64,000 nt of DNA from Orbaceae bacterium BiB (GTDB lineage: Bacteria > Pseudomonadota > Gammaproteobacteria > Enterobacterales > Orbaceae): contig CP133958.1 of assembly GCA_036251205.1 (NCBI GenBank), positions 1,302,001 through 1,366,000 of the forward strand, read 5' to 3'. Under the pieces are notes generated by a model. It was not told the DNA's origin. It saw only the letters and a program-made list of their open reading frames with translations, and searched no databases. The position numbers and the translations under genes are program-made. Positions 1 through 64,000 of this stretch are shown piece after piece. How positions within the stretch are numbered: the first letter of the stretch is position 1; each line of letters begins with the position of its first letter.

Positions 1-493
1 AATGCTGAGCATAATCAATACCATAACCTACTACAAACTCATCGGGAATAGAAAAACCAATATATTTAACAGGTACTTTGACTTCACGACGTGAAGGTTT
101 ATCTAATAAAGTACAGATTTCTAAGCTTCTTGGTCCACGTAACTCTAGTAGCTCTTTCACTTTACTTAACGTATTTCCTGTATCGATGATATCTTCGACG
201 ATTAATACATCTTTACCACGAATATCTTCATCAAGATCTTTCAAAATTTTCACATCACGATTACTATTCATTGCGCTACCATAACTAGATGCCGTCATAA
301 AATCGACTTCATGACCGACAGTAATTGCACGACTTAAGTCTGCCATAAAAATAAATGATCCCCGCAATAAACCGATCAATACCAGCTCATTGTGACTATC
401 TTTATAATCTTGACTAATTTGTTCACCTAATAGACGCACTCTAGTTTGAATATCTTGCTCAGATATCATGACTTCAACAGTATGTTTTTTCAT
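1..493 (-). CDS. hpt: Hypoxanthine phosphoribosyltransferase (3' end outside window)
   Basis: Purine salvage enzyme of the cytoplasm that joins PRPP to hypoxanthine (and guanine). 164 codons are visible from ATG at 493; the enterobacterial protein has about 178, so only the last 15 or so residues are missing. The PRPP-binding loop [13 protein letters not shown] lies at residues 96-108, and the catalytic-loop sequence [10 protein letters not shown] at about 64-73. The sequence is close to E. coli Hpt throughout. It diverges from xseB across about 285 bases of AT-rich DNA that must hold both promoters; I see no further gene there. Confidence 0.96.
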
Positions 494-778
494 TTTTCGA
501 CCGATTCTTTATATAAATTGGACGAATTCTATCAACTTTTATAAGCAAATAATAGTAAAGTTAAGGTATCTGCTCAAATAATATCTTATTCCCTAAATTA
601 ACTAAGTTTATCAAACCATATAATAAAAAATAAAACGATAACGAGTTCCTTCTATTTAAACCTGTTCGATATTTTAAATTATTCTTCTCATAATATAATG
701 TGCCATTTATTTCACAAAATATATAACTCCCAACAATTTAAGTATATACTAAGCGAATATACAGTCTGGAGATAGAAC

Positions 779-1021
779 ATGGCTAAAGCGCAGAAACAAT
801 CACCCTCTTTTGAACAAACTCTTGAAGAACTACAAAATATTGTTAGTAAATTAGAAGTTGGTAATCTTCCTTTAGATGAAGCTTTAAATGAATTTGAAAA
901 AGGTGTAAAACTTGCCAAACAAGGTCAAACACAACTCAAAAAAGCAGAACAACGTATCCAAATATTACTTAGCGAAAGTAATGATGCCGAATTAACTGAA
1001 TTTACTGACACCGATAATTAA
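779..1021 (+). CDS. xseB: Exodeoxyribonuclease VII small subunit
   Basis: Small helical subunit of exonuclease VII, which degrades single-stranded DNA together with XseA (not in this window). The 80 residues match the family length, with the typical block [17 protein letters not shown] near the N-terminus and a long helical hairpin. A good ribosome site (TGGAGATAG) precedes the ATG. It is the first gene of the conserved xseB-ispA-dxs order; ispA follows 12 bases later, so the three genes are probably one transcript. Confidence 0.95.
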
Positions 1022-1033
1022 TATAGTAATTTT

Positions 1034-1921
1034 ATGACAAACCATTTATTTGATGTTTTACACGAACAATATACCAAGCGAGTTAATCATTCATTAGCCC
1101 AATCCTTAGTTATGATTGAGCCTTCTTTACTAAAAGAAGCAATGGAATATAGTCTACTCGCTGGTGGTAAACGTATCCGTCCTTTTTTAGTTTATGCAGC
1201 GGGATCAATGTTTAGCTGTGAACTTGAAAAACTTGATGCCCCAGCTGCTGCAATTGAAGCTATTCACACTTACTCCCTAATTCATGATGATTTACCCGCC
1301 ATGGATAACGATGACTTAAGACGAGGCTTGCCAACCTGTCATATTAAATTTAATGAAGCTACAGCAATTTTAGCCGGTGATGCCTTACAAACTTATGCAT
1401 TTTCTTTAATTAGTGATGCGCCAATGCTATCTGATTCATGTAAAATATCGATGATCAAAGAGTTGGCTAAAGCGAGTGGGATTCAAGGTATGTGTTTAGG
1501 TCAACAATTAGATCTACAATCAGAGCACCACACTATCTCGCTCGAAGAGCTAAAATGGATCCATAAAAATAAAACGGGTGCCTTGATTAAAGCAGCAATT
1601 CTGCTCGGTTTATTTGCCGCTGGCGACGAAGCAAAACAATACCAACAAGATCTTATGTTATTTGCCGATTGCATTGGACTTGCTTTCCAAATTCAAGATG
1701 ATGTATTAGATGTGATTGGTGATAAAAATGTCATGGGTAAAAATAATGGTGCAGATCAGCAGTTAGAAAAAAATACTTATACATCACTCATCGGTGTAGA
1801 ACAATCGATACAAACTTGTCAGCATCTTTACAAGCAAGCTATCGAAGCATTAGATAAAATACCTTATAATAGCGAAGCATTACGACAATTAGCTGATTTT
1901 ATTATCACACGAAATAATTGA
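1034..1921 (+). CDS. ispA: Farnesyl diphosphate synthase
   Basis: Makes geranyl and then farnesyl diphosphate from DMAPP and IPP, feeding undecaprenyl phosphate and quinone side chains. The 295 residues carry the family hallmarks: GGKRIRP at 44-50, the first aspartate-rich motif DDLPAMDNDD at 85-94 and the second, DDVLD, at 222-226. These bind the magnesium-diphosphate groups. It sits between xseB and dxs as in E. coli, and dxs supplies the first committed metabolite of the same pathway. The ribosome site is weak, consistent with translational coupling to xseB. Confidence 0.96.
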   Translation: MTNHLFDVLHEQYTKRVNHSLAQSLVMIEPSLLKEAMEYSLLAGGKRIRPFLVYAAGSMFSCELEKLDAPAAAIEAIHTYSLIHDDLPAMDNDDLRRGLPTCHIKFNEATAILAGDALQTYAFSLISDAPMLSDSCKISMIKELAKASGIQGMCLGQQLDLQSEHHTISLEELKWIHKNKTGALIKAAILLGLFAAGDEAKQYQQDLMLFADCIGLAFQIQDDVLDVIGDKNVMGKNNGADQQLEKNTYTSLIGVEQSIQTCQHLYKQAIEALDKIPYNSEALRQLADFIITRNN

Positions 1922-1957
1922 TTACTTTGTCATACACTAGGATCTTAAAATAGCAAA

Positions 1958-3814
1958 ATGAACCTTGATAACTATCCTTTACTCAAACAGATTAACTATC
2001 CTCAGGATTTGCGTCTATATCGACAAAATCAGCTACTGCAAATTAGTGATGAGTTAAGACGCTTTCTATTAAACAGCGTAAGCCGTTCAAGTGGACATTT
2101 AGCATCTGGATTAGGCGTTATTGAGCTGACCGTGGCTCTACATTATGTTTATAATACACCGTTTGATCAACTAATCTGGGATGTTGGTCATCAAGCTTAT
2201 CCACATAAAATATTAACGGGTAGGCGTGATCAAATGCTATCGATTCGGCAAAAAGATGGCTTACACCCTTTCCCATGGCGAGAAGAGAGTGAATACGATA
2301 TATTAAGTACCGGCCACTCTTCAACCTCAATTAGTGCCGCACTAGGTATTGCGGTTGCAGAGCAACAAAAGCAATCTAACCGTAAAGTTGCTTGTGTGAT
2401 TGGTGATGGCGCTCTGACTGCGGGTATGGCTTTTGAAGCGATGAATCATGCAGGTCATTTAAAACCGGATATGCTAGTTATTATCAATGATAACGACATG
2501 TCTATCTCTGAAAATGTTGGGGGGCTCAATCAGCATCTCGCACAAATATTATCCAGCCGAACCTATGCAACCTTAAGAGAAGGTGGCAAAAAAGTATTTG
2601 CAGGTATTCCACCTGTGAAAGAGTTTTTGAAAAAAACTGAAGAGCATATTAAAGGGCTAATGACCCCCGCTATTTTATTTGAAGAACTTGGCTTTAATTA
2701 TATTGGCCCAATTGATGGACATGATATTGATAATTTAGTTAATACGCTAAGTAAAGTTCGTCAATTAAAAGGTCCACAACTTTTACATGTTGTAACCCAG
2801 AAAGGTAAAGGTTATGCCCCTGCAGAAAAAAATCCTATTTTGTGGCATGGCGTCCCTAAATTCGACCCATCAGCAGGTGTAATTACTAAACAGCCGAGTA
2901 ATAACCCAACCTATTCGCAGATATTTGGTGACTGGCTATGTGAAATGGCTGAACACGATAAACAACTGGTTGCTATAACACCCGCAATGAGTGAAGGTTC
3001 AGGGATGACTAAATTTGCAAAATGCTACCCTGAGCAATTTTTTGATGTTGCAATTGCCGAACAACATGCTGTAACTTTCGCTGCAGGTCTCGCCATTAGT
3101 GGCAGAAAACCAGTTATCGCGATCTATTCAACATTTTTACAGCGAGCTTATGATCAAGTCATTCATGATATTGCCATCCAAAATTTATCAGTATTATTTG
3201 CCATCGATCGAGCAGGAATAGTTGGGCAAGATGGTCCTACTCATCAAGGGGCTTTTGATATTAGTTATTTACGTTGTATCCCTAATTTAGTTATTATGGC
3301 ACCAAGTAGTAACATCGAGTGTCGAAATATGCTCTATACTGGCTATCACTATCAAGGACCAGCCCTAGTACGCTACCCAAGAGGAGAGACTAGAAGTGAG
3401 CAGGCTCAACCTATGCAAGCAATTGAGATAGGAAAAAGCAAACAAATTCGACAAGGTAAAGATATTGCTATATTGAATTTTGGTTCGCTACTCGATGAAG
3501 CACTAAAATCGGCCGAAGAACTTGATGCAACCGTCATTGATATGCGTTTTATTAAGCCATTAGATGAGGAAGCTATTTTACAAGCAGTACAAAACTATGC
3601 AACGATTGTCACATTGGAAGAAAATGCAGTACAAGGTGGCGCAGGTAGTGCCGTAAATGAATTTATTTTGTCGAAAAAACTCAAGTGTGATATTTTGAAC
3701 ATCGGTTTGCCTGATATATTTATTCCACAAGGTACACAAGCTGAAATTCGTCACGATATTGGTTTAAGTGCAGACAAGTTAACAGAAAAAATTACAAATT
3801 TTATCAATCAATAG
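1958..3814 (+). CDS. dxs: 1-deoxy-D-xylulose-5-phosphate synthase
   Basis: Thiamine-diphosphate enzyme that condenses pyruvate and glyceraldehyde 3-phosphate to DXP, the entry to the MEP isoprenoid pathway and a thiamine precursor. 618 residues (E. coli 620). The ThDP/Mg motif starts with GDGALTAG and ends in INDNDMSIS around residues 148-182; [10 protein letters not shown] and the catalytic-Glu region [13 protein letters not shown] are present in the C-terminal half. Because this genome carries PdxST further on, DXP is probably not needed for vitamin B6 here, unlike in E. coli (inference). Confidence 0.97.
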
Positions 3815-3821
3815 GTTAATT

Positions 3822-4118
3822 ATGAGTACACAAGTTGTTAATATTCATGTTTTTGGTAGAGCACTTAAGCTCTCTTGCCCCGTTGATGAAATCGATGCGC
3901 TAAATTTGGCAGCCAAAGATCTTGATGATCGTTTAAACGAATTGCGTCGAAAAACACAAATAATGAACAGCGATCAACTGATCATCACAGCTGCGCTGAA
4001 TATCTCCTATGAACTTGTCAAAGAGAAGCAAAAAAGTGATAAGTTAGGTAGTGAATTTAATGAACGATTAAAAACACTACAACAGTTATTAGATCATGCG
4101 TTAAATTTCGCCAAATAG
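3822..4118 (+). CDS. zapA: Cell division protein ZapA
   Basis: Cytoplasmic FtsZ-binding protein that cross-links and stabilises the Z-ring. 98 residues, slightly shorter than E. coli (109). The N-terminal domain (VNIHVFGRALKLSCP, then LNLAAKDLDDRLNELR) and the C-terminal coiled coil are both recognisable. Seven bases separate it from dxs. The order zapA, 6S RNA, fau is the conserved gammaproteobacterial arrangement, which supports the assignment. Confidence 0.9.
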   Translation: MSTQVVNIHVFGRALKLSCPVDEIDALNLAAKDLDDRLNELRRKTQIMNSDQLIITAALNISYELVKEKQKSDKLGSEFNERLKTLQQLLDHALNFAK

Positions 4119-4183
4119 TGATCTACATTGTAAAAATAATATAAATGGTATTGTTTCATTAAATAAATTTTGTATTATGGTAG

Positions 4184-4367
4184 ACATCTCTGAGATGTTC
4201 GCGAACGGGTCAGTCCCCTGAGCCGATAATCTTAACGATAGAGCGGATGTGGTTATTACTCGGTGTGTATGCCTTTTTGTTAAGGAAACCTAAAGAGTAA
4301 ACGCATTGCTCACCTTGAACTTCGGGTTCAAGGGTTACAACCCGTAACGGCATCTTGGAGCTCTATC
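4184..4367 (+). ncRNA. ssrS: 6S RNA
   Basis: Regulatory RNA that mimics an open promoter and sequesters sigma-70 RNA polymerase in stationary phase. The 5' part (CTCTGAGATGTTCGC, then GGGTCAGTCCCCTGAGCCGAT) and the 3' part (CACCTTGAACTTCGGGTTCA, then GGGTTACA and GGCATCTTGGAG) match the E. coli 6S closing stem and conserved flanks; the central bubble diverges. It lies between zapA and fau, its usual place. Ends are set by pairing of CATCTCTGAGATG-side and CATCTTGGAG-side strands and are good to a few bases. Confidence 0.93.
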
Positions 4368-4379
4368 TTAATTGTACTG

Positions 4380-4961
4380 ATGATATCTATGCAAAAATTA
4401 TCTTCATTAACAACATCTCAAATTCGCACTCAGGTTAGAACTTTTCGTAGAGAATTATCTCATCAACAACGCATCCAAGAACAACAGATTATTTATCAGA
4501 AAATAGCTCAACATTCAGCAGTATCAGCGGCTAATAATATTGCTATTTTTCTCTCTTTTGATGGTGAATTAGAGACTAAACCTATTATTGAATACTTATG
4601 GCAACAGCAAAAATCAGTATTCATCCCAATTATCCACCCATTTAATAAGAAATATCTACTTTTCGTCCGTTATCAAGCGACAACACAATTAACCCGTAAT
4701 AAATTTGGTATATTACAACCTAAGCTAAATATTGCTGATGTGATACCTCATCACAAATTAGATGTTATATTTACCCCATTAGTCGCCTTTGATGAACGTA
4801 ATTATCGTATCGGTATGGGTGGGGGTTATTATGATCGCATGTTAGCTGACTATCAAAAACATAATATTTACCCGATCGGATTGGCTTTTAATTGTCAAAA
4901 AATCCCGCATATTACCAATCAACCTTGGGACGTTCAGCTACCTGAAATTATTACCGGCTAA
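4380..4961 (+). CDS. fau: 5-formyltetrahydrofolate cyclo-ligase
   Basis: Converts 5-formyl-THF to 5,10-methenyl-THF using ATP, recovering a folate that would otherwise accumulate. Up to 193 residues. The phosphate-binding glycine loop GMGGGYYDRM sits near residue 150, and FLSFDGELET plus the basic N-terminal helix are family features. It directly follows 6S RNA and is probably on the same precursor transcript as in E. coli (ygfA). Two starts are possible, ATG at 4380 or ATG at 4389; neither has a good ribosome site. Confidence 0.9.
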   Translation: MISMQKLSSLTTSQIRTQVRTFRRELSHQQRIQEQQIIYQKIAQHSAVSAANNIAIFLSFDGELETKPIIEYLWQQQKSVFIPIIHPFNKKYLLFVRYQATTQLTRNKFGILQPKLNIADVIPHHKLDVIFTPLVAFDERNYRIGMGGGYYDRMLADYQKHNIYPIGLAFNCQKIPHITNQPWDVQLPEIITG

Positions 4962-4973
4962 TGCTAATTTAAG

Positions 4974-5002
4974 TTGCGATAACCCTAATTAAGGGCTATA
5001 AT
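4974..5002 (+). promoter_or_regulatory. Sigma-70 promoter of rplY
   Basis: TTGCGA at 4974-4979 and a perfect TATAAT at 4997-5002 are separated by 17 bases, the optimal spacing. Transcription would start near 5009, giving a leader of about 75 bases before rplY. Seen in the sequence; activity is inferred. Confidence 0.75.
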
Positions 5003-5004
5003 CC

Positions 5005-5062
5005 CCCAGCCTTATAAGGCTATGACTTTTAGTCAATTGCTGGGTCGCCTGTGATTGACACT
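5005..5062 (+). promoter_or_regulatory. Structured rplY mRNA leader (candidate L25 autoregulatory site)
   Basis: Two hairpins lie side by side: CCT-TATA-AGG (5011-5020, extendable to GCC/GGC) and TGACT-TTT-AGTCA (about 5022-5034). They are enclosed by CCCAGC (5005-5010) and GCTGGG (5039-5044), giving a potential three-way junction. L25 binds 5S rRNA, itself a three-way junction, and rplY of gammaproteobacteria is reported to be autoregulated through its leader. Caution: the predicted start near 5009 would remove most of the outer stem's 5' strand. Confidence 0.5.
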
Positions 5063-5084
5063 TATTTAACAAAAGAGAGAAATT

Positions 5085-5369
5085 ATGTTTACATTAAATG
5101 CAGAAGCAAGAAAAGAGCAGGGAAAGAGTGCGAGCCGCCGCCTGCGTCACGCGGGTAAATTCCCAGCAATTATTTATGGTGGAGAGCAAGAACCAGTTGC
5201 TGTTGTTCTTGATCATAACCAAGTTTTCAATATGCAAGAAAAAACAGAGTTCTACTCTGAAGTTTTAACTATTGCAGTTGATGGCAAAGAAATTAAAGTT
5301 AAAATTCAAGCCGTACAACGTCACGCATTCAAACCTAAATTATTACACATGGATTTTGTAAGAGCGTAA
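5085..5369 (+). CDS. rplY: 50S ribosomal protein L25 (short form)
   Basis: Binds 5S rRNA in the large ribosomal subunit. The 94 residues correspond to the short enterobacterial form without the C-terminal CTC extension. The typical N-terminus [20 protein letters not shown] and the end [15 protein letters not shown] are both present. The ribosome site AAAGAGAG is well placed. It is a single-gene unit with its own promoter, a folded leader and a strong hairpin 10 bases after the stop codon. Confidence 0.96.
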
Positions 5370-5378
5370 TTGTATGTT

Positions 5379-5410
5379 GATGCTCGATACAATCGAGCAT
5401 CTTGGTTAAT
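5379..5410 (+). terminator. Hairpin terminator of rplY
   Basis: A 10-bp perfect stem, GATGCTCGAT (5379-5388) with ATCGAGCATC (5392-5401), and a 3-base loop just after rplY, followed by the weakly U-rich TTGGTTAAT. The stem is strong, the tail is poor, so termination may rely on the next element. Confidence 0.6.
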
Positions 5411-5465
5411 ATGTACCCCCGAAAGCAAGCATTAGTGCTTCACTTTTGAGTGGTACATTTTTTTT
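5411..5465 (+). terminator. Branched (three-way) structure ending in a U8 tract
   Basis: ATGTACC (5411-5417) pairs with GGTACAT (5452/3-5458) and runs straight into eight T. Inside the closing stem are two small hairpins: AAGCA-TTAG-TGCTT (5427-5440) and CACT-TTTG-AGTG (5441-5452). A terminator with a branched rather than simple stem is uncommon; it may be a second rplY terminator or the 3' end of a small RNA. Confidence 0.5.
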
Positions 5466-5782
5466 GCAAAAAATTAGTGAATGATAAATATCATTGGTCT
5501 AACAATTATTCAGCAGATATCGGTTTGCCAACAACAGTTGCCTATTATTTAAATAAAGAGAAATAACTGGATCTTTCTTGTTAAACTATGATAATAGTTA
5601 AGGAATTGTACTGAACTAATTTTAGTCTCAGCAGTCAACAGAATAACTGATTACCCTAGACTAAAATATTTGCATACAATTTAATTGCTAATTTATATTT
5701 TTACTCTACTTATCAATTTTAGGTTGTCATGGCTATAACCGAAATCAATTGATTTACTTATTTAACGATGTAGGAGAATAAT
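5466..5782 (+). other. Intergenic region upstream of zwf
   Basis: No convincing gene. It contains the palindrome ATGAT-AAAT-ATCAT at 5481-5494, a weak FNR-like site sharing its core with the perfect site at 38854. It also holds an open 29-codon stretch (5477-5566, GTG start, no ribosome site) whose composition looks protein-like but which I cannot identify; it could be a gene remnant. The zwf promoter must lie in 5600-5760; the zwf ribosome site TAGGAGAA is at 5771-5778. Confidence 0.4.
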
Positions 5783-7255
5783 ATGTCCCCTGATAATTTG
5801 GACATTCCAGCATGTGATTTGGTTATTTTTGGTGCAAAAGGTGATTTAACCAGACGAAAATTACTACCGTCTTTATACCAATTAGAAAAATATGGCCATT
5901 TACCACAAGAGACAAGAATATTAGGTGTCGGTCGTGCAGATTGGGACAAAAATGCTTTTGCTGAAGTCGCTAAAGATGCACTGACAACATTTATGTCAGA
6001 TCCAATTGAAGATTCTGTTTGGCTACGCTTTTGTGAAAAATTGGATTTCCATAAGCTAGATGTCAACGATACACCGGCTTTTGATGGACTCGCTAAAGAA
6101 TTAAGCCAAACAAAACCTGCAATTTTTTATTTTGCTATGCATCCAGGTACTTTTGGTACCATTTGCCAAGGTCTTGCTCATGCGGGATTAAATCAAAGCA
6201 AAAACCGTATCGTCATGGAAAAACCACTCGGTACAGACTTACAGTCATCCCAAGATATTAATAATGCTGTTGCAGAATATTTTACTGAGTCACAAGTGTA
6301 TCGTATTGACCACTACTTAGGTAAAGAAACTGTTCTTAACTTATTAGCATTACGCTTTGCTAACCCTATTTTCTCAACGCTTTGGGATCGTAACTCTATT
6401 GATCATGTACAGATTACCGTTGCAGAGCAAGTCGGTATTGAAGGCCGCTGGAGCTATTTTGATAAAGCAGGCCAAATGAGAGATATGGTACAGAACCACT
6501 TATTGCAAATATTGACCATGATTGCAATGTCACCACCCGCTAATTTGCAAGATGATAGTATTCGCCAAGAAAAAATTACTGTTTTAAAAGCGCTTCGCCC
6601 AATTACCAAGGCTAATTTTCGTGAAAAAACAGTACGAGGCCAATACACAGCAGGGTTTGTTAATAGTATAAAAGTGCCTGGTTATTTAGAAGAAGATGGC
6701 GCCAATAAAACCAGTAATACTGAAACATTTATAGCAATCAAAGTTGATATTGATAACTGGCGTTGGGCTGGCGTACCGTTTTATTTAAGAACAGGTAAAC
6801 GTTTACCGAATAAATGTTCTGAAGTTGTAATCTATTTTAAAAATCAACCACTGAACCTATTTAGTGACTCTTATCCACAATTACCACAAAATAAACTGAC
6901 TATCCGTTTACAGCCAGATGAAGGGGTAGATATTGAGATCCTAAATAAAGTTCCTGGTCTTGAAAGTAATAATAACTTACAAATGACCAAATTAGATCTT
7001 AGTTTCAGCAAAACGTTTCATCAACATATTGCTGATGCTTATGAACGATTATTACTTGAAGTAATGCGTGGCCGTCAGGCACTGTTTGTCCATCGAGATG
7101 AAGTTGAAGCCGCTTGGGGCTGGGTTGACTCAATATTAGATGCATGGTCTAACGAAAATGATCCACCAAAACCGTACCAAGCAGGAACTTGGGGACCTGT
7201 AGCGTCTGTTGCATTGATCACTAAAGATAATCGCTCTTGGAATGAATTTGAATAA
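5783..7255 (+). CDS. zwf: Glucose-6-phosphate 1-dehydrogenase
   Basis: First enzyme of the oxidative pentose phosphate pathway: oxidises glucose 6-phosphate to 6-phosphogluconolactone and makes NADPH. 490 residues (E. coli 491). The dinucleotide-binding turn GAKGDLTRRKLLP is at 17-29, EKPLG at 146-150 and the substrate/catalytic motif RIDHYLGKE at 174-182. ATG at 5783 follows TAGGAGAATA. pgl follows after 9 bases, so the two consecutive steps are co-transcribed. Confidence 0.97.
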   Translation: MSPDNLDIPACDLVIFGAKGDLTRRKLLPSLYQLEKYGHLPQETRILGVGRADWDKNAFAEVAKDALTTFMSDPIEDSVWLRFCEKLDFHKLDVNDTPAFDGLAKELSQTKPAIFYFAMHPGTFGTICQGLAHAGLNQSKNRIVMEKPLGTDLQSSQDINNAVAEYFTESQVYRIDHYLGKETVLNLLALRFANPIFSTLWDRNSIDHVQITVAEQVGIEGRWSYFDKAGQMRDMVQNHLLQILTMIAMSPPANLQDDSIRQEKITVLKALRPITKANFREKTVRGQYTAGFVNSIKVPGYLEEDGANKTSNTETFIAIKVDIDNWRWAGVPFYLRTGKRLPNKCSEVVIYFKNQPLNLFSDSYPQLPQNKLTIRLQPDEGVDIEILNKVPGLESNNNLQMTKLDLSFSKTFHQHIADAYERLLLEVMRGRQALFVHRDEVEAAWGWVDSILDAWSNENDPPKPYQAGTWGPVASVALITKDNRSWNEFE

Positions 7256-7264
7256 GGGATAAAA

Positions 7265-7960
7265 ATGTTTACATTAAATCAATATGCATCATCTGATGAA
7301 CTCACACAAAATATGGTAAAACATATCGTTGCAGCATTGAACAAAGGTATAGCTGAACGTGGAATGGCTTCAATTGCTGTATCTGGTGGTAAAACGCCTA
7401 TCCCACTATTTAAACTATTAAGCCAACAAGAATTACCTTGGAGTAAAGTTTACATTACCTTAGTTGATGATCGCTGGGTTGATGACACTGATGATGCTAG
7501 TAATGAAAAACTCGTATTAAGTTATTTGTTACAAAACCAAGCTAAATTAGCTAATTTTATTGGCCTTAAAAATAGTGCAGCTACCCCCTTCGAAGGAGAA
7601 TTGGAAGCCCAGCAAAAATTAGCAGAAGTACCAATGCCATTTGATGTTGTGATTCTTGGGATGGGTGAAGATGGACATACTGCATCGCTATTCCCTCATG
7701 CTAAAAATTTAGCAGCAGGATTAGATATGCACTCAGGTAAGCTAGTGATGGATATGACGCCATTAACTGCCCCACTTGATCGCATTACTTTAACATTACC
7801 CGCCATTTTAAATAGCCAAAATATCTATTTACATTTAGTAGGTGAAAGTAAAAAAGTAGTGTTAGATAAAGCCACACAGGGAAAAGATATTACTGATATG
7901 CCGATTCGCGCTGTATTACAACAAGATAAGGTAAAAGTTATCGGGTTTTGGTGTGCATAA
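7265..7960 (+). CDS. pgl: 6-phosphogluconolactonase, DevB type
   Basis: Hydrolyses the lactone made by Zwf to 6-phosphogluconate. The 231-residue protein belongs to the DevB/NagB-related family, not to the beta-propeller lactonase (YbhE) used by E. coli. The glycine-rich GGKTP is at 41-45, the acidic VDDRWV at 67-72, and the signature GMGEDGHTASLFP at 132-144. Directly downstream of zwf with an AAGGGATAAAA ribosome site. A clear terminator follows. gnd is not in the window. Confidence 0.94.
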   Translation: MFTLNQYASSDELTQNMVKHIVAALNKGIAERGMASIAVSGGKTPIPLFKLLSQQELPWSKVYITLVDDRWVDDTDDASNEKLVLSYLLQNQAKLANFIGLKNSAATPFEGELEAQQKLAEVPMPFDVVILGMGEDGHTASLFPHAKNLAAGLDMHSGKLVMDMTPLTAPLDRITLTLPAILNSQNIYLHLVGESKKVVLDKATQGKDITDMPIRAVLQQDKVKVIGFWCA

Positions 7961-8004
7961 TTAAAACAGCAAATCGTTACGATTAAATTATCAGCTCATC
8001 ACTC

Positions 8005-8044
8005 AACCACGCTATTTCGTTTTTATAAAATAGCGTGGTTTATT
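8005..8044 (+). terminator. zwf-pgl terminator
   Basis: AACCACGCTATTT (8005-8017) pairs with AAATAGCGTGGTT (8028-8040), loop about 10 bases, followed by TATT. Strong 12-13 bp stem about 45 bases after pgl; the A-rich and T-rich flanks let it work in both directions. Confidence 0.75.
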
Positions 8045-8169
8045 GATTTATTGATACAATTTCTATTAATAAGATTTTTTACGAAAAAACTAGCTTTATT
8101 AACAAATCAAATGTAGAATGCTTCGGCAATATTTTATCAACTTTTTCCTTACTCACGGTGAATATTGCT

Positions 8170-9636
8170 ATGTCTCGCATACTTAAAGAAGCTCTTACTT
8201 TTGATGATGTCTTATTAGTTCCCGCTCATTCTACTGTCTTACCTAACACTGCCGATATTAGTACTCAGTTAACATCAACCATTAAACTCAATCTACCTAT
8301 GCTTTCTGCTGCGATGGATACCGTAACTGAAGCTAATCTAGCAATCGCACTTGCTCAAGAAGGCGGTATTGGCTTTATTCATAAAAATATGTCTATTGAA
8401 GCGCAAGCCGAACATGTTAGACGTGTGAAAAAACATGAAAGTGGTATTGTACAAGATCCAATTACAGTTCTACCAACAGCAACCATTAATGATGTAATCA
8501 GACTAGCTAAAGATTACGGTTTTGCTGGTTTCCCTGTAGTAACTAAAGAAAATAATTTAGTTGGAATTATTACAGCTCGTGATGTGCGTTTCGCAACAGA
8601 TTTAACGCTCCCCGTTACCGCCGTAATGACACCAAAAGAACGTTTAGTCACTGTTCTTGAAGATGAACCACGTGAAATTGTTTTACAAAGAATGCATGAA
8701 CGTCGAGTTGAAAAAGTATTAGTTGTTGATAATGCTTTCCATTTAAAAGGTATGATAACGGTTCGAGACTTCCAAAAGGCTGAAGCGAAACCAAATGCTT
8801 GTAAAGATGACAAAGGTCGTCTACGCGTTGGTGCTGCAGTAGGTGCAGCTCCAGGTAATGAAGAACGTATTGCAGCCCTTGTTGAAGCCGGCGTAGATGT
8901 ACTTCTTATCGACTCATCCCATGGTCATTCTGAAGGTGTTTTACAACGAATTAAAGCTGCTCGTCAAGCCTATCCAGACTTACCAATTATTGGTGGTAAT
9001 GTAGCAACAGCTGAAGGAGCATTAGCCTTAATTAAAGCGGGTGTTAGTGCTGTTAAAGTTGGTATTGGTCCTGGTTCAATTTGTACAACACGTATTGTTA
9101 CTGGTGTTGGTGTTCCACAAATTACTGCTATTATGGATGCAGTTGAAGCAGCTAAAGCTTACAACATCCCAGTTATAGCTGATGGTGGTATTCGTTATTC
9201 AGGTGATATCGCTAAAGCTCTTGCTGCTGGTGCAAGTTGTGTAATGGTAGGCTCAATGTTTGCAGGAACTGAAGAAGCTCCGGGTGAAATTGAACTTTAT
9301 CAAGGTCGTGCTTATAAATCTTATCGTGGTATGGGATCACTTGGTGCGATGTCAAAAGGCTCTTCCGATCGTTACTTCCAAACCGATAATGCGGCCGATA
9401 AATTAGTGCCGGAAGGAATAGAAGGACGAATTGCTTATAAAGGCCCACTTAAAGAGATTATCCATCAACAGATGGGTGGTTTACGTTCATGTATGGGATT
9501 AACAGGTTGTGCGACAATTGACGAGTTACGAACAAAATCGCAATTTACTCGTATTACAGGTGCTGGTATCAAAGAGAGTCATGTTCATGATGTTTCAATT
9601 ACCAAAGAGCCACCTAATTATCGTTTAGGTCAATAA
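8170..9636 (+). CDS. guaB: IMP dehydrogenase
   Basis: NAD-dependent oxidation of IMP to XMP, the committed step to guanine nucleotides. I place the start at ATG 8170 ([16 protein letters not shown]), which gives 488 residues, identical to E. coli; the in-frame GTG at 8158 would put the ribosome site (ACGGTGA) inside the gene. The catalytic loop GPGSICTTR has its cysteine at residue 305, as in E. coli. Two CBS domains occupy roughly residues 95-205. guaA is not adjacent; a terminator follows directly, so guaB is a single-gene unit here. Confidence 0.97.
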
Positions 9637-9643
9637 GTCATTA

Positions 9644-9673
9644 TTAAGGCGACTCATGTCGCCTTAATTTTTT
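9644..9673 (+). terminator. guaB terminator
   Basis: TTAAGGCGAC (9644-9653), loop TCAT, GTCGCCTTAA (9658-9667), then TTTTTT. A textbook intrinsic terminator 8 bases after guaB. Confidence 0.92.
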
Positions 9674-9801
9674 ATATAACACCAATATTTATCTTAAACT
9701 AACCTACTGTTATATTTTCCTTAGCCTAACGTTTATTGAGTCGGACGGTTATATACAATAATTCAAAGCAGTAATATACATTCAATGACTATTTTGTTAA
9801 A

Positions 9802-9829
9802 ATCGCTATATTATTTTTTATATAACGAT
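9802..9829 (+). promoter_or_regulatory. ModE-type operator upstream of modA
   Basis: Inverted repeat ATCGCTATA-N10-TATAACGAT, fitting the known ModE pattern of CGnTATAT and ATATAACG half-sites. It ends 47 bases before the modA start, a position suited to molybdate-dependent repression of modABC. A ModE gene is present at 58678-59457. Confidence 0.8.
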
Positions 9830-9876
9830 TTACTAATAACTCTCGTATTGAACCAATACTTTAATAGGATTCTATA

Positions 9877-10635
9877 ATGAAAAAATTCTATCAACTCATT
9901 GTTGCGATTAGTGCATTATTTATTAGCCTAAGTGCATTTTCAGCTGAAAAGGTAACCGTATTTGCCGCAGCATCATTGACTAACGCGATGCAAGACATTA
10001 GTGCCGCATATCAAGAAACACATCCAGATAGTGATATTGTCTTCTCTTTTGCCTCTTCATCTGTACTTGCTAGACAGATTGAGCAAGGTGCCGCAGCAGA
10101 TATCTTTATGTCTGCAGATCAGAAATGGATGGATTATCTTATTGAACGCGATTTAGCGAAGAATAAAGAGACATTACTCAAAAATTCACTTGTACTAATC
10201 GCACCTTTATCATCAAAATTAGATCATGTAACCATTGATCGTAATACGGATTGGTCAACGATTCTGCCACAAAATGAAAAAATGGCAGTAGGGGATCCTG
10301 ATCATGTTCCTGCTGGGCTTTATGCAAAAGCATCACTAACTAACTTAGGCGTATTTGATAAATTAGAGCCTCAATTAGCTCCGGCCAGTAATGTTCGCGA
10401 TGCTTTAATGTTTGTCGAACGTGATGAGACCGTATTAGGTATCGTTTATAGTACTGATGCAAAAGTTAGTCAAAAAGTTAAAATTATTGGTGAGTTTCCA
10501 GCAGATAGCTTTGAAGCTATTGAATACCCAGTAACTTTATTAACAGATTCAGCTGCAGCAAAAGATTTCTACCAATTTTTGACAACACCTGAAGCAAAAG
10601 CTATTTTTGCTCAGTATGGTTTTGTTAACCAATGA
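9877..10635 (+). CDS. modA: Molybdate-binding periplasmic protein
   Basis: Captures molybdate (and tungstate) in the periplasm for ModBC. 252 residues with a signal peptide (MKKFYQLIVAISALFISL to about residue 23, cleavage after SAFSA). AAASLTNAMQDI and the anion-contacting FSFASSS region at about 52-58 match the ModA family, as does PAGLYAKASL. It is the first gene of modABC; its stop overlaps modB (ATGATA junction). The upstream ModE-type site implies repression when molybdate is plentiful. Confidence 0.96.
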   Translation: MKKFYQLIVAISALFISLSAFSAEKVTVFAAASLTNAMQDISAAYQETHPDSDIVFSFASSSVLARQIEQGAAADIFMSADQKWMDYLIERDLAKNKETLLKNSLVLIAPLSSKLDHVTIDRNTDWSTILPQNEKMAVGDPDHVPAGLYAKASLTNLGVFDKLEPQLAPASNVRDALMFVERDETVLGIVYSTDAKVSQKVKIIGEFPADSFEAIEYPVTLLTDSAAAKDFYQFLTTPEAKAIFAQYGFVNQ

Positions 10636-11321
10636 TATTGACTGCGTATGAGTGGCAAGTACTGTTATTAAGTTTAAAAATAGCAGTCGTCGCCATTACG
10701 TTTAGTTTACCTTTCGCAATCTTAGTCGCTTGGTTACTAGCTCGTTGTCAATTTTGGGGGAAATCGCTATTCGATAGTATTATTCATCTACCGTTAGTGC
10801 TTCCCCCCGTTGCATTAGGCTATCTGTTACTAATCACAATGGGTAGACGAGGAGTAGTAGGTCAATGGCTTTATCAAACCTTTGGAATCAGTTTTAGTTT
10901 AGATTGGAAAGGTGCTGCACTCGCCTCAGCAGTTGTTGCATTCCCTTTGGTCGTTCGTTCGATTAGACTTGCTATTGAGTCGATTGATATTAGACTGGAA
11001 AATGTAGCAAGGACACTCGGTGCGGATAAAATGCGAGTATTTTTGACTATTACCCTCCCCCTTGCTTTTCCAGGTATTTTAATGGGCATTGTGCTAGGAT
11101 TTGCAAGATGTTTAGGTGAATTTGGTGCAACCATCACCTTTGTATCGAATATTAAAGGGGAAACTCGAACAATTCCTTTAGCTATGTATACTTATCTACA
11201 AACCCCTAATGGTGAATATGCAGCTATGCGTTTATGTATAATATCTATCGTATTAGCATTAATCGCGCTAATTGCTTCTGAATGGTTAAACCGTTGGCAC
11301 AAAAAGAAACTAGCGGGGTAA
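10632..11321 (+). CDS. modB: Molybdate ABC transporter permease
   Basis: Inner-membrane channel subunit of the molybdate importer. 229 residues, equal to E. coli ModB, with five to six hydrophobic helices. The cytoplasmic EAA loop that docks to the ATPase reads ENVARTLGADKMRVFLTITLP, followed by the typical GFARCLGEFGATITF. The start overlaps the modA stop by 4 bases and modC begins 2 bases after its stop, so translation is coupled. Confidence 0.96.
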   Translation: MILTAYEWQVLLLSLKIAVVAITFSLPFAILVAWLLARCQFWGKSLFDSIIHLPLVLPPVALGYLLLITMGRRGVVGQWLYQTFGISFSLDWKGAALASAVVAFPLVVRSIRLAIESIDIRLENVARTLGADKMRVFLTITLPLAFPGILMGIVLGFARCLGEFGATITFVSNIKGETRTIPLAMYTYLQTPNGEYAAMRLCIISIVLALIALIASEWLNRWHKKKLAG

Positions 11322-11323
11322 AC

Positions 11324-12004
11324 ATGTTACACATTGATGTTACTAAAAAACTCTCATCTTTTACCTTCTCATTTAATCAAGCTATTGATTTTGAAGGGAT
11401 AACTGCCATATTAGGCATTTCGGGTTCAGGGAAATCAACACTCATTAATTTACTGAATGGTTTAATTAAGCCCGACAGCGGTAAAATCATACTCAATGGT
11501 ACAACACTAGTAGATACGTCTAATAACCGATTTTTATCAGCGCAACAGCGCCATATTGGTACAGTATTTCAAGATCCGCTACTATTCCCACACTATAAAG
11601 TCATCACTAATCTTAAGTATGGTATTCATAAAAAGATGGAAGAGCGCTTTGATGAAATTGTTAAAGTACTCAATATTAGCCATTTACTGAGTCGCTACCC
11701 GGCCATGTTATCTGGTGGTGAAAAGCAGCGTGTTGCAATTGGACGAGCGCTCTTGACTAATCCACAACTACTATTAATGGATGAACCGCTATCAGCATTA
11801 GATATGCCTAGGAAAAAAGAGCTAATTAACTACATTCAACATCTGGTCAACGAAATTAAGATTCCAATTATTTACGTTACTCATAATATTAATGAAGTTA
11901 AAAGACTCGCGAATAAAGTAGCGATTATTGAACAAGGTAAGTTATATGATTACGGTGATACAGCGCAGATATTGCAGAGTGACTATTTAAAAGAGTGGCT
12001 GTAA
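11324..12004 (+). CDS. modC: Molybdate ABC transporter ATPase, short form lacking the Mop domain
   Basis: ATPase driving ModB. From ATG at 11324 (MLHIDVTKKL, ribosome site GCGGGG) it has 226 residues: Walker A GISGSGKST at 31-39, signature LSGGEKQ at 129-135, Walker B LLLMDEP at 149-155, and the H-loop THNINEV. E. coli ModC is 352 residues; the C-terminal molybdate-binding Mop/TOBE domain is absent here, and the 86 bases before mukB leave no room for it. Allosteric shut-off by bound molybdate is therefore probably lost, leaving control to ModE (inference). Confidence 0.93.
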   Translation: MLHIDVTKKLSSFTFSFNQAIDFEGITAILGISGSGKSTLINLLNGLIKPDSGKIILNGTTLVDTSNNRFLSAQQRHIGTVFQDPLLFPHYKVITNLKYGIHKKMEERFDEIVKVLNISHLLSRYPAMLSGGEKQRVAIGRALLTNPQLLLMDEPLSALDMPRKKELINYIQHLVNEIKIPIIYVTHNINEVKRLANKVAIIEQGKLYDYGDTAQILQSDYLKEWL

Positions 12005-12038
12005 TATGATTAATGTAGTGATTATTTAGTGATAAAAA

Positions 12039-12066
12039 AATGGGATATCCAAAATATCCCATTTAT
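12039..12066. terminator. Bidirectional terminator between modC and mukB
   Basis: AATGGGATAT (12039-12048) pairs with ATATCCCATT (12054-12063) with a short loop, flanked by A7 on the left and TTATAAAT on the right, between two convergent operons. Confidence 0.75.
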
Positions 12067-12090
12067 AAATATAACAATTATCGTGTAATA

Positions 12091-15000
12091 TTAGGCAAAA
12101 CCTTTCAATCCAACGACATGAACAAATTCATTGTTATTCACCACTTTTCGCACTAATTTATAAGTCGTTCCTTTCTCTGGACTAATGTTTTCTGGTGCTG
12201 CAATAATTAATTGCATTTCCAGCTTATCACACAGTTCAAATAAGGTTGCAATTGATTTTGCATCTAAACGGGCCGCTTCATCAAGGAATAATAGACGACA
12301 TGGCACTACATCTTTACTACGTAAGCGTTTAGACTCTTCTTCCCAGCTTTGAATAACCATTAAAAGAATCGACATACCGGTACCGATCGCTTCACCCGTT
12401 GATAATGCACCACTTTCAGCACGTAACCAACCATCAGCACCACGATTAACCTCAACATCTAGTTCAAGGTAGTTACGATAATCAAGTAACTCTTCACCAA
12501 TCGTTTGTGCGGTACGTTGCCCCATATCAATTTGTGGATTCAGACGTTGATAAAGTTTAGCTAATGCTTCTGAGAAGGTGATACGATTGTTACTAAATAG
12601 ATCTTGATGATCATCATGCTGTTCAGCTAGTGCACTTAACAACGTTGAATGTGCTTCTCGAATTGTCACATTTAAGCGAACACCATTTACTTGACCAAAT
12701 GCCACCGCTTGTAAACCTTGGTTTAACATACGAATACGGTTTTGCTCACGCTGAATAGTTTTACGAATAATATTCGCCACACTCTTAGAACTAATCGCTA
12801 ACTGCTGTTCTCGTGATGTTAGCTCTTCAGTTAAACGTGATAACTCAATCTCCATCTGTTCAATGGCTTCAATTGGATCATCTGTTTTAACAATATCTTG
12901 GCGAATACGTTCACGAAGATGATGATAAACAGCAATATAGAACTGAATTTTACGTTCAGGTCGTTTTGGATCTTCCGATAAACGCAGTACATCGCGTAAA
13001 TGTTCATTATCAGCAACAGCTTGTCTTAAGGAACCGAGCGCTTTATCCGACATAGAACGTAACTCATCAGCACTTAAATAAGCCAGTTCACGGCGGTGTA
13101 ACCGACGCTCAACACTATTATCTTTAACCAAACGTAAAACAATACACCAACCAATTTTTGCTTGAACGACTTGTTCACGTTGCATCTGATAATCTTTTTC
13201 AACCTGGCGTAAACGTTTTTGTAGCTGGGTCATTTCATTTTCACACATCACTAACTGTTTCTCTAATGATGTACAAATTTGACGATTTTGATTTACTTTT
13301 TGGTGAATTTCATCACGACGTAAACGTGCACGCTCTTCCGTAACAGCATCAGCTTTAACACCAATTTGCTCAATCTCTTTTTTCAAATCATTAAGCATAT
13401 CTCGTTTGGTTTCAAAGGCGCTTTTCAGTGATGTGAAAGTTTGATTATATTGATTATACTGTTCTTGATATTGACGCATTTTATTACGTGCATCAGTACG
13501 TTCTCTTTCAACGGTCTCTAAGCGCTTACGCAATTTCTCATTAAGATCTGAATTTTCGCCAAGCATCCCTTGTGAATCGGTATAACTAAAATGAGCTCGA
13601 CGCTGCATCACTTCGGTTAGCGCAAAAAGTTGCTGCTTAATTTCACGTTGTTTTAACTTAACCACACTATACTGCTGCTGTAAGCTTTCATTCTGTTGCG
13701 GATCACTTTGCAATACATTGACTAACGGTTCTAGTTCAGTAATCACTTTTTGATTTTTGTTCACATAGCTTTGTGCCTCTTGTGCAAAAGCTAATTGTTC
13801 ACGCAACTCATCAACACGATCAGCTAGCTCATCATCGGCGAGTAGGTGTAAATGAGCATTCAACTTATTAAGCAAAGCAAGCTGTTCTTTTAAATCAATA
13901 ACTTGTTGCTGATTTTGCTTATCAACGGTATGTTGATTATTGAGCTCTCGCTCAATTTCGTTACGTCTTGTTGATAATTTTTGACTTTCAGCTTCAGGAT
14001 CAGCCTCAAATGCGACCCCTAAATATTGACCAATAAATTGACTAAAGTTTTGTTCAATACGTTGAACTTTCTGTAAATCAAAAGATAGATTAGCATAACG
14101 TTCATGCAATACATCTCGCTCATCAGTCAACTTATCTAAATGCTTTTCTCGCGCCGCTTTACCAAACAGTGGAACTTGTGGAAAACGAGAATAGCGCCAC
14201 TGACGATCACCGGATTTAACCAGTACAGCATTAGTTAACTCTTCACTTTCAAAAACACTATCGTCAAATGATGCCGGATCTCCTTCGATAAAATAGAGAT
14301 CATCAGGACAATCCTCTAAATTATCTAACTGTTCTTTAACTTTTGATAAGTCAGGAACAACAATCCCCTGTCTTGATGGTCCATACAATGCAGAGAAAAA
14401 CGGCGCATCTTCAATCGTAACATCTTCATAAATTTCCGATAGCAACACACCATTAAAACGCTCAGCAAGATTACTTAAACGGCTATCATCAGCACCATTA
14501 GGTTGACTTAATTGCGTAATTTGTTCATCAAGTTGATCACGGCGAGCAATAACACGATCACGATCAACGGTATATTGCCGCTCTTGCTCAAGCAGCTTTT
14601 GCATATATTCAGTGACTTGCTGACTCGTAGCTAGTGGCGCATCCACTTGCTCACGCAACGCAATTAAAGCATCTTGTGCTTTTAACCAATTTGGTGCTTT
14701 TTGACGATATTCAGCGATTTTACTTTGAATTTGTTCAAGTTCTTGCCTAATAGCAATACGCTTTTCACTCGACTCACCGGCAATTGCTGCATTTTCATCT
14801 AAAGTCTCTTCTAAAGTCTGTTTCAGTTCATCAAGATCTTCATAACCGACTTTTCGACCAATACGTTTACAGAACTGATTTAATAACTCTTGAGCCTCTT
14901 GCTGTTCAAAGAAACGTTGTTCAAGTTCATCAAGTTGTAACTGTAAATTGTGTGCCATCTGTGCTTGATAACTTTGTGATGGCCACGTTTTTAGCGTATT

Positions 15001-16497
15001 ACGAGCGGCCTGCCAAGCATCGCTACGAGTTACATCACCAACTAATTTAACCACTAATTGATATGCACGTTCAAATTGATTTACGGCTGCATCGGCAACG
15101 CTTAGTTTTTGCTCCAACTGTAGAACAGTTTCAGTAATTTCAGCTTCTTTTTCAGTAAAAACGGCTAAGTATTCTTCAGCATCCTCGGTTATCAACTGCG
15201 GTAACTGACACAGTTTTTTAGCATTTTCTAGTGCTTGTAATGCCTGTTGATACTGGATTGCACGGGTTTGTTGTACATCCAGTGCTTGTTGATAATCGGC
15301 TAACTGGGTTTTGATCTCATCAACTTCTTGTTCGGTTGCCTCTGCACGTTCTTGGTAAGTCAAATATTGTTCATTAGCCTGTTCAACAATTTCAGCTTGT
15401 TCTGTTAATTTTTCATTTAACTCATCAATATCAACCTGATAGTGATCAATCTTCTCTTGTTGTCTAAAGGCTGTTTGCACTAAATTAAGGTGGTCGTTAG
15501 CCGATTGATAATCTAACTCTAAACCAGACTGAGCTTCACTATTTTCTTGTAGCTCTTTAGCCATTTCAATATGACGATATTGATTATCAATAAGCTGTTG
15601 CTTAGTATTAAAGAGTTCACGACGTAAACCTAAAGCCGATTCAATATGCACTCGTCGATCATTAGCATGGCGCATATAATCGGCTGCAACATAATTGGTT
15701 GACTCAGTAATAAGATGTTTAAAGAGATCACGATCAGATTGTGTTACTCGAATCGCTTCAAGGGTCATACGATTTTCGCGAAGAGCAGCCTCCATATCCT
15801 GGAATGCTTTACGCACACCACTATTTTCAGGCAATAAATAATCACGCAATGAACGGGTGATCGCACTTGAGATACCACCATATAACGATGCTTCAATCAA
15901 ACGATAGTATTTGCTACGATCCGATGATGAACGTAATCGTTTTGGTAATACGCCAAAATCAAACATCACTGAATGATAATCACTGATTGAATTAAACTGC
16001 TTAAAAATTACACCATCAATATTTTCTAATTTATCTTTTAGCTCAGCTAATGACAAAATACGTGCTTGTCTATCATCTAAACGTTCTGTCACTAATTCAG
16101 TTGGTGATAAGCTAATTTCCGCACCTTGGATAATAAAAGGTTTGATATCAACTTTTTTATCTCTACCAGCAATTTGCTGTAAACGAACACCGCAGATAAT
16201 CCGCTGATTACGCGAGTTAATCACATCAAGCATTGAATAACAGGTTCCGGGACGAAGTTTACCATGCAAACCTTTATCTCTAGAACCTCCAGTTGCACCG
16301 GCTTCAGTGGTGTTTCTAAAATGTAATAATGTTAAATCGGGTATCAATGCCGTAACAAACGCCGCCATAGTTGTCGATTTACCTGCTCCGTTTCCACCAG
16401 ATAAGGTCGTAACGAGCTGATCGAGTTCAAATGTACGAGCAAAAAAACCGTTCCAGTTAACTAACGTTAATGAGTGAAATTTTCCATGACCTATCAT
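12091..16497 (-). CDS. mukB: Chromosome partition protein MukB
   Basis: SMC-like condensin subunit that extrudes and compacts the chromosome together with MukE and MukF. 1468 residues (E. coli 1486). The ATPase head is split: Walker [10 protein letters not shown] at 33-41 near the N-terminus; the signature [12 protein letters not shown] and Walker [12 protein letters not shown] near the C-terminus. Between them run long Gln/Glu-rich coiled coils around a hinge (about residues 640-800). It starts 2 bases after mukE stops. The many short reading frames antisense to it are shadows. Confidence 0.98.
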
Positions 16498-16499
16498 AA

Positions 16500-17285
16500 C
16501 TATTCCTCTGTCTCCTCATTCACATCGTTATCTTCAACGTCGGCTAAAGAAAGTGATGATTCAATAGACATCGCTTCACCATCACGAATTAAACGCAATT
16601 GGGCCTCTTGCATATCATCACTACTACGTACGTCAGCACCAAAGCGGAAAATCGCCTCATTGATACGAAATTTGCTACTATCATTGCCCACAATAAAGAA
16701 CACCATTCCAAGTCGTCTTAAGCGATTAAGTGATGTTTTAACCTTATCATATAATTTTTGTTTATCTAAATCAGAGCCCGTTGAACGTTGGTTAACTAAT
16801 TTAAGTAATTTACTCTCATCAGCTAAAGAGATTAACTCTTCATGCAGCTCTTGTAACGTAAAAATCCCTTCATGCGCTAACCTTTCTGGGCTAAGGTATA
16901 GATAACAAAGAACTTTGCCGACCAACATATCAAGTTCTGATAGTACTGAACGTGGAATAAATGTCGTTGAACGTGGACGCAAATAAAAGAAACCTTCTGG
17001 TGCGCGAATCAACTCAACATTATAACGTCCATAAAATTGTTCCAGTTCTGGTTGAAAATCCATTAAAAAAGCGTGATTATCAAGTTCATCTAGACCTATA
17101 TGACGACCACTACGTAACAGACTATCTAACTCTGGAAATAATGGGTTGGCAATAGCCTGAGCCAGCTTAACTGGCATGTATTTATCGAGGGTTGCTTGAG
17201 AAGTACTGGCGATTCGCCCCATCACATCATTAAGTGCGGAATTATTCTCAAGTTCAAAATCTTCTTCAGTATGCATTGATGACAT
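16500..17285 (-). CDS. mukE: Chromosome partition protein MukE
   Basis: Winged-helix (kite) subunit that bridges MukF and MukB. The conserved body runs from [18 protein letters not shown] to [10 protein letters not shown] choose ATG at 17285 (AAGG ribosome site about 10 bases upstream), giving 261 residues; ATG at 17276 is possible. E. coli MukE has 225-234 residues, so this protein has an N-terminal extension of about 30 residues before the conserved MPVKLAQ. It overlaps the mukF end by 20 bases. The C-terminus is acidic ([11 protein letters not shown]). Confidence 0.95.
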
Positions 17286-18588
17286 GTGCCTGTACCTTAG
17301 CTCCATAATCGTTAATTGGTTTCCATTGTGCAGGAATACCGGCTAAATCAGCATCAGCGACGCCTAAACGAATCGCTTGATCAATAAATAAACGTGCGAC
17401 ATCGAAATGTTGTTCACGTGGGAATTGTGCCAAATAACTACTAATAGCCTCTCCCATATCCAAAGGTCTTTGTTGCTCCTTAAACACCAATAAATTCTGT
17501 TCAATATGGGCAATAATATGCTCTTGAATATGTTCAATATCTTCAAACTCTAACTCAGTTGGTAACTCTCCCGTCACGTCCGTCTCTTGTAGCATAAGCT
17601 CTTCATCGCGCATATCAAGTAAACGTTCAGCATTAGCAAATGTTAATGTCCAAGGCGCATCAAAATAGCTTTGAATAGAACGACGTAGTCGCTGAGAAAA
17701 GACGCGATTTTTATCCAAATCTATCGCAGTTCGAATAAATTTATGCACATGACGATCATAACCGATCCACAAATCAATCGTTTGCTGACCCCATCCCATA
17801 ATCCGATCAAGTTTACCTTGTAAATCAATCACCACATTACTAATTTTGTCTAATGTAGGATCATTTAGAGTGGCATCTTGAATCAATAATAAGCTAGCTT
17901 GTAATTTGTCACCGGCAGCTTCCAGGGTATCTTGCAGTTCACGTAATGCGCCTGATGTTTCAGATAATAGACTTTCACAACTGGTGATTGCCGATTGCCA
18001 ATCTTGACTAAGGAGTGCTGCAATATTTTGCTTAACTTCAGTTTGTTGCTCATCCATAATACGTTGAGTCATATCAATACTGTCAAAAATTTCAGCAACT
18101 GAATATTTAAGAGGGGCAAAGACATTACGATGCCAGTGCAACTCATCTCCGCCTTCAAGCGCAGCATCAGCAGCACGTTTTAACTCTTGCGCCACAATTG
18201 ACAATTGAATAGAAAGACGTAATGACGAGAACTCACGCTGACGAATATAGTAGTCAGTAATGCCAATACCAAGAGGAGTAAGACGATAAATCGCCAACCC
18301 ATCAGTCATTTCACTGGTAAAGCGATTGATAAGTCGTTGACGGACTAAATCATTAATAGCGTTATTGGCCCTAACCGCAATAGTATCTTGACTCTGTGCA
18401 AAAATTTTACTGACATGGCGAAAAGCGTCGATAAGTTCCGCTTCACTCATTTCACCATCAAATCGTTCACCGTTTAACGCAGCTACTGCGAGCAAAAATG
18501 CGAGCCGTTCAGGCGGCAACGAAATGGAAAAATCATTCTTTTTTGCCCAAGAGACCAGTTCCGGCACTGATTGGGAAAAATCAGTCAT
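17266..18588 (-). CDS. mukF: Chromosome partition protein MukF
   Basis: Kleisin subunit of MukBEF that dimerises and joins the MukB heads. From ATG at 18588 ([19 protein letters not shown], ribosome site AGGATAACT) it has 440 residues, the same as E. coli; a further in-frame start at 18603 lacks support. The N-terminal winged helix is residues 1-110 or so, followed by a helical middle domain and a C-terminal winged helix that binds the MukB cap. It is first in mukF-mukE-mukB; the usual upstream cmoM (smtA) is missing here. Confidence 0.97.
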
Positions 18589-18798
18589 AGTTATCCTTTC
18601 CAATACAAATCAATCTAATTTCGATTTAATGCAAATTATAATAATACAGTGACAAATACACTTCATTCACCAACTATTTATAAAATCGAAATTGTCTACA
18701 CGAGCCCTAACACAATTATCATGTTGCTAGAGCCAAAATATTGCCGATTATATAACAATTTGTCGTAAAATTGTATTGTTATTATTGAAGGAGCGGCA

Positions 18799-18906
18799 GT
18801 GATTATCGAACCAATAAAAAATACTTTTAAGCGTCAACCTTTACCTGATTTCTGGCTTATTTATCGGCGCTATAGTATGGCATCAGTGAGATATCAATCA
18901 AATTAA
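18799..18906 (+). CDS. Possible 35-residue small protein, unidentified
   Basis: GTG at 18799 is preceded by a very good ribosome site (AAGGAG, five bases away) in the roughly 430-base gap between mukF and the OsmC-like gene. The product would be basic and aromatic (…FKRQPLPDFWLIYRRYS…), with no signal peptide or clear membrane segment. Four bases after its stop begins the 23-base dispersed repeat. It could be a real small protein or the 5' remnant of a larger gene. I do not recognise it; apart from the repeat, the rest of the gap holds nothing I can name. Confidence 0.35.
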   Translation: MIIEPIKNTFKRQPLPDFWLIYRRYSMASVRYQSN

Positions 18907-18909
18907 TTA

Positions 18910-18932
18910 GTTATAATATTGCTGTAAGCTAT
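18910..18932. repeat. 23-base dispersed repeat, copy 1
   Basis: GTTATAATATTGCTG followed by TAAGCTAT; identical to the copy at 48840-48862. Similarity continues weakly downstream (ATAGTGTAAAA against CTAGTATAAAA). Both copies are intergenic. Confidence 0.75.
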
Positions 18933-19016
18933 GAATATAGTGTAAAAAACTCTCCATCACATTAAATTAAACCATCTAATGATCAGAAGAGTTGTAAAAA
19001 AACGTCTAGAGAAAAA

Positions 19017-19436
19017 CTAGTCTTGTTCTCTAATCTCGTAGGTATAACTCATTTTTGCTGTTTTACCTAACATAATAGAAGCACTGCAATACTTTTCTGA
19101 TGCTAATTTGATTGCTCTTTCCACTTCATCATTTTTAACCTGTTTACCCGTAATCACAATATGCAAATTGATGCGCGTATAGACTTTTGGTGAAGCTTCT
19201 GCTTGAGAGTAATCGATCTCGATCCATAAATCACGAACATCTTCTTTGGCTGTTTTTAAAATCGCAATAATATCATATGCCATACAACCCGCTGTCCCGT
19301 GTAGCAATAACTCCATTGGACGGGCTCCGCGGTTACGTCCGCCATGCTCCGTACCGCCATCCATAACCAGTGTATGACCACTCGCTGTTTCACCAAGAAA
19401 ACACAGCTCATCAACCCACTTTAAACGATCTTTCAT
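19017..19436 (-). CDS. OsmC-family protein (YhfA-like)
   Basis: 139-residue OsmC/Ohr fold protein close to E. coli YhfA (134 residues): VKWVDELCFLGE-like start, SGHTLVMDGG, RPMELLLHGTAGCMAYDI and EKYCSASIMLGKTA. OsmC and Ohr proteins reduce organic peroxides with two cysteines; here Cys at GTAGCMA and at EKYCSA occupy those places, but YhfA's own substrate is not known. Single gene with an AGGAGCT ribosome site; upstream is a short AT-rich spacer. Confidence 0.85.
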   Translation of the reverse strand: MKDRLKWVDELCFLGETASGHTLVMDGGTEHGGRNRGARPMELLLHGTAGCMAYDIIAILKTAKEDVRDLWIEIDYSQAEASPKVYTRINLHIVITGKQVKNDEVERAIKLASEKYCSASIMLGKTAKMSYTYEIREQD

Positions 19437-19533
19437 ACTATAGCTCCTAAAAATATAAGATAAAATTTACCCCATTTTAGTTTGTTTAGTGAATAAAATC
19501 ACTGGCTAAATGCGTGAAATTATACTAAAAAAC

Positions 19534-20355
19534 TTAATCAACCTCGATACTTAAACCGACGCCAACCTCATGAATAGGTATCATTTTATTAATTTCAGCT
19601 TTAGCCATAAACGAAACACAGTGACATGGATACAAATTATCAATCCCATTTTGCACAAAATAGTTGATGGTTTTTGTTAATTGCTCTGATGCTTCAAATA
19701 AATGAAAGCCACCAATAATGCCAATAATACGTTGCTCATTACAAACTTGCTTAGCATATTCGACAATATTACAAATACCGCTATGAGAACAGCCCGTAAT
19801 AATGAATAATCCTTTATCATTTTGATACACTAATGCTGAATCATCCATCACATAATCGGTACCAAGATAACGATGTTCTTCATCAAAAATAGAACCAAAG
19901 CCTTGCCGAATTTCAAATTGGTTTGATACTGGAATTTCACCTAGAAAAGTAATATTAGCACTAATTTTGATAGGTGCCTTTGAGAGCTGTAAGTGGCTCA
20001 TTTTGGCTAGTTCTAATTGATTAAATGGAGCCCCAATTGAGAGATTGTCAATCGTTTTGGCATAGAAAGCATCAGGATGAGCAACAATTTTAACGGGAGA
20101 TAAATCTATCACATCCGCTAAATATTTGAGCCCTCGGGTATGATCGTTATGACCATGAGAGATGGCAATCGTGCGAATTGATGCTAAATCAATATCAAGT
20201 AGCTGGGCATTTTTAATAAATATATCAGAGTAACCAACATCAAGTAATAATCGATCATCACCATCTTCAATATAGTAACAAACACCAGGTTCACCCAAAT
20301 AATACTGGTCAATTAACGTATTATTATCAACGAGTACAACAAGTTTCATAGTCAT
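19534..20355 (-). CDS. Metallo-beta-lactamase-fold hydrolase
   Basis: About 273 residues. The metal-binding motif SHGHNDH (HxHxDH) is at 66-72; a third ligand region, TGCSHSGICN, and GGFHLF follow in the C-terminal half. The pattern (LLLDVGYSDIFIKNA, HGHNDHTRGL, CSHSGI) is that of the MBL subgroup annotated as 7,8-dihydropterin-6-yl-methyl-aminobenzene-phosphate-synthase-like proteins in bacteria, where the true substrate is unknown. ATG at 20355 or 20349 are both possible. It diverges from the HD-hydrolase gene over a dyad. Confidence 0.8.
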   Translation of the reverse strand: MTMKLVVLVDNNTLIDQYYLGEPGVCYYIEDGDDRLLLDVGYSDIFIKNAQLLDIDLASIRTIAISHGHNDHTRGLKYLADVIDLSPVKIVAHPDAFYAKTIDNLSIGAPFNQLELAKMSHLQLSKAPIKISANITFLGEIPVSNQFEIRQGFGSIFDEEHRYLGTDYVMDDSALVYQNDKGLFIITGCSHSGICNIVEYAKQVCNEQRIIGIIGGFHLFEASEQLTKTINYFVQNGIDNLYPCHCVSFMAKAEINKMIPIHEVGVGLSIEVD

Positions 20356-20397
20356 CCCATGTACAAATATGTTTCATCCAAAATAGTCATTATAGTG

Positions 20398-20416
20398 TAT
20401 ACTCAAGCGGAGTATA
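20398..20416. promoter_or_regulatory. Perfect dyad between the MBL and HD genes
   Basis: TATACTC-AAGCG-GAGTATA, two perfect 7-bp arms, centred between the divergent starts. Likely a regulator's operator; I cannot match it to a known factor. It is followed by a 13-codon reading frame (ATG at 20419, stop overlapping the HD start) with GGAG upstream, which might couple translation. Confidence 0.45.
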
Positions 20417-20453
20417 TTATGACCTATTTTTTAAATCCAATGGATAAAATGTT

Positions 20454-21110
20454 ATGTTAACAAAATTACAACAAGAAACCATTAATAATACCGCTTGTTA
20501 TGTGCAGCAGAAACTAGCAAATGATTATTCAGGCCATGATATGGCTCATATTGAACGCGTAGTTCATTTAGCTAAAAAAATTCAACAAAGCGAGCCCCAA
20601 TCAAATGAATTTATTATCATTATAGCGGCCTATTTACATGATGTGATTGATGATAAAGTGATTGAAAATGTTCAAGCTGCTCGGCAAGAGTTGATTGGAT
20701 TTATTGAACAGCAACACGTTGATAAAAATGATCTGCAAGAGATAATGACTATTATTGACAACATGTCATTTAGTAAAAATTTAACAGAGAAAAAATCACT
20801 TAGCCTTGAAGGTAAAATAGTCCAAGATGCGGATCGTTTAGATGCTATTGGGGCAATTGGTATTGGTCGAACCTTTCTTTATGGCGGCAAAAAAAAGCAT
20901 ATTATGCATGACCCTCATGCTATGCCAAGAAACAAAATGTCAGTAGAGGATTACCGACAACCAAGTACGGTTATCAACCACTTTTATGAAAAATTATTTT
21001 TATTAAAAGACCAGATGAACACGTCAATGGGAATGCAGATTGCTCAAGAAAGACATCGATTTTTAGTTGAATTTGTTGATCGTTTTGAACAAGAGTGGTT
21101 AGGCAAATAA
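20454..21110 (+). CDS. HD-domain phosphohydrolase (YedJ-like)
   Basis: 218-residue cytoplasmic HD hydrolase. Metal ligands of the HD superfamily are visible: GHDMAHIERVV (His28/Asp29/His32 region), LHD at 61-63 and QDADRLDAIGAIGIGRTF around 124-141. These features and GGKKKHIMHDP resemble E. coli YedJ, a putative phosphohydrolase of unknown substrate. It diverges from the MBL-fold gene. Confidence 0.82.
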   Translation: MLTKLQQETINNTACYVQQKLANDYSGHDMAHIERVVHLAKKIQQSEPQSNEFIIIIAAYLHDVIDDKVIENVQAARQELIGFIEQQHVDKNDLQEIMTIIDNMSFSKNLTEKKSLSLEGKIVQDADRLDAIGAIGIGRTFLYGGKKKHIMHDPHAMPRNKMSVEDYRQPSTVINHFYEKLFLLKDQMNTSMGMQIAQERHRFLVEFVDRFEQEWLGK

Positions 21111-21165
21111 CATCACTGACAACAAGTGCCCCACTACCTACCTAATCACTTGAGACTTAATTGAT

Positions 21166-21204
21166 CCTCTATCCCAAAATATGTAAATATTCATGATAGA
21201 GGAT
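21166..21204. other. Inverted repeat after the HD-hydrolase gene
   Basis: ATCCTCTATC (21166-21175) pairs with GATAGAGGAT (21195-21204), perfect 10-bp arms with a 19-base loop, followed on the plus strand by AAAAAATTATG. No U-tract follows, so it is a weak terminator at best. It lies just upstream of the CRP site. Confidence 0.45.
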
Positions 21205-21213
21205 AAAAAATTA

Positions 21214-21229
21214 TGTGATTTTTTTCACA
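21214..21229 (+). promoter_or_regulatory. CRP (cAMP receptor protein) site of ilvBN
   Basis: TGTGA-N6-TCACA, a perfect core consensus, about 107 bases before the leader peptide start. With the -10-like TATAGA at 21293-21298 (start near 21304) the site centre lies about 82.5 bases upstream, a permitted class I position. E. coli ilvBN is CRP-activated, in agreement. Confidence 0.75.
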
Positions 21230-21328
21230 CTTTTTTTATTGATGTATTATTTTTTATTAAAAATATTTGCTAGCAACAAAAAATTATGTTTTTATAGATA
21301 CTAATTATTTGTAGGAGATATTAATCCC

Positions 21329-21427
21329 ATGACTACATGTTTCTCGACACAGCTTATTGCTACACTGATTAATTCAGTGCTCGTCGTCGTGCGTGTGGTG
21401 GTCGGCAATGCGCCGCGACGGGATTGA
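21329..21427 (+). CDS. ivbL: ilvBN leader peptide (attenuation)
   Basis: A 32-residue leader peptide with a valine-rich stretch, VLVVVRVVVGNAP, at residues 17-29 (seven Val, plus Leu 9, 13 and 18). This is the same design as E. coli IvbL (…VVVVRVVVVVGNAP). Ribosome stalling at scarce Val/Leu-tRNA would block the terminator that follows and let transcription enter ilvB. The ribosome site AGGAG precedes ATG 21329. It is not in most automatic gene sets because of its size. Confidence 0.93.
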   Translation: MTTCFSTQLIATLINSVLVVVRVVVGNAPRRD

Positions 21428-21442
21428 ATCAATAAGTTGACC

Positions 21443-21483
21443 AAAACCCCGCCGGTGCAAACCGAGCGGGGTTTCTTTTTTTA
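21443..21483 (+). terminator. ilvBN attenuator
   Basis: AAACCCCGC (21444-21452) pairs with GCGGGGTTT (21466-21473), with an inner CGG/CCG extension, followed by CTTTTTTT. It lies 16 bases after the leader stop codon. The upstream GC-rich end of the leader (GCGCCGCGACGGG) can pair with its 5' arm to form an antiterminator. Confidence 0.92.
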
Positions 21484-21532
21484 TCAATCTCGCTCTAAAT
21501 GGTCCCGGCAATATCAATAAGGATAAAGAGCG

Positions 21533-23221
21533 ATGCAACAATTCAATAGTCGTCCCAAATTAACATTAACTGGCGCGGAGTTAATTGTCAAAATACTGGA
21601 AAACTTTGGTATTACGACGGTTTCTGGTATTCCTGGCGGCGCTATTCTGCCTTTTTATGATGCACTTGGGCAGAGTAAAACAATTAAACATATTTTAACT
21701 CGTCATGAACAAGCTGCTGGGTTTATCGCCCAAGGAATGACTCGTACCAGTGGAAAACCAGCCGTTTGTCTCGCATCAAGTGGCCCAGGAGCAACCAATC
21801 TATTAACCGCTATTGCCGATGCAAAACTTGACTCAATTCCAATTGTTTGTATTACCGGGCAAGTTTCATCATCAACCATCGGTACTGATGCTTTTCAAGA
21901 GGTTGATACTTATGGAATATCAATCCCGATTACTAAACATAACTATTTAGTTCGCTCTATTGAAGAACTTCCGAATATTATCCAAAATGCCTTTCGTATT
22001 GCTCAATCAGGTCGACCAGGACCGGTATGGATAGATATCCCAAAAGATATTCAAACTGCAACAATTAAAATAGATTCACTGCCTGAATATCCTAAAATTG
22101 AGCACAGTTCTGACCTCATCCACAATCTCATTACACAAGCTGCAGATTTAATTAACCAAGCAAATAATCCTGTTTTATATTTAGGTGGAGGCATTGTTTT
22201 TGCTGATGCTCATAAATATGCCGAACAATTGGCAGAAAAAGCCAATATTCCAACGACCACAACCTTGATGGCACTAGGCTCAATAGATAGTGAACACCCT
22301 TTATCACTTGGTATGCTGGGGATGCATGCTAAAAGAAGTACAAATTTTATTTTACAAGAGGCTGATCTATTAATCGTACTTGGTGCTCGATTTGATGATA
22401 GAGCAATTGGTAAAACCGCAGAGTTTTGTCCTAATGCGAAGATTATACATGTTGATATTGATCGCGCTGAACTGGGCAAAATTAGACAACCTGATATTGC
22501 TATTAATGCCGATGTTGCTCAAGTACTTGAGCTTTTGTTACCACAGATTGCAGCGCAATCGAGAACATCTTGGTTAACCCGCGTAAATCAATTACAACAA
22601 CAATATCCTAGCTTTCATCATAGTGATGAACTATTAAACCATTATGGTTTAATTAAGGCTGTGGCCAATATAGCTGGTAGCGATGCGATTATTACAACAG
22701 ATGTTGGCCAACACCAAATGTGGGTAGCGCAAGCCTATCCGTTTAGTCAACCTAGACAATTACTAACTTCTGGTGGTCTTGGTACAATGGGCTTTGGTCT
22801 ACCAGCTGCGATCGGGGCCGCCATTGAGGCGCCAAAGCGCAAGGTCATCTGTTTTACCGGTGATGGTAGTATTATGATGAATATTCAAGAACTTGCGACT
22901 ATGGCAGAACATAATCTGGATATTAAAATAATTCTACTCAATAATCAGGCATTAGGATTGGTATACCAACAACAAACACTATTTTATGGTGAACGAATTT
23001 TTTCATCTACTTCGCCATATCAAGCTGATTTTATTAAAATCGCTCAAGGATTTGGGATTAAAGCATGCCAGCTGAATCAACAAGAAGACCCTTTGCAAGC
23101 TTTAACAATAGCGCTAAATAGTGTAGGCCCTTGTCTGATTCAGGTTGATATTGATATTAATGAAAAAGTTTACCCAATGGTACCACCTGGTGCAGCAAAT
23201 ATTGAAATGGTAGGAGAATAA
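21533..23221 (+). CDS. ilvB: Acetolactate synthase I, large subunit
   Basis: ThDP/FAD enzyme that makes acetolactate or acetohydroxybutyrate, the first common step to valine, leucine and isoleucine. 562 residues, the same as E. coli IlvB. The catalytic-Glu region [13 protein letters not shown] is at about 56-68, and the ThDP/Mg motif runs from GDGSIMMN to IILLNN. Controlled by CRP and attenuation as described for the leader. ilvN starts 2 bases after its stop. Confidence 0.97.
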
Positions 23222-23223
23222 TT

Positions 23224-23511
23224 ATGCAAAAACATCATAAACAAATTACATTAACTCTAACAGTTTTAAATCATCCCGGTGTCATGACACATATTTGTGG
23301 TTTATTCGCAAGAAGAGCTTTTAATGTAGAAGGTATTTTATGTTTACCGCTAAATGGATCAGGTTATAGCCGTATCTGGCTGTTGGTTCAAGATGATGAA
23401 CGTTTACCACAAATGATCAGTCAGGTAGAAAAATTAGAAGATGTCCAAGATGTTATACAAAGTAAGAATTGTCAAATTTTTGAACAATTAAGTACACTAA
23501 AAGATATTTAG
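23224..23511 (+). CDS. ilvN: Acetolactate synthase I, small regulatory subunit
   Basis: Valine-sensing ACT-domain subunit that stimulates IlvB and gives feedback inhibition. 95 residues (E. coli 96). The motif [24 protein letters not shown] is split over residues 16-39 and [11 protein letters not shown] follows. The ribosome site GTAGGAG lies at the end of ilvB. A hairpin shared with the opposing fimbrial operon follows. Confidence 0.96.
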
Positions 23512-23522
23512 CCATAAAATAG

Positions 23523-23549
23523 CTAGCCCTTCATTCACGAAAGGGCTAG
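23523..23549. terminator. Terminator between ilvN and the fimbrial operon
   Basis: CTAGCCCTT (23523-23531) pairs with AAGGGCTAG (23541-23549) with a 9-base loop, between convergent genes. Tails are not strongly U-rich on either strand. Confidence 0.6.
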
Positions 23550-23566
23550 TTGAATCAGTCCGTCTT

Positions 23567-24535
23567 TTACGGTAAAGACACAATCAAAGAACCGCTCGCA
23601 TTAAACGAACCATCTTTAAGATCGCTACTATTTACAGTTGTTTTTTTAACAACCGAAACTCGAATTTGCTCATTACCTACACCATTATTGATATAGGATA
23701 TAAATCCAGTAAAAGGGGCTATTACTTGATCATTATGCGCAATTTCAATCCCTAAATCAGTATTATCTGAAACTGCAATGAAATCATTTGAAAAACTGGC
23801 TTGTTGTGCACTTAATGTTACTTTAACTTGTTGATTATTCAAACTACTATCATGGCAATCAATATCAAGATTAACATCTTTACTGACACTATCGGCGCCG
23901 GTATTTTTTACAGACGCTTTTCTCACCAGACCGAAATCAACGATAATCGGCTCATTGTTATTAATATCACAACTCCCTGCTTGTAGTACAGCTCGGTTAG
24001 CGGCAACAAATGTCCAAGTAAAATCTTCATGAACCCCTTCATAACCATGACTAGAGTTAGGGGTACTGTATTTATGCAACTTTAATGTCATTAATGTTTG
24101 ATTAGCTTCAATAACTAAACTTGAACCGATACCACTAGGTACAACAAAAAACATATCAATATCAATTGGATGAATTTTACTATCAGCTATCGAAAAAATA
24201 TTAGTTTTAGGAGCATTTTGAGATAAAATTCGACTGCCATTAATATAGACACCATTATCCAAATAACTAATCGCTGAACCAGGTATAATCCCCCCTGCAT
24301 TTAGCTCTAAATGATCAACATAAAAATAAGGCTGCTGATTCTCACAAAAGATATAATCACCAACATTAGCAAAAATATTTTCACCTCTTATAATATCTGA
24401 ATCGATTTGGATTGGAATAATCGTTGTCCCATTGGAGGCAACTTTATTGCCCGTCAATTGATTATAACAAACAAATGAAAAGGCTTGTGGTATATAGCAA
24501 TAGCTAATAAATAAAATAAATAATAATTTCTTCAT
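23567..24535 (-). CDS. Fimbrial tip adhesin, two-domain type
   Basis: Last gene of the chaperone-usher operon. 322 residues: signal peptide (MKKLLFILFISYCYIPQAFS, cut near residue 20), an N-terminal domain of about 160 residues with few recognisable features (the likely receptor-binding lectin domain), then a pilin domain from about residue 185 (AGSCDINNNEPIIVDFGLV with the paired Cys at DIDCHDS). This layout is that of FimH/PapG-class tip adhesins. The receptor cannot be predicted from sequence. It lies 12 bases after the preceding minor subunit gene. Confidence 0.8.
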   Translation of the reverse strand: MKKLLFILFISYCYIPQAFSFVCYNQLTGNKVASNGTTIIPIQIDSDIIRGENIFANVGDYIFCENQQPYFYVDHLELNAGGIIPGSAISYLDNGVYINGSRILSQNAPKTNIFSIADSKIHPIDIDMFFVVPSGIGSSLVIEANQTLMTLKLHKYSTPNSSHGYEGVHEDFTWTFVAANRAVLQAGSCDINNNEPIIVDFGLVRKASVKNTGADSVSKDVNLDIDCHDSSLNNQQVKVTLSAQQASFSNDFIAVSDNTDLGIEIAHNDQVIAPFTGFISYINNGVGNEQIRVSVVKKTTVNSSDLKDGSFNASGSLIVSLP

Positions 24536-24547
24536 ATGTGGTTATCA

Positions 24548-25111
24548 CTAGTTATATTCAAATACAAATGTGGCAGTTGCTGTAAAAGGTCCTAACCCGA
24601 CATTTTTTTGTGCAAGTACATCAGGATCGGCTTGAACATAAGCTGTAAATGGTAATGAGCTATTACCATTTTGGAAAGGAAACGTAGCACCTTGCTGGCC
24701 ATTAATGGGTAAGGCTATACCATTATTTTCTATACCAATAGCAATACCAGAAGCGAGACTCGAGCTATCTAATGCTAATAATCCAGGTTGTTTAGTACTT
24801 TCCTTACCAGAAAACTTCACCGTTAATGTTTTGATAGCACTAGAGCTACACTCGGTTAATTCAATATAAAAAGGCGCTTCAATACGACGAGAGTTATAAA
24901 GATCTTTGTCAGTTATTTCACCAAAATCAACATACATATTGCCGTCATTGGGAATCATCGAACAAGGATCATCGATAAGAACACCTTTTATATAAAGATT
25001 GGTTGCTTGTGCGTGAATAATTACGCCCAGTAATAACAGTAAACCAACAATATAACGCTGACTTCGACCGAACACTTTTAGCCCCTTTTTTAGTGAAGTT
25101 AAATTAATCAT
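24548..25111 (-). CDS. Minor fimbrial subunit
   Basis: About 187 residues from ATG 25111 (an upstream TTG is less likely). Signal peptide with core IVGLLLLLGVIIHAQA, then a pilin fold: LIDDPCSMI…VDFGEI, second Cys in LTECSSS, and an aromatic C-terminal strand ATFVFEYN that would be donated or recognised during chaperone-usher assembly. It overlaps the previous gene by 8 bases. Probably a tip-fibrillum or adaptor pilin. Confidence 0.78.
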   Translation of the reverse strand: MINLTSLKKGLKVFGRSQRYIVGLLLLLGVIIHAQATNLYIKGVLIDDPCSMIPNDGNMYVDFGEITDKDLYNSRRIEAPFYIELTECSSSAIKTLTVKFSGKESTKQPGLLALDSSSLASGIAIGIENNGIALPINGQQGATFPFQNGNSSLPFTAYVQADPDVLAQKNVGLGPFTATATFVFEYN

Positions 25112-25736
25112 AAATAAGTTCAAAATTAATCACTGCATAATATTGACCCGCTTTAAGAGATTGAGCAGTTCTAACTGGTGTAATATAATATTTTAAACTA
25201 TCATTATTAAGTGCCAGCAATTGTGGTGGAGTCGACATACCAACAGGTATCACATCACCAGCAGAATTAGAAATTTGTATCCCCAATCCTTTAGCTCCCA
25301 ATACTTTTATCACCGAAGTGCTATCATTAATCGTTGTAGCAAGGAAACGGACTTTAACAGCTGGCTGTATATAACTCCAAGTAGTCGTTCCTGTATCAAA
25401 ATTTTCCATGCTAGTATCATGACGCACACAGTCAAGTAAATTAATATCGAGTGAAACTGCTGGACCAGTGTCTCCAACCTTCTGTAACTCCGCTGTTGAT
25501 ATATTACCCAAATTAATTGCTTGATAAGCTGAGTCCATCGCTAATCTACAAGTGCTTTCAGTTAATGTACCATGCACATAGATTTTACCAATTTGGCCAT
25601 CCATGCCACTCCACTCATTAATAGGTTGTCTGAGATTGGAGTTACTAAAATCAGCTGAGGCTGTAAAAGTACAGCTCATCATCAATGCTATAGTTCCCAT
25701 CGAAATAGGGTTAATTAATCGTCTATTCACTTGCAT
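25104..25736 (-). CDS. Minor fimbrial subunit
   Basis: 210 residues with a signal peptide (MQVNRRLINPISMGTIALMM, cut near TASA-DF). Pilin-domain features: LTESTCRLAMDSAYQAINLG with the first Cys, second Cys in LLDCVRHD, and the C-terminal AVINFELIYD strand. Ribosome site AGGATTTAG precedes ATG 25736. It lies 13 bases after the chaperone gene. Role as an adaptor pilin is inferred from position between chaperone and adhesin. Confidence 0.8.
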   Translation of the reverse strand: MQVNRRLINPISMGTIALMMSCTFTASADFSNSNLRQPINEWSGMDGQIGKIYVHGTLTESTCRLAMDSAYQAINLGNISTAELQKVGDTGPAVSLDINLLDCVRHDTSMENFDTGTTTWSYIQPAVKVRFLATTINDSTSVIKVLGAKGLGIQISNSAGDVIPVGMSTPPQLLALNNDSLKYYITPVRTAQSLKAGQYYAVINFELIYD

Positions 25737-25749
25737 AATCTAAATCCTA

Positions 25750-26499
25750 CTATTTTGGTTCTGGTACTACATGACAAACATTTCCCTGACAATTAAATGC
25801 TAAATCAGGGCGACCACCATAATCATTAATATAGGTTAATATTGGTTTATTACCCAAAATAGAAGCCTTAATACCAAGTTTTGTCTCACCAAATGGAGCA
25901 ATCATTGCCGCATTCATATTCGTTTTGCTTAGCCCCGATTTTGACGATGCACAATTAACAATAGTGATATAAAAAGGTGTTGGATTTTGTACAATCACTG
26001 CTTCACCTTTTTTACTGATCACTAATTGTTGTGCTGGAATCGAGTTTTCACCTTGTTCAACAAGACCTGCTGGTCGATAAAACATCTTAATTTTCGATTG
26101 TAAAGCAAGCTGTAACACATTCGGTTTATCACTTTTTGGTGGAATTTCACGCAGGTTAAAGTAAAAAAGACTCTCTCTATCTTGCGGTAACTTTTTCACT
26201 TCGGGTAAAGACTCAATTCGTACTTGGCTTGCTTTATCTGGTTCAATACGTTGAATCGGTGGTAATACCACAAATGGAGTTGTTATTTTTTGCCCTTCAC
26301 TATTTTCAATCCAGCCTTGAGCCAGATAAGGTAACTGTTTATTTTTATTAGCAATATTTAATGATACTGATTTTTGAGTTCCCTCAAAAATAACACGAGT
26401 ACGATCCAATGAAATCGCAGATAATGCACTTGCTGAAATTACACTGCTCGCAATGAATGTTCCCACTAAGAGCAAATGACGAATTTGACTAATTTTCAT
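25750..26499 (-). CDS. Periplasmic fimbrial chaperone (PapD-like)
   Basis: Folds pilins by donating a beta-strand and hands them to the usher. 249 residues from ATG 26499 (ribosome site AGAGGATAT); a longer in-frame start exists but lacks one. Signal peptide through about residue 25; first Ig domain starts ISLDRTRVIFEGTQKSVSL; the F1-G1 region reads SLFYFNLREIPP, typical of the family. The second domain contains a Cys pair (NCASS and FNCQGN/CHV). It follows the usher gene. Confidence 0.93.
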   Translation of the reverse strand: MKISQIRHLLLVGTFIASSVISASALSAISLDRTRVIFEGTQKSVSLNIANKNKQLPYLAQGWIENSEGQKITTPFVVLPPIQRIEPDKASQVRIESLPEVKKLPQDRESLFYFNLREIPPKSDKPNVLQLALQSKIKMFYRPAGLVEQGENSIPAQQLVISKKGEAVIVQNPTPFYITIVNCASSKSGLSKTNMNAAMIAPFGETKLGIKASILGNKPILTYINDYGGRPDLAFNCQGNVCHVVPEPK

Positions 26500-26560
26500 A
26501 ACTGATATCCTCTTTCTAAATTCCAATCCAATAAATACTTTCAAACAAAGTTAAGGTTAT

Positions 26561-29068
26561 TTATTGCGGAATATTCTGACATATTAATGTTAATTGTTCG
26601 GAATCATCACTTAAATCTGCAGGAAAACGTATGCTGCATTGTGCTTTACCGTTCCATTTAATAAACATCTCTTCATTCGGTTTAATTCCACTGATATAAG
26701 CTAGGCCGTTATCGTCAACAATACCTGTTTCCTGCTGATTATTGTTCACAATTTGTGCACTAAATGGCACTGAACTACCATCACTCATCTTCAGATTGAC
26801 CATTCTTTTCTGTCCAGACAAGACAACAAACTTACGGTAACCAATCGCACCTTCGGTTAAAGTTAATTGTTGAACAGAATCAGTCACTTCTGCATTATCA
26901 GGCAATCGATTAAGATCAATTTTTATCTTATTTTTATAATAACTATTTACATCAGGTATAACAACTTTACCTAATTTGTTTGACATAACTTCAGGTCCAT
27001 TCGCTTTAACAGGGATACCTTCAACACCATCTGTATCAACTAATAATCGAGTTCCACCTAAACGCGATATGCGATGTAAATCTGCACCATCGGCCGTAAT
27101 AGTGACTCCACCTTTCACTCCGACACCAAATGAAGCATATTCATTATTAATATAGCTAGCATTAGCAGTTAATTGTGCATTATTTGCCTGATGAGAAATA
27201 TAACCACTCGCTGTTGCACCTTGATTTGAATGACCTGCACTCAATTGATAAGATGTTTTATTATCAATGCTATTGTAATAATTGGCCTGATTAATTGTCT
27301 CATCTCGAGTTGTTGTTAATGAGTAACCTAAATAACTTGAGCTATTAAGCGGAATACTAAATGAGAAAAACAACCCATCATTATTACGATGATTAATCAC
27401 CTGACGATATGCAGATAAAGAAGCACTAATATGCTTAATTGAACCAATATCAAAATATTTAGAGATCATTAAGCTATAACGATCAGAATTTGGTGCATTC
27501 CAATAAGTTTGATGATCATAATTGAAATAAACCGACATTTGTGAATCATTAAATGTTTTGTTCAACGATATTGTATAAAGTTCTTTACTATTACTAAGAT
27601 CTTCGTATCTTCCTGAAACAGCAAGGAAATCAGACATACTCATAAAATTACGTTGTGTAAAACGATAACCTGCAAACTGGATCTGGCTATTATATTCATC
27701 AAATCGTTTAGAGTAGTTGATACGCAATGAACCACCTGTAATCATCGAAGATTCTGTCGGTAAACGCGCAAAAGATTGCGTGTAGTCAAATGAAATAGCA
27801 CCAAAACTGTCTAAGTCACGACCGACACCAAGTGCAAGTGCATCATAATTTGGACTATTAATACTACCACCAAATACCGACCAACCATTTGAAATACCCC
27901 ATGAAAACTCTCCAGTTAAGAACAGCTCACCATTAGTATGATGTCTCATATCAGTCGGACGTCCAATCGCTGCACTATAACGCACTTGTCCTGGACGTGT
28001 TAAATAAGGAATATTAGCGGTATTAACTTGATACTGTTGTACTGAACCGCTCTGTTCTTGAACTTCAACATCAAGCTGGCCAGTAATACCACTTGGTAAA
28101 TCTTGAATAGCAAAAGGGCCAGCAGGAACCTGTGTTTGATAAATAACACGTCCAGCTTGGCTGATAATGACCGTCGCATTAGTGGCAGCAACACCTGTCA
28201 CTTCTGGTGCATACCCGCGTAAATTCGGTGGTAACATATTTAAATCAGTATTTAAGCTCATTCCCGTATAACGAAAAGTATCAAATAGTGATGAAGTTAA
28301 ATAGTTTTCACCTACACTTAATTTTGCATTAATACTTGATAACGAGGTATAAGCATAAATACGACTAAAATCAAATGTATTACCGTTAGTACCTGATGAT
28401 GTATTTCCCCAAGAGTGATTAGATCGACCTTGCCAATCAGCACGTAATCGCCAGCCTTCTAAGTTAGCACCAATCACACCATTACCATTCAAATTATAGT
28501 ATTTATGATCATTTTTATAGCTATTATTCATTTGGCCGGTCACATTGTAATCGAACATGATCCCAGGTATACCTTCATCCCACATCGATGCAGGCTCCCA
28601 ATTCTCACTTCGATATTCCAAATAGGCTTGAGGGACAGTAATATTCAGTGATTCAGTCGCAATATCACCCTTTACATCAAGACCAGGTAAACTGCTTAAT
28701 ACTAAACACTGATTGTTACTTGACCAAATCAATGATTTTAATATCGATGATTTTAGTCCAAATTTATTAACTAACTTAGGTTCTAAACAGACTTCACTCT
28801 GGTTTTCATCCGATGATGATTGAGCATAAGTAATCGGATAAGTACCAATTGACTCGTTATTAAGACGTACTTTAAATGGATAAGTTCCAGGCATAATATA
28901 ACCTGGCATCGCAAATTTATTTAGGTCAATATTTCCTCTGTCCTCTAAATCCAATACATCAACATTAAATTGCACAAAATCGGTAGCATATGATGTTTTA
29001 ACTAATGCAAAATTTACCGCTAAAGCAATAAACGATACAATATGAGCTTTTTTAAGCTTAGAAGACAT
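26561..29068 (-). CDS. Outer-membrane fimbrial usher
   Basis: Outer-membrane secretion and assembly platform for the pilus. 835 residues: signal peptide ending TSYA, N-terminal chaperone-binding domain beginning FNVDVLDLEDRGNIDLNKF, a large 24-strand barrel with plug (…GYAPEVTGVAATNATVIISQ, then the PAGPFAIQDL motif) and C-terminal domains ending in a Cys pair (AQCSIRFP…LICQNIPQ). Ushers usually span 800-870 residues. It comes before the chaperone gene, the order found in pap-type operons. Confidence 0.95.
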   Translation of the reverse strand: MSSKLKKAHIVSFIALAVNFALVKTSYATDFVQFNVDVLDLEDRGNIDLNKFAMPGYIMPGTYPFKVRLNNESIGTYPITYAQSSSDENQSEVCLEPKLVNKFGLKSSILKSLIWSSNNQCLVLSSLPGLDVKGDIATESLNITVPQAYLEYRSENWEPASMWDEGIPGIMFDYNVTGQMNNSYKNDHKYYNLNGNGVIGANLEGWRLRADWQGRSNHSWGNTSSGTNGNTFDFSRIYAYTSLSSINAKLSVGENYLTSSLFDTFRYTGMSLNTDLNMLPPNLRGYAPEVTGVAATNATVIISQAGRVIYQTQVPAGPFAIQDLPSGITGQLDVEVQEQSGSVQQYQVNTANIPYLTRPGQVRYSAAIGRPTDMRHHTNGELFLTGEFSWGISNGWSVFGGSINSPNYDALALGVGRDLDSFGAISFDYTQSFARLPTESSMITGGSLRINYSKRFDEYNSQIQFAGYRFTQRNFMSMSDFLAVSGRYEDLSNSKELYTISLNKTFNDSQMSVYFNYDHQTYWNAPNSDRYSLMISKYFDIGSIKHISASLSAYRQVINHRNNDGLFFSFSIPLNSSSYLGYSLTTTRDETINQANYYNSIDNKTSYQLSAGHSNQGATASGYISHQANNAQLTANASYINNEYASFGVGVKGGVTITADGADLHRISRLGGTRLLVDTDGVEGIPVKANGPEVMSNKLGKVVIPDVNSYYKNKIKIDLNRLPDNAEVTDSVQQLTLTEGAIGYRKFVVLSGQKRMVNLKMSDGSSVPFSAQIVNNNQQETGIVDDNGLAYISGIKPNEEMFIKWNGKAQCSIRFPADLSDDSEQLTLICQNIPQ

Positions 29069-29103
29069 AAAAAATATACCTAATATAATATTAAAGATAA
29101 CAA

Positions 29104-29646
29104 TTAGTTATAATCAAGTTTAAAACTGAGAGTGGTGTAATAGTCACCTGATATCAAGCTATTACTCAGTTTCACAAGCTGAACGTGGTAAGTTAATACA
29201 GTAAAATTGTTCTCAACATGAATCTCATTACGCATTAGCTTATCAATTTGACCAGGAACGATCTGATCTTGCGTTTCACTAGAAATCGTTAGGCCAACAC
29301 CTGACGCATCACCCGAAACCATAAAAATATCACCATCACGAGGTCCATCAAACGTGATACCTAAATCACCTTTAACACCATTAGGATTTTTACCAAAATC
29401 ACAATCAATTAATTTGATACTGAAAGATTTATTAGGTCCAATACCATGCTCTAACAACTCATGAATGGCGGTATTACCCATACTAACTGTTTGGTCCAGT
29501 GATCCAGTATCAATCGTACAAGCTGAGTCATAAATGTGCCCTTTCATTTCGACTTTACCGTCAAAATTAGCAGGCTCAGAATTAGAATATGTTGTGAATA
29601 GCATTAATAGTGTTAATACCATTATATGGTTAGTCATATATTTCAC
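29104..29646 (-). CDS. Fimbrial subunit, PapH-like position
   Basis: About 180 residues. The best start is GTG at 29646, six bases after GGAG; ATG at 29637 and TTG at 29658 are alternatives. A signal peptide (TNHIMVLTLLMLFTTYSNS) precedes a pilin domain: GHIYDSACTIDTGSLDQTVSMG with the first Cys and LIDCDFG with the second, ending TLSFKLDYN. Its place between the major pilin and the usher matches PapH, the anchor that ends pilus growth, but it could be a second shaft pilin. Confidence 0.78.
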   Translation of the reverse strand: MKYMTNHIMVLTLLMLFTTYSNSEPANFDGKVEMKGHIYDSACTIDTGSLDQTVSMGNTAIHELLEHGIGPNKSFSIKLIDCDFGKNPNGVKGDLGITFDGPRDGDIFMVSGDASGVGLTISSETQDQIVPGQIDKLMRNEIHVENNFTVLTYHVQLVKLSNSLISGDYYTTLSFKLDYN

Positions 29647-29678
29647 TGTTAACTCCAATTCAGGTTAGTAAAAATAAA

Positions 29679-29705
29679 TAAAAGGCAATGAATCATTGCC
29701 TTTTA
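29679..29705 (-). terminator. Stem-loop between major pilin and downstream fimbrial genes
   Basis: AAAGGCAATGA (29681-29691) pairs with TCATTGCCTTT (29693-29703), followed on the minus strand by TATTTATTTTT. Such a partial terminator after the major pilin gene commonly sets a high pilin-to-usher ratio. Confidence 0.75.
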
Positions 29706-29719
29706 TTAAAAGCGATATT

Positions 29720-30244
29720 TTATTCGTAAGATAAAACGAAATTAGAAATAGACTCAAAAGCCCCTTCATTAATATCTGTACCAACACCAGTTACATAAGC
29801 ACTGAATAATAGAGTATTTGAACCCTCTTGTAGCTTATGTGTATCACTTGTTGTTTCACCTAATTTGATAGGAGTACCATTACCATCAGTAATCTGAATT
29901 GCTGCGCCAGCACTTGAACTAATACCTAATAATGTAGTATCAGTACTATTTGCATTACCACTAAATGTGATAGATACGCTATTTGCAACAGATGTATCAC
30001 AATCTTCTAGCTCGATAGTAAATGTTCTTGGATTACTAGAACCTTTATTTAAAAGAACAGCTTTATTAATACTTCCTAATTCAACAGTTTGATCAACTGA
30101 ACCTGGAGCGATAGAACATGCACCTGAAATAATTGATCCTTTAAAAGTAACAGTACCACTGCCTGTATTGCTAGTTGCTGCGATTGCTGATGTTGCTAAG
30201 CCTGCTGAAAGTAATGTTGCTAAAGCGATTTGAGAAAGTTTCAT
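29720..30244 (-). CDS. Major fimbrial subunit (FimA-like pilin)
   Basis: 174 residues: signal peptide MKLSQIALATLLSAGLATSAIA, then a mature pilin with first Cys 43 in SGACSIAPGSVDQTVELG, second Cys 82 in LEDCDTS, and C-terminal strand SISNFVLSYE ending with the penultimate Tyr that chaperones recognise. First gene of the operon, with a strong ribosome site (AAGGAAAAAA); the stem-loop after it would make it the most abundant product, as expected for the shaft subunit. Confidence 0.92.
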   Translation of the reverse strand: MKLSQIALATLLSAGLATSAIAATSNTGSGTVTFKGSIISGACSIAPGSVDQTVELGSINKAVLLNKGSSNPRTFTIELEDCDTSVANSVSITFSGNANSTDTTLLGISSSAGAAIQITDGNGTPIKLGETTSDTHKLQEGSNTLLFSAYVTGVGTDINEGAFESISNFVLSYE

Positions 30245-30516
30245 TTTTTTCCTTGAATATCGTTATTTACAAAAAGTATAAAAATTAAAAAAACAGAAAG
30301 CACTGTTAATTCAACAAAAGTAGTGTGGAAAAGAATTTTATATATTTTTTTTAAAATGTAAACATCTTTTTAAAGCAAAAAACAAATAAAAAATACTTAT
30401 AACTGTAAATACTTTGAAAAAACAAAGAAAAGCAAAGGTTAAAATGCAAAAAATAAAGAAAAAATTTTTTATAAAAAATAATTAATTGGGGATGGGAGAT
30501 TACAGGACTTAAATAG
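30245..30516 (-). promoter_or_regulatory. Fimbrial operon promoter region, extremely A-tract rich
   Basis: About 270 bases with long A runs on the plus strand (T runs in the fimbrial transcript direction), probably curved DNA. It must hold the operon promoter. I looked for a pair of short inverted repeats flanking an invertible promoter segment, as in fimS, and saw none. No gene inside. Confidence 0.45.
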
Positions 30517-30542
30517 ACCGTCCATCAGATAATATGGACGGT
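30517..30542 (-). terminator. Terminator after copZ-like gene
   Basis: ACCGTCCAT (30517-30525) pairs with ATGGACGGT (30534-30542), loop of 8, followed on the minus strand by CTATTTAAG. Only weakly U-rich, but the stem is strong and 14 bases from the stop codon. Confidence 0.65.
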
Positions 30543-30555
30543 TCAGAAATGAAAA

Positions 30556-30759
30556 TTAATAAGCAACACCGACGAACTGATAACCAGCGTTATCAATCGC
30601 TTTAATTGCATCTTCTTGAGAAATTGTACCACCTTCAATTGTCACTTCTTTTTTAGCTAAATCAACAGTAACAACCGCTTTGGCATCAATTTCATTAATG
30701 GCTTTGGTCACTGCTTTGACACAATGATTACAGCTCATATTATCAACGATCAATTTCAT
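30556..30759 (-). CDS. copZ: Heavy-metal-associated domain protein (CopZ-like chaperone)
   Basis: A stand-alone 67-residue HMA domain. The metal-binding motif MSCNHC is at 8-13, with the betaalphabeta pattern (VTVDLAKKEVTIEGG, DAIKAIDNAGY) complete. Such proteins carry Cu(I) to a P-type ATPase; the neighbour 85 bases upstream is a zinc/cadmium-type ATPase, so the natural metal is not certain. Ribosome site AAGGAGTTAG. May share the ATPase transcript. Confidence 0.85.
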   Translation of the reverse strand: MKLIVDNMSCNHCVKAVTKAINEIDAKAVVTVDLAKKEVTIEGGTISQEDAIKAIDNAGYQFVGVAY

Positions 30760-30844
30760 ATCTAACTCCTTAAATAATGATAAGTACTTAAATTATACAC
30801 CGACTATTTTTTAAGACTTCAATAATTTGTGCTCTATATATCAG

Positions 30845-33118
30845 CTATTTTCTTAACAGTCTAAGTCCATTGGCAACCACTAATAAACTCGTTCCAATAT
30901 CAGCAAAAACAGCCATCCACATAGTCGTATCACCAGCAAAAGTTAATCCAAAGAAAATCACTTTAACGGCTAACGCAAAAGAGATATTTTGAACTAAAAT
31001 GGCAAACGTTGCTTTTGATAAGGAGATAAACTGTGGAATTTTACGTAAATCATCATCCATTAAAGCAACATCTGCAGTTTCAATTGCAGTATCAGTACCT
31101 ACAGCTCCCATTGCAAAACCAATATCAGCTTTAGCTAGTGCTGGGGCGTCATTAATACCATCACCAACCATGCCGACAATACCTTTTTGACTTAACTCAC
31201 TAACAACTGATAATTTATCTTCAGGTAATAAATTTCCATTTGCACGATCAATACCAACCTTTTCAGCAATTACATTAGCGGTATGCTGATTATCACCGGT
31301 TAACATTAAAGTGGTGATACCCAATTTTTTAAGTTGAGCAATTGCTTCAACACTAGTTTCTTTAACAGTATCAGCAACCGCAAATAGTCCCTGCACACCA
31401 TCATGACCGATTAACATGACAACAGTTTTACCTTGTTGCTCAAATTTAGTTATCTGTTGCGCAAGTGTTGATGAACCAAAACCTAACGATTCAACCATAC
31501 GATAGTTACCTAAATACCACTGATTAGAGCCAATAACCCCTCGAGTTCCTTGACCTAATACCGCAGCAAAATCATTAACCTCGAGCAAATTGAGTTGTGC
31601 ATCTTTGGCCGCTAGCGCAATAGCTTTTGAAACAGGATGATCAGAACGAGATGCGAGACTAGCCGCGATAATCTGGGTATCTAAAGCTGACAATTGTCCT
31701 AAAGAAAAAAAGTCGGTTTGTTTAGGTTTACCATAAGTTATGGTACCCGTTTTATCTAATGCTAAATATTTAAGCTTTCTACCCTGTTCTAAATACATAC
31801 CACCTTTAATTAAAATACCATAGCGAGTCGCGGCAGCAAGACCACTCACAATGGTGACAGGCGTTGAAATAACTAAAGCGCATGGACAGGCAATAACTAA
31901 TAATACCAATCCCTTATAGATCCAATCAAACCATACACCATTAAATAGTAGAGGTGGAATAATCGCGATACCTAATGCAATCAAAAAGACTATCGGTGTA
32001 TACACTTTTGCAAAACGATCAACAAAACGTTGTGTCTGCGCTTTAGTACCTTGTGCTGACTCGACAGCTTTAATAATTCTAGCTAAGGTTGACTGTGTAG
32101 ATAGTGCAGTTACTTTATATTCAAATGAACCCGCTTCATTAATTGTTCCAGCAAAAATAGCATCACCAATACTTTTTTCAACAGGCAGACTCTCACCCGT
32201 GATCGGAGCTTGATTAATTGTTGATTGGCCTGAAATCACATCACCATCTAAAGCAATTCGCTCACCAGGTTTTACTCGAACATGGCTACCTATAACAACA
32301 TTTTTGACATCGATATCTAGCCATGAGCCATCAGGTTGTCTTACCGTTGCTTTTTCCGGTGTGAGACTAAGTAGATTTTTAATTGCATTACGCGCACGAT
32401 CCATTGATTTAGCTTCAATCGCTTCTGCTAATGTAAATAAAACCATGACCATCGCTGCTTCAGGCCATTGACCAATTAATATTGCCCCTGTCACCGCAAA
32501 TGACATAAGTGCATTCATATTTAAATTTAAATTTTTAAGTGCAATCCAACCTTTTTTATAAGTTCCAAGCCCACCGAATACAATTGCAACAATAGCTAAT
32601 ACGAAAACGAGCCAATCAGGACCACTAATAAAATGGATAATTTCAGAAGCTAAAGCAAGTACACCTGCAACAGCAAGCTGCCTCCATTTAATAACAGGAG
32701 TAAAATCAACATTTTTATCATGATCTGAATTTAATATTGATTCTGGTCCCATATCAATCGCACTTAATGCGGCTTCAATAGCCACTAGGTCAGCACTTTT
32801 GTGATGCACAGTCAAAATACGCTGCATTAAGTTAAATTCTAAATCAACAATCCCTTGCATATTAGCGAGTTTTTTACGAATTAATGCCTCTTCTGTTGGA
32901 CAGTCCATATTGCGAATACGATATACCGCCTGCGTATCACTACTCACAGGGATATCGTTATCACTTAGGTTTATTGACTCACAACCATTATTGCAGCACT
33001 TTTCATGTTCATGTTCATGTTCATGTTCATGTTCATGTTCATGTTCATGTTTTTCATTGTGCTGATGTATTTGAGATTGGCAACCACAACTACCTGACTT
33101 TTGTGGGTTTTGACTCAT
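30845..33118 (-). CDS. zntA: Heavy-metal-exporting P-type ATPase (ZntA type)
   Basis: Inner-membrane exporter of Zn(II)/Cd(II)/Pb(II). 757 residues from ATG 33118 (ribosome site GGGGATAA). Order: Cys-rich head SCGC, a (His-Glu)8 run at 24-39, CCNNGC, an HMA-like domain with MDCPTEE at 71-77, membrane helices, the CPC metal site in ACPCALV, phosphorylation motif DKTGT, SDHPVS and GDGINDAPAL. MDCPTEE and CPC with GMYLEQG favour the ZntA group over CopA. The promoter upstream has MerR-family geometry. Confidence 0.92.
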   Translation of the reverse strand: MSQNPQKSGSCGCQSQIHQHNEKHEHEHEHEHEHEHEHEKCCNNGCESINLSDNDIPVSSDTQAVYRIRNMDCPTEEALIRKKLANMQGIVDLEFNLMQRILTVHHKSADLVAIEAALSAIDMGPESILNSDHDKNVDFTPVIKWRQLAVAGVLALASEIIHFISGPDWLVFVLAIVAIVFGGLGTYKKGWIALKNLNLNMNALMSFAVTGAILIGQWPEAAMVMVLFTLAEAIEAKSMDRARNAIKNLLSLTPEKATVRQPDGSWLDIDVKNVVIGSHVRVKPGERIALDGDVISGQSTINQAPITGESLPVEKSIGDAIFAGTINEAGSFEYKVTALSTQSTLARIIKAVESAQGTKAQTQRFVDRFAKVYTPIVFLIALGIAIIPPLLFNGVWFDWIYKGLVLLVIACPCALVISTPVTIVSGLAAATRYGILIKGGMYLEQGRKLKYLALDKTGTITYGKPKQTDFFSLGQLSALDTQIIAASLASRSDHPVSKAIALAAKDAQLNLLEVNDFAAVLGQGTRGVIGSNQWYLGNYRMVESLGFGSSTLAQQITKFEQQGKTVVMLIGHDGVQGLFAVADTVKETSVEAIAQLKKLGITTLMLTGDNQHTANVIAEKVGIDRANGNLLPEDKLSVVSELSQKGIVGMVGDGINDAPALAKADIGFAMGAVGTDTAIETADVALMDDDLRKIPQFISLSKATFAILVQNISFALAVKVIFFGLTFAGDTTMWMAVFADIGTSLLVVANGLRLLRK
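33004..33051. repeat. Tandem CATGTT hexamer, eight copies
   Basis: Eight perfect copies inside the ATPase gene, encoding (His-Glu)8 in the metal-binding head. Each unit is 6 bases, so gain or loss keeps the frame and changes the His-Glu run by one pair. Confidence 0.95.
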
Positions 33119-33187
33119 AATTATCCCCATTAAATTAAAAAATATCAGCTATTATTATTGTTATAGCTAAACATATTGATGTTATGT

Positions 33188-33218
33188 ACTTTAAACCTTA
33201 AAGTCACTATAAGGTCAA
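33188..33218 (-). promoter_or_regulatory. MerR-family-regulated promoter of the ATPase gene
   Basis: On the minus strand TTGACC (33218-33213) and TAAAGT (33193-33188) are 19 bases apart, the over-long spacing that MerR-type activators correct. The spacer carries the dyad ACCTTATAG-TGA-CTTTAAGGT (33195-33215), of the CueR/ZntR/CadR type. No MerR-family gene lies in the window. Confidence 0.8.
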
Positions 33219-33266
33219 CAAGTTATTTTATAAAAGAATTATTTTTTAATGTAGGAAGTGAGGATA

Positions 33267-33300
33267 AAGTAGTGACGGATGTAATACGAGATCACTACTT
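33267..33300 (-). terminator. Stem-loop at the rarA stop codon
   Basis: AAGTAGTGA (33267-33275) pairs with TCACTACTT (33292-33300); the 5' arm on the minus strand includes the rarA stop codon. Long loop (16 bases), followed by TATCC rather than a U tract, so termination is uncertain. Confidence 0.45.
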
Positions 33301-34629
33301 TTTATAACGTTTTAGCGTACTTTTAGCATCTAAATCGGCCAACCAAGCTAGTTTTTCCTTATACTGTTTTTCAGCCCCTCGCTCTGTCGGTTGATAGTAA
33401 AGCGTATCGGCCATTTCAGCTGGAAAATAATTTTCACCCGCAGCATAAGCATTAGCTTCATTATGTGCATAACGATACTCTTGACCATAACCCAAATTTT
33501 TCATCAATTTAGTTGGAGCATTACGTAAGTGCTCGGGTACATCATAATCGGGTTTATTTTGTGCATCTTGCATGGCTTGATTAAAGGCCATATAGACTGC
33601 ATTGCTTTTCGGTGCACAGGCCAGATAGACAATCGCTTGAGCGATAGCTCGCTCCCCTTCGGCAGGACCTACACGAGTAAAACAATCCCACGCCGATAAT
33701 GCAACTTGCATCGCCCGAGGATCTGCATTACCAACATCTTCAGAGGCTATAGCTAATAAACGACGAGCGACATAAAGAGGATCGCCACCGGCACTAATAA
33801 TACGCGCATACCAGTATAATGCAGCGTCAGGAGCAGAACCTCGAATCGATTTATGCACAGCCGAAATGAGATCATAATAACGATCACCTTGATTATCGAA
33901 ACGAGCACTTCGCTCACCCACCACTTCCTTTAATAATTCAGGAGTTAGCGTAGTACTATCACCAGCCATATCAACTAATAATTCAAGCGTATTTAATGCT
34001 CGCCTTGCATCTCCACCGACAAATTGTGCGATTTGTTGTTTAGTCTCATCAAGTAGTACTATTGATAAATTTCCATAGCCTCGATCTTTATCCGTCATCG
34101 CTTGCTGTAAAATTTTTTCGATATCTTGTTCTGTTAAAGATTTCAACAAGTAGACTCGTGCCCGTGATAACAATGCTGAATTCAACTCAAACGATGGATT
34201 TTCTGTCGTAGCACCAATAAACGTCACCGTGCCATCTTCAACAAATGGTAAAAAAGCATCTTGCTGACTTTTATTAAAACGATGAACTTCATCAACAAAA
34301 AGAATAGTTCTAAATCCCATCTGTTGGTTATGTTTAGCTCGTTCTACCGCCTCACGAATATCTTTAATTCCAGCGGTTACTGCCGATAATCGCTCTACTT
34401 TCGCATTGCCATGATGAGCAATAATTTCGGCCAATGTTGTTTTACCGGTACCTGGCGGTCCCCATAAAATCATTGAATGTAAATGACCCGCTTCAATCGC
34501 TTTCGATAATGGTTTATCCGCACCGAGAAGATGTGATTGACCAATATATTCAGATAACATACGAGGCCGCATTCTGGCAGCTAAAGGCTTAAAGTCATCA
34601 CCGGCAAAATCAAATGAAAATGTGGACAT
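33295..34629 (-). CDS. rarA: Replication-associated recombination protein A
   Basis: AAA+ ATPase that acts at stalled replication forks (also called MgsA). 444 residues. Walker A GPPGTGKT at 57-64, Walker [14 protein letters not shown] at about 107-119, sensor 1 [18 protein letters not shown], and the C-terminal helical domain [11 protein letters not shown]…[10 protein letters not shown]. It lies 14 bases after lolA in the conserved ftsK-lolA-rarA order; serS, the usual next gene, is not present. Confidence 0.96.
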
Positions 34630-34643
34630 ATTAACTATCTCGA

Positions 34644-35237
34644 CTATCGTTGGTCATCAACAGAAACGTTCTTTGGAATAGTAAATTGAAAATATTTCAT
34701 ATCGACCTTACCCAAAGTTTGATGAGAAAGTTGATAATAACTACGCTGCCCATCAGCCTCTATAATAGCAAAATCAGCAATCATACCCGTTGGTAATACA
34801 CTCAGAACAAAATATCCAGTTGAGTGATCGGTCGGTTTTAAAGTGAATGTATTTTGCTTTTGTGTTACTTGATAATCATGCCAAGCAGCACTTTTACTGT
34901 CAGTCATCAATAATAATAAACGATTATCCACTGCTTGAGTTAATGGCATGACAGTGACTTGCTCAACCATCGGCATATAAATCCATAAATCTTTACTATC
35001 AGAGATAATTACCGATTCATCAGGTTCGGTCATTGTCCAGTTAAAGTAATTTGGACGATTCATCCATAATTCACCTTTACCTTCTTGAATTAGCTGATTA
35101 TCAGCTGTTTTGACGACTTGAGAAAACTTGGCATAAAAACCCTGCACTTTATCTAAACGTTGCTGTAGAACATCTTTAGCGTCAGCAAATACAGAACAAG
35201 AAAAGAATAAACACAAAACTAAGATGATTTTTTTCAC
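34644..35237 (-). CDS. lolA: Outer-membrane lipoprotein carrier protein
   Basis: Periplasmic shuttle that takes lipoproteins from LolCDE to LolB. 197 residues with signal peptide [18 protein letters not shown], then [33 protein letters not shown] and [14 protein letters not shown], all typical of LolA. Between ftsK and rarA as in E. coli. Transcribed with rarA. Confidence 0.95.
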
Positions 35238-35404
35238 GACTATTACCCATGATGAGACTGATCTGATTACTATGATAAATCAAATTAAATAATTTATCAG
35301 CATATTATGTGCTGAGTCACTGTATAAATAAACAGAATGATTGAAGAGGTTAATAACATTAGTATTATGAGTAATACACGATAGTATAAAGCAATAGAAT
35401 TTAA

Positions 35405-35460
35405 TATAAAAAAATACACATTGTCGATTTATTACTTACAATAATTCAACGTAGTGTATT
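35405..35460 (-). terminator. Possible ftsK terminator
   Basis: AATACAC (35413-35419) pairs with GTGTATT (35454-35460), with a 34-base loop; on the minus strand the stem is followed by seven T. The stem is short, the tail is good. The rest of the 240-base ftsK-lolA gap holds no gene I can see. Confidence 0.4.
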
Positions 35461-35477
35461 TTTTATTAAAAAATTTA

Positions 35478-38400
35478 TTAGTAGTCTTGTCCTGATGGTG
35501 GCGATAACACTTCGCGGTTACCATTATGACTTGGTGCACTGACAATTCCTTGCATTTCCATTTGTTCAACGATTCTTGCCGCGCGATTATAACCAATACG
35601 GAATTGACGTTGTACACTCGAGATAGATGCACGGCGTTTATCAACAACAAAAGAGACAACCTGATCAAACAGTGGATCTAGCTCTTCCTCACCATTATCA
35701 TAACCATCACTATCTTCACTTGAACTACTGGTAATATTTTGTACATACTGTGTCGGAATACCTCTTGCTTTCCAATCTTGTACAACAGCATGAACTTCTT
35801 CATCGCGAACAAAGGCGCCATGAACGCGAATAGGAATAGAGCTATTTGGAGCTAAATAAAGCATATCCCCCATACCCAGTAAGGATTCCGCCCCCATTTG
35901 ATCTAAAATAGTACGTGAATCAATTTTACTTGATACAGTAAAAGCAATTCGCGTTGGAATGTTAGCTTTAATTAATCCGGTAATGACATCGACAGAAGGT
36001 CGCTGAGTTGCTAGCACTAAATGGATACCTGCAGCTCGTGCTTTTTGAGCTAAACGGGCAATCAGTTCTTCAACTTTTTTACCTACAGCCATAATTAAGT
36101 CAGCAAATTCATCAACTAATACCACAATATAAGGCAATTTTTCTAGCATCGGCATATCAATATCCATGCTATCACCTGGCCGCCATAATGGATCTGGAAT
36201 CGGTCGCCCCATCTCTTGCGCTAATTTAATTTTATCATTATAACCGGCAATATTTCGTACACCTAAAGCTGACATTAAACGATAACGTCGCTCCATCTCA
36301 TTAACACACCAATTTAGTGCATTAGCCGCATCTTTCATATCCGTGACGACATCAGTTAACAGATGCGGTATCCCTTCATAAACCGATAACTCCAACATTT
36401 TTGGGTCAATCATAATAAAGCGGACATCTTCAGGCTGCGATTTATATAAAAAGCTTAAAATCATCGCATTAACCCCAACGGATTTCCCCGAACCCGTAGT
36501 ACCGGCTACGAGTAAATGAGGCATTTTACTTAGATCAGCAACAACAGCTTGTCCAGCAATGTCTTTACCAAGCACCATCGTTAAAGGTGATTTTGCTTCA
36601 ATAAATTGCGGGCTATCTAACACTTCTCTAAAGTAAACGGTTTGTCGATGACTATTAGGTAATTCGATACCCACATAAGGTTTACCGGGAATCACTTCTA
36701 CAACACGTACCGATGGCATTGATAATGAACGAGCCAAGTCACGATCTAGGGTTGATATTCGTGATGCTTTAACTCCCGGAGCTAGTTCAATTTCAAAACG
36801 AGTAATAACTGGGCCAGGTAGATAATCCACAACTCGTGCTTTCACTCTAAAATCAGCTAAGCTCTTTTCAATTAATTGCGCCATCGCTTTTAGTGCATCA
36901 TGGTCAATAGCTACCTGTTTCGTCGGCGGAGTAGTGAGTAAATCTAAAGACGGAAGTGGCGTCGTCGGTTTTTTTAATGGCCGATTATCTTTCTGCAGTA
37001 GAGGATGGATCAAACTGTCGTGGATATTTTCTTTCGTAATCGTAGTAACCGCGTCATTTACTGATATTTGTGCTGTTTCTAACACTTCACCTAGCGGTTC
37101 CACATCATCTATATCTGTCAACGTTTCAGTAAGCTCTTCAGTATGTTGAATAGCCGTCTCATTGAATTGGGTTGGATAACGCTGAGTAGGAGAAGACTGA
37201 GTCAATGATGTATTATCTAACATAATGCTATCATTAACATCCTCAGTAATAACCAAAGTTTCAGCTTCGTCAGCAATACTATAACTACCTACAGGGGCAA
37301 TTGTTTCATCATCAGTTGTAAAAGGTTTAATCGTTTCCTCATTATCCATCTCTATATTGCTTGGCTGTTCGACAGCTTGGTCAATCATCGAAATAGGTGA
37401 ATAGTAATCGGCATTAATCGTAAATTCACGAGGCGTTTCAGGTTCATGTCGGTTGACTAACTTAGGTGGTGGATTATTTTCATCAATCACAGGACTAGTG
37501 ATGGTAAACGCTTGCTCTGTCGCATTATCGTTCAAAAATTCAGATAACTGTTCATCGCGCGCTTCTACAGAATTAGTCTGATCAGCACTAGCTTGAGGGG
37601 ATGGTTGAATAATCTGCTCAGTCACAGTTTCACGATACAGAATATTATCATCTAAATGCTGAATGACTAAATTTTGGTTTACCGAACTCTTATCATCTAA
37701 TTCATTATTTAATAAGTTATTATGTGCAACATGATTATTTTCTAAATGATCACTAACTAAATCATGAGCGATAGGTTCGCTATTTATCTGTTTATTATTT
37801 ATGAGAGTCTCATCGCTCAATGCACTATCCACCGATTCGTTATGAGCGGCAGTATGACTATGCAGGATATCTGTCGATTGATTTTTTACATCAATCTTTG
37901 TCATTACAGGCTCTTTCTCAGCATCAGATAAATCAATTTGTAACTGTTGTTCAAATTCATCATCTCTTTTAGCTGCTCTTTTTTCTGAACGGCGATTAAG
38001 CTGCTTTCCAATAAAGTTAACTAACACAGTAGTAATAAAAACAACTGAAGCCCCAATCATTTCAGCAATAAAAAACCATGATAATCCAGTCAATAAAGTG
38101 ATACAGACAAAACAGATTGCAAACAGAATAATAGAGGAACCAATATGACCTAACAACGGTATTATTTCACTGCCAACAATATCACCAAGAATGCCACCGG
38201 CTTGAAATTGTTCGAGATCTTGTATATTTAAAGCAAAAAATCCTGTCGCACTAAACAAAAAGGCTAATACACCAATAACACGTAAGGATAGACTTAAAAA
38301 ATTAATGGATTCATGGCTACGATAAAAGTAAAGCATACTTTGAATACAAAATATCCCCATTAAAACAGGTATCGTATATGCAATAAAACCAAAAAACTGT

Positions 38401-38642
38401 AAGAATACATCAGACCAGTAAGCACCAATAACCCCACCCCAATTACGAATAGGTTCATGCCAAGCTGTTTGCGACCATCCTGGATCGGCCGGATCAAATG
38501 AGACTAATGCACAAAAAAGATAAACTGCAATAACCAGTCCCATAAATAACAGTACTTCTATCAAAATATGTTTAGCCGTCAATTTTTCTTTTTTTGGCTT
38601 AGTTATAGTTGTGTCTGACTTTTTCAAAATACACCTAATCAT
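35478..38642 (-). CDS. ftsK: DNA translocase FtsK
   Basis: Septal DNA pump that clears the terminus and activates XerCD. About 1054 residues from ATG 38642; a TTG at 38627 has a better ribosome site (AGGTG), and the longer frame to 38753 starts with an unlikely TTG. N-terminal four-helix membrane domain ([17 protein letters not shown] loop as in E. coli), an acidic/Asn-rich low-complexity linker, motor domain with Walker A GTTGSGKS and Walker [11 protein letters not shown], and the KOPS-reading gamma domain at the end ([17 protein letters not shown]-like). The linker is shorter than in E. coli (1329 residues). lrp is not upstream. Confidence 0.96.
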
Positions 38643-38853
38643 CTTATCATTATCTATGTCTGCCAATTTCGCAGACGAAATTAGTACAATTTTATCATAT
38701 TCCAAAGTAACTGAAAATGAACGTATTGAAGTTAAAAGCGGATTCAACGACAAAGAGTGAAATATCTATTTATCAAAAACAATAAGTTGGTAAAAAATGA
38801 TAACTTACTTATTAATGACTATAAATTGACCAAACAAAACGGATAATTATTTT

Positions 38854-38867
38854 TTGATAAATATCAA
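38854..38867 (+). promoter_or_regulatory. FNR box upstream of the formate module
   Basis: TTGAT-AAAT-ATCAA, a perfect match to the FNR consensus TTGAT-N4-ATCAA, in the 515-base AT-rich gap between ftsK and aegA. If it acts from -41.5, transcription begins near 38902, leaving a long leader of about 255 bases before aegA. A -10-like CATTAT lies at 38885-38890. I see no gene in this gap. Confidence 0.75.
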
Positions 38868-39157
38868 ATTAAGTATAAAAAATTCATTATGCATATTTGG
38901 TTATTATTGTTAAGTTAGTAAATTATTTATTTTCAAAAGCTTATTTTATTATGGTAATGAATAATTACGCTATTTTATTTAAAAAAACGCTTTATAATTG
39001 CTACCAGTTAAATCTTCAATTATCAAAAATAATAATTACAAAAGAAGTAATAGTAGTATAAAAATAAGACATACGGACATAAGTAGAAAGCATCTTTCAA
39101 TGGACTGATAGTTTGCTCTCTTTTGCTGTATGCGTTATTTTGATAATTGGAGCAATT

Positions 39158-41209
39158 ATGACGCAATTTATTATCGCAAATCCCCAAACTTGTGTTGGCT
39201 GCCACGCCTGTGAAGTCGCTTGTGTGTTTACCTATAATCAGGGAAAACATCCTGACCTTAGGGAACAGTTTCAACCAAGAATTAAAGTTCATAAAGTTAC
39301 TCAAGGCCGTAAAAAAGTTTACACGGCATTAGCCTGTCGCCAATGTGAAAATGCCCCTTGTGTAAGATCCTGTCCAGTAAAAGCTCTCACTCAGGGAGAG
39401 GAAAAGGTTTATTTAAATAAATCCCTCTGTATTGGTTGTAAAGCCTGTGTACTATCCTGTCCATTTGGCGCTATTCGTATGGTGGATGAATCGGTTGAAG
39501 GTTCACTCAATATAGGCAATAGTGAAAGTGTCTTTAACACCATTGTCGCTCATAAATGTGATCTGTGTGAAGGGCGACGCGCAAGCCCTGCTTGCCAAGC
39601 CGCTTGTCCTACTGGTTCAATTAAACTGGTCAGTTTGGAAAAACTACATCAACAGCGAACGCAGAAACAGCGACAAACAGCTTTTAGTACCACACAAGAT
39701 CGTCAGATCACTCATAAACAAGTCTCCCCCTTTACCAGTGAAGAGACTCCATTTGCAAGATTAATTTCAATTCCTCGTCTTGATGCAGAAAAAACACCAA
39801 TTGCAGAACGCAAGGTGACTTATAACGAAATTTATCGCAGTTTTACTAAAGCACAAACGCAACAACAAGCAGCAAGATGTTTTAGTTGTGGTCCAAATTC
39901 TATTTGTGAGTGGACATGCCCATTACATAATCGGATTCCCCATTGGATTAAGCTGGCTAAAGAAGGAAAGATCATCGAGGCGGCTCGCTTATCAAATAGC
40001 ACTAATAGTTTACCGGAGATCACTGGTCGCGTCTGTCCACAAGATAGATTATGTGAAGGTTCTTGTACACTAAAAAACGAAGGTGATGCCGTTACTATTG
40101 GTAATATTGAGCGTTATGTGACAGAAACAGCCTTCACAATGGGATGGCGCCCTGATTTATCGAATATTGAGCCCGTTGGAAAACGTGTCGCAGTTATTGG
40201 CGCCGGTCCTGCTGGCCTTGCTTGTGCTGATGTATTAGTCAGAAACGGAATTACTCCTGTTGTATTTGACCGACATCCTGAAATTGGTGGAATGCTCACA
40301 TTTGGTATTCCCTCTTTCAAGCTAGAAAAAGAGATTATGATCCGTCGTCGTGAAATTTTCACTGAAATGGGTATAGAGTTTCGTCTTAATAGCGAAATCG
40401 GCAAAGATATTGAAATGGCTGATTTACTTAATGAATATGATGCTATTTTTGTTGGCGTAGGTACTTATGAATCCATGAAAGCCAAGCTAGATAACGAGGA
40501 TGCTCATGGCGTTTATCAGGCTTTACCGTTTTTAACCGCCAATACAAAACAAGTCATGGGATTAACACAATTAGTACATGAACCCTACATCGATACCAAA
40601 GATAAGCGTGTCGTCGTACTTGGTGGAGGCGATACCGCGATGGATTGTTTACGAACTGCGATTCGCCAAGGTGCAAAAAGTGCCACTTGTGCCTATCGTC
40701 GTGATGAAAATAATATGCCAGGTTCAAAAAAAGAGGTCAAAAATGCCCGTGAGGAAGGGGCTGAATTTATGTTTATGATGCAACCGATAAAAATAGAAGT
40801 CGATGACAACAACCAAGTCATTGGCATTCGGATGGTCAAAACAGAACTCGGTCAACCTGATGCTAAAGGGCGCCGCAGTCCTCAAGCTATAGAAGGTTCA
40901 GAGTTTGTACTGGAGGCTGATATCGTCATTGTTGCCTTTGGATTCTTACCTCACGATATTTCGTGGTTGCGTGCCGAAGGGATTCAATTGACCCGCCGCG
41001 GTACAATTTCAGCCATTCCTATCACTTATCAAAAACTAGCCTGCCAAACGGACAATCCCAAAATCTTTGCGGGTGGTGATATCGTGCGCGGTGCAGATCT
41101 CGTCGTTACAGCCATTTCAGATGGACGAATGGCTGCAAAAAGTATGATGAACTATTTGGGTGTATCTACTATGACTCACGACAGCCAAATAATGGAGAAA
41201 GTATCATGA
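39158..41209 (+). CDS. aegA: AegA-like iron-sulfur/flavin oxidoreductase
   Basis: 683 residues from ATG 39158 (ribosome site TTGGAGC). N-terminal ferredoxin part with 4Fe-4S motifs starting C12-x2-C15-x2-C18-x3-C22 and further sets to about residue 165; C-terminal part like the glutamate synthase small subunit, with FSCGPNSICEWTCP, FAD loop GAGPAGLACADVL and NADPH-type loop LGGGDTAMDC. E. coli AegA (659 residues) and its paralogue YgfT have this plan and have been tied to formate-dependent urate breakdown. Here it overlaps the hydN-like gene by 4 bases and precedes fdhF, so it probably passes electrons between formate and a pyridine nucleotide or another acceptor (inference). Confidence 0.88.
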   Translation: MTQFIIANPQTCVGCHACEVACVFTYNQGKHPDLREQFQPRIKVHKVTQGRKKVYTALACRQCENAPCVRSCPVKALTQGEEKVYLNKSLCIGCKACVLSCPFGAIRMVDESVEGSLNIGNSESVFNTIVAHKCDLCEGRRASPACQAACPTGSIKLVSLEKLHQQRTQKQRQTAFSTTQDRQITHKQVSPFTSEETPFARLISIPRLDAEKTPIAERKVTYNEIYRSFTKAQTQQQAARCFSCGPNSICEWTCPLHNRIPHWIKLAKEGKIIEAARLSNSTNSLPEITGRVCPQDRLCEGSCTLKNEGDAVTIGNIERYVTETAFTMGWRPDLSNIEPVGKRVAVIGAGPAGLACADVLVRNGITPVVFDRHPEIGGMLTFGIPSFKLEKEIMIRRREIFTEMGIEFRLNSEIGKDIEMADLLNEYDAIFVGVGTYESMKAKLDNEDAHGVYQALPFLTANTKQVMGLTQLVHEPYIDTKDKRVVVLGGGDTAMDCLRTAIRQGAKSATCAYRRDENNMPGSKKEVKNAREEGAEFMFMMQPIKIEVDDNNQVIGIRMVKTELGQPDAKGRRSPQAIEGSEFVLEADIVIVAFGFLPHDISWLRAEGIQLTRRGTISAIPITYQKLACQTDNPKIFAGGDIVRGADLVVTAISDGRMAAKSMMNYLGVSTMTHDSQIMEKVS

Positions 41210-41742
41210 CAAATCGTTTTATTGTTGCAGATGCCAACAAATGTATTGGCTGTAAAACTTGTGAAATCGCCTGTGTAATGTCTCATACCAATGATATCGG
41301 TATGTCAGCAGATAATTTTAATCCTCGTTTGCGGGTCATTAAGGGTCAGCATATTACGATTCCTGTGATGTGTCGACAGTGTGATAATGCGCCATGTGCC
41401 AACGCTTGTCCTACGGATGCGATCATCCGTAAAGCAAACAGTATTCAGATTATTCAAGAGCGTTGTATTGGTTGTAAAACCTGCGTTATCGCCTGCCCAT
41501 TTGGAGCGATGACAGTTGTCACTCAAGAACTCGGATTTGATCAAGAACGCGGTATCGATAACTATCAAACTCAAGCGATCAAATGTGATTTATGTATTGA
41601 TAATCCAAATGGCCCAGCATGTGTCTCTGTTTGCCCAACCAATACATTAACACTAGTTGAGCCAAAAACTATCGATAAAATGATTCAAGAAAAACAGAAA
41701 CGTACTGCATTAGACGAGATCAATATTTTTGTTCAACTATAA
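41206..41742 (+). CDS. hydN: HydN-like four-cluster ferredoxin
   Basis: 178 residues (E. coli HydN 175) with four 4Fe-4S motifs: CIGCKTCEIAC, CRQCDNAPCANACP, CIGCKTCVIACP and CDLC…CVSVCP. HydN is the electron carrier associated with formate dehydrogenase H. Start ATGA overlaps the aegA stop. It probably relays electrons from FdhF to AegA, whose own N-terminus is a paralogous ferredoxin domain. Confidence 0.88.
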   Translation: MTNRFIVADANKCIGCKTCEIACVMSHTNDIGMSADNFNPRLRVIKGQHITIPVMCRQCDNAPCANACPTDAIIRKANSIQIIQERCIGCKTCVIACPFGAMTVVTQELGFDQERGIDNYQTQAIKCDLCIDNPNGPACVSVCPTNTLTLVEPKTIDKMIQEKQKRTALDEINIFVQL

Positions 41743-41823
41743 CAAGCGCCGCTAACGAATAAAAATAGATCCCCGTTAGCTATTATAGTGAATATCACAG
41801 CCGTATATATAGAGAGACAGATT

Positions 41824-43971
41824 ATGAAAAAAGTACTCACCGTTTGCCCATATTGTGCATCTGGTTGCAAAATTAATCTTGTAATAGAAGATAATAAAAT
41901 CATCAGCGCTGAAGGGGCTAATGGCGTCACTAATCAAGGGCAGCTTTGTTTAAAAGGTTATTATGGTTGGGATTTTTTAAATGATACCCAAATTTTAACT
42001 CCACGATTAAAGACCCCCATGATTCGTCGCCAAAAAGGCGGGGAATTTGAAGCCGTAAGTTGGGATGAGGCGATTGATTATGTTGCAGATCGTTTTGCAC
42101 AGATTAAGCAACAGAATGGTCCAGATGCCATAATGTTAACCGGATCATCTCGTGGTACCGGTAATGAAACAAATTATGTGATGCAAAAGTTTGCTCGGAC
42201 CGCAATTGGTACCAATAATATCGACTGTTGTGCTCGGGTTTGCCATGGGCCATCGGTTGCAGCGCTGCAAGTTACCTTAGGTAATGGAGCGATGAGTAAT
42301 TCAATTATTGAACTGGAAGATAGTAAATGCTTATTAATCTTTGGTTACAATGCTGCAGACTCTCATCCGATCGTGGCTAGACGGATTATTAAAGCTAAAG
42401 AAAAAGGTGCTAAAATTATTGTTTGTGACCCTCGCTATATTGAAACCGCCCGTATTGCAGATATCTGGCTGCCTCTAAAAAATGGTAGTAATATGGCACT
42501 GGTTAATGCCTTTTTAAACGTGTTAATTAATGAAAATCTCTATAATCAAGAGTATGTAGAGCGTTATACCGAAGGCTTTGATGAACTAAAAGCAGTGATT
42601 GATAAATACACGCCAGAATATGTCGAAGAGATTACAGGACTCACAGCCAAACAGATCCGTGAAGCCGCTTATATGTATGGAAAATCATCTGCTGCCACTA
42701 TTTTATGGGGTATGGGAGTGACCCAATGGGGGCAAAGTACAGACGTAATTAAAGGCTTATCAAGTATGGCTCTAATTACGGGTAATTTAGGTCGCCCTAA
42801 TGTTGGCGTAGGCCCAGTACGGGGGCAAAACAATGTGCAAGGTGCTTGCGATATGGGGGCAACCCCAAAAGATTATCCGGGCTATCAAAAAGTTGCTGAT
42901 ATGGCAGTTCGTCAAAAATTTGCTAAAGCATGGCAAGTAAAAGAACTACCAGAAAAACCAGGTTATACCATTACTGAAGTTCCTCATCATATTCTAGATG
43001 GAAAAATCAAAGCTTATTACATTATGGGAGAAGATCCGCTACAGACAGATCCTGAATTATCGACTATGCGAGAAGCAATTAAAAATCTCGATTTTTTGGT
43101 GGTACAAGATATTTTTATGACCAAAACAGCAGCCGAAGCCGATGTCATTTTACCTGCAACGTCATGGGGTGAACATGAAGGCATTTACTCAAGTGCTGAT
43201 CGTGGATTCCAACATTTTGAAAAAGCGATAGAACCAACTGGTAATGTGAAAGTTGACTGGGAAATTATCAGTCTACTATCAACTAAACTGGGTTATCCAA
43301 TGCACTATAACAATACCCAAGAAATTTGGGATGAGTTACGCATGCTTTGCGATCAATATAAAGGCGCTACTTATCAAAAAATGGCCGGGCTAGGCTATGT
43401 ACAGTGGCCGTGTCCAGACGAAGATCATCCAGGCTCACCTTATTTGTATAAAGGGAATAAATTCGATCGGCCGAATGGAAAAGGTTTATTAATGAGTGCT
43501 GATTGGATACCGCCTAAAGAGCAATTGTGTGATGATTATCCAATGGTACTTTGCACTGTCAGAGAAGTAGGTCATTATTCTTGCCGTTCAATGACGGGAA
43601 ATTGTCGCCCTCTACAAGCGTTAGCTGATGAACCGGGTAATGTACAAATTCACCCTGAAGATGCAATGCGCTTGGGTATTGAACATGAAGCGTTAGTGTA
43701 TGTGGAATCTCGACGAGGTAAAGTGATTACTCGGGCAGATGTGACCCCTAGAGCAAATAAAGGGGCAGTATATATGACTTATCAATGGTGGATCGGCGCA
43801 TGTAACGAATTGACTCTTGATCATCTAGATCCAGTATCCCGTACTCCTGAATATAAACATTCGGCAGTCAAGGTCAGTAAAATTGACAACCAACAATGGG
43901 CTGAACAACGGGTACAAAAGCTATATACTGAATTAAAAGATAGACTTAAACAGACGGCGAAAGTCGCATAA
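41824..43971 (+). CDS. fdhF: Formate dehydrogenase H, cysteine form
   Basis: Molybdopterin enzyme oxidising formate to CO2. From ATG 41824 it has 715 residues, the same length as E. coli FdhF, and is collinear: VCPYCASGCK binds the 4Fe-4S cluster at the start; GSSRGTGNETNYVMQKF and YQWWIGACNEL are conserved. The active-site residue 140, selenocysteine (UGA) in E. coli, is Cys here (codon TGC at 42241-42243, in CCARVCHGPS), so no selenium machinery is needed. No hydrogenase genes are nearby, so this is not a formate-hydrogen-lyase operon. Confidence 0.95.
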   Translation: MKKVLTVCPYCASGCKINLVIEDNKIISAEGANGVTNQGQLCLKGYYGWDFLNDTQILTPRLKTPMIRRQKGGEFEAVSWDEAIDYVADRFAQIKQQNGPDAIMLTGSSRGTGNETNYVMQKFARTAIGTNNIDCCARVCHGPSVAALQVTLGNGAMSNSIIELEDSKCLLIFGYNAADSHPIVARRIIKAKEKGAKIIVCDPRYIETARIADIWLPLKNGSNMALVNAFLNVLINENLYNQEYVERYTEGFDELKAVIDKYTPEYVEEITGLTAKQIREAAYMYGKSSAATILWGMGVTQWGQSTDVIKGLSSMALITGNLGRPNVGVGPVRGQNNVQGACDMGATPKDYPGYQKVADMAVRQKFAKAWQVKELPEKPGYTITEVPHHILDGKIKAYYIMGEDPLQTDPELSTMREAIKNLDFLVVQDIFMTKTAAEADVILPATSWGEHEGIYSSADRGFQHFEKAIEPTGNVKVDWEIISLLSTKLGYPMHYNNTQEIWDELRMLCDQYKGATYQKMAGLGYVQWPCPDEDHPGSPYLYKGNKFDRPNGKGLLMSADWIPPKEQLCDDYPMVLCTVREVGHYSCRSMTGNCRPLQALADEPGNVQIHPEDAMRLGIEHEALVYVESRRGKVITRADVTPRANKGAVYMTYQWWIGACNELTLDHLDPVSRTPEYKHSAVKVSKIDNQQWAEQRVQKLYTELKDRLKQTAKVA

Positions 43972-43974
43972 ACC

Positions 43975-44000
43975 AATGCACCTTATTTAAGGGTGCCATT
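43975..44000. terminator. Hairpin between fdhF and the GNAT gene
   Basis: AATGCACCTT (43975-43984) against AAGGGTGCCATT (43989-44000), a stem with small bulges between convergent operons; no U tract. Confidence 0.45.
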
Positions 44001-44079
44001 GATTAGAATCAATTGAGTCGTCGTCTTAATCTTCGTTATAATTTTGCTGGAAAGTGTTATTATAGTGAAAAAATTGGTT

Positions 44080-44532
44080 TTATTGATAACGTAAATGTAA
44101 CAATGGAAACGGATTACCTTGTGAATCCGTTTCACTTCTACCGATACTCTGAAATCCCTGTTTCTGATAAAACGCCAGTGCTTGTGGATTTTGTTCATTA
44201 ACATCTAAAAAGATCTCACGAGAACGTTGTTTCGCAAAATTAATAAGTTGCTGCCCATAACCTTTTCTAAAATGGTTAGGTTCAATAAACAGCATCTCGA
44301 CTCTATTTTCATCAAAACCAATAAAACCGACAATTTCGGTCGATACCTCTAATACCCAAATTTCAACCAAATCAAGCCATTGGGCTTGAAGTTGTTGATA
44401 TAATAGAGCAATATCATTTTGTGTTAAAAAGCGATGTGTTGCACTAACTGAACCAGACCATAATTCAAGCAATATCGGATGCTCAGATTTTACTACTGGC
44501 CTAATTAAAATTGACTTACTGTTGCTTTTCAC
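44080..44532 (-). CDS. GNAT-family acetyltransferase
   Basis: 150 residues. Acetyl-CoA-binding motif A reads VEMLFIEPNHFRKGYGQQLINFA (R/Q-x-x-G-x-G variant RKGYGQ), and motif B is FLDVNEQNPQALAFYQKQGF. Similar to E. coli YjaB-type N-acetyltransferases; the substrate is not predictable. It overlaps the mltG 3' end by 17 bases, so it is translated from the alr-mltG transcript. Confidence 0.85.
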   Translation of the reverse strand: MKSNSKSILIRPVVKSEHPILLELWSGSVSATHRFLTQNDIALLYQQLQAQWLDLVEIWVLEVSTEIVGFIGFDENRVEMLFIEPNHFRKGYGQQLINFAKQRSREIFLDVNEQNPQALAFYQKQGFQSIGRSETDSQGNPFPLLHLRYQ

Positions 44533-45550
44533 GAATTAACCGCCAATATTCTGAGACTGCTTTTTGGTGCGCTTTATAATTAGTGGTAAAAACATGACCA
44601 CCTTGGGCATCTGCAACAAAATAGATATAATTAGTTTTATCTGGATGTGCTGCGGCCTCTAAAGAGGCTAAACTCGGCATAGCAATTGGCGTTGGCGGGA
44701 AACGCTTAATAATATAAGTATTATAAGGATTTGTCGCATCACGCAAATCTTTACTTAATAACTTACCCGTATAACGTTCCCCCATACCGTAAATCACTGT
44801 TGGGTCAGTTTGTAGTAACATTTTATATCTTAAACGATTAATAAATACCGATGCAACTTTTGCCCGTTCAGCATCAACACCCGTCTCTTTTTCAATAATG
44901 GATGCCATAATCAGCATTTCATAAGGTGTTTCATAAGGGAGATCATCATCGCGATTATCCCATATAGCCTGTAACGTTGTTTTCATCTTTTGATGAGCAC
45001 GTTCCAAAATTGCTAAATCCGAAGTCCCATTAGTATAGTTATACGTATCAGGGTATAGCCAACCTTCTAGTGAACCGTCAATATTCAATTTTTGTGCAAT
45101 TTCATCTAATGTAAGATCCATTAAAGTAGAAGAAATATTCGGGGCTTCTTGCAAGATTTTGAGCCAATCTTTCGCCGTTTTACCTTCCACAAATTGGACC
45201 GTTAATTGTACTTCTTTACCACCCACTAACAGTTGCAAAAACTGCTCAACCGTCATATCAGTTGCTAATGAATAAGTTCCCGCTTTAATACCTTGTAGTT
45301 CAGGATTAATTTTCATTAAATAAGGTAATAAGGAAGCATCTGCAATTAATTCTTCTTGCTCCATTTGTTTAGCTAAACTGGCAACAGAAGTTCCTCTTTT
45401 TAGAACAAAGGTCTGTTCTGGTGTTGAAAGATGTATCGTTTTCTGCGCAAAATTTTGTATATACCAATAACCAATACCTAAAGCAATCACGACTAAAAGA
45501 GAGCAGGTAACAATAAAATAAATCAGAGATTTTTTTTTCATAACTATCAT
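44516..45550 (-). CDS. mltG: Endolytic murein transglycosylase
   Basis: Membrane-anchored enzyme that cuts nascent glycan strands and sets their length. 344 residues (E. coli 340). One N-terminal membrane helix (LIYFIVTCSLLVVIALGIGYW), a LysM-like domain, and the YceG catalytic motif IIEKETGVDAERAKVASVFINRL with the catalytic Glu, then LQTDPTVIYG and NPYNTY. The start at 45550 shares a base with the alr stop (TAATG); ATG at 45541 is an alternative. pabC and tmk, its E. coli neighbours, are absent. Confidence 0.94.
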   Translation of the reverse strand: MIVMKKKSLIYFIVTCSLLVVIALGIGYWYIQNFAQKTIHLSTPEQTFVLKRGTSVASLAKQMEQEELIADASLLPYLMKINPELQGIKAGTYSLATDMTVEQFLQLLVGGKEVQLTVQFVEGKTAKDWLKILQEAPNISSTLMDLTLDEIAQKLNIDGSLEGWLYPDTYNYTNGTSDLAILERAHQKMKTTLQAIWDNRDDDLPYETPYEMLIMASIIEKETGVDAERAKVASVFINRLRYKMLLQTDPTVIYGMGERYTGKLLSKDLRDATNPYNTYIIKRFPPTPIAMPSLASLEAAAHPDKTNYIYFVADAQGGHVFTTNYKAHQKAVSEYWRLIREKQQ

Positions 45551-46665
45551 TAATCTACATACCGTAATTTAGCGCGCTCAGTTAAACGAGTCAAAAGTTC
45601 ATAGGCGCTCATACCTGAATGTGCAGCAATTTTTTCAACAGGTAATGCGGCATTCCCCCAGAAAATAACTTCATCACCCGCTTGGTCTGTTGCTTGTGGA
45701 CCTAAATCAACTAAAATCATATCCATTGCAACGCGACCAACAATTGGCACTAAACGATCGTTAATCCATACTGGCGTATCAGGCAAAATATCTCTCGGAT
45801 AACCATCACCATAGCCCATTGCAACAACAGCTAAACGTGTATCGTGCTTAGCTTGCCAAATTAATCCATAGCCCAATGATTCATCTTTTTTATGCTCTCG
45901 CACGGTGATAATTTCAGATTTAAAGGTCATCACTGATTTGAGTCCAAACTCAGCGGCAATCGCTTTATTTGCTTCACTATAACTAAAGGGAGAAACACCA
46001 TATAATGCAATGCCAGGACGAATAACGTCACGATGTGACATTGGCCATGCTAAAATACCGCCAGAAGCAGCAATCGATTGCTTACCAAGTAAAGATTGGT
46101 CATCAATCGAATTAATAAAGAGATCAAATGTAGCCATTTGATGGAGTGTTTGTGCAGAATTGAGCTCATCAGCACTACTAAAGTGACTAATAATATTAAT
46201 CGGTTTTTTTACACAGGCTAAATCTGCTAATTGTTGAAAATAGTCCTTGGCTTCCTCAGGCCTAAAACCTAAGCGATGCATACCTGAATCAAGTTTAAAC
46301 CACACATCGAGAGAGTTAACAGGTAAGGACATTTTCCGTAGTGTTTCAATTTGCTGAGCACAATGAATAACCGTTTGTAAATTATAATCGACTAATTGTG
46401 ATGGACAATCATGAAGAAACAGCCCCTCTAATATCAATATTGGGAACTGCACACCAATTTTGCGCAGTTCAATCCCCTCTTCTAATCGAGCGACACCAAA
46501 ATAATCGACAACCCGATCTAGGATCGTGGCAATTTTATTTTTACCGTGCGAGTAGGCATTGGCTTTAACTATAGCCATAATTTGGCTAGTTGGACTTAGC
46601 TGCCTAAACAAATTTACATTGTGTAATAACGCACTAACACTGACTTCTATAGTCGCAATTGACAT
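45550..46665 (-). CDS. alr: Alanine racemase
   Basis: PLP enzyme that makes D-alanine for peptidoglycan. 371 residues. The PLP lysine lies in IVKANAYSHGK (about residue 34); the usual motif reads AVVKADAYGHG, so Gly is replaced by Ser here. The second-domain catalytic Tyr region is present (VAMGYGDGYPR), as are RPGIALYGVSPF and the AMDMILVD strand. Next to mltG, linking wall precursor supply and glycan trimming in one operon. Confidence 0.95.
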   Translation of the reverse strand: MSIATIEVSVSALLHNVNLFRQLSPTSQIMAIVKANAYSHGKNKIATILDRVVDYFGVARLEEGIELRKIGVQFPILILEGLFLHDCPSQLVDYNLQTVIHCAQQIETLRKMSLPVNSLDVWFKLDSGMHRLGFRPEEAKDYFQQLADLACVKKPINIISHFSSADELNSAQTLHQMATFDLFINSIDDQSLLGKQSIAASGGILAWPMSHRDVIRPGIALYGVSPFSYSEANKAIAAEFGLKSVMTFKSEIITVREHKKDESLGYGLIWQAKHDTRLAVVAMGYGDGYPRDILPDTPVWINDRLVPIVGRVAMDMILVDLGPQATDQAGDEVIFWGNAALPVEKIAAHSGMSAYELLTRLTERAKLRYVD

Positions 46666-46692
46666 ATTCTTCTCTTTTCTTCAACTTCTTGC

Positions 46693-47376
46693 TTAATTTA
46701 GTTTTTTTGTACCACGCGATGTGGCTTCTGAGCGTTCACATCGATTAATGTTTCGAGTCATCATAATAATAACGATAAATATCAATAATAAACATATCGC
46801 TACATAAGCTAATGCATTATTGACATACAGATTTAGGTAATAAGCTAATACAAAAATTAAGACTAGTCCTATACCATATAGTACCGATAAAGCGATACTT
46901 TTTAATACTCCCGATAGATATCCCACCAATAATATTGCACAAATCGCTACAGCAATAAAATAAGCAAGATTAATCACCCAATAACTCGCTAAAACTAACT
47001 CAATTAAATAAAATAACACCAGACCAATTGCAACAATAAAATAATTAACTAAGCTTAATTGGGATTTCTTAAATAGATCAATCAGTAATAACCATAAAAA
47101 TGCTAAAGCTAACGTTAAATAACTGCTGTTTAAAGTATCAATAACGAATCGATAATTATCCACTTTATTTATTACGCTTGTATCAGGCGTTGTACCCTGC
47201 ACAGCATCAACTATTTTATTGGCATAATCAATAGCTTGAGACTGCAAATCAATAAAATAATTATTATCTAGCGTAGATATCGCATACTGCTGCATAAAGT
47301 AGATAGGTATTTGAGCTAATGCGATCAAAATAATGATGCCAAGTATTTTCCAAAAGACTGCAATTCTATTTTCCAC
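46693..47376 (-). CDS. Truncated CreD-like membrane protein
   Basis: 227 residues, starting with GTG 47376 (ribosome site AGGAA, no usable ATG). One N-terminal membrane helix, a short periplasmic loop (about 30-80), then five or six helices. The stretch from FLWLLLIDLFKK through NYFIVAIGLVLFYLIELVLA to the end resembles the C-terminal half of CreD, an inner-membrane protein of about 450 residues; most of CreD's periplasmic domain is missing. The C-terminal tail CERSEATSRGTKK looks repeat-derived. It lies 27 bases upstream of alr. Function unknown. Confidence 0.6.
   Translation of the reverse strand: MENRIAVFWKILGIIILIALAQIPIYFMQQYAISTLDNNYFIDLQSQAIDYANKIVDAVQGTTPDTSVINKVDNYRFVIDTLNSSYLTLALAFLWLLLIDLFKKSQLSLVNYFIVAIGLVLFYLIELVLASYWVINLAYFIAVAICAILLVGYLSGVLKSIALSVLYGIGLVLIFVLAYYLNLYVNNALAYVAICLLLIFIVIIMMTRNINRCERSEATSRGTKKLN
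46715..46740. repeat. REP-like segment encoding the CERSEATS tail
   Basis: CGATGTGGCTTCTGAGCG followed by TTCACA. Translated tails such as CERSEA(I/T)S are frequent where genes run into dispersed palindromic repeats. Only one copy is seen here, so the repeat nature is inferred from that recurring pattern. Confidence 0.4.
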
Positions 47377-47593
47377 GATGCTTATTCCTATTATTATGTT
47401 CAGTGGTTTAAAATTCTGTACCTAACTATCTTTTATAGTATAGAGTTTTTATAGTATAGGGCAAAAAATAAAAATAATGATTTGTTTTATGACAAAGAAC
47501 TAGTTACCTATTTTAATTTTTGTTTTTAATAATGACAAACGAATTTGCAAGTATTATATTTGTATCTTTAATAACAATTATAAGGTATTTATC

Positions 47594-48772
47594 ATGACAT
47601 CATCTATGTGGCAATTTTCCAAACGCGCAGCTGCTCTTAAAAGTTCAGCAATTCGAGAAATTTTAAAAGTAACTGAATTGCCCGATGTTATCTCATTTGC
47701 AGGGGGACTCCCATCACCAAATTCATTTCCTATCGCGAAAATAAAACAAGCAGTTGATGATATTATGGATAGTGATGAATCGTTCAACGCTTTACAATAT
47801 GGTCCAACGGAAGGGTATAAACCATTACGCGAATGGGTTGCTAATTTAATAAATCAACGGGAAAAAACGCACTTAACCATTGATAATGTATTAATCGTCA
47901 CTGGCTCACAACAAGCACTTGATTTAATTGGTAAAGCCTTGATCGACGAAGGGACAAAGGTACTTGTTGAAACGCCGACTTATTTAGGAGCTTTGCAAAC
48001 ATTTACCCAATATGAGCCTGAATACGTTTCAATAGCAAGTGATGATCAGGGGCTCAATCCGGATCAATTAAGTGATGAAGAAGCGAAATCGGCAAACTTT
48101 TTATACACTATTCCAAACTTCCAAAATCCAACTGGACGTCGCTTATCAGAAGAACGACGTAAAAAACTTGCTGAAAAAGCAAAGAAAAATAACCTATTAA
48201 TGATTGAAGATGATCCTTATGGCGAACTTGATTATCAAGGGCATCGTCTACCTAGCTTAATTAGTTTTGCGCCGGATAATACTGTTTATTTAGGTTCATT
48301 CTCTAAAATTTTAGCACCCGGTATGCGTCTAGGTTACGTTGTTGGTCCTGTTGAATTTATTCGTAAATTAGTACAGTTAAAACAAGCAGCCGATTTACAT
48401 ACGCCAAGTTATACGCAACATATTGCTTACCAAGTTATTAAAGATGGTTATTTAGGTTCTCATATTCCTAAAATTCGTGAATTATATAAAACACGTTGTC
48501 AGTTTATGCTTGCACAACTTGATAAATATATGCCAAAAACAGTACGTTGGACTAAACCAGAAGGTGGTATGTTTATTTGGGTTGAATTACCTGAACATAT
48601 TAATAGTACTGAATTACTTGCTAAAGCTGTTAAAAGTAATGTCGCTTTTGTACCCGGTGAAACATTCTTTGCTACCAATCCTAAAAAGAACTGCTTACGC
48701 TTAGCGTTTGTTACTGTGCCAGAAGAACGCATTGAAAAAGGCATCAAAATTCTTGCTGACTTAATTAAGTAA
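47594..48772 (+). CDS. PLP-dependent aminotransferase (class I/II, LysN-like)
   Basis: 392 residues, fold type I. Features in order: LPDVISFAGGLPSPNSFP, ALQYGPTEGYKPLREW, PNFQNPTGRRLS, EDDPYGELDY and the PLP lysine in YLGSFSKILAPGMRLGYV. This set is typical of 2-aminoadipate/branched-chain or aromatic aminotransferases related to LysN and to MocR catalytic domains. No pathway partners are adjacent, so the substrate is open. Ribosome site AAGG precedes ATG 47594. Upstream, TTTTATAGTATAG occurs twice (47431-47443, 47447-47459). Confidence 0.88.
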   Translation: MTSSMWQFSKRAAALKSSAIREILKVTELPDVISFAGGLPSPNSFPIAKIKQAVDDIMDSDESFNALQYGPTEGYKPLREWVANLINQREKTHLTIDNVLIVTGSQQALDLIGKALIDEGTKVLVETPTYLGALQTFTQYEPEYVSIASDDQGLNPDQLSDEEAKSANFLYTIPNFQNPTGRRLSEERRKKLAEKAKKNNLLMIEDDPYGELDYQGHRLPSLISFAPDNTVYLGSFSKILAPGMRLGYVVGPVEFIRKLVQLKQAADLHTPSYTQHIAYQVIKDGYLGSHIPKIRELYKTRCQFMLAQLDKYMPKTVRWTKPEGGMFIWVELPEHINSTELLAKAVKSNVAFVPGETFFATNPKKNCLRLAFVTVPEERIEKGIKILADLIK

Positions 48773-48783
48773 GTATTAGAAAG

Positions 48784-48808
48784 AGTTTCAGGGCTAAGCC
48801 CTGAAACT
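48784..48808 (+). terminator. Strong hairpin after the aminotransferase gene
   Basis: AGTTTCAGGGCT (48784-48795) and AGCCCTGAAACT (48797-48808) form a near-perfect 12-bp palindrome. No U tract follows (GCCCCTAATC), so it may protect the 3' end as much as terminate. Confidence 0.6.
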
Positions 48809-48839
48809 GCCCCTAATCACTCAATTCAATAACATTTTC

Positions 48840-48862
48840 GTTATAATATTGCTGTAAGCTAT
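48840..48862. repeat. 23-base dispersed repeat, copy 2
   Basis: Identical to 18910-18932, 30 kb away, again in an intergenic spacer near the 3' ends of two converging genes. Confidence 0.75.
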
Positions 48863-48930
48863 TATTCTAGTATAAAATTCATACCATATTTATAACTCAA
48901 TAAAAAATCCAGTAATTATTGCCAATAATA

Positions 48931-50154
48931 TTAATCAATAAGGCTTTGTTGCTTAGTCTCTTTACCTAACACGATTATTGCAATAATAGCGAATAGAATT
49001 GCAATCGCAAATAGCATAAAGATTGTTGATATTGAAAAACCGGCTGAAACCAGTCCACCGACCAATAAAGGGCCTAAAATCCCGCCAATTCGACCTATTG
49101 CCGCAGCCATTCCAGCTCCCGTTGCGCGTATTTTAGTAGAGTATTGCTCGGGTGTATAAGCATACATAGCACCCCATGCCCCTAAATTAAAAAATGATAG
49201 TAATGCCCCATATAGTAGTAAAAGGTTGGCACTTTCAGCTAAACCAAATAGATAAGCACTACTCAATGTACCCAATAAATAGGTCGCTAAAACCCACTTT
49301 CGACCAACTCGTTCAATCAACCATGCTACAGAAAAATACCCAGGCAACTGTGCTAATGTCATGATCAATACATAGCCGAAACTCTGTACTAATGTAAATC
49401 CTTTCAGCATCATCACACTCGGTAGCCATAAAAACATCCCATAATAGGAGAACACCACACAAAACCAAACAATCCATAGCATTATGCTACTTTTGCGATA
49501 TTGCGGAGATAATAGCGTGATTAATTTGGTATAAATAGACTCTTTTTTCTCAGCACTATTTAAGGAGTCATAAATTGGGGAGTCAGGTAATCCTGTTCGT
49601 AAATAAAGCGCATAAAAAGCAGGTAATGCACAAATAATCATTGCGCCACGCCAACCAATGCTTGGCAAAGGAATTAAAAAATAAGCAATTAAGGCAGCTA
49701 AAATCCAACCGACTGCCCAAAAACTTTCCAATAAAACGATAATACGCCCACGCACAGCGGGTTCAACACTTTCACTAACCAATGTTGACGCTACGGGTAA
49801 CTCACCACCTAATCCCATACCAATAAAAAAGCGTAGTACCAATAAACTCCCAAGTCCCCAAGCAAAGGCACTCAAGCCACTAGCAATGCTAAACATCAGT
49901 AATGTGATTAAAAAAGCGGATTTACGTCCTTTTTTATCTGCGTATATACCAAATATAAATGCACCAATAGCCATACCTATCGAATTAACACTACCAATAA
50001 GTCCAAGCTCACCAGCAGTTAAATCCCAATCAAGTTTTAAAGCAGCAAGAATAAAAGACAATAAACCGACATCCATTGCATCAAATAGCCAACCAGTACC
50101 TGCAATCAATAATAATTTATTACTTGAGATTTTTTTACAAGGCAAATTATTCAT
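48931..50154 (-). CDS. MFS transporter (NiaP-like)
   Basis: About 407 residues from ATG 50154, twelve membrane helices. The start GWLFDAMDVGLLSF, the loop GIYADKKGRK, and GLGGELPVASTLVSES closely follow the NiaP/YceI (niacin) and related sugar/aromatic-acid carriers. It starts 35 bases after the PdxR-like gene and is transcribed with it, opposite to pdxST. That position suggests a pyridine vitamin substrate, perhaps a B6 vitamer rather than niacin (inference). Confidence 0.82.
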   Translation of the reverse strand: MNNLPCKKISSNKLLLIAGTGWLFDAMDVGLLSFILAALKLDWDLTAGELGLIGSVNSIGMAIGAFIFGIYADKKGRKSAFLITLLMFSIASGLSAFAWGLGSLLVLRFFIGMGLGGELPVASTLVSESVEPAVRGRIIVLLESFWAVGWILAALIAYFLIPLPSIGWRGAMIICALPAFYALYLRTGLPDSPIYDSLNSAEKKESIYTKLITLLSPQYRKSSIMLWIVWFCVVFSYYGMFLWLPSVMMLKGFTLVQSFGYVLIMTLAQLPGYFSVAWLIERVGRKWVLATYLLGTLSSAYLFGLAESANLLLLYGALLSFFNLGAWGAMYAYTPEQYSTKIRATGAGMAAAIGRIGGILGPLLVGGLVSAGFSISTIFMLFAIAILFAIIAIIVLGKETKQQSLID

Positions 50155-50189
50155 ATTTTGTAAAATATATAAAACATTGAGTTTATGTA

Positions 50190-51599
50190 TCAAAACAAAT
50201 TTTCAACAAAATGTCCATAGCTTAATCTAACAAAACCAAAAGAATCACCAAAAATATCACCTTTAGAAACTGTAACACCTTTAGATAACCAATAATTTAA
50301 CAACTGTTCTTCTTGTTTAATATTTTGAACGTTAAGATTAAGGTATAGATGCATCCCCCCCTGAACTTTACTATAGCTATAATAATCAGGGTGATACTGA
50401 TTAAGCCATGTAAGTAAATGTTGGTATTTAATCTGTAACTGTTGCTGTAAATGTTGCTGATGATCTAAGTAATGATTACGCAAATAATCTTCAGCCAATA
50501 ATTGAGGTAAAATACTCAGTCCTGAGTCAATATATTGTCTAATTTCAGCTAAACGACTGATAACATGAGTTGGTGCAATCATCCATCCAACACGAATGCT
50601 CCGACCTAAATATTTCGACAATGAACCTAAGTAAATAACCTGATTATGTTGATCCAATTTTTTAATTGGAGAACAGTCCAATTTAGGATCAAAAGAGAGT
50701 GCACTGTACGCATCATCTTCAACAATGCCTATTCCCTCTTTACGGCAAAAAGATAAAATATCTTGTTTACGATTTAAACTCATTGTTATACCTGTCGGAT
50801 TTTGGAAAACAGGATTGAGTAAAAGCCATTTCAAAGGATGCTGTTTTTGTAGACTTATCAGGTCATCAAGTCGAATGCCTTGTTCATCCATGCTAATACC
50901 ATAGATTCGGATCCCTGCTGCTTGGAACAAAGGTAAAGAATAAAAATATGATGGCGATTCAATACCGATTGCATCGCCTGGTTTAAGCAGACCTTGTGTG
51001 ATTAAAAAAAGGGCTTGTTGAGTTCCCGAAGTAATTAAAATTTGCTCAATGGGAACATCCATCGCAAATTTATGCCGCATATAATCCGCAATATATCGTT
51101 TTAAAGAAGGTAATCCTATTTGTAATAAGTCACTATTTTTCTCTTGATAAATCAGTTCTTGTGAAGACATTTCTGGCAAAGTTAATTTAGGAATAAGATA
51201 TGCTGGTAAGTCACCATTAGCTAAATCACAAATCACATCGTTATTTAGCATTGTTTGTTTTTTCAAATGTTGTACTTTTTGCTGATATAAAGAAACCGGT
51301 CGATGAAAATGGCTAGGCAAATGCCAATTAATCGTAGGATAAGTCTGTAGCCCCCATTTATCAGCATTCACAAATGTTCCACAGCCTAACTTACGTACTA
51401 AAATATTGCGCTCAGTTAAGCCCTCTAAAGCATGTACAATGGTAGAACGGTTAATCATCAACTGTTTAGATAACTGCCGCTCAGAAGGTAAACGTTCACC
51501 AGAAATTAGCACCCCCTGATCAATGTAACTTTCAATTAATGCACTGACTCTTTTATATAAAGGCCCTTTAAATAAATTTAGCTGTGTCTGATTCCACAT
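50190..51599 (-). CDS. pdxR: MocR-family regulator of pyridoxal phosphate synthesis
   Basis: 469 residues from ATG 51599. N-terminal GntR-type winged helix (GERLPSERQLSKQLMINRSTIVHAL at about 35-60 in two parts) fused to an aminotransferase-like domain with the PLP lysine in YLGSLSKYLGRSIRVGW and FQNPTGITMS. MocR proteins adjacent to and divergent from pdxST are PdxR, which senses PLP and activates PLP synthesis. The dyad at 51641-51668 is its likely operator. GabR-type functions are less likely given the context. Confidence 0.88.
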   Translation of the reverse strand: MWNQTQLNLFKGPLYKRVSALIESYIDQGVLISGERLPSERQLSKQLMINRSTIVHALEGLTERNILVRKLGCGTFVNADKWGLQTYPTINWHLPSHFHRPVSLYQQKVQHLKKQTMLNNDVICDLANGDLPAYLIPKLTLPEMSSQELIYQEKNSDLLQIGLPSLKRYIADYMRHKFAMDVPIEQILITSGTQQALFLITQGLLKPGDAIGIESPSYFYSLPLFQAAGIRIYGISMDEQGIRLDDLISLQKQHPLKWLLLNPVFQNPTGITMSLNRKQDILSFCRKEGIGIVEDDAYSALSFDPKLDCSPIKKLDQHNQVIYLGSLSKYLGRSIRVGWMIAPTHVISRLAEIRQYIDSGLSILPQLLAEDYLRNHYLDHQQHLQQQLQIKYQHLLTWLNQYHPDYYSYSKVQGGMHLYLNLNVQNIKQEEQLLNYWLSKGVTVSKGDIFGDSFGFVRLSYGHFVENLF

Positions 51600-51640
51600 A
51601 ATCAATATCTATAAACGAGGTAATACTAGCTATCATATAA

Positions 51641-51668
51641 AATTGGATGGTATAAAAATAGTCCAATT
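51641..51668 (+). promoter_or_regulatory. Candidate PdxR operator
   Basis: AATTGGA-N14-TCCAATT, perfect 7-bp arms between pdxR and pdxS. The right half also reads TTGGACTA on the minus strand, like half-sites known for MocR/PdxR. A -10-like CATAAT at 51697-51702 without a proper -35 puts the dyad centre about 54 bases upstream of the start, suitable for activation of pdxS. Confidence 0.65.
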
Positions 51669-51744
51669 GGCTGTTTTTTCCATTTTTTAATTTTTCCATA
51701 ATAGTGCCAACGTAATCGTTCATTATTTTATTGGAGAGAAGAAG

Positions 51745-52635
51745 ATGAATAGTAAAATTATTGGTTCACAAACGGTTAAACGCGGCATGGCACAAATGCA
51801 AAAAGGCGGTGTTATTATGGATGTGATTAATGCCGAACAAGCAAAAATTGCTGAACAAGCGGGAGCTGTAGCGGTGATGGCATTAGAACGCGTACCTTCA
51901 GATATTCGTGCTGCTGGTGGTGTCGCGAGAATGGCCGATCCATCTATTATTGAAGAAGTCATGAAAGCCGTCTCTATTCCAGTAATGGCTAAAGCGAGAA
52001 TTGGCCATATTGTAGAGGCGCGAGTGTTAGAAGCAATGGCGGTAGATTATATTGATGAAAGTGAAGTCCTTACTCCTGCCGATGATCAATATCATTTATT
52101 AAAAAGTGATTTTATTGTGCCTTTTGTCTGTGGCTGCCGAGATTTAGGTGAAGGATTACGCCGCATTGGAGAAGGCGCATCGATGCTAAGAACAAAAGGA
52201 GAACCAGGTACGGGAAATATTGTTGAAGCTGTTCGCCATATGCGTAGAGTCAATGAACAAATTCGTCTTGTAACAAGTAAAACTCCTGATGAGTTAATGA
52301 CCTATGCTAAAGAGATTGGCGCCCCTTATGAACTTATTTTACAAGTGAAACAATTAGCAAAACTGCCCGTTGTCAATTTTGCTGCCGGTGGTATTGCTAC
52401 ACCAGCAGATGCTGCACTGATGATGCAATTGGGTGCAGATGGTGTATTTGTCGGTTCCGGTATTTTTAAATCAACTAATCCTGAAAAATTTGCACAAGCG
52501 ATTGTACAAGCGACGACTCATTTTAATGATTACCCACGTATTGCTGAATTATCGAAAAACTTAGGTAGTGCAATGAAAGGCATCGAAATTAGTCAATTAT
52601 TAGCCTCTGAACGTATGCAGGAGCGCGGTTGGTAA
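51745..52635 (+). CDS. pdxS: Pyridoxal 5'-phosphate synthase subunit PdxS
   Basis: Lyase subunit of the DXP-independent route: builds PLP from ribose 5-phosphate, glyceraldehyde 3-phosphate and ammonia given by PdxT. 296 residues. The two catalytic lysines are at 83 (VMAKARIGH) and 151 ([10 protein letters not shown]), matching Lys81 and Lys149 of B. subtilis. [21 protein letters not shown] is intact. Good GGAGAGAAG ribosome site. Enteric relatives such as E. coli use PdxA/PdxJ instead. Confidence 0.97.
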
Positions 52636-53219
52636 TGAAAACGATTGGCGTATTAAATTTACAAGGCGCGGTTAGTGAGCATATTACAATGCTCGCTAAA
52701 TTGGTGAATATTCAGCCTAAGCTTATTAAACACCCTAAAGATCTAAGCTCAATTGATGGACTGATTATCCCTGGTGGTGAGTCAACAGCACTTAGTCGTC
52801 TGATAAAAGAGAACAATTTGTATCAACCTATCCAACAATTCGCCAACACAGGTAAAGGAATTTTAGGAACCTGCGCTGGATTAGTTTTATGTGGTAAGTC
52901 GACAACAGATATAACTCAAAAAGATCAGGAGGTTACACCTTTAGGATTGATGGATATTATTGTTGAACGTAATGGCTTTGGTCGACAAATAGATAGTTTT
53001 GAGACAGAACTTAATATTGAAAGAATTGGTGAACAAATTCCAGCAATATTTATTCGAGCACCCTATATTGCGGAACTTGGTAAAGATGTCATTCCATTGA
53101 GTTATGTTGATAATCACTGTGTCATCGCTCAATCAAATAATATATTAGCCTGTTCATTTCATCCTGAATTAACCCTAGACTTAAGAATAATGCAGTACTT
53201 TACCAAACAATTTTGTTAA
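52635..53219 (+). CDS. pdxT: Pyridoxal 5'-phosphate synthase subunit PdxT (glutaminase)
   Basis: Class I glutamine amidotransferase that feeds ammonia to PdxS. 194 residues from ATG 52635, which shares a base with the pdxS stop (TAATG). GVLNLQGAVSEH at the start, GGESTALSRL at about 46-55, catalytic Cys in GTCAGLVLCG and catalytic His/Glu in SFHPEL near the C-terminus are all present. Coupled translation fits the equimolar PdxS:PdxT complex. Confidence 0.96.
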   Translation: MKTIGVLNLQGAVSEHITMLAKLVNIQPKLIKHPKDLSSIDGLIIPGGESTALSRLIKENNLYQPIQQFANTGKGILGTCAGLVLCGKSTTDITQKDQEVTPLGLMDIIVERNGFGRQIDSFETELNIERIGEQIPAIFIRAPYIAELGKDVIPLSYVDNHCVIAQSNNILACSFHPELTLDLRIMQYFTKQFC

Positions 53220-53297
53220 ATAATCAGTCAAGATAAGCATAGCAAATAGAGTTAACATACTGTTTTACTACTCTTTTAACTATATAATAGAAATTGG

Positions 53298-53319
53298 GGT
53301 GGGAAAATCTCACCTACTT
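53298..53319 (+). terminator. pdxST terminator
   Basis: GGTGGGA (53298-53304) pairs with TCTCACC (53308-53314, one G-U pair), followed by TACTTTTT. About 80 bases after pdxT. The remaining 250 bases to the adhesin-like gene are AT-rich and hold only its promoter as far as I can see. Confidence 0.65.
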
Positions 53320-53594
53320 TTTAAATCACCATCAAACCATTTCTATTTATCCATATATCCCGTATACCAATTAGCATAAAAAGTATTTTTTTTCAATAGC
53401 TAAAAATTATTAATGATTACTTATTAATCTAAATAAACAATATGACAAAAAATTAATCAAAACAGATAATCTTAATTAAGTAACATCAGTAATTAAAATA
53501 GGTAAATGGACTACGTAACTAATTTATAGTAATAAAAAAATAACTAAATTTAAATGGAAAAGCGGGATAAAATGTATGAAAAAAATACTATGCA

Positions 53595-55001
53595 ATGCTC
53601 AATGTTATCCAAAAAAATCACCTAATCCTTATCGGAACACAAACTGCTAATGCGGCTCTCACATCAAAAACATCAAGTATATTAGGCAATGCGCCCTATT
53701 TTATATTATCGGATCGTACAACTACATTAAAAGATAGTACTGAATTATTAGGTTTTACGATGCCTATTAAAAACAGCTTATCTGCCGATATTGAAATAAC
53801 CCAAATAAATTCGACAGTCTCAAGTACGGCGATTGTCGCTATAGCTGGAATGAAATTTAGTGATGTAACCCCATTGGTTAAGGCCAATAATTACACTTAT
53901 CAATTATCACAAACAGATCTGCTAATTGATGATCAAGACGGCGATGCCTCTGCCAATAATTCAACGTTTTCCCAAGGAACACTTAGAGGCGTTTGGTTCA
54001 ATCAAAAAGGAACCATTATTGATGATTTAGAGCAACCCCTGTCAGCTTGTGAATCACCATATACATTATTCCTCATTGCCAACAATGTATCAGCTAACAC
54101 CACTTATGGGAATCCTGCTATCAATAACTACGGTTCTGGCACAGTAATGTATACATTCAAAGTCGCAAAACCAGAGGTCTGTTATCTAAAACCACTTGAT
54201 TTAACAGTATTAACCACGGGGACTACGCTACCTGGTGGCTTTAATGCGAATGTCTTTGATACCACAAAAGGATTTATCATCTCTGGTTTGAAAAAGAATA
54301 ATAAACAGTTTCCAACAACCGGTTTTAAAGGTGTAGAATTTACGTTATTAGGTGCAGGTGATGATCAAAGTAAGTACCGATGTAGTGTTGAAAATGGTGC
54401 AAGTGAACTCAATCTATCTGGTAGTGGTACAGCTTATGAAGGACTAAATTGTACAATACGTTATGAAAAAAACACGCGATTTAATTATGATATCACGATT
54501 AATATGGAATATAACGATGGTTCCAGCTGGTCTAAGATAGGTAGTTATACAATACCAAAACCAACCTTATGGACTTTTATGATACAAGAGTTACCTTATG
54601 CCAATCAAAATACACTTAGCCAGGCGACTTCTTTTCCCGCACTAACTAGCTGTAGTGGGCAAAATGTCACAAGTATTAATGATGATATATATAAGAATAG
54701 ACTACAATATATGTTTAGACGAAATGAAATCACCAATAGTCTCGGCTCAGATCCTATAGCCTATCCAGAAGGAACATCGCCGACTGTGGTCAATAGCCAA
54801 TATTCGCGTGATGCCGACGGTACTTTCATGGGGGAATGGGGTGGCATCTATAAATATGATTATTCTAGTGGTAATCAACTAATGTTCTACTGGACAGCAG
54901 AAAGTTATTCCGACCTTTCTCAATTTGAAATTAGTACGACAGGTAGCATATATCCAACATCGGCAAGTTCAAACTATGTCATGAGTATGTGCCGAGGTTA
55001 A
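53595..55001 (+). CDS. Surface adhesin-like protein with invasin-type C-terminal domain; start region frameshifted
   Basis: 468 residues, mostly beta-strand, Ser/Thr/Asn-rich. The N-terminal LILIGTQTANA reads like the end of a signal peptide. The middle (FPTTGFKGVEFTLLG) and C-terminal part (FMGEWGGIYKYD, FYWTAES, YVMSMCRG) resemble the adhesion and C-type-lectin-like domains at the ends of intimin/invasin-like proteins, but there is no beta-barrel anchor. ATG 53595 has no ribosome site; ATG 53576 does (GGGA, 8 bases upstream) but is out of frame. Removing one A from the A7 tract at 53579-53585 joins it to this frame and gives a full signal peptide (MKKYYAMLNVIQK…). Cell-surface role inferred. 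Confidence 0.6.
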   Translation: MLNVIQKNHLILIGTQTANAALTSKTSSILGNAPYFILSDRTTTLKDSTELLGFTMPIKNSLSADIEITQINSTVSSTAIVAIAGMKFSDVTPLVKANNYTYQLSQTDLLIDDQDGDASANNSTFSQGTLRGVWFNQKGTIIDDLEQPLSACESPYTLFLIANNVSANTTYGNPAINNYGSGTVMYTFKVAKPEVCYLKPLDLTVLTTGTTLPGGFNANVFDTTKGFIISGLKKNNKQFPTTGFKGVEFTLLGAGDDQSKYRCSVENGASELNLSGSGTAYEGLNCTIRYEKNTRFNYDITINMEYNDGSSWSKIGSYTIPKPTLWTFMIQELPYANQNTLSQATSFPALTSCSGQNVTSINDDIYKNRLQYMFRRNEITNSLGSDPIAYPEGTSPTVVNSQYSRDADGTFMGEWGGIYKYDYSSGNQLMFYWTAESYSDLSQFEISTTGSIYPTSASSNYVMSMCRG

Positions 55002-55066
55002 TGCTATTCATATAATAAAATAAGAAATAAAATGAGTGAAGCTATGTGACTTTTACGATAAACAAT

Positions 55067-55095
55067 TTGATATTGATAATAATTTTCATTATTAT
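55067..55095 (+). promoter_or_regulatory. Promoter overlapped by a Fur-like box
   Basis: TTGATA (55067-55072), 17 bases, TATTAT (55090-55095). Lying over the spacer and -10 is GATAATAATTTTCATTATT (55075-55093), which matches the 19-base Fur consensus at 15 positions. Repression by iron-loaded Fur is the natural reading. It is 32 bases upstream of the FmdE-like gene. Confidence 0.7.
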
Positions 55096-55126
55096 TACTA
55101 AAATTAATTAGCTATTGTAAATTTAC

Positions 55127-55678
55127 ATGAATTCATTACTAATCCCTTCTGCTCAATGGATTGAGCCCTATTTAGATATTGCGGATGGAAAAGATCTGTT
55201 TCGCTTCCATATTCAAGATGCCTTTAACTACCATGGTTATGATGCAGTTGGTGGAGTTGTATTAGGTTTTAGGCTACTGCAGCGTTTAAGCTATCAATTT
55301 AATACTGATAGAAAACCGCTACAAAGACGTGAAATTGGACTCTTTACCGCTTTTCCTGGATTAGGTGCACGTGATTGTTTTGAACTTATTACAAGAATGG
55401 TCACTGATCAGCGCATTACTGTCGATACTGAGTTTTCCGATACAACTGCACAACCTGGCATTTATGGTCGTTTCTATTTTCAATTCAGTTACCAAGGTCA
55501 AAAATTAGCCCTTGCTCCTATTGAAGGCTATCCTGGAGCACATTTTTTAAAAATTGGCTTAGCAAGTAAACAACAAAATGTCACGGCTCACACGATGCAA
55601 CAATGGCAAAAAGCGAAATGTGATTTAGCCAATACATTGTTATCAAATCGTACCGAGGATGTTATCCGAATCCTATGA
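55127..55678 (+). CDS. FmdE-like protein A of an ABC-transporter operon
   Basis: 183 residues, no signal peptide, so cytoplasmic. It is not a characterised family to my knowledge. HG at 36-37 followed by GGVVLGFRLLQRL resembles the HGHxCPGxxLGxRxA start of FmdE domains; FTAFPGLGARDCFELI (73-88) and GRFYFQFSYQGQKLAL (114-129) fit the next conserved blocks. The FmdE Cys after HG is absent. It is homologous to the last gene of the operon (FPGxGxxDCxE shared). Its stop overlaps the permease start (ATGA). Possible role: binding or processing the imported compound or metal complex. Confidence 0.6.
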   Translation: MNSLLIPSAQWIEPYLDIADGKDLFRFHIQDAFNYHGYDAVGGVVLGFRLLQRLSYQFNTDRKPLQRREIGLFTAFPGLGARDCFELITRMVTDQRITVDTEFSDTTAQPGIYGRFYFQFSYQGQKLALAPIEGYPGAHFLKIGLASKQQNVTAHTMQQWQKAKCDLANTLLSNRTEDVIRIL

Positions 55679-56433
55679 GTCGCTTGTTTCAACTGCTATT
55701 AACACCTGTATTAATTGTCATCTATTGGCAAATATTATCGAGCTCAGGCTTAATATCGCCTTACCTATTACCGACGCCGTTAAAAGTTTGGCAAGCGGCG
55801 ATTAATATGTTTGAAACAGGCGTTTTACAAAAACATATTATTGTCTCATTAATCAGAGTCCTTAGTGGTTTTGCATTAAGTTGTTTACTCGGCGTGATTC
55901 TCGCAGGATTCGTCAGCTCAAGTATCTGGATAGAGAGATTATTATCAGCTCCAATCACCTTATTAAGAATGATCCCACCATTAGCGATGGTGCCTTTATT
56001 GATTTTATGGTTAGGCATAGGCAATGAAACCCAGTTAACAATTATTATTCTGGCATCTATATTCCCGATCTTTTTGAATACTCGAGATGGTTTAAAACGA
56101 GTTGATGCAACACAAAAAGAGCTAGCTAAAAGTTTAAATTTATCACCGATACGCTATGTTTTTGCTATTGTTATACCCAATGCGATCCCCTCTTTTGTGA
56201 CCGGTTTTAGGTTAGCTTTTGGCTACAGCTGGCGAGCTTTAGTTGGGGCCGAGTTAATTGCAGCAAGTAGTGGACTTGGCTACTTAATTGTTGATGCACA
56301 AGAGATGCTAAGAACCGATGAAGTGATTGTCGGGATATTAACTATTGGCATCTTAGGATGGATGCTTGATTCACTAATCAATATTTTATCGAAAAAATTA
56401 TTAGCTCATCGTTTTCCAGAGGTCGCTAACTAA
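55675..56433 (+). CDS. ABC transporter permease (NitT/TauT, SsuC-like)
   Basis: 252 residues, about six membrane helices. The conserved cytoplasmic EAA-like loop reads ELAKSLNLSPIRYVFAIVIPNA, and LLRMIPPLAMVPLLILWLGIGN is the family signature of sulfonate/taurine/nitrate/thiamine-precursor permeases. Start overlaps the preceding gene by 4 bases and its stop shares a base with the ATPase start (TAATG), so the whole unit is translationally coupled. Confidence 0.92.
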   Translation: MSRLFQLLLTPVLIVIYWQILSSSGLISPYLLPTPLKVWQAAINMFETGVLQKHIIVSLIRVLSGFALSCLLGVILAGFVSSSIWIERLLSAPITLLRMIPPLAMVPLLILWLGIGNETQLTIIILASIFPIFLNTRDGLKRVDATQKELAKSLNLSPIRYVFAIVIPNAIPSFVTGFRLAFGYSWRALVGAELIAASSGLGYLIVDAQEMLRTDEVIVGILTIGILGWMLDSLINILSKKLLAHRFPEVAN

Positions 56434-57110
56434 TGATTAGATTGAATAATATTCGGAAAAGCTACCACAATAAACTGGTGCTAAATAATATTAATTTGAA
56501 TCTTAACAGAGGTGAGATAGTCTGTTTACTTGGTCGTTCTGGTTGTGGAAAATCAACCTTACTAAGAATTATTGCAGGCTTAATCCTATCTGACTCAGGT
56601 TCAATTAATGTACAACAAAAACAATGTGCCATGGTTTTTCAGGAGCCGCGTTTATTACCATGGTTATCTGTTGCTGAAAATTTAAAACTTGCTTTACCAT
56701 TTTGGCTCAGCAGACAAAAAAAAATGGATAAAATCGTTCAAAAACTTACAGAAGTACAGCTTCCTGATTGTGCTAATCTTATGCCGAGAGAACTTTCTGG
56801 AGGAATGGCTCAACGAGTTGGTATAGCCAGGGCATTACTAAAACAACCAGATATATTATTACTTGATGAACCTTTTGCTGCATTAGATGCATTAACCCGA
56901 AGTGATTTGCAACAAGCACTAAAGCACCTAATTAAGCAGCAAAATAAAACCTGCTTATTCGTTACTCATGATATCGATGAAGCACTCCTGATTGGCGAAC
57001 GTATTATTGTGATGCAAGAGGGGAAACTTGAAGTTGAACATTATACGGCACAACATAGCGATTTAAACAATTTAAAACAACAAATTACACAACAACTTCA
57101 CTATTCATAA
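56433..57110 (+). CDS. ABC transporter ATPase (SsuB-like)
   Basis: 225 residues. Walker A LLGRSGCGKST at about 32-42, Q-loop VFQEPRLLPW, signature ELSGGMAQRVGIARA, Walker B ILLLDEPFAALD and H-loop THDIDEA. The LSGGM(A/R)QRV variant and RLLPW loop are typical of the NitT/TauT import group. Energises the permease encoded just before it. Confidence 0.94.
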   Translation: MIRLNNIRKSYHNKLVLNNINLNLNRGEIVCLLGRSGCGKSTLLRIIAGLILSDSGSINVQQKQCAMVFQEPRLLPWLSVAENLKLALPFWLSRQKKMDKIVQKLTEVQLPDCANLMPRELSGGMAQRVGIARALLKQPDILLLDEPFAALDALTRSDLQQALKHLIKQQNKTCLFVTHDIDEALLIGERIIVMQEGKLEVEHYTAQHSDLNNLKQQITQQLHYS

Positions 57111-57122
57111 TCGGAGTTATTT

Positions 57123-58067
57123 ATGAAAAACTATTTAAAATTAGCAACTATTGCTGCACTCTTTTTTACCACTACCGTGTATGCAAATGACGATATAATC
57201 AATATTAGCTATGTAAAATCACCACTAAATATGCAAATGATTGTAATGAAAGAGAAACATTTGTTAGAAGATAATGCCGCCAAAGAAGGATTATCGATAA
57301 AATGGCACGAAATAAACTCAGGGGCAAAACAAGCACAAGCTTTATCTAGTGGTGATCTTGATTTTGGTGGAGTAATGAATACAACCTCCGTACTAATGGC
57401 AAATGGTGTTGGTAGCCCAATTAAAATTATTGCGGGTGTTTCTAGACCCCGCGATGTATACGCTATAGTGTCACCTAAAAATGGTATAACATCACTCAGT
57501 GAACTTAAAGGTAAAACAATTGCTGGGCCTAAAGGAACCGTTCTATACCAAACTTTAGTTGCCGCACTTGTTAAAAACAATATGACTATTAATGATGTTA
57601 ACTTCCTACAGATGGAATTACCTCAAGCATTTTCAGCACTGCAATCAGGACGAGTTGATGCCGCACTACTCGCAGCAAATATGATGATAAAAGCAGAAGA
57701 GGAAGGAGGCAAAGTATTAACAACTGCGAGCGGTTTAACTTCACCATTACTAGTGATGACATCTACCGATAAAGTGATTAAAGCACACCCAGAGTGGGTT
57801 GAACTAGTCATCAATACTCATGATGAAGCAGCTAAATGGATTGAAGCCAACCCGCAACAAGCCATCGAATTAGCAGCTAATGTGCAAGGTATTTCAATTG
57901 AAGACGCACAAAAACTCTATGATTGGTCGCATTTCACTCAACGTTTAAACCAACAGGATATCAAAGATATGTATTCTGAAATGGATTTTATGTTAGAAAA
58001 TGACATGATGCGTAATAAAATTTATGTTGAAGATATTATTTTACCTATCGCATTGGAGAATGAGTAA
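57123..58067 (+). CDS. Periplasmic substrate-binding protein (NrtA/SsuA/TauA-like)
   Basis: 314 residues with signal peptide [21 protein letters not shown]. Two-lobed binding protein: [66 protein letters not shown] and [17 protein letters not shown] are the usual blocks of NMT1/SsuA-like proteins, which bind small organic anions, pyrimidines or sulfonates. Ligand not predictable. Follows the ATPase by 12 bases. Confidence 0.88.
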
Positions 58068-58597
58068 TGACTGAATTATCCGTTATCGTTAGCGATCAAG
58101 ATGGTGATATTGAAATAACCCGAGAAGATCTATTAAAGTATGCCACTAAAGCGAATGTTATTGCTGCAGCATTGATGATTCGCGTAAGCCATTATGCATT
58201 CTCATTACTTTCACCAACCACACCTGTTATAAGACGGAAACTTTATTGGACATTAGGTTTTCCTGGTCCAGGTATTCTAGATTGTGTAGAGATGTTAAGT
58301 CATGCCGTTCGCGAAGGTCGCTGCTTACAAAAACCAACACTAGAAAATCCTGATGCACCACTTTCAGTACTTGGACAATTTCTATTTGAAATTAGCTATG
58401 AAGGTAAAACATTACAACTTTGGCCTGATAAAACTATTTTTGATGACGAATTCCGCACACAGGTATCTAAATGGCAAGATGCAGAGCCAAATACGCCTGA
58501 ACATAATGCATATTTGCAATATAAGGACAACAAAGTCAAAACCATTATGTCATTAAGTAATGATGTACTCTTTCATCTGCGATGGATTAAAAAGTAG
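58067..58597 (+). CDS. FmdE-like protein B, paralogue of the operon's first gene
   Basis: 176 residues, cytoplasmic. Shares with protein A the block [13 protein letters not shown] (65-77), the preceding RRKLYWTLG, and [16 protein letters not shown] (103-118). The HG pair at the start of the FmdE-like domain is lost ([15 protein letters not shown] in its place), so A and B have diverged; they may form a heterodimer, as FmdE-type domains often dimerise (inference). Start shares a base with the binding-protein stop. Function unknown. Confidence 0.6.
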
Positions 58598-58611
58598 CTA
58601 AAAGAACGAGT

Positions 58612-58645
58612 TTTGCCCTTAAATCGACTATTGGTAAAGGGCAAA
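58612..58645. terminator. Hairpin between the FmdE/ABC operon and modE
   Basis: TTTGCCCTT (58612-58620) pairs with AAGGGCAAA (58637-58645), 16-base loop, between convergent genes. Confidence 0.55.
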
Positions 58646-58677
58646 TGATGATTAATCCTGTTTTATTGCTGATGGAA

Positions 58678-59457
58678 CTAAACGATAGTTGCGACAATAA
58701 TATTTTCAGGATTTATATAGATACTCAGCGGAGAACCATGCTCGATTGTTAATTGTTTAAAATCTTCAATTGCACGAGAAGCATAGATATTAATTCCAGA
58801 CGCTAAAGATAACGTCAACTCTCCCCAATGTTTACTACGAACAAAACTATCGACATGAGTCAGATAATGGTTACAATCAGCATGATCAAGTAGCTCGATT
58901 TGTGGCGCCTTAACGAATAATATCACTTCTTTACCAATCATTAGATTAAGACGTTCAATACTTGAATGCGTAATGTAGGCTGTCATTTCAGTCTGTTTAT
59001 CTTGCAACAATACAGTAATAAATCCAGCGACCTCATTAATATTAATCGATGTAATTACACCATAAAACTGATTTCTAGCACTCGATTGTAAGGAAACTTT
59101 AGCAGCAACTTTAAGAATATCATTGAGCGGAAGCGTTTCATCACTTAGAATATTAAATGCATTCGTTTGCATTTTAGTTAGTAGATCATACATCTCAACA
59201 AAACGTATTCCGTATGGACTTAATGTCGCGCCGCCACCACCCTTGCCACCAGTTAATGTTTGAACGAATGGTTTTTCAGATAATGTATTGATATCATTAA
59301 TTGCATCCCAAGCCGACTTATAGCTAATACCAATAGAGCGGGCGGCTTGGCTTAAACTCCCCATTTGATAAATCGCTTTTAATAATGTAATACGCTTAGC
59401 ATCAGCAAATAGCTGATTATTAATTTTTAAGGTTAATAAGATATCTGTATTTAGCAT
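58678..59457 (-). CDS. modE: Molybdate-responsive regulator ModE
   Basis: DNA-binding sensor of molybdate that represses modABC and can activate molybdoenzyme genes. 259 residues (E. coli 262). Winged helix with GSLSQAARSIGISYKSAWDA at about 33-52 and the loop GGKGGGG at 70-76; two Mop domains follow (SARNQFYGVITSI… with the molybdate-binding SARN, and AHSPL-equivalent IYASRAIE region). E. coli has modE beside modABC; here it is about 47 kb away, behind a secreted-protein gene (16-base gap). Confidence 0.96.
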   Translation of the reverse strand: MLNTDILLTLKINNQLFADAKRITLLKAIYQMGSLSQAARSIGISYKSAWDAINDINTLSEKPFVQTLTGGKGGGGATLSPYGIRFVEMYDLLTKMQTNAFNILSDETLPLNDILKVAAKVSLQSSARNQFYGVITSININEVAGFITVLLQDKQTEMTAYITHSSIERLNLMIGKEVILFVKAPQIELLDHADCNHYLTHVDSFVRSKHWGELTLSLASGINIYASRAIEDFKQLTIEHGSPLSIYINPENIIVATIV

Positions 59458-59473
59458 AAGTTCAACTAATCAA

Positions 59474-60301
59474 TTATTCCCAGTATTCAATCGTTCGCGT
59501 ATAAACAATTTTCTCACCGTTCATCATCTCTGTTTTCGTTAACCAGTTGCCATACTCATCAAAATCACTATAGACAATGTGAGATCTCATATCATTACCA
59601 GCCATCTCAAGCGATTGATAGTGTAAAAACACATCGCTTTCGATTAATCGATTCAGCTCATCATATTTAAACTGAGTTTCCATTATAGAGGTATAACCAT
59701 AGTCATGCTGATCAATATTGGTAAAATTAAACCAACTAATCTGTCCAAGTGCGTTAAAGTTATACTCAATCTTTAACTTTTTAAGTACCGATGGTTTTTC
59801 ATAATCAAATGAGACGAACAACTCTTTAGTTTCATCAGAAACCGTATTATGTTGTACAACTAAACGTTGTTCAGCAACTCTCGGCGAAGGTAGTAATTTT
59901 ATTTGAATACGATCGTCTTTTAACAGATAAAAACTATTATTAATTTGATAATCACCGACTGTTTGTTTACGTTGCCATTGATAATCTTTATCTCTTATTA
60001 ACGTAGTAATCATGATATTTTTTTCTGCGCCTTCGAGACTAATTGATGATGCAGAATAATAGTTAATCAGTAAACCATCTTGATCATATTGTGTGATCGT
60101 TTTACCCTGACGACTATCATTTTCTGATTTAATTGAAACAATCGATTTTTTGACCGTTTTAGACTGCAGTGCAAATATTTGTACATCATCATTTTCTAAT
60201 AACAGATTGATCTGTTGATTAGTTAGTTTAGCGAAGACGATATTATTAAAAAGAAATAGATTAAATATAACGATCCATATTTTCATCGCTATTATTCTCA
60301 T
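59474..60301 (-). CDS. Secreted protein of unknown function, YD-repeat-like
   Basis: 275 residues. The first ATG (60301) has a strong ribosome site (AGGGGAA); a signal peptide (IWIVIFNLFLFNNIVFA) ends near residue 24. The body contains spaced phrases such as TQYDQDGLLINYY, EYNFNALGQISWF, QFKYDELNRLIESD and DFDEYGNWLTKTE, which resemble the YD units of RHS-type proteins but are few and irregular. No lipobox or membrane anchor. It lies 16 bases upstream of modE and probably shares its transcript; a functional link is not evident. Confidence 0.6.
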   Translation of the reverse strand: MRIIAMKIWIVIFNLFLFNNIVFAKLTNQQINLLLENDDVQIFALQSKTVKKSIVSIKSENDSRQGKTITQYDQDGLLINYYSASSISLEGAEKNIMITTLIRDKDYQWQRKQTVGDYQINNSFYLLKDDRIQIKLLPSPRVAEQRLVVQHNTVSDETKELFVSFDYEKPSVLKKLKIEYNFNALGQISWFNFTNIDQHDYGYTSIMETQFKYDELNRLIESDVFLHYQSLEMAGNDMRSHIVYSDFDEYGNWLTKTEMMNGEKIVYTRTIEYWE

Positions 60302-60428
60302 TTTCCCCTTACCTCCTCTATTTTAATCATGATCAAATTAGGTACATAAATAAATAGATAACAAAACGCCCAGTTATACTATTTTATTACTATACCCGAT
60401 TGATCATAATTAAATTGTCTATAATTTT

Positions 60429-62063
60429 CTATTTTATTACGGCTGATACAATTTCTTCTGCTTCTTGTTGAATCTGTTGCAGGTGCTCGCAACTAATAAA
60501 ACTTTCTGCATATATTTTATAAGCATCTTCCGTTCCTGAAGGACGAGCGGCAAACCAACCATTTTCAGTCACAACTTTTAAACCGCCGATAGAAGCATCA
60601 TTAGCCGGGGCTTTAGTTAAACATTGCTCGATTTTTTCACCAGCGAGTAAATCTGTCGTTAACTGTTTAGGATTAAGTTTAGATAATTTCTGCTTTTCAA
60701 CATAATTGGCTGATGCTTGAATTCGTCCATAATAAGAGCAGCCATATTGCTGTTCAAGCTCTTGATACTGTACTTGAGGATTTTTACCCATTCTAGCGGT
60801 CATTTCAGCAGCAAGTAAACAAAGCACAATACCATCTTTATCTGTTGACCAAACCTGGCCATTTTTTCTTAAGAAAGATGCGCCTGCGCTCTCTTCACCA
60901 GCAAAACCAATTGTTCCGTTAAACAATCCATCTGCGTACCATTTAAAACCGACAGGAAATTCTAATAATTTTTTATTTAAACCTTGTGCAACTTTATCAA
61001 CCATAGAACTGGTAACCAATGTTTTACCAATTGCAGTCTGACTATTCCAGTCAGGTCGATGTTTAAATAAATAGTTAATACAGCAAGCTAAATAAGCATT
61101 TGGCTTCATTAACCCTGCTGGCGTTACAATGCCATGACGATCAAAATCAGTATCGTTACCAAATGCTAAATCAAACTTATCTTTTAATAACAATAAACCA
61201 GCCATTGCATCAGCACTAGAACAGTCCATTCTAATAACACCGTCATGATCAAGATGCATAAAGCTAAAAGTGGTATCAACTTTATTATTCACAATATCCA
61301 GTTTTAGACCATATTTTTCAGCAATTCGAGGCCAATAGGTAATACCCGCGCCACCGAGAGGATCAACGCCAATATTTAATTCTTTAGTGCGAATAATATC
61401 AAAATCGATAATATTGATTAAATCGTCAATATAATCTGTTTCATACTCACGAGTATGCACATAACCGGAATTCATTGCTTGTGATAAGGTTAATCTTTTC
61501 GTTGCTAAAGCTAAATTTCCCTTTAATAGCTCATTTGCTCGAGCCTCAATGACAGAAGTAACAGCCGTATCTGCTGGACCACCATTAATTGCATTATATT
61601 TAATCCCCCCATCTTCAGGTGGATTATGTGAAGGAGTAATTACTATACCATCAGCTAAATTGTCTATTTTCCCTTTATTATAAGTAATAATAGCGTGCGA
61701 AATTACTGGCGTTGGTGTATATCCCCAATCTTTAGCAATAATACAATGGATATGGTTAGCCGCTAATACTTCGAGAACGGTTTTTAATGCCGGTTCTGAT
61801 AAAGCATGGGTATCTTTACCAATGAAACAAGGACCGGTAATATTTTGTGCGTGACGATAATCAGCAATAGCCTGTGCAATAGCAATAATATGATCTTCGT
61901 TGAAAGTTGCTTTATTGGCACTTCCTCGATGACCTGACGTCCCAAAAATAACTAATTGGCTTGGTTCATGGCTATTTGGTTTTATGCTGTAGTAGTTATT
62001 TAATAAGCTATCGACATTAATTAAATCACTTGATTGAGCTAATTGCCCTGCTCTTGAATTCAT
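60429..62063 (-). CDS. pgm: Phosphoglucomutase
   Basis: Interconverts glucose 1-phosphate and glucose 6-phosphate, supplying UDP-glucose and glycogen. 544 residues (E. coli 546). The phosphoserine loop is [15 protein letters not shown], metal site [11 protein letters not shown], sugar-binding GEESAGASF, and phosphate-binding [15 protein letters not shown]. The seqA-pgm order is as in E. coli. With zwf it forms part of the hexose-phosphate node present in this window. Confidence 0.97.
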
Positions 62064-62092
62064 TATTCTGCTTCCTATTGCGGTTGATACGA

Positions 62093-62593
62093 CTATTTAG
62101 TAACAAATTGTTGTTTAACCAAATTTACTATCTGCTCAGGTACACCCATATCATTCATTAAAGACTCAATAATAAAAATTTTTCTATCAGTATTACTATT
62201 GGTCACAACAAAATACGGTGTATCTGGAATCTGTTTGGGTTTAGTATTATTTCCTGTCTGTAAAAGCGTTGTTTCATCTTTCGCTAAATAACGTCTCTTA
62301 CTCCCATGTAAAGAAGCTGCCGCAGTAGAAAATAGAGATTTATTACTCTGATATAACACAGACAGAATCCATAAAAAACGATTCACAAGTTTTTTTTCAT
62401 CAAGAAAATCATTATTCTTTACTAAGTTAACTAACATAGAAAAATCATTAGCCTCATCAGGCTGAGACTTAACTTTTTCGGGTGACTCAATAGCAAGTAA
62501 ACGTCGTAATATACTTGATGCGCTTTCACCAATATGCTGAGTTTGCCCGGCAATATATTGGTATAATTCATCATCAATTTCGATTATTTTCAT
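62093..62593 (-). CDS. seqA: Negative modulator of replication initiation SeqA
   Basis: Binds hemimethylated GATC sites and sequesters oriC after initiation. 166 residues from ATG 62593 ([20 protein letters not shown], ribosome site AAGGAAT); a longer frame is unsupported. N-terminal multimerisation domain [14 protein letters not shown], then a linker shorter than in E. coli (181 residues), and the DNA-binding domain [12 protein letters not shown]…[35 protein letters not shown]. Presence implies Dam methylation. Confidence 0.95.
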
Positions 62594-63102
62594 GCAATAT
62601 TCCTTTATTTTTTGCAAAAATAGACAAAATTTATCTCATTGTGTAATTAATTGAGTATTGTTACTATCTTACTTCGAATATGAAAAAAGCACACGATCTC
62701 GAATCAATCTATACTGACTGTCAGTTATATTTAATAGCATCTATTGCAGATTCTACCAAAAATATTATGACATTTAGTAATAAGAGATAAAATAACAAGA
62801 TCAGATTTAATTTGAAGTAAGTGGCCGCTAGCAACAACCTTTTCAAGCAACACCTTTGTTATAAATTGTATCATCAATTCACTAAATAATAAAAACCTGA
62901 TTGCCATTTAATGACAGAGTTTATGCACTTTAATTAGTTATTAATTAATAATGAACATAATTTGTTTAAAAATGCCTAAGAAATGATTATTTACAATAAA
63001 ATGACACTATGTAGTATCAATATTTGATAAAATACGTAAAGGTATTTTATATATTATACTCAATAAAATTTAAGTAATTGAGAAGCAAAGAGGATTCAGT
63101 CT
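62594..63102. other. Intergenic region seqA-slyB
   Basis: About 510 AT-rich bases between divergent genes. A 36-codon reading frame (ATG 62680) has no ribosome site. A single PhoP-like half-site TTGTTTA is near 62960, without a partner at the right distance. I see no RNA gene or repeat. Promoters for seqA and slyB must be here. Confidence 0.4.
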
Positions 63103-63585
63103 ATGAAAAGAATTACAACATTAGCATTTTTAGGCGCAGCTTTACTTGCTGGTTGTCAAAATAGTGATGTTTATTCTGGTGATGTTTATACCGCAGATCA
63201 AGCAAAACAAGTTCAACATGTTAGTTATGGTACAGTACTTTCAGTCCGTCCGGTAAAAATTCAAACAAATGCCTCATCAGATGGCTCATCAAATAACATT
63301 GTTGGTACATTAGGTGGCGCAATTCTTGGCGGCTTTTTAGGAAACACAATTGGTAATGGTACGGGTAATAGCTTAGCTATCGCTGGGGGAGCCATCGGTG
63401 GGGCTTTAATCGGTGGAGAAGTGCAAGACGCGGTTAGTCAGACTAATGCTGTAGAATTAGAAGTCCGTCAAGAAAATGGCTCAACGATTGTTTTAGTCCA
63501 AAAAGCATCAGCAAATGAGTTCCAAGTTGGTCAAGAAGTTCGTTTAGTTACCAATGGTAAACAAGTTAGTGCATCACCACGTTAA
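63103..63585 (+). CDS. slyB: Outer-membrane lipoprotein SlyB
   Basis: 160 residues (E. coli 155). Lipoprotein signal peptide with lipobox LLAGC, Cys at 18. SGDVYTADQAKQVQHVSYGT and VRPVKIQ match SlyB; then a glycine-zipper segment (LGGAILGGFLGNTIGNG, then AGGAIGGALIGG) that inserts in the outer membrane. SlyB helps outer-membrane integrity under PhoPQ-type stress in relatives. Ribosome site AGAGGA. gloA follows after 19 bases. Confidence 0.95.
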   Translation: MKRITTLAFLGAALLAGCQNSDVYSGDVYTADQAKQVQHVSYGTVLSVRPVKIQTNASSDGSSNNIVGTLGGAILGGFLGNTIGNGTGNSLAIAGGAIGGALIGGEVQDAVSQTNAVELEVRQENGSTIVLVQKASANEFQVGQEVRLVTNGKQVSASPR

Positions 63586-63604
63586 AAATAGATAAGGATA
63601 AAAA

Positions 63605-64000
63605 ATGCGTATTTTACATACAATGATTCGTGTTGGTAATTTACAACGCTCAATTGATTTTTATACTAAAACAATGGGTATGAGATTACTAAGAACAAGT
63701 GAAAATCCTGAATATAAGTATTCACTCGCTTTTGTTGGTTATAATGATGAAAATAGCGCCGCAGTGATTGAATTAACCTATAACTGGGGTACTGAAAAAT
63801 ATGACCACGGTAATGCATTTGGTCATGTTGCGATTGGGGTTGATGATGTAGCAGCAACTTGTGAACGCATCAAACAAACGGGCGGTAAAGTGACTCGTGA
63901 AGCAGGCCCGGTCAAAGGTGGATCAACAATTATCGCTTTTGTTGAAGATCCTGATGGCTATAAGCTTGAGTTAATCGAGAATAAACAAGCTGATAAAGCA
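63605..64000 (+). CDS. gloA: Lactoylglutathione lyase (glyoxalase I; 3' end outside window)
   Basis: Converts the methylglyoxal-glutathione adduct to S-lactoylglutathione. 132 codons are visible without a stop; E. coli GloA has 135 residues, so only a few are missing. Metal ligands His6 (ILHTMIRV), Glu56 (VIELTYNWG), His75 (FGHVAIGV) and Glu123 (KLELIE) are in place, as for the Ni-dependent class. Ribosome site AAGGAT. Confidence 0.95.

Follow-up and report, generated by a model that had tools for sequence, protein, structure and literature searches.

The five-gene operon and its distribution

Five genes lie in a row on the forward strand of the window (the whole 64,000-nucleotide stretch of DNA analysed). 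The first one, A (55127..55678), encodes a 183-aa protein with the FmdE fold, in which His36 is kept and the other three FmdE metal ligands are replaced. It is followed by the genes of a NitT/TauT-type ABC permease (55675..56433), an ABC ATPase (56433..57110; PF00005, 120.1 bits) and a substrate-binding protein (SBP) of the SsuA/NMT1 family (57123..58067), and finally by B (58067..58597), which encodes a paralogue of A (176 aa) that lacks the His-Gly motif. The A and permease genes overlap at ATGA, TAATG forms both the permease/ATPase and the SBP/B junctions, and 12 bases separate the ATPase and SBP genes. The modE gene (58678..59457) is encoded on the reverse strand, convergent with the operon. 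A Fur-like site at 55072..55090 (no strand assigned), which ends 36 bases before the start codon of A, agrees at 16 of 18 positions with AATGATAATNATTATCATT, the sequence that we take to be the Fur consensus. The overlaps, the tiny gaps and the convergent modE had been noticed in the first-pass annotation of this DNA, and the coordinates and strands of the open reading frames bear them out.

Gene-neighbourhood searches found the full order A-permease-ATPase-SBP-B in five further organisms, namely on E. coli plasmids and in Budvicia, an Enterobacteriaceae MAG, Leminorella and Ca. Avidesulfovibrio; because of this recurrence the gene order is not due to chance. Identities to the window across these five were 52–60% for A, 60–70% for the permease, 53–60% for the ATPase, 55–64% for the SBP and 53–69% for B. 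The E. coli cassette was present in six PLSDB records (tblastn) and in 5 of 5,426 complete E. coli genomes, always on plasmids and with 65% of the query covered (blastn). Azospirillum has a permease-ATPase-SBP-B version with no adjoining A, its SBP being 46% identical. In a tree of 75 rows, B and the Azospirillum sequence formed one group (100/99) and A and Vibrio genes another (99/98), joins that the long branches flagged by a program warning make unsure. Counting this genome, A was found in 2 of 99 relatives, B in 1 of 274 genomes of the class, a 12-row profile in 4 of 398 genomes of the phylum, and the SBP in 1 of 252 genomes (E up to 1e-40) and 1 of 398 (E up to 1e-35). The five-gene cassette is rare.

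The convergent modE had also been read as a hint of a metal theme, and this was not borne out. In one genome of the same genus, pgm, a 275-aa gene, modE and a 468-aa gene adjoin one another, and the operon is missing between the last two. The operon was thus either gained here or lost there and its modE neighbour carries no weight, so that molybdenum was rejected as a link. No match to modE was obtained in two other genomes (G002 and G003).

Fold and metal site of A and B

The first-pass annotation had presented A and B as homologous proteins with shared motifs, A keeping and B having lost the His-Gly pair. The homology is clear both by BLASTP (31% identity over 95 residues, E = 1e-12) and by comparison of profiles built from separate row sets (probability 99.5, E = 1.6e-22). 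The shared motifs are present as described: A contains FPGLGARDCFE and has His-Gly at residues 36–37, where B has Ala-Thr at the matching place.

Assignment to the FmdE family (PF02663) was less direct. Neither A nor B matched any Pfam family at E up to 1 or any NCBIfam model, and the PDB sequence search with the two proteins gave nothing useful; the match of a 12-row profile in the PDB was a chance match. A direct search of this genome with PF02663 gave no match either, and the curated cut-off of that family was reached by neither protein. Since direct searches yielded no match, the FmdE likeness is not demonstrable from the A and B sequences alone, and it surfaced only through relatives, profiles and fold. 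One relative (L011) scored 22.2 bits against PF02663, just below the curated cut-off of 22.9. An alignment of the family comprising 50 rows (45 A-like and 5 B) was also used: 8 of its 50 members matched PF02663 at E up to 0.1 (best 3.5e-4), while 6 matched the unrelated family PF03633 (best 0.0032). When the 50 rows were compared as a profile with 13 PF02663 matches, the probability was 97.0 and E 9.8e-11 over 157 columns, and the core domain of A has a fold of the FmdE type by fold comparison. The five B rows by themselves gave a probability of 20.3 (E 1.1e-3). The proposal of an FmdE-like pair thus stands for A, by fold and by family profile, whereas for B it comes by way of A: B would share the FmdE fold, an assignment that rests on homology to A.

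Profile alignment mapped the FmdE ligands His15, His17, Cys19 and Cys55 onto His36, Tyr38, Ala40 and Gly80 of A, and none of the four is present in B. No cysteine occurs at the Cys19 and Cys55 positions in any of the 50 family rows, and for that reason metal binding by A or B in the FmdE manner is unlikely. Compared with the FmdE family (2glz, 3d00 and 2gvi; PMC2954224), whose structures have release dates of 2006–2008, A and B further lack a zinc finger, and the cassette is set apart by its two paralogues per operon and its NitT/TauT-type importer. The literature searched yielded no established function for FmdE proteins.

Importer type and the company of related genes

The importer had been called NitT/TauT-type, and the models confirm it. 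The permease matched PF00528 (101.1 bits), its best NCBIfam models being SsuC, SaoP and TauC, and the SBP matched PF09084 (75.2 bits) and exceeded the cut-off of the SsuA_fam model TIGR01728 (170.6 against 163.5 bits). The three components belong to the same superfamily as SsuABC and TauABC, but they fall far below the listed equivalog cut-offs, both for Ssu (SsuC, 171.2 of 347 bits; sulfonate ATPase, 181.5 of 395; PRK11553 SBP model, 78 of 299) and for Tau (taurine SBP, 66.7 of 304.25; TauC, 128.1 of 342). A taurine, sulfonate or nitrate importer in the sense of a known equivalog was consequently rejected. The operon also differs from those systems in having no SsuDE or TauD and in carrying FmdE-fold genes and the Fur-like site. 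The sulfonate label of the SBP stands for a broad subfamily and does not settle what is bound. Its nearest matches among solved sequences (3e4r, 6ssy, 2x26 and 3uif) carry the names of nitrate, taurine or sulfonate binders. Sulfonates, taurine and nitrate are also the ligands known for NitT/TauT binding proteins, which counts against an iron cargo.

Relatives of the SBP were searched in PLSDB, where nine records appeared at E up to 1e-30: the six from E. coli, Azospirillum, and two others from Chelatococcus and Rhizobium, with no A or B within the 15-kb stretch in the latter two. Both lie in iron loci. The importer of Chelatococcus CO-6 (SBP 39% and permease 43% identical) has in its vicinity genes annotated as hemin SBP, hemP and a TonB hemoglobin/transferrin/lactoferrin receptor; after it come two genes with the working names (not family names) U1 (46%) and U2 (39%), a pair otherwise seen with FecBCD and A-like genes. 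In Rhizobium ACO-34A the relative (37–38%) has ahead of it an iron-type ABC operon and a gene whose product carries siderophore-interacting domains. Both loci are also near genes of catechol or protocatechuate catabolism, which fits an organic substrate as well; these neighbours may hint at a catecholate cargo or be due to chance, a lead from two loci.

A genome scan for A-like genes, driven by the peptide pattern TAFPG[RPL]G[AGT][RQ]D and covering B-like genes only beside A-like ones, gave 77 stretches and 70 confirmed loci. By a scripted rule, a NitT, FecBCD or Dpp-type importer was found within 5.5 kb of the A-like gene in 43 of the 70 loci, or 42 of 56 when Vibrio is set aside. The same rule found none in 13 of the 14 Vibrio loci and 14 of the 56 others, which counts against the reading favoured below; several of the 14 non-Vibrio misses are on short contigs (L046, L058 and L074), and at L091 FecE- and FecB-like matches on the other strand were missed by the rule. 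U1/U2-like genes occurred in 31 of the 70 loci and C-P lyase genes in 10, and TonB receptors were present near A-like genes in methanotrophs and a few others. The best Pfam hint for U1 and U2 was DUF4159 (E 0.018), obtained with U1 of L017.

One small A-like family thus accompanies three unrelated importer architectures. This agrees with the remark, made in 2010 in section 3.7 of PMC2954224, that PF02663 genes mostly have genes for metal-ion transporters next to them. FecBCD-type operons with U1, U2 and an A-like gene (L010, L011, L045, L053 and others) share the accessory A-like gene with the cassette. They differ from it in their unrelated ABC architecture, in the TonB receptor that some have nearby and, in the four loci named, in having one A-like gene each instead of A plus B. 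Since U1 and U2 also follow the NitT relative in Chelatococcus, they bridge NitT and FecBCD systems, which favours a common class of substrate.

The Fur-like site and the proposed function

The site at 55072..55090 is the only one in the window with at least 15 of 18 matches. In the 2.9-Mb genome, nine sites had at most two mismatches to the consensus, this one included, against three in a reversed-pattern control; at three mismatches the count was noise (39 against 36). The other eight sites point to metal uptake in 6 of 8 cases, or 5 of 7 regions: beside a P19-type Fe2+ transport protein and an FTR1 permease, beside a ZnuA-family binding protein, beside a TonB receptor behind an ABC ATPase, twice in one region beside a TonB receptor and a radical SAM gene, and beside tonB. 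Counting against this, one site precedes a molybdopterin oxidoreductase. The single perfect match of the genome has a 3' end on either side, one belonging to an obg-like gene (identified by eye) and the other to a small gene with no assignment, so that it marks no obvious promoter. The genome has two FUR-family genes. The Fur-like promoter of the first-pass annotation is therefore backed by the company of the best sites, and on this sequence evidence, against the assumed consensus, the operon shares such a promoter site with iron genes.

The block upstream of the operon is alignable among the orthologues, whose best Fur matches within 200 bases upstream were 15 (Leminorella), 14 (Budvicia), 13 (MAG) and 12 (E. 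coli plasmid) of 18; Ca. Avidesulfovibrio offers little upstream DNA for this comparison. In the GATAAT register, 0.2% of 2,000 shuffles equalled the best real match of the window; the share was 3.4% for Budvicia and 7–31% for the other four. With shuffles matching so often elsewhere, the window's site alone is strong by itself and the orthologue sites are weaker. From these data we infer Fur control of the operon.

The five genes seem to take up a small and probably iron-related compound, and the transporter that they encode is of a kind that usually goes with sulfur compounds. We give a probability of about one half to the reading that a small iron-linked compound enters through a Fur-regulated importer with the sulfonate (NitT/TauT) scaffold and is acted on by A and B in the cytoplasm. 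The cargo would most likely be an iron chelate, or the chelator itself, of a size that passes porins. A and B may receive or process it by metal release, ligand shielding or a first modification of the ligand, perhaps working as one mixed dimer. More tentatively, the cassette could represent an unrecognised class of iron-chelate importers, in which a Fur-controlled sulfonate-type ABC system delivers to a mixed dimer of FmdE-fold proteins devoid of the metal site, which would bind the chelate or the freed ligand, and in which an accessory set (A-like, U1 and U2) is exchanged among three unrelated ABC architectures.

FmdE-fold proteins beside metal importers are already known. The locus had been called undescribed, which within the literature searched holds for its layout and not for the general pattern, published in 2010 (PMC2954224). 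Searches of literature listings and abstract starts found nothing on FmdE-like genes with a NitT/TauT importer; the combination of the NitT/TauT scaffold, the two paralogues without the metal site, the Fur-like site and the occurrence also on plasmids did not turn up. A paper combining 'fmdE' and 'siderophore' (PMC10308882) was set aside, as fmdEFGH is used there, where the genes are named, for a P. putida formate dehydrogenase. Here two diverged FmdE-fold copies go together with a small importer whose operon follows a Fur-like site and occurs both on plasmids and on a chromosome, so that a unit of five genes offers a test of what this fold contributes to an importer. Should the substrate be an iron chelate, such a cargo would be new to the sulfonate importer superfamily, and some genes annotated 'SsuABC' would have to be reviewed.

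The cassette might instead import an organic anion (a sulfonate, a taurine-like compound or an aromatic acid) with expression that follows iron, A and B being enzymes or carriers unrelated to metal. The SsuA_fam score and the names of the nearest solved sequences fit this reading, as do the loss of the FmdE metal site and the two SBP relatives near catechol/protocatechuate genes, one of them beside a luciferase-like monooxygenase. A parallel exists in C. difficile, where the SsuABC-type operon ssuA2B2C2 rises under low iron; in the passages of PMC6311696 that deal with it, the authors, who found no Fur site, describe the response as indirect, and the fourth gene of the operon is given as resembling an iron hydrogenase and not FmdE. 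Against an organic anion stand the operon's lack of any sulfonatase or desulfonation gene, the wide margin by which the listed Ssu and Tau equivalog cut-offs are missed, and the company that the A-like family keeps with FecBCD, TonB and Dpp importers, and we consider it rather unlikely.

An importer for another chelated transition metal (nickel, molybdenum or zinc) is more doubtful still. A distant A-like gene does lie among hypD, hypE, hypA, hypB and a nickel-type permease (named by eye), another is beside a nikA/dppB-annotated importer with a HupE/UreJ protein, and 2glz bound mixed zinc and nickel according to its description in PMC2954224; but the company of the promoter sites, scanned for the Fur-like pattern, speaks against this reading, the modE neighbour looks incidental and the operon holds no nickel or molybdenum enzyme. 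Least probable is that A and B are regulatory or assembly subunits of the importer and not substrate handlers: they bracket the transporter genes, the Azospirillum version has B with no adjoining A, and relatives of these accessory proteins occur beside importers of three unrelated classes, but a subunit shared by three such architectures would be odd, and nearly all Vibrio A-like loci have no importer nearby.

A-like genes beside phosphonate genes

Relatives of protein A, the FmdE-fold protein that opens the cassette, were found with C-P lyase genes (phnGHIJKL) directly 3' of the A-like gene and, usually, a FecBCD-type importer preceding it. This arrangement was observed at loci L008, L009, L013, L014, L046, L047, L049-L051, L056, L057, L065, L066 and L070, and the replicons that carry it are those of Rhizobiales plus one Proteus plasmid. 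The importer at these loci may be a chelate importer tied to phosphonate. At the Enterobacteriaceae MAG locus L025, which holds the full cassette order, an ABC operon read by eye as 2-aminoethylphosphonate-type (9929-14150) is convergent to the cassette.

Other neighbourhoods of A-like genes

Locus L115 (1411-5993 of genome G570) has a distant A-like gene flanked by genes read by eye as hypE and hypA; hypD, hypB and a permease of the nickel type, likewise named by eye, are found beside them. A Paracoccaceae plasmid (L017:1-8125) carries in a single run a nikA/dppB-annotated importer, a HupE/UreJ protein, the accessory proteins labelled here U1 and U2, an A-like gene and DUF2478. In a Sulfuritalea MAG (L045:1335-4774, by Pfam) and in Flavonifractor plautii (L042:134-2564, by eye only), the surroundings of an A-like gene and a FecBCD-type importer include NifH-like and nitrogenase-component-1-like genes. 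In Vibrio spp. (L028-L041) the A-like gene stands alone, and a nearby importer was absent from 13 of these 14 loci.

Accessory proteins U1 and U2

U1 and U2, unassigned proteins of ~200 aa each, were located at L011:5750-6981, L017:5750-6954 and L136:8093-9114. The pair accompanies three importer types (NitT, FecBCD and Dpp), and in some Rhizobiaceae U1 and U2 form one fused protein.

Fur-like sites and molybdopterin oxidoreductase genes

In the Orbaceae bacterium BiB genome, a molybdopterin oxidoreductase lies 3' of the Fur-like site L122 (G000:C1:531665-531683). The gene run just 5' of the Leminorella cassette (L026:3334-7842) was read by eye as a similar molybdopterin oxidoreductase. The only perfect Fur-like site in the BiB genome, L119 (G000:C1:1857627-1857645), is placed between two convergent genes and is flanked by their 3' ends.
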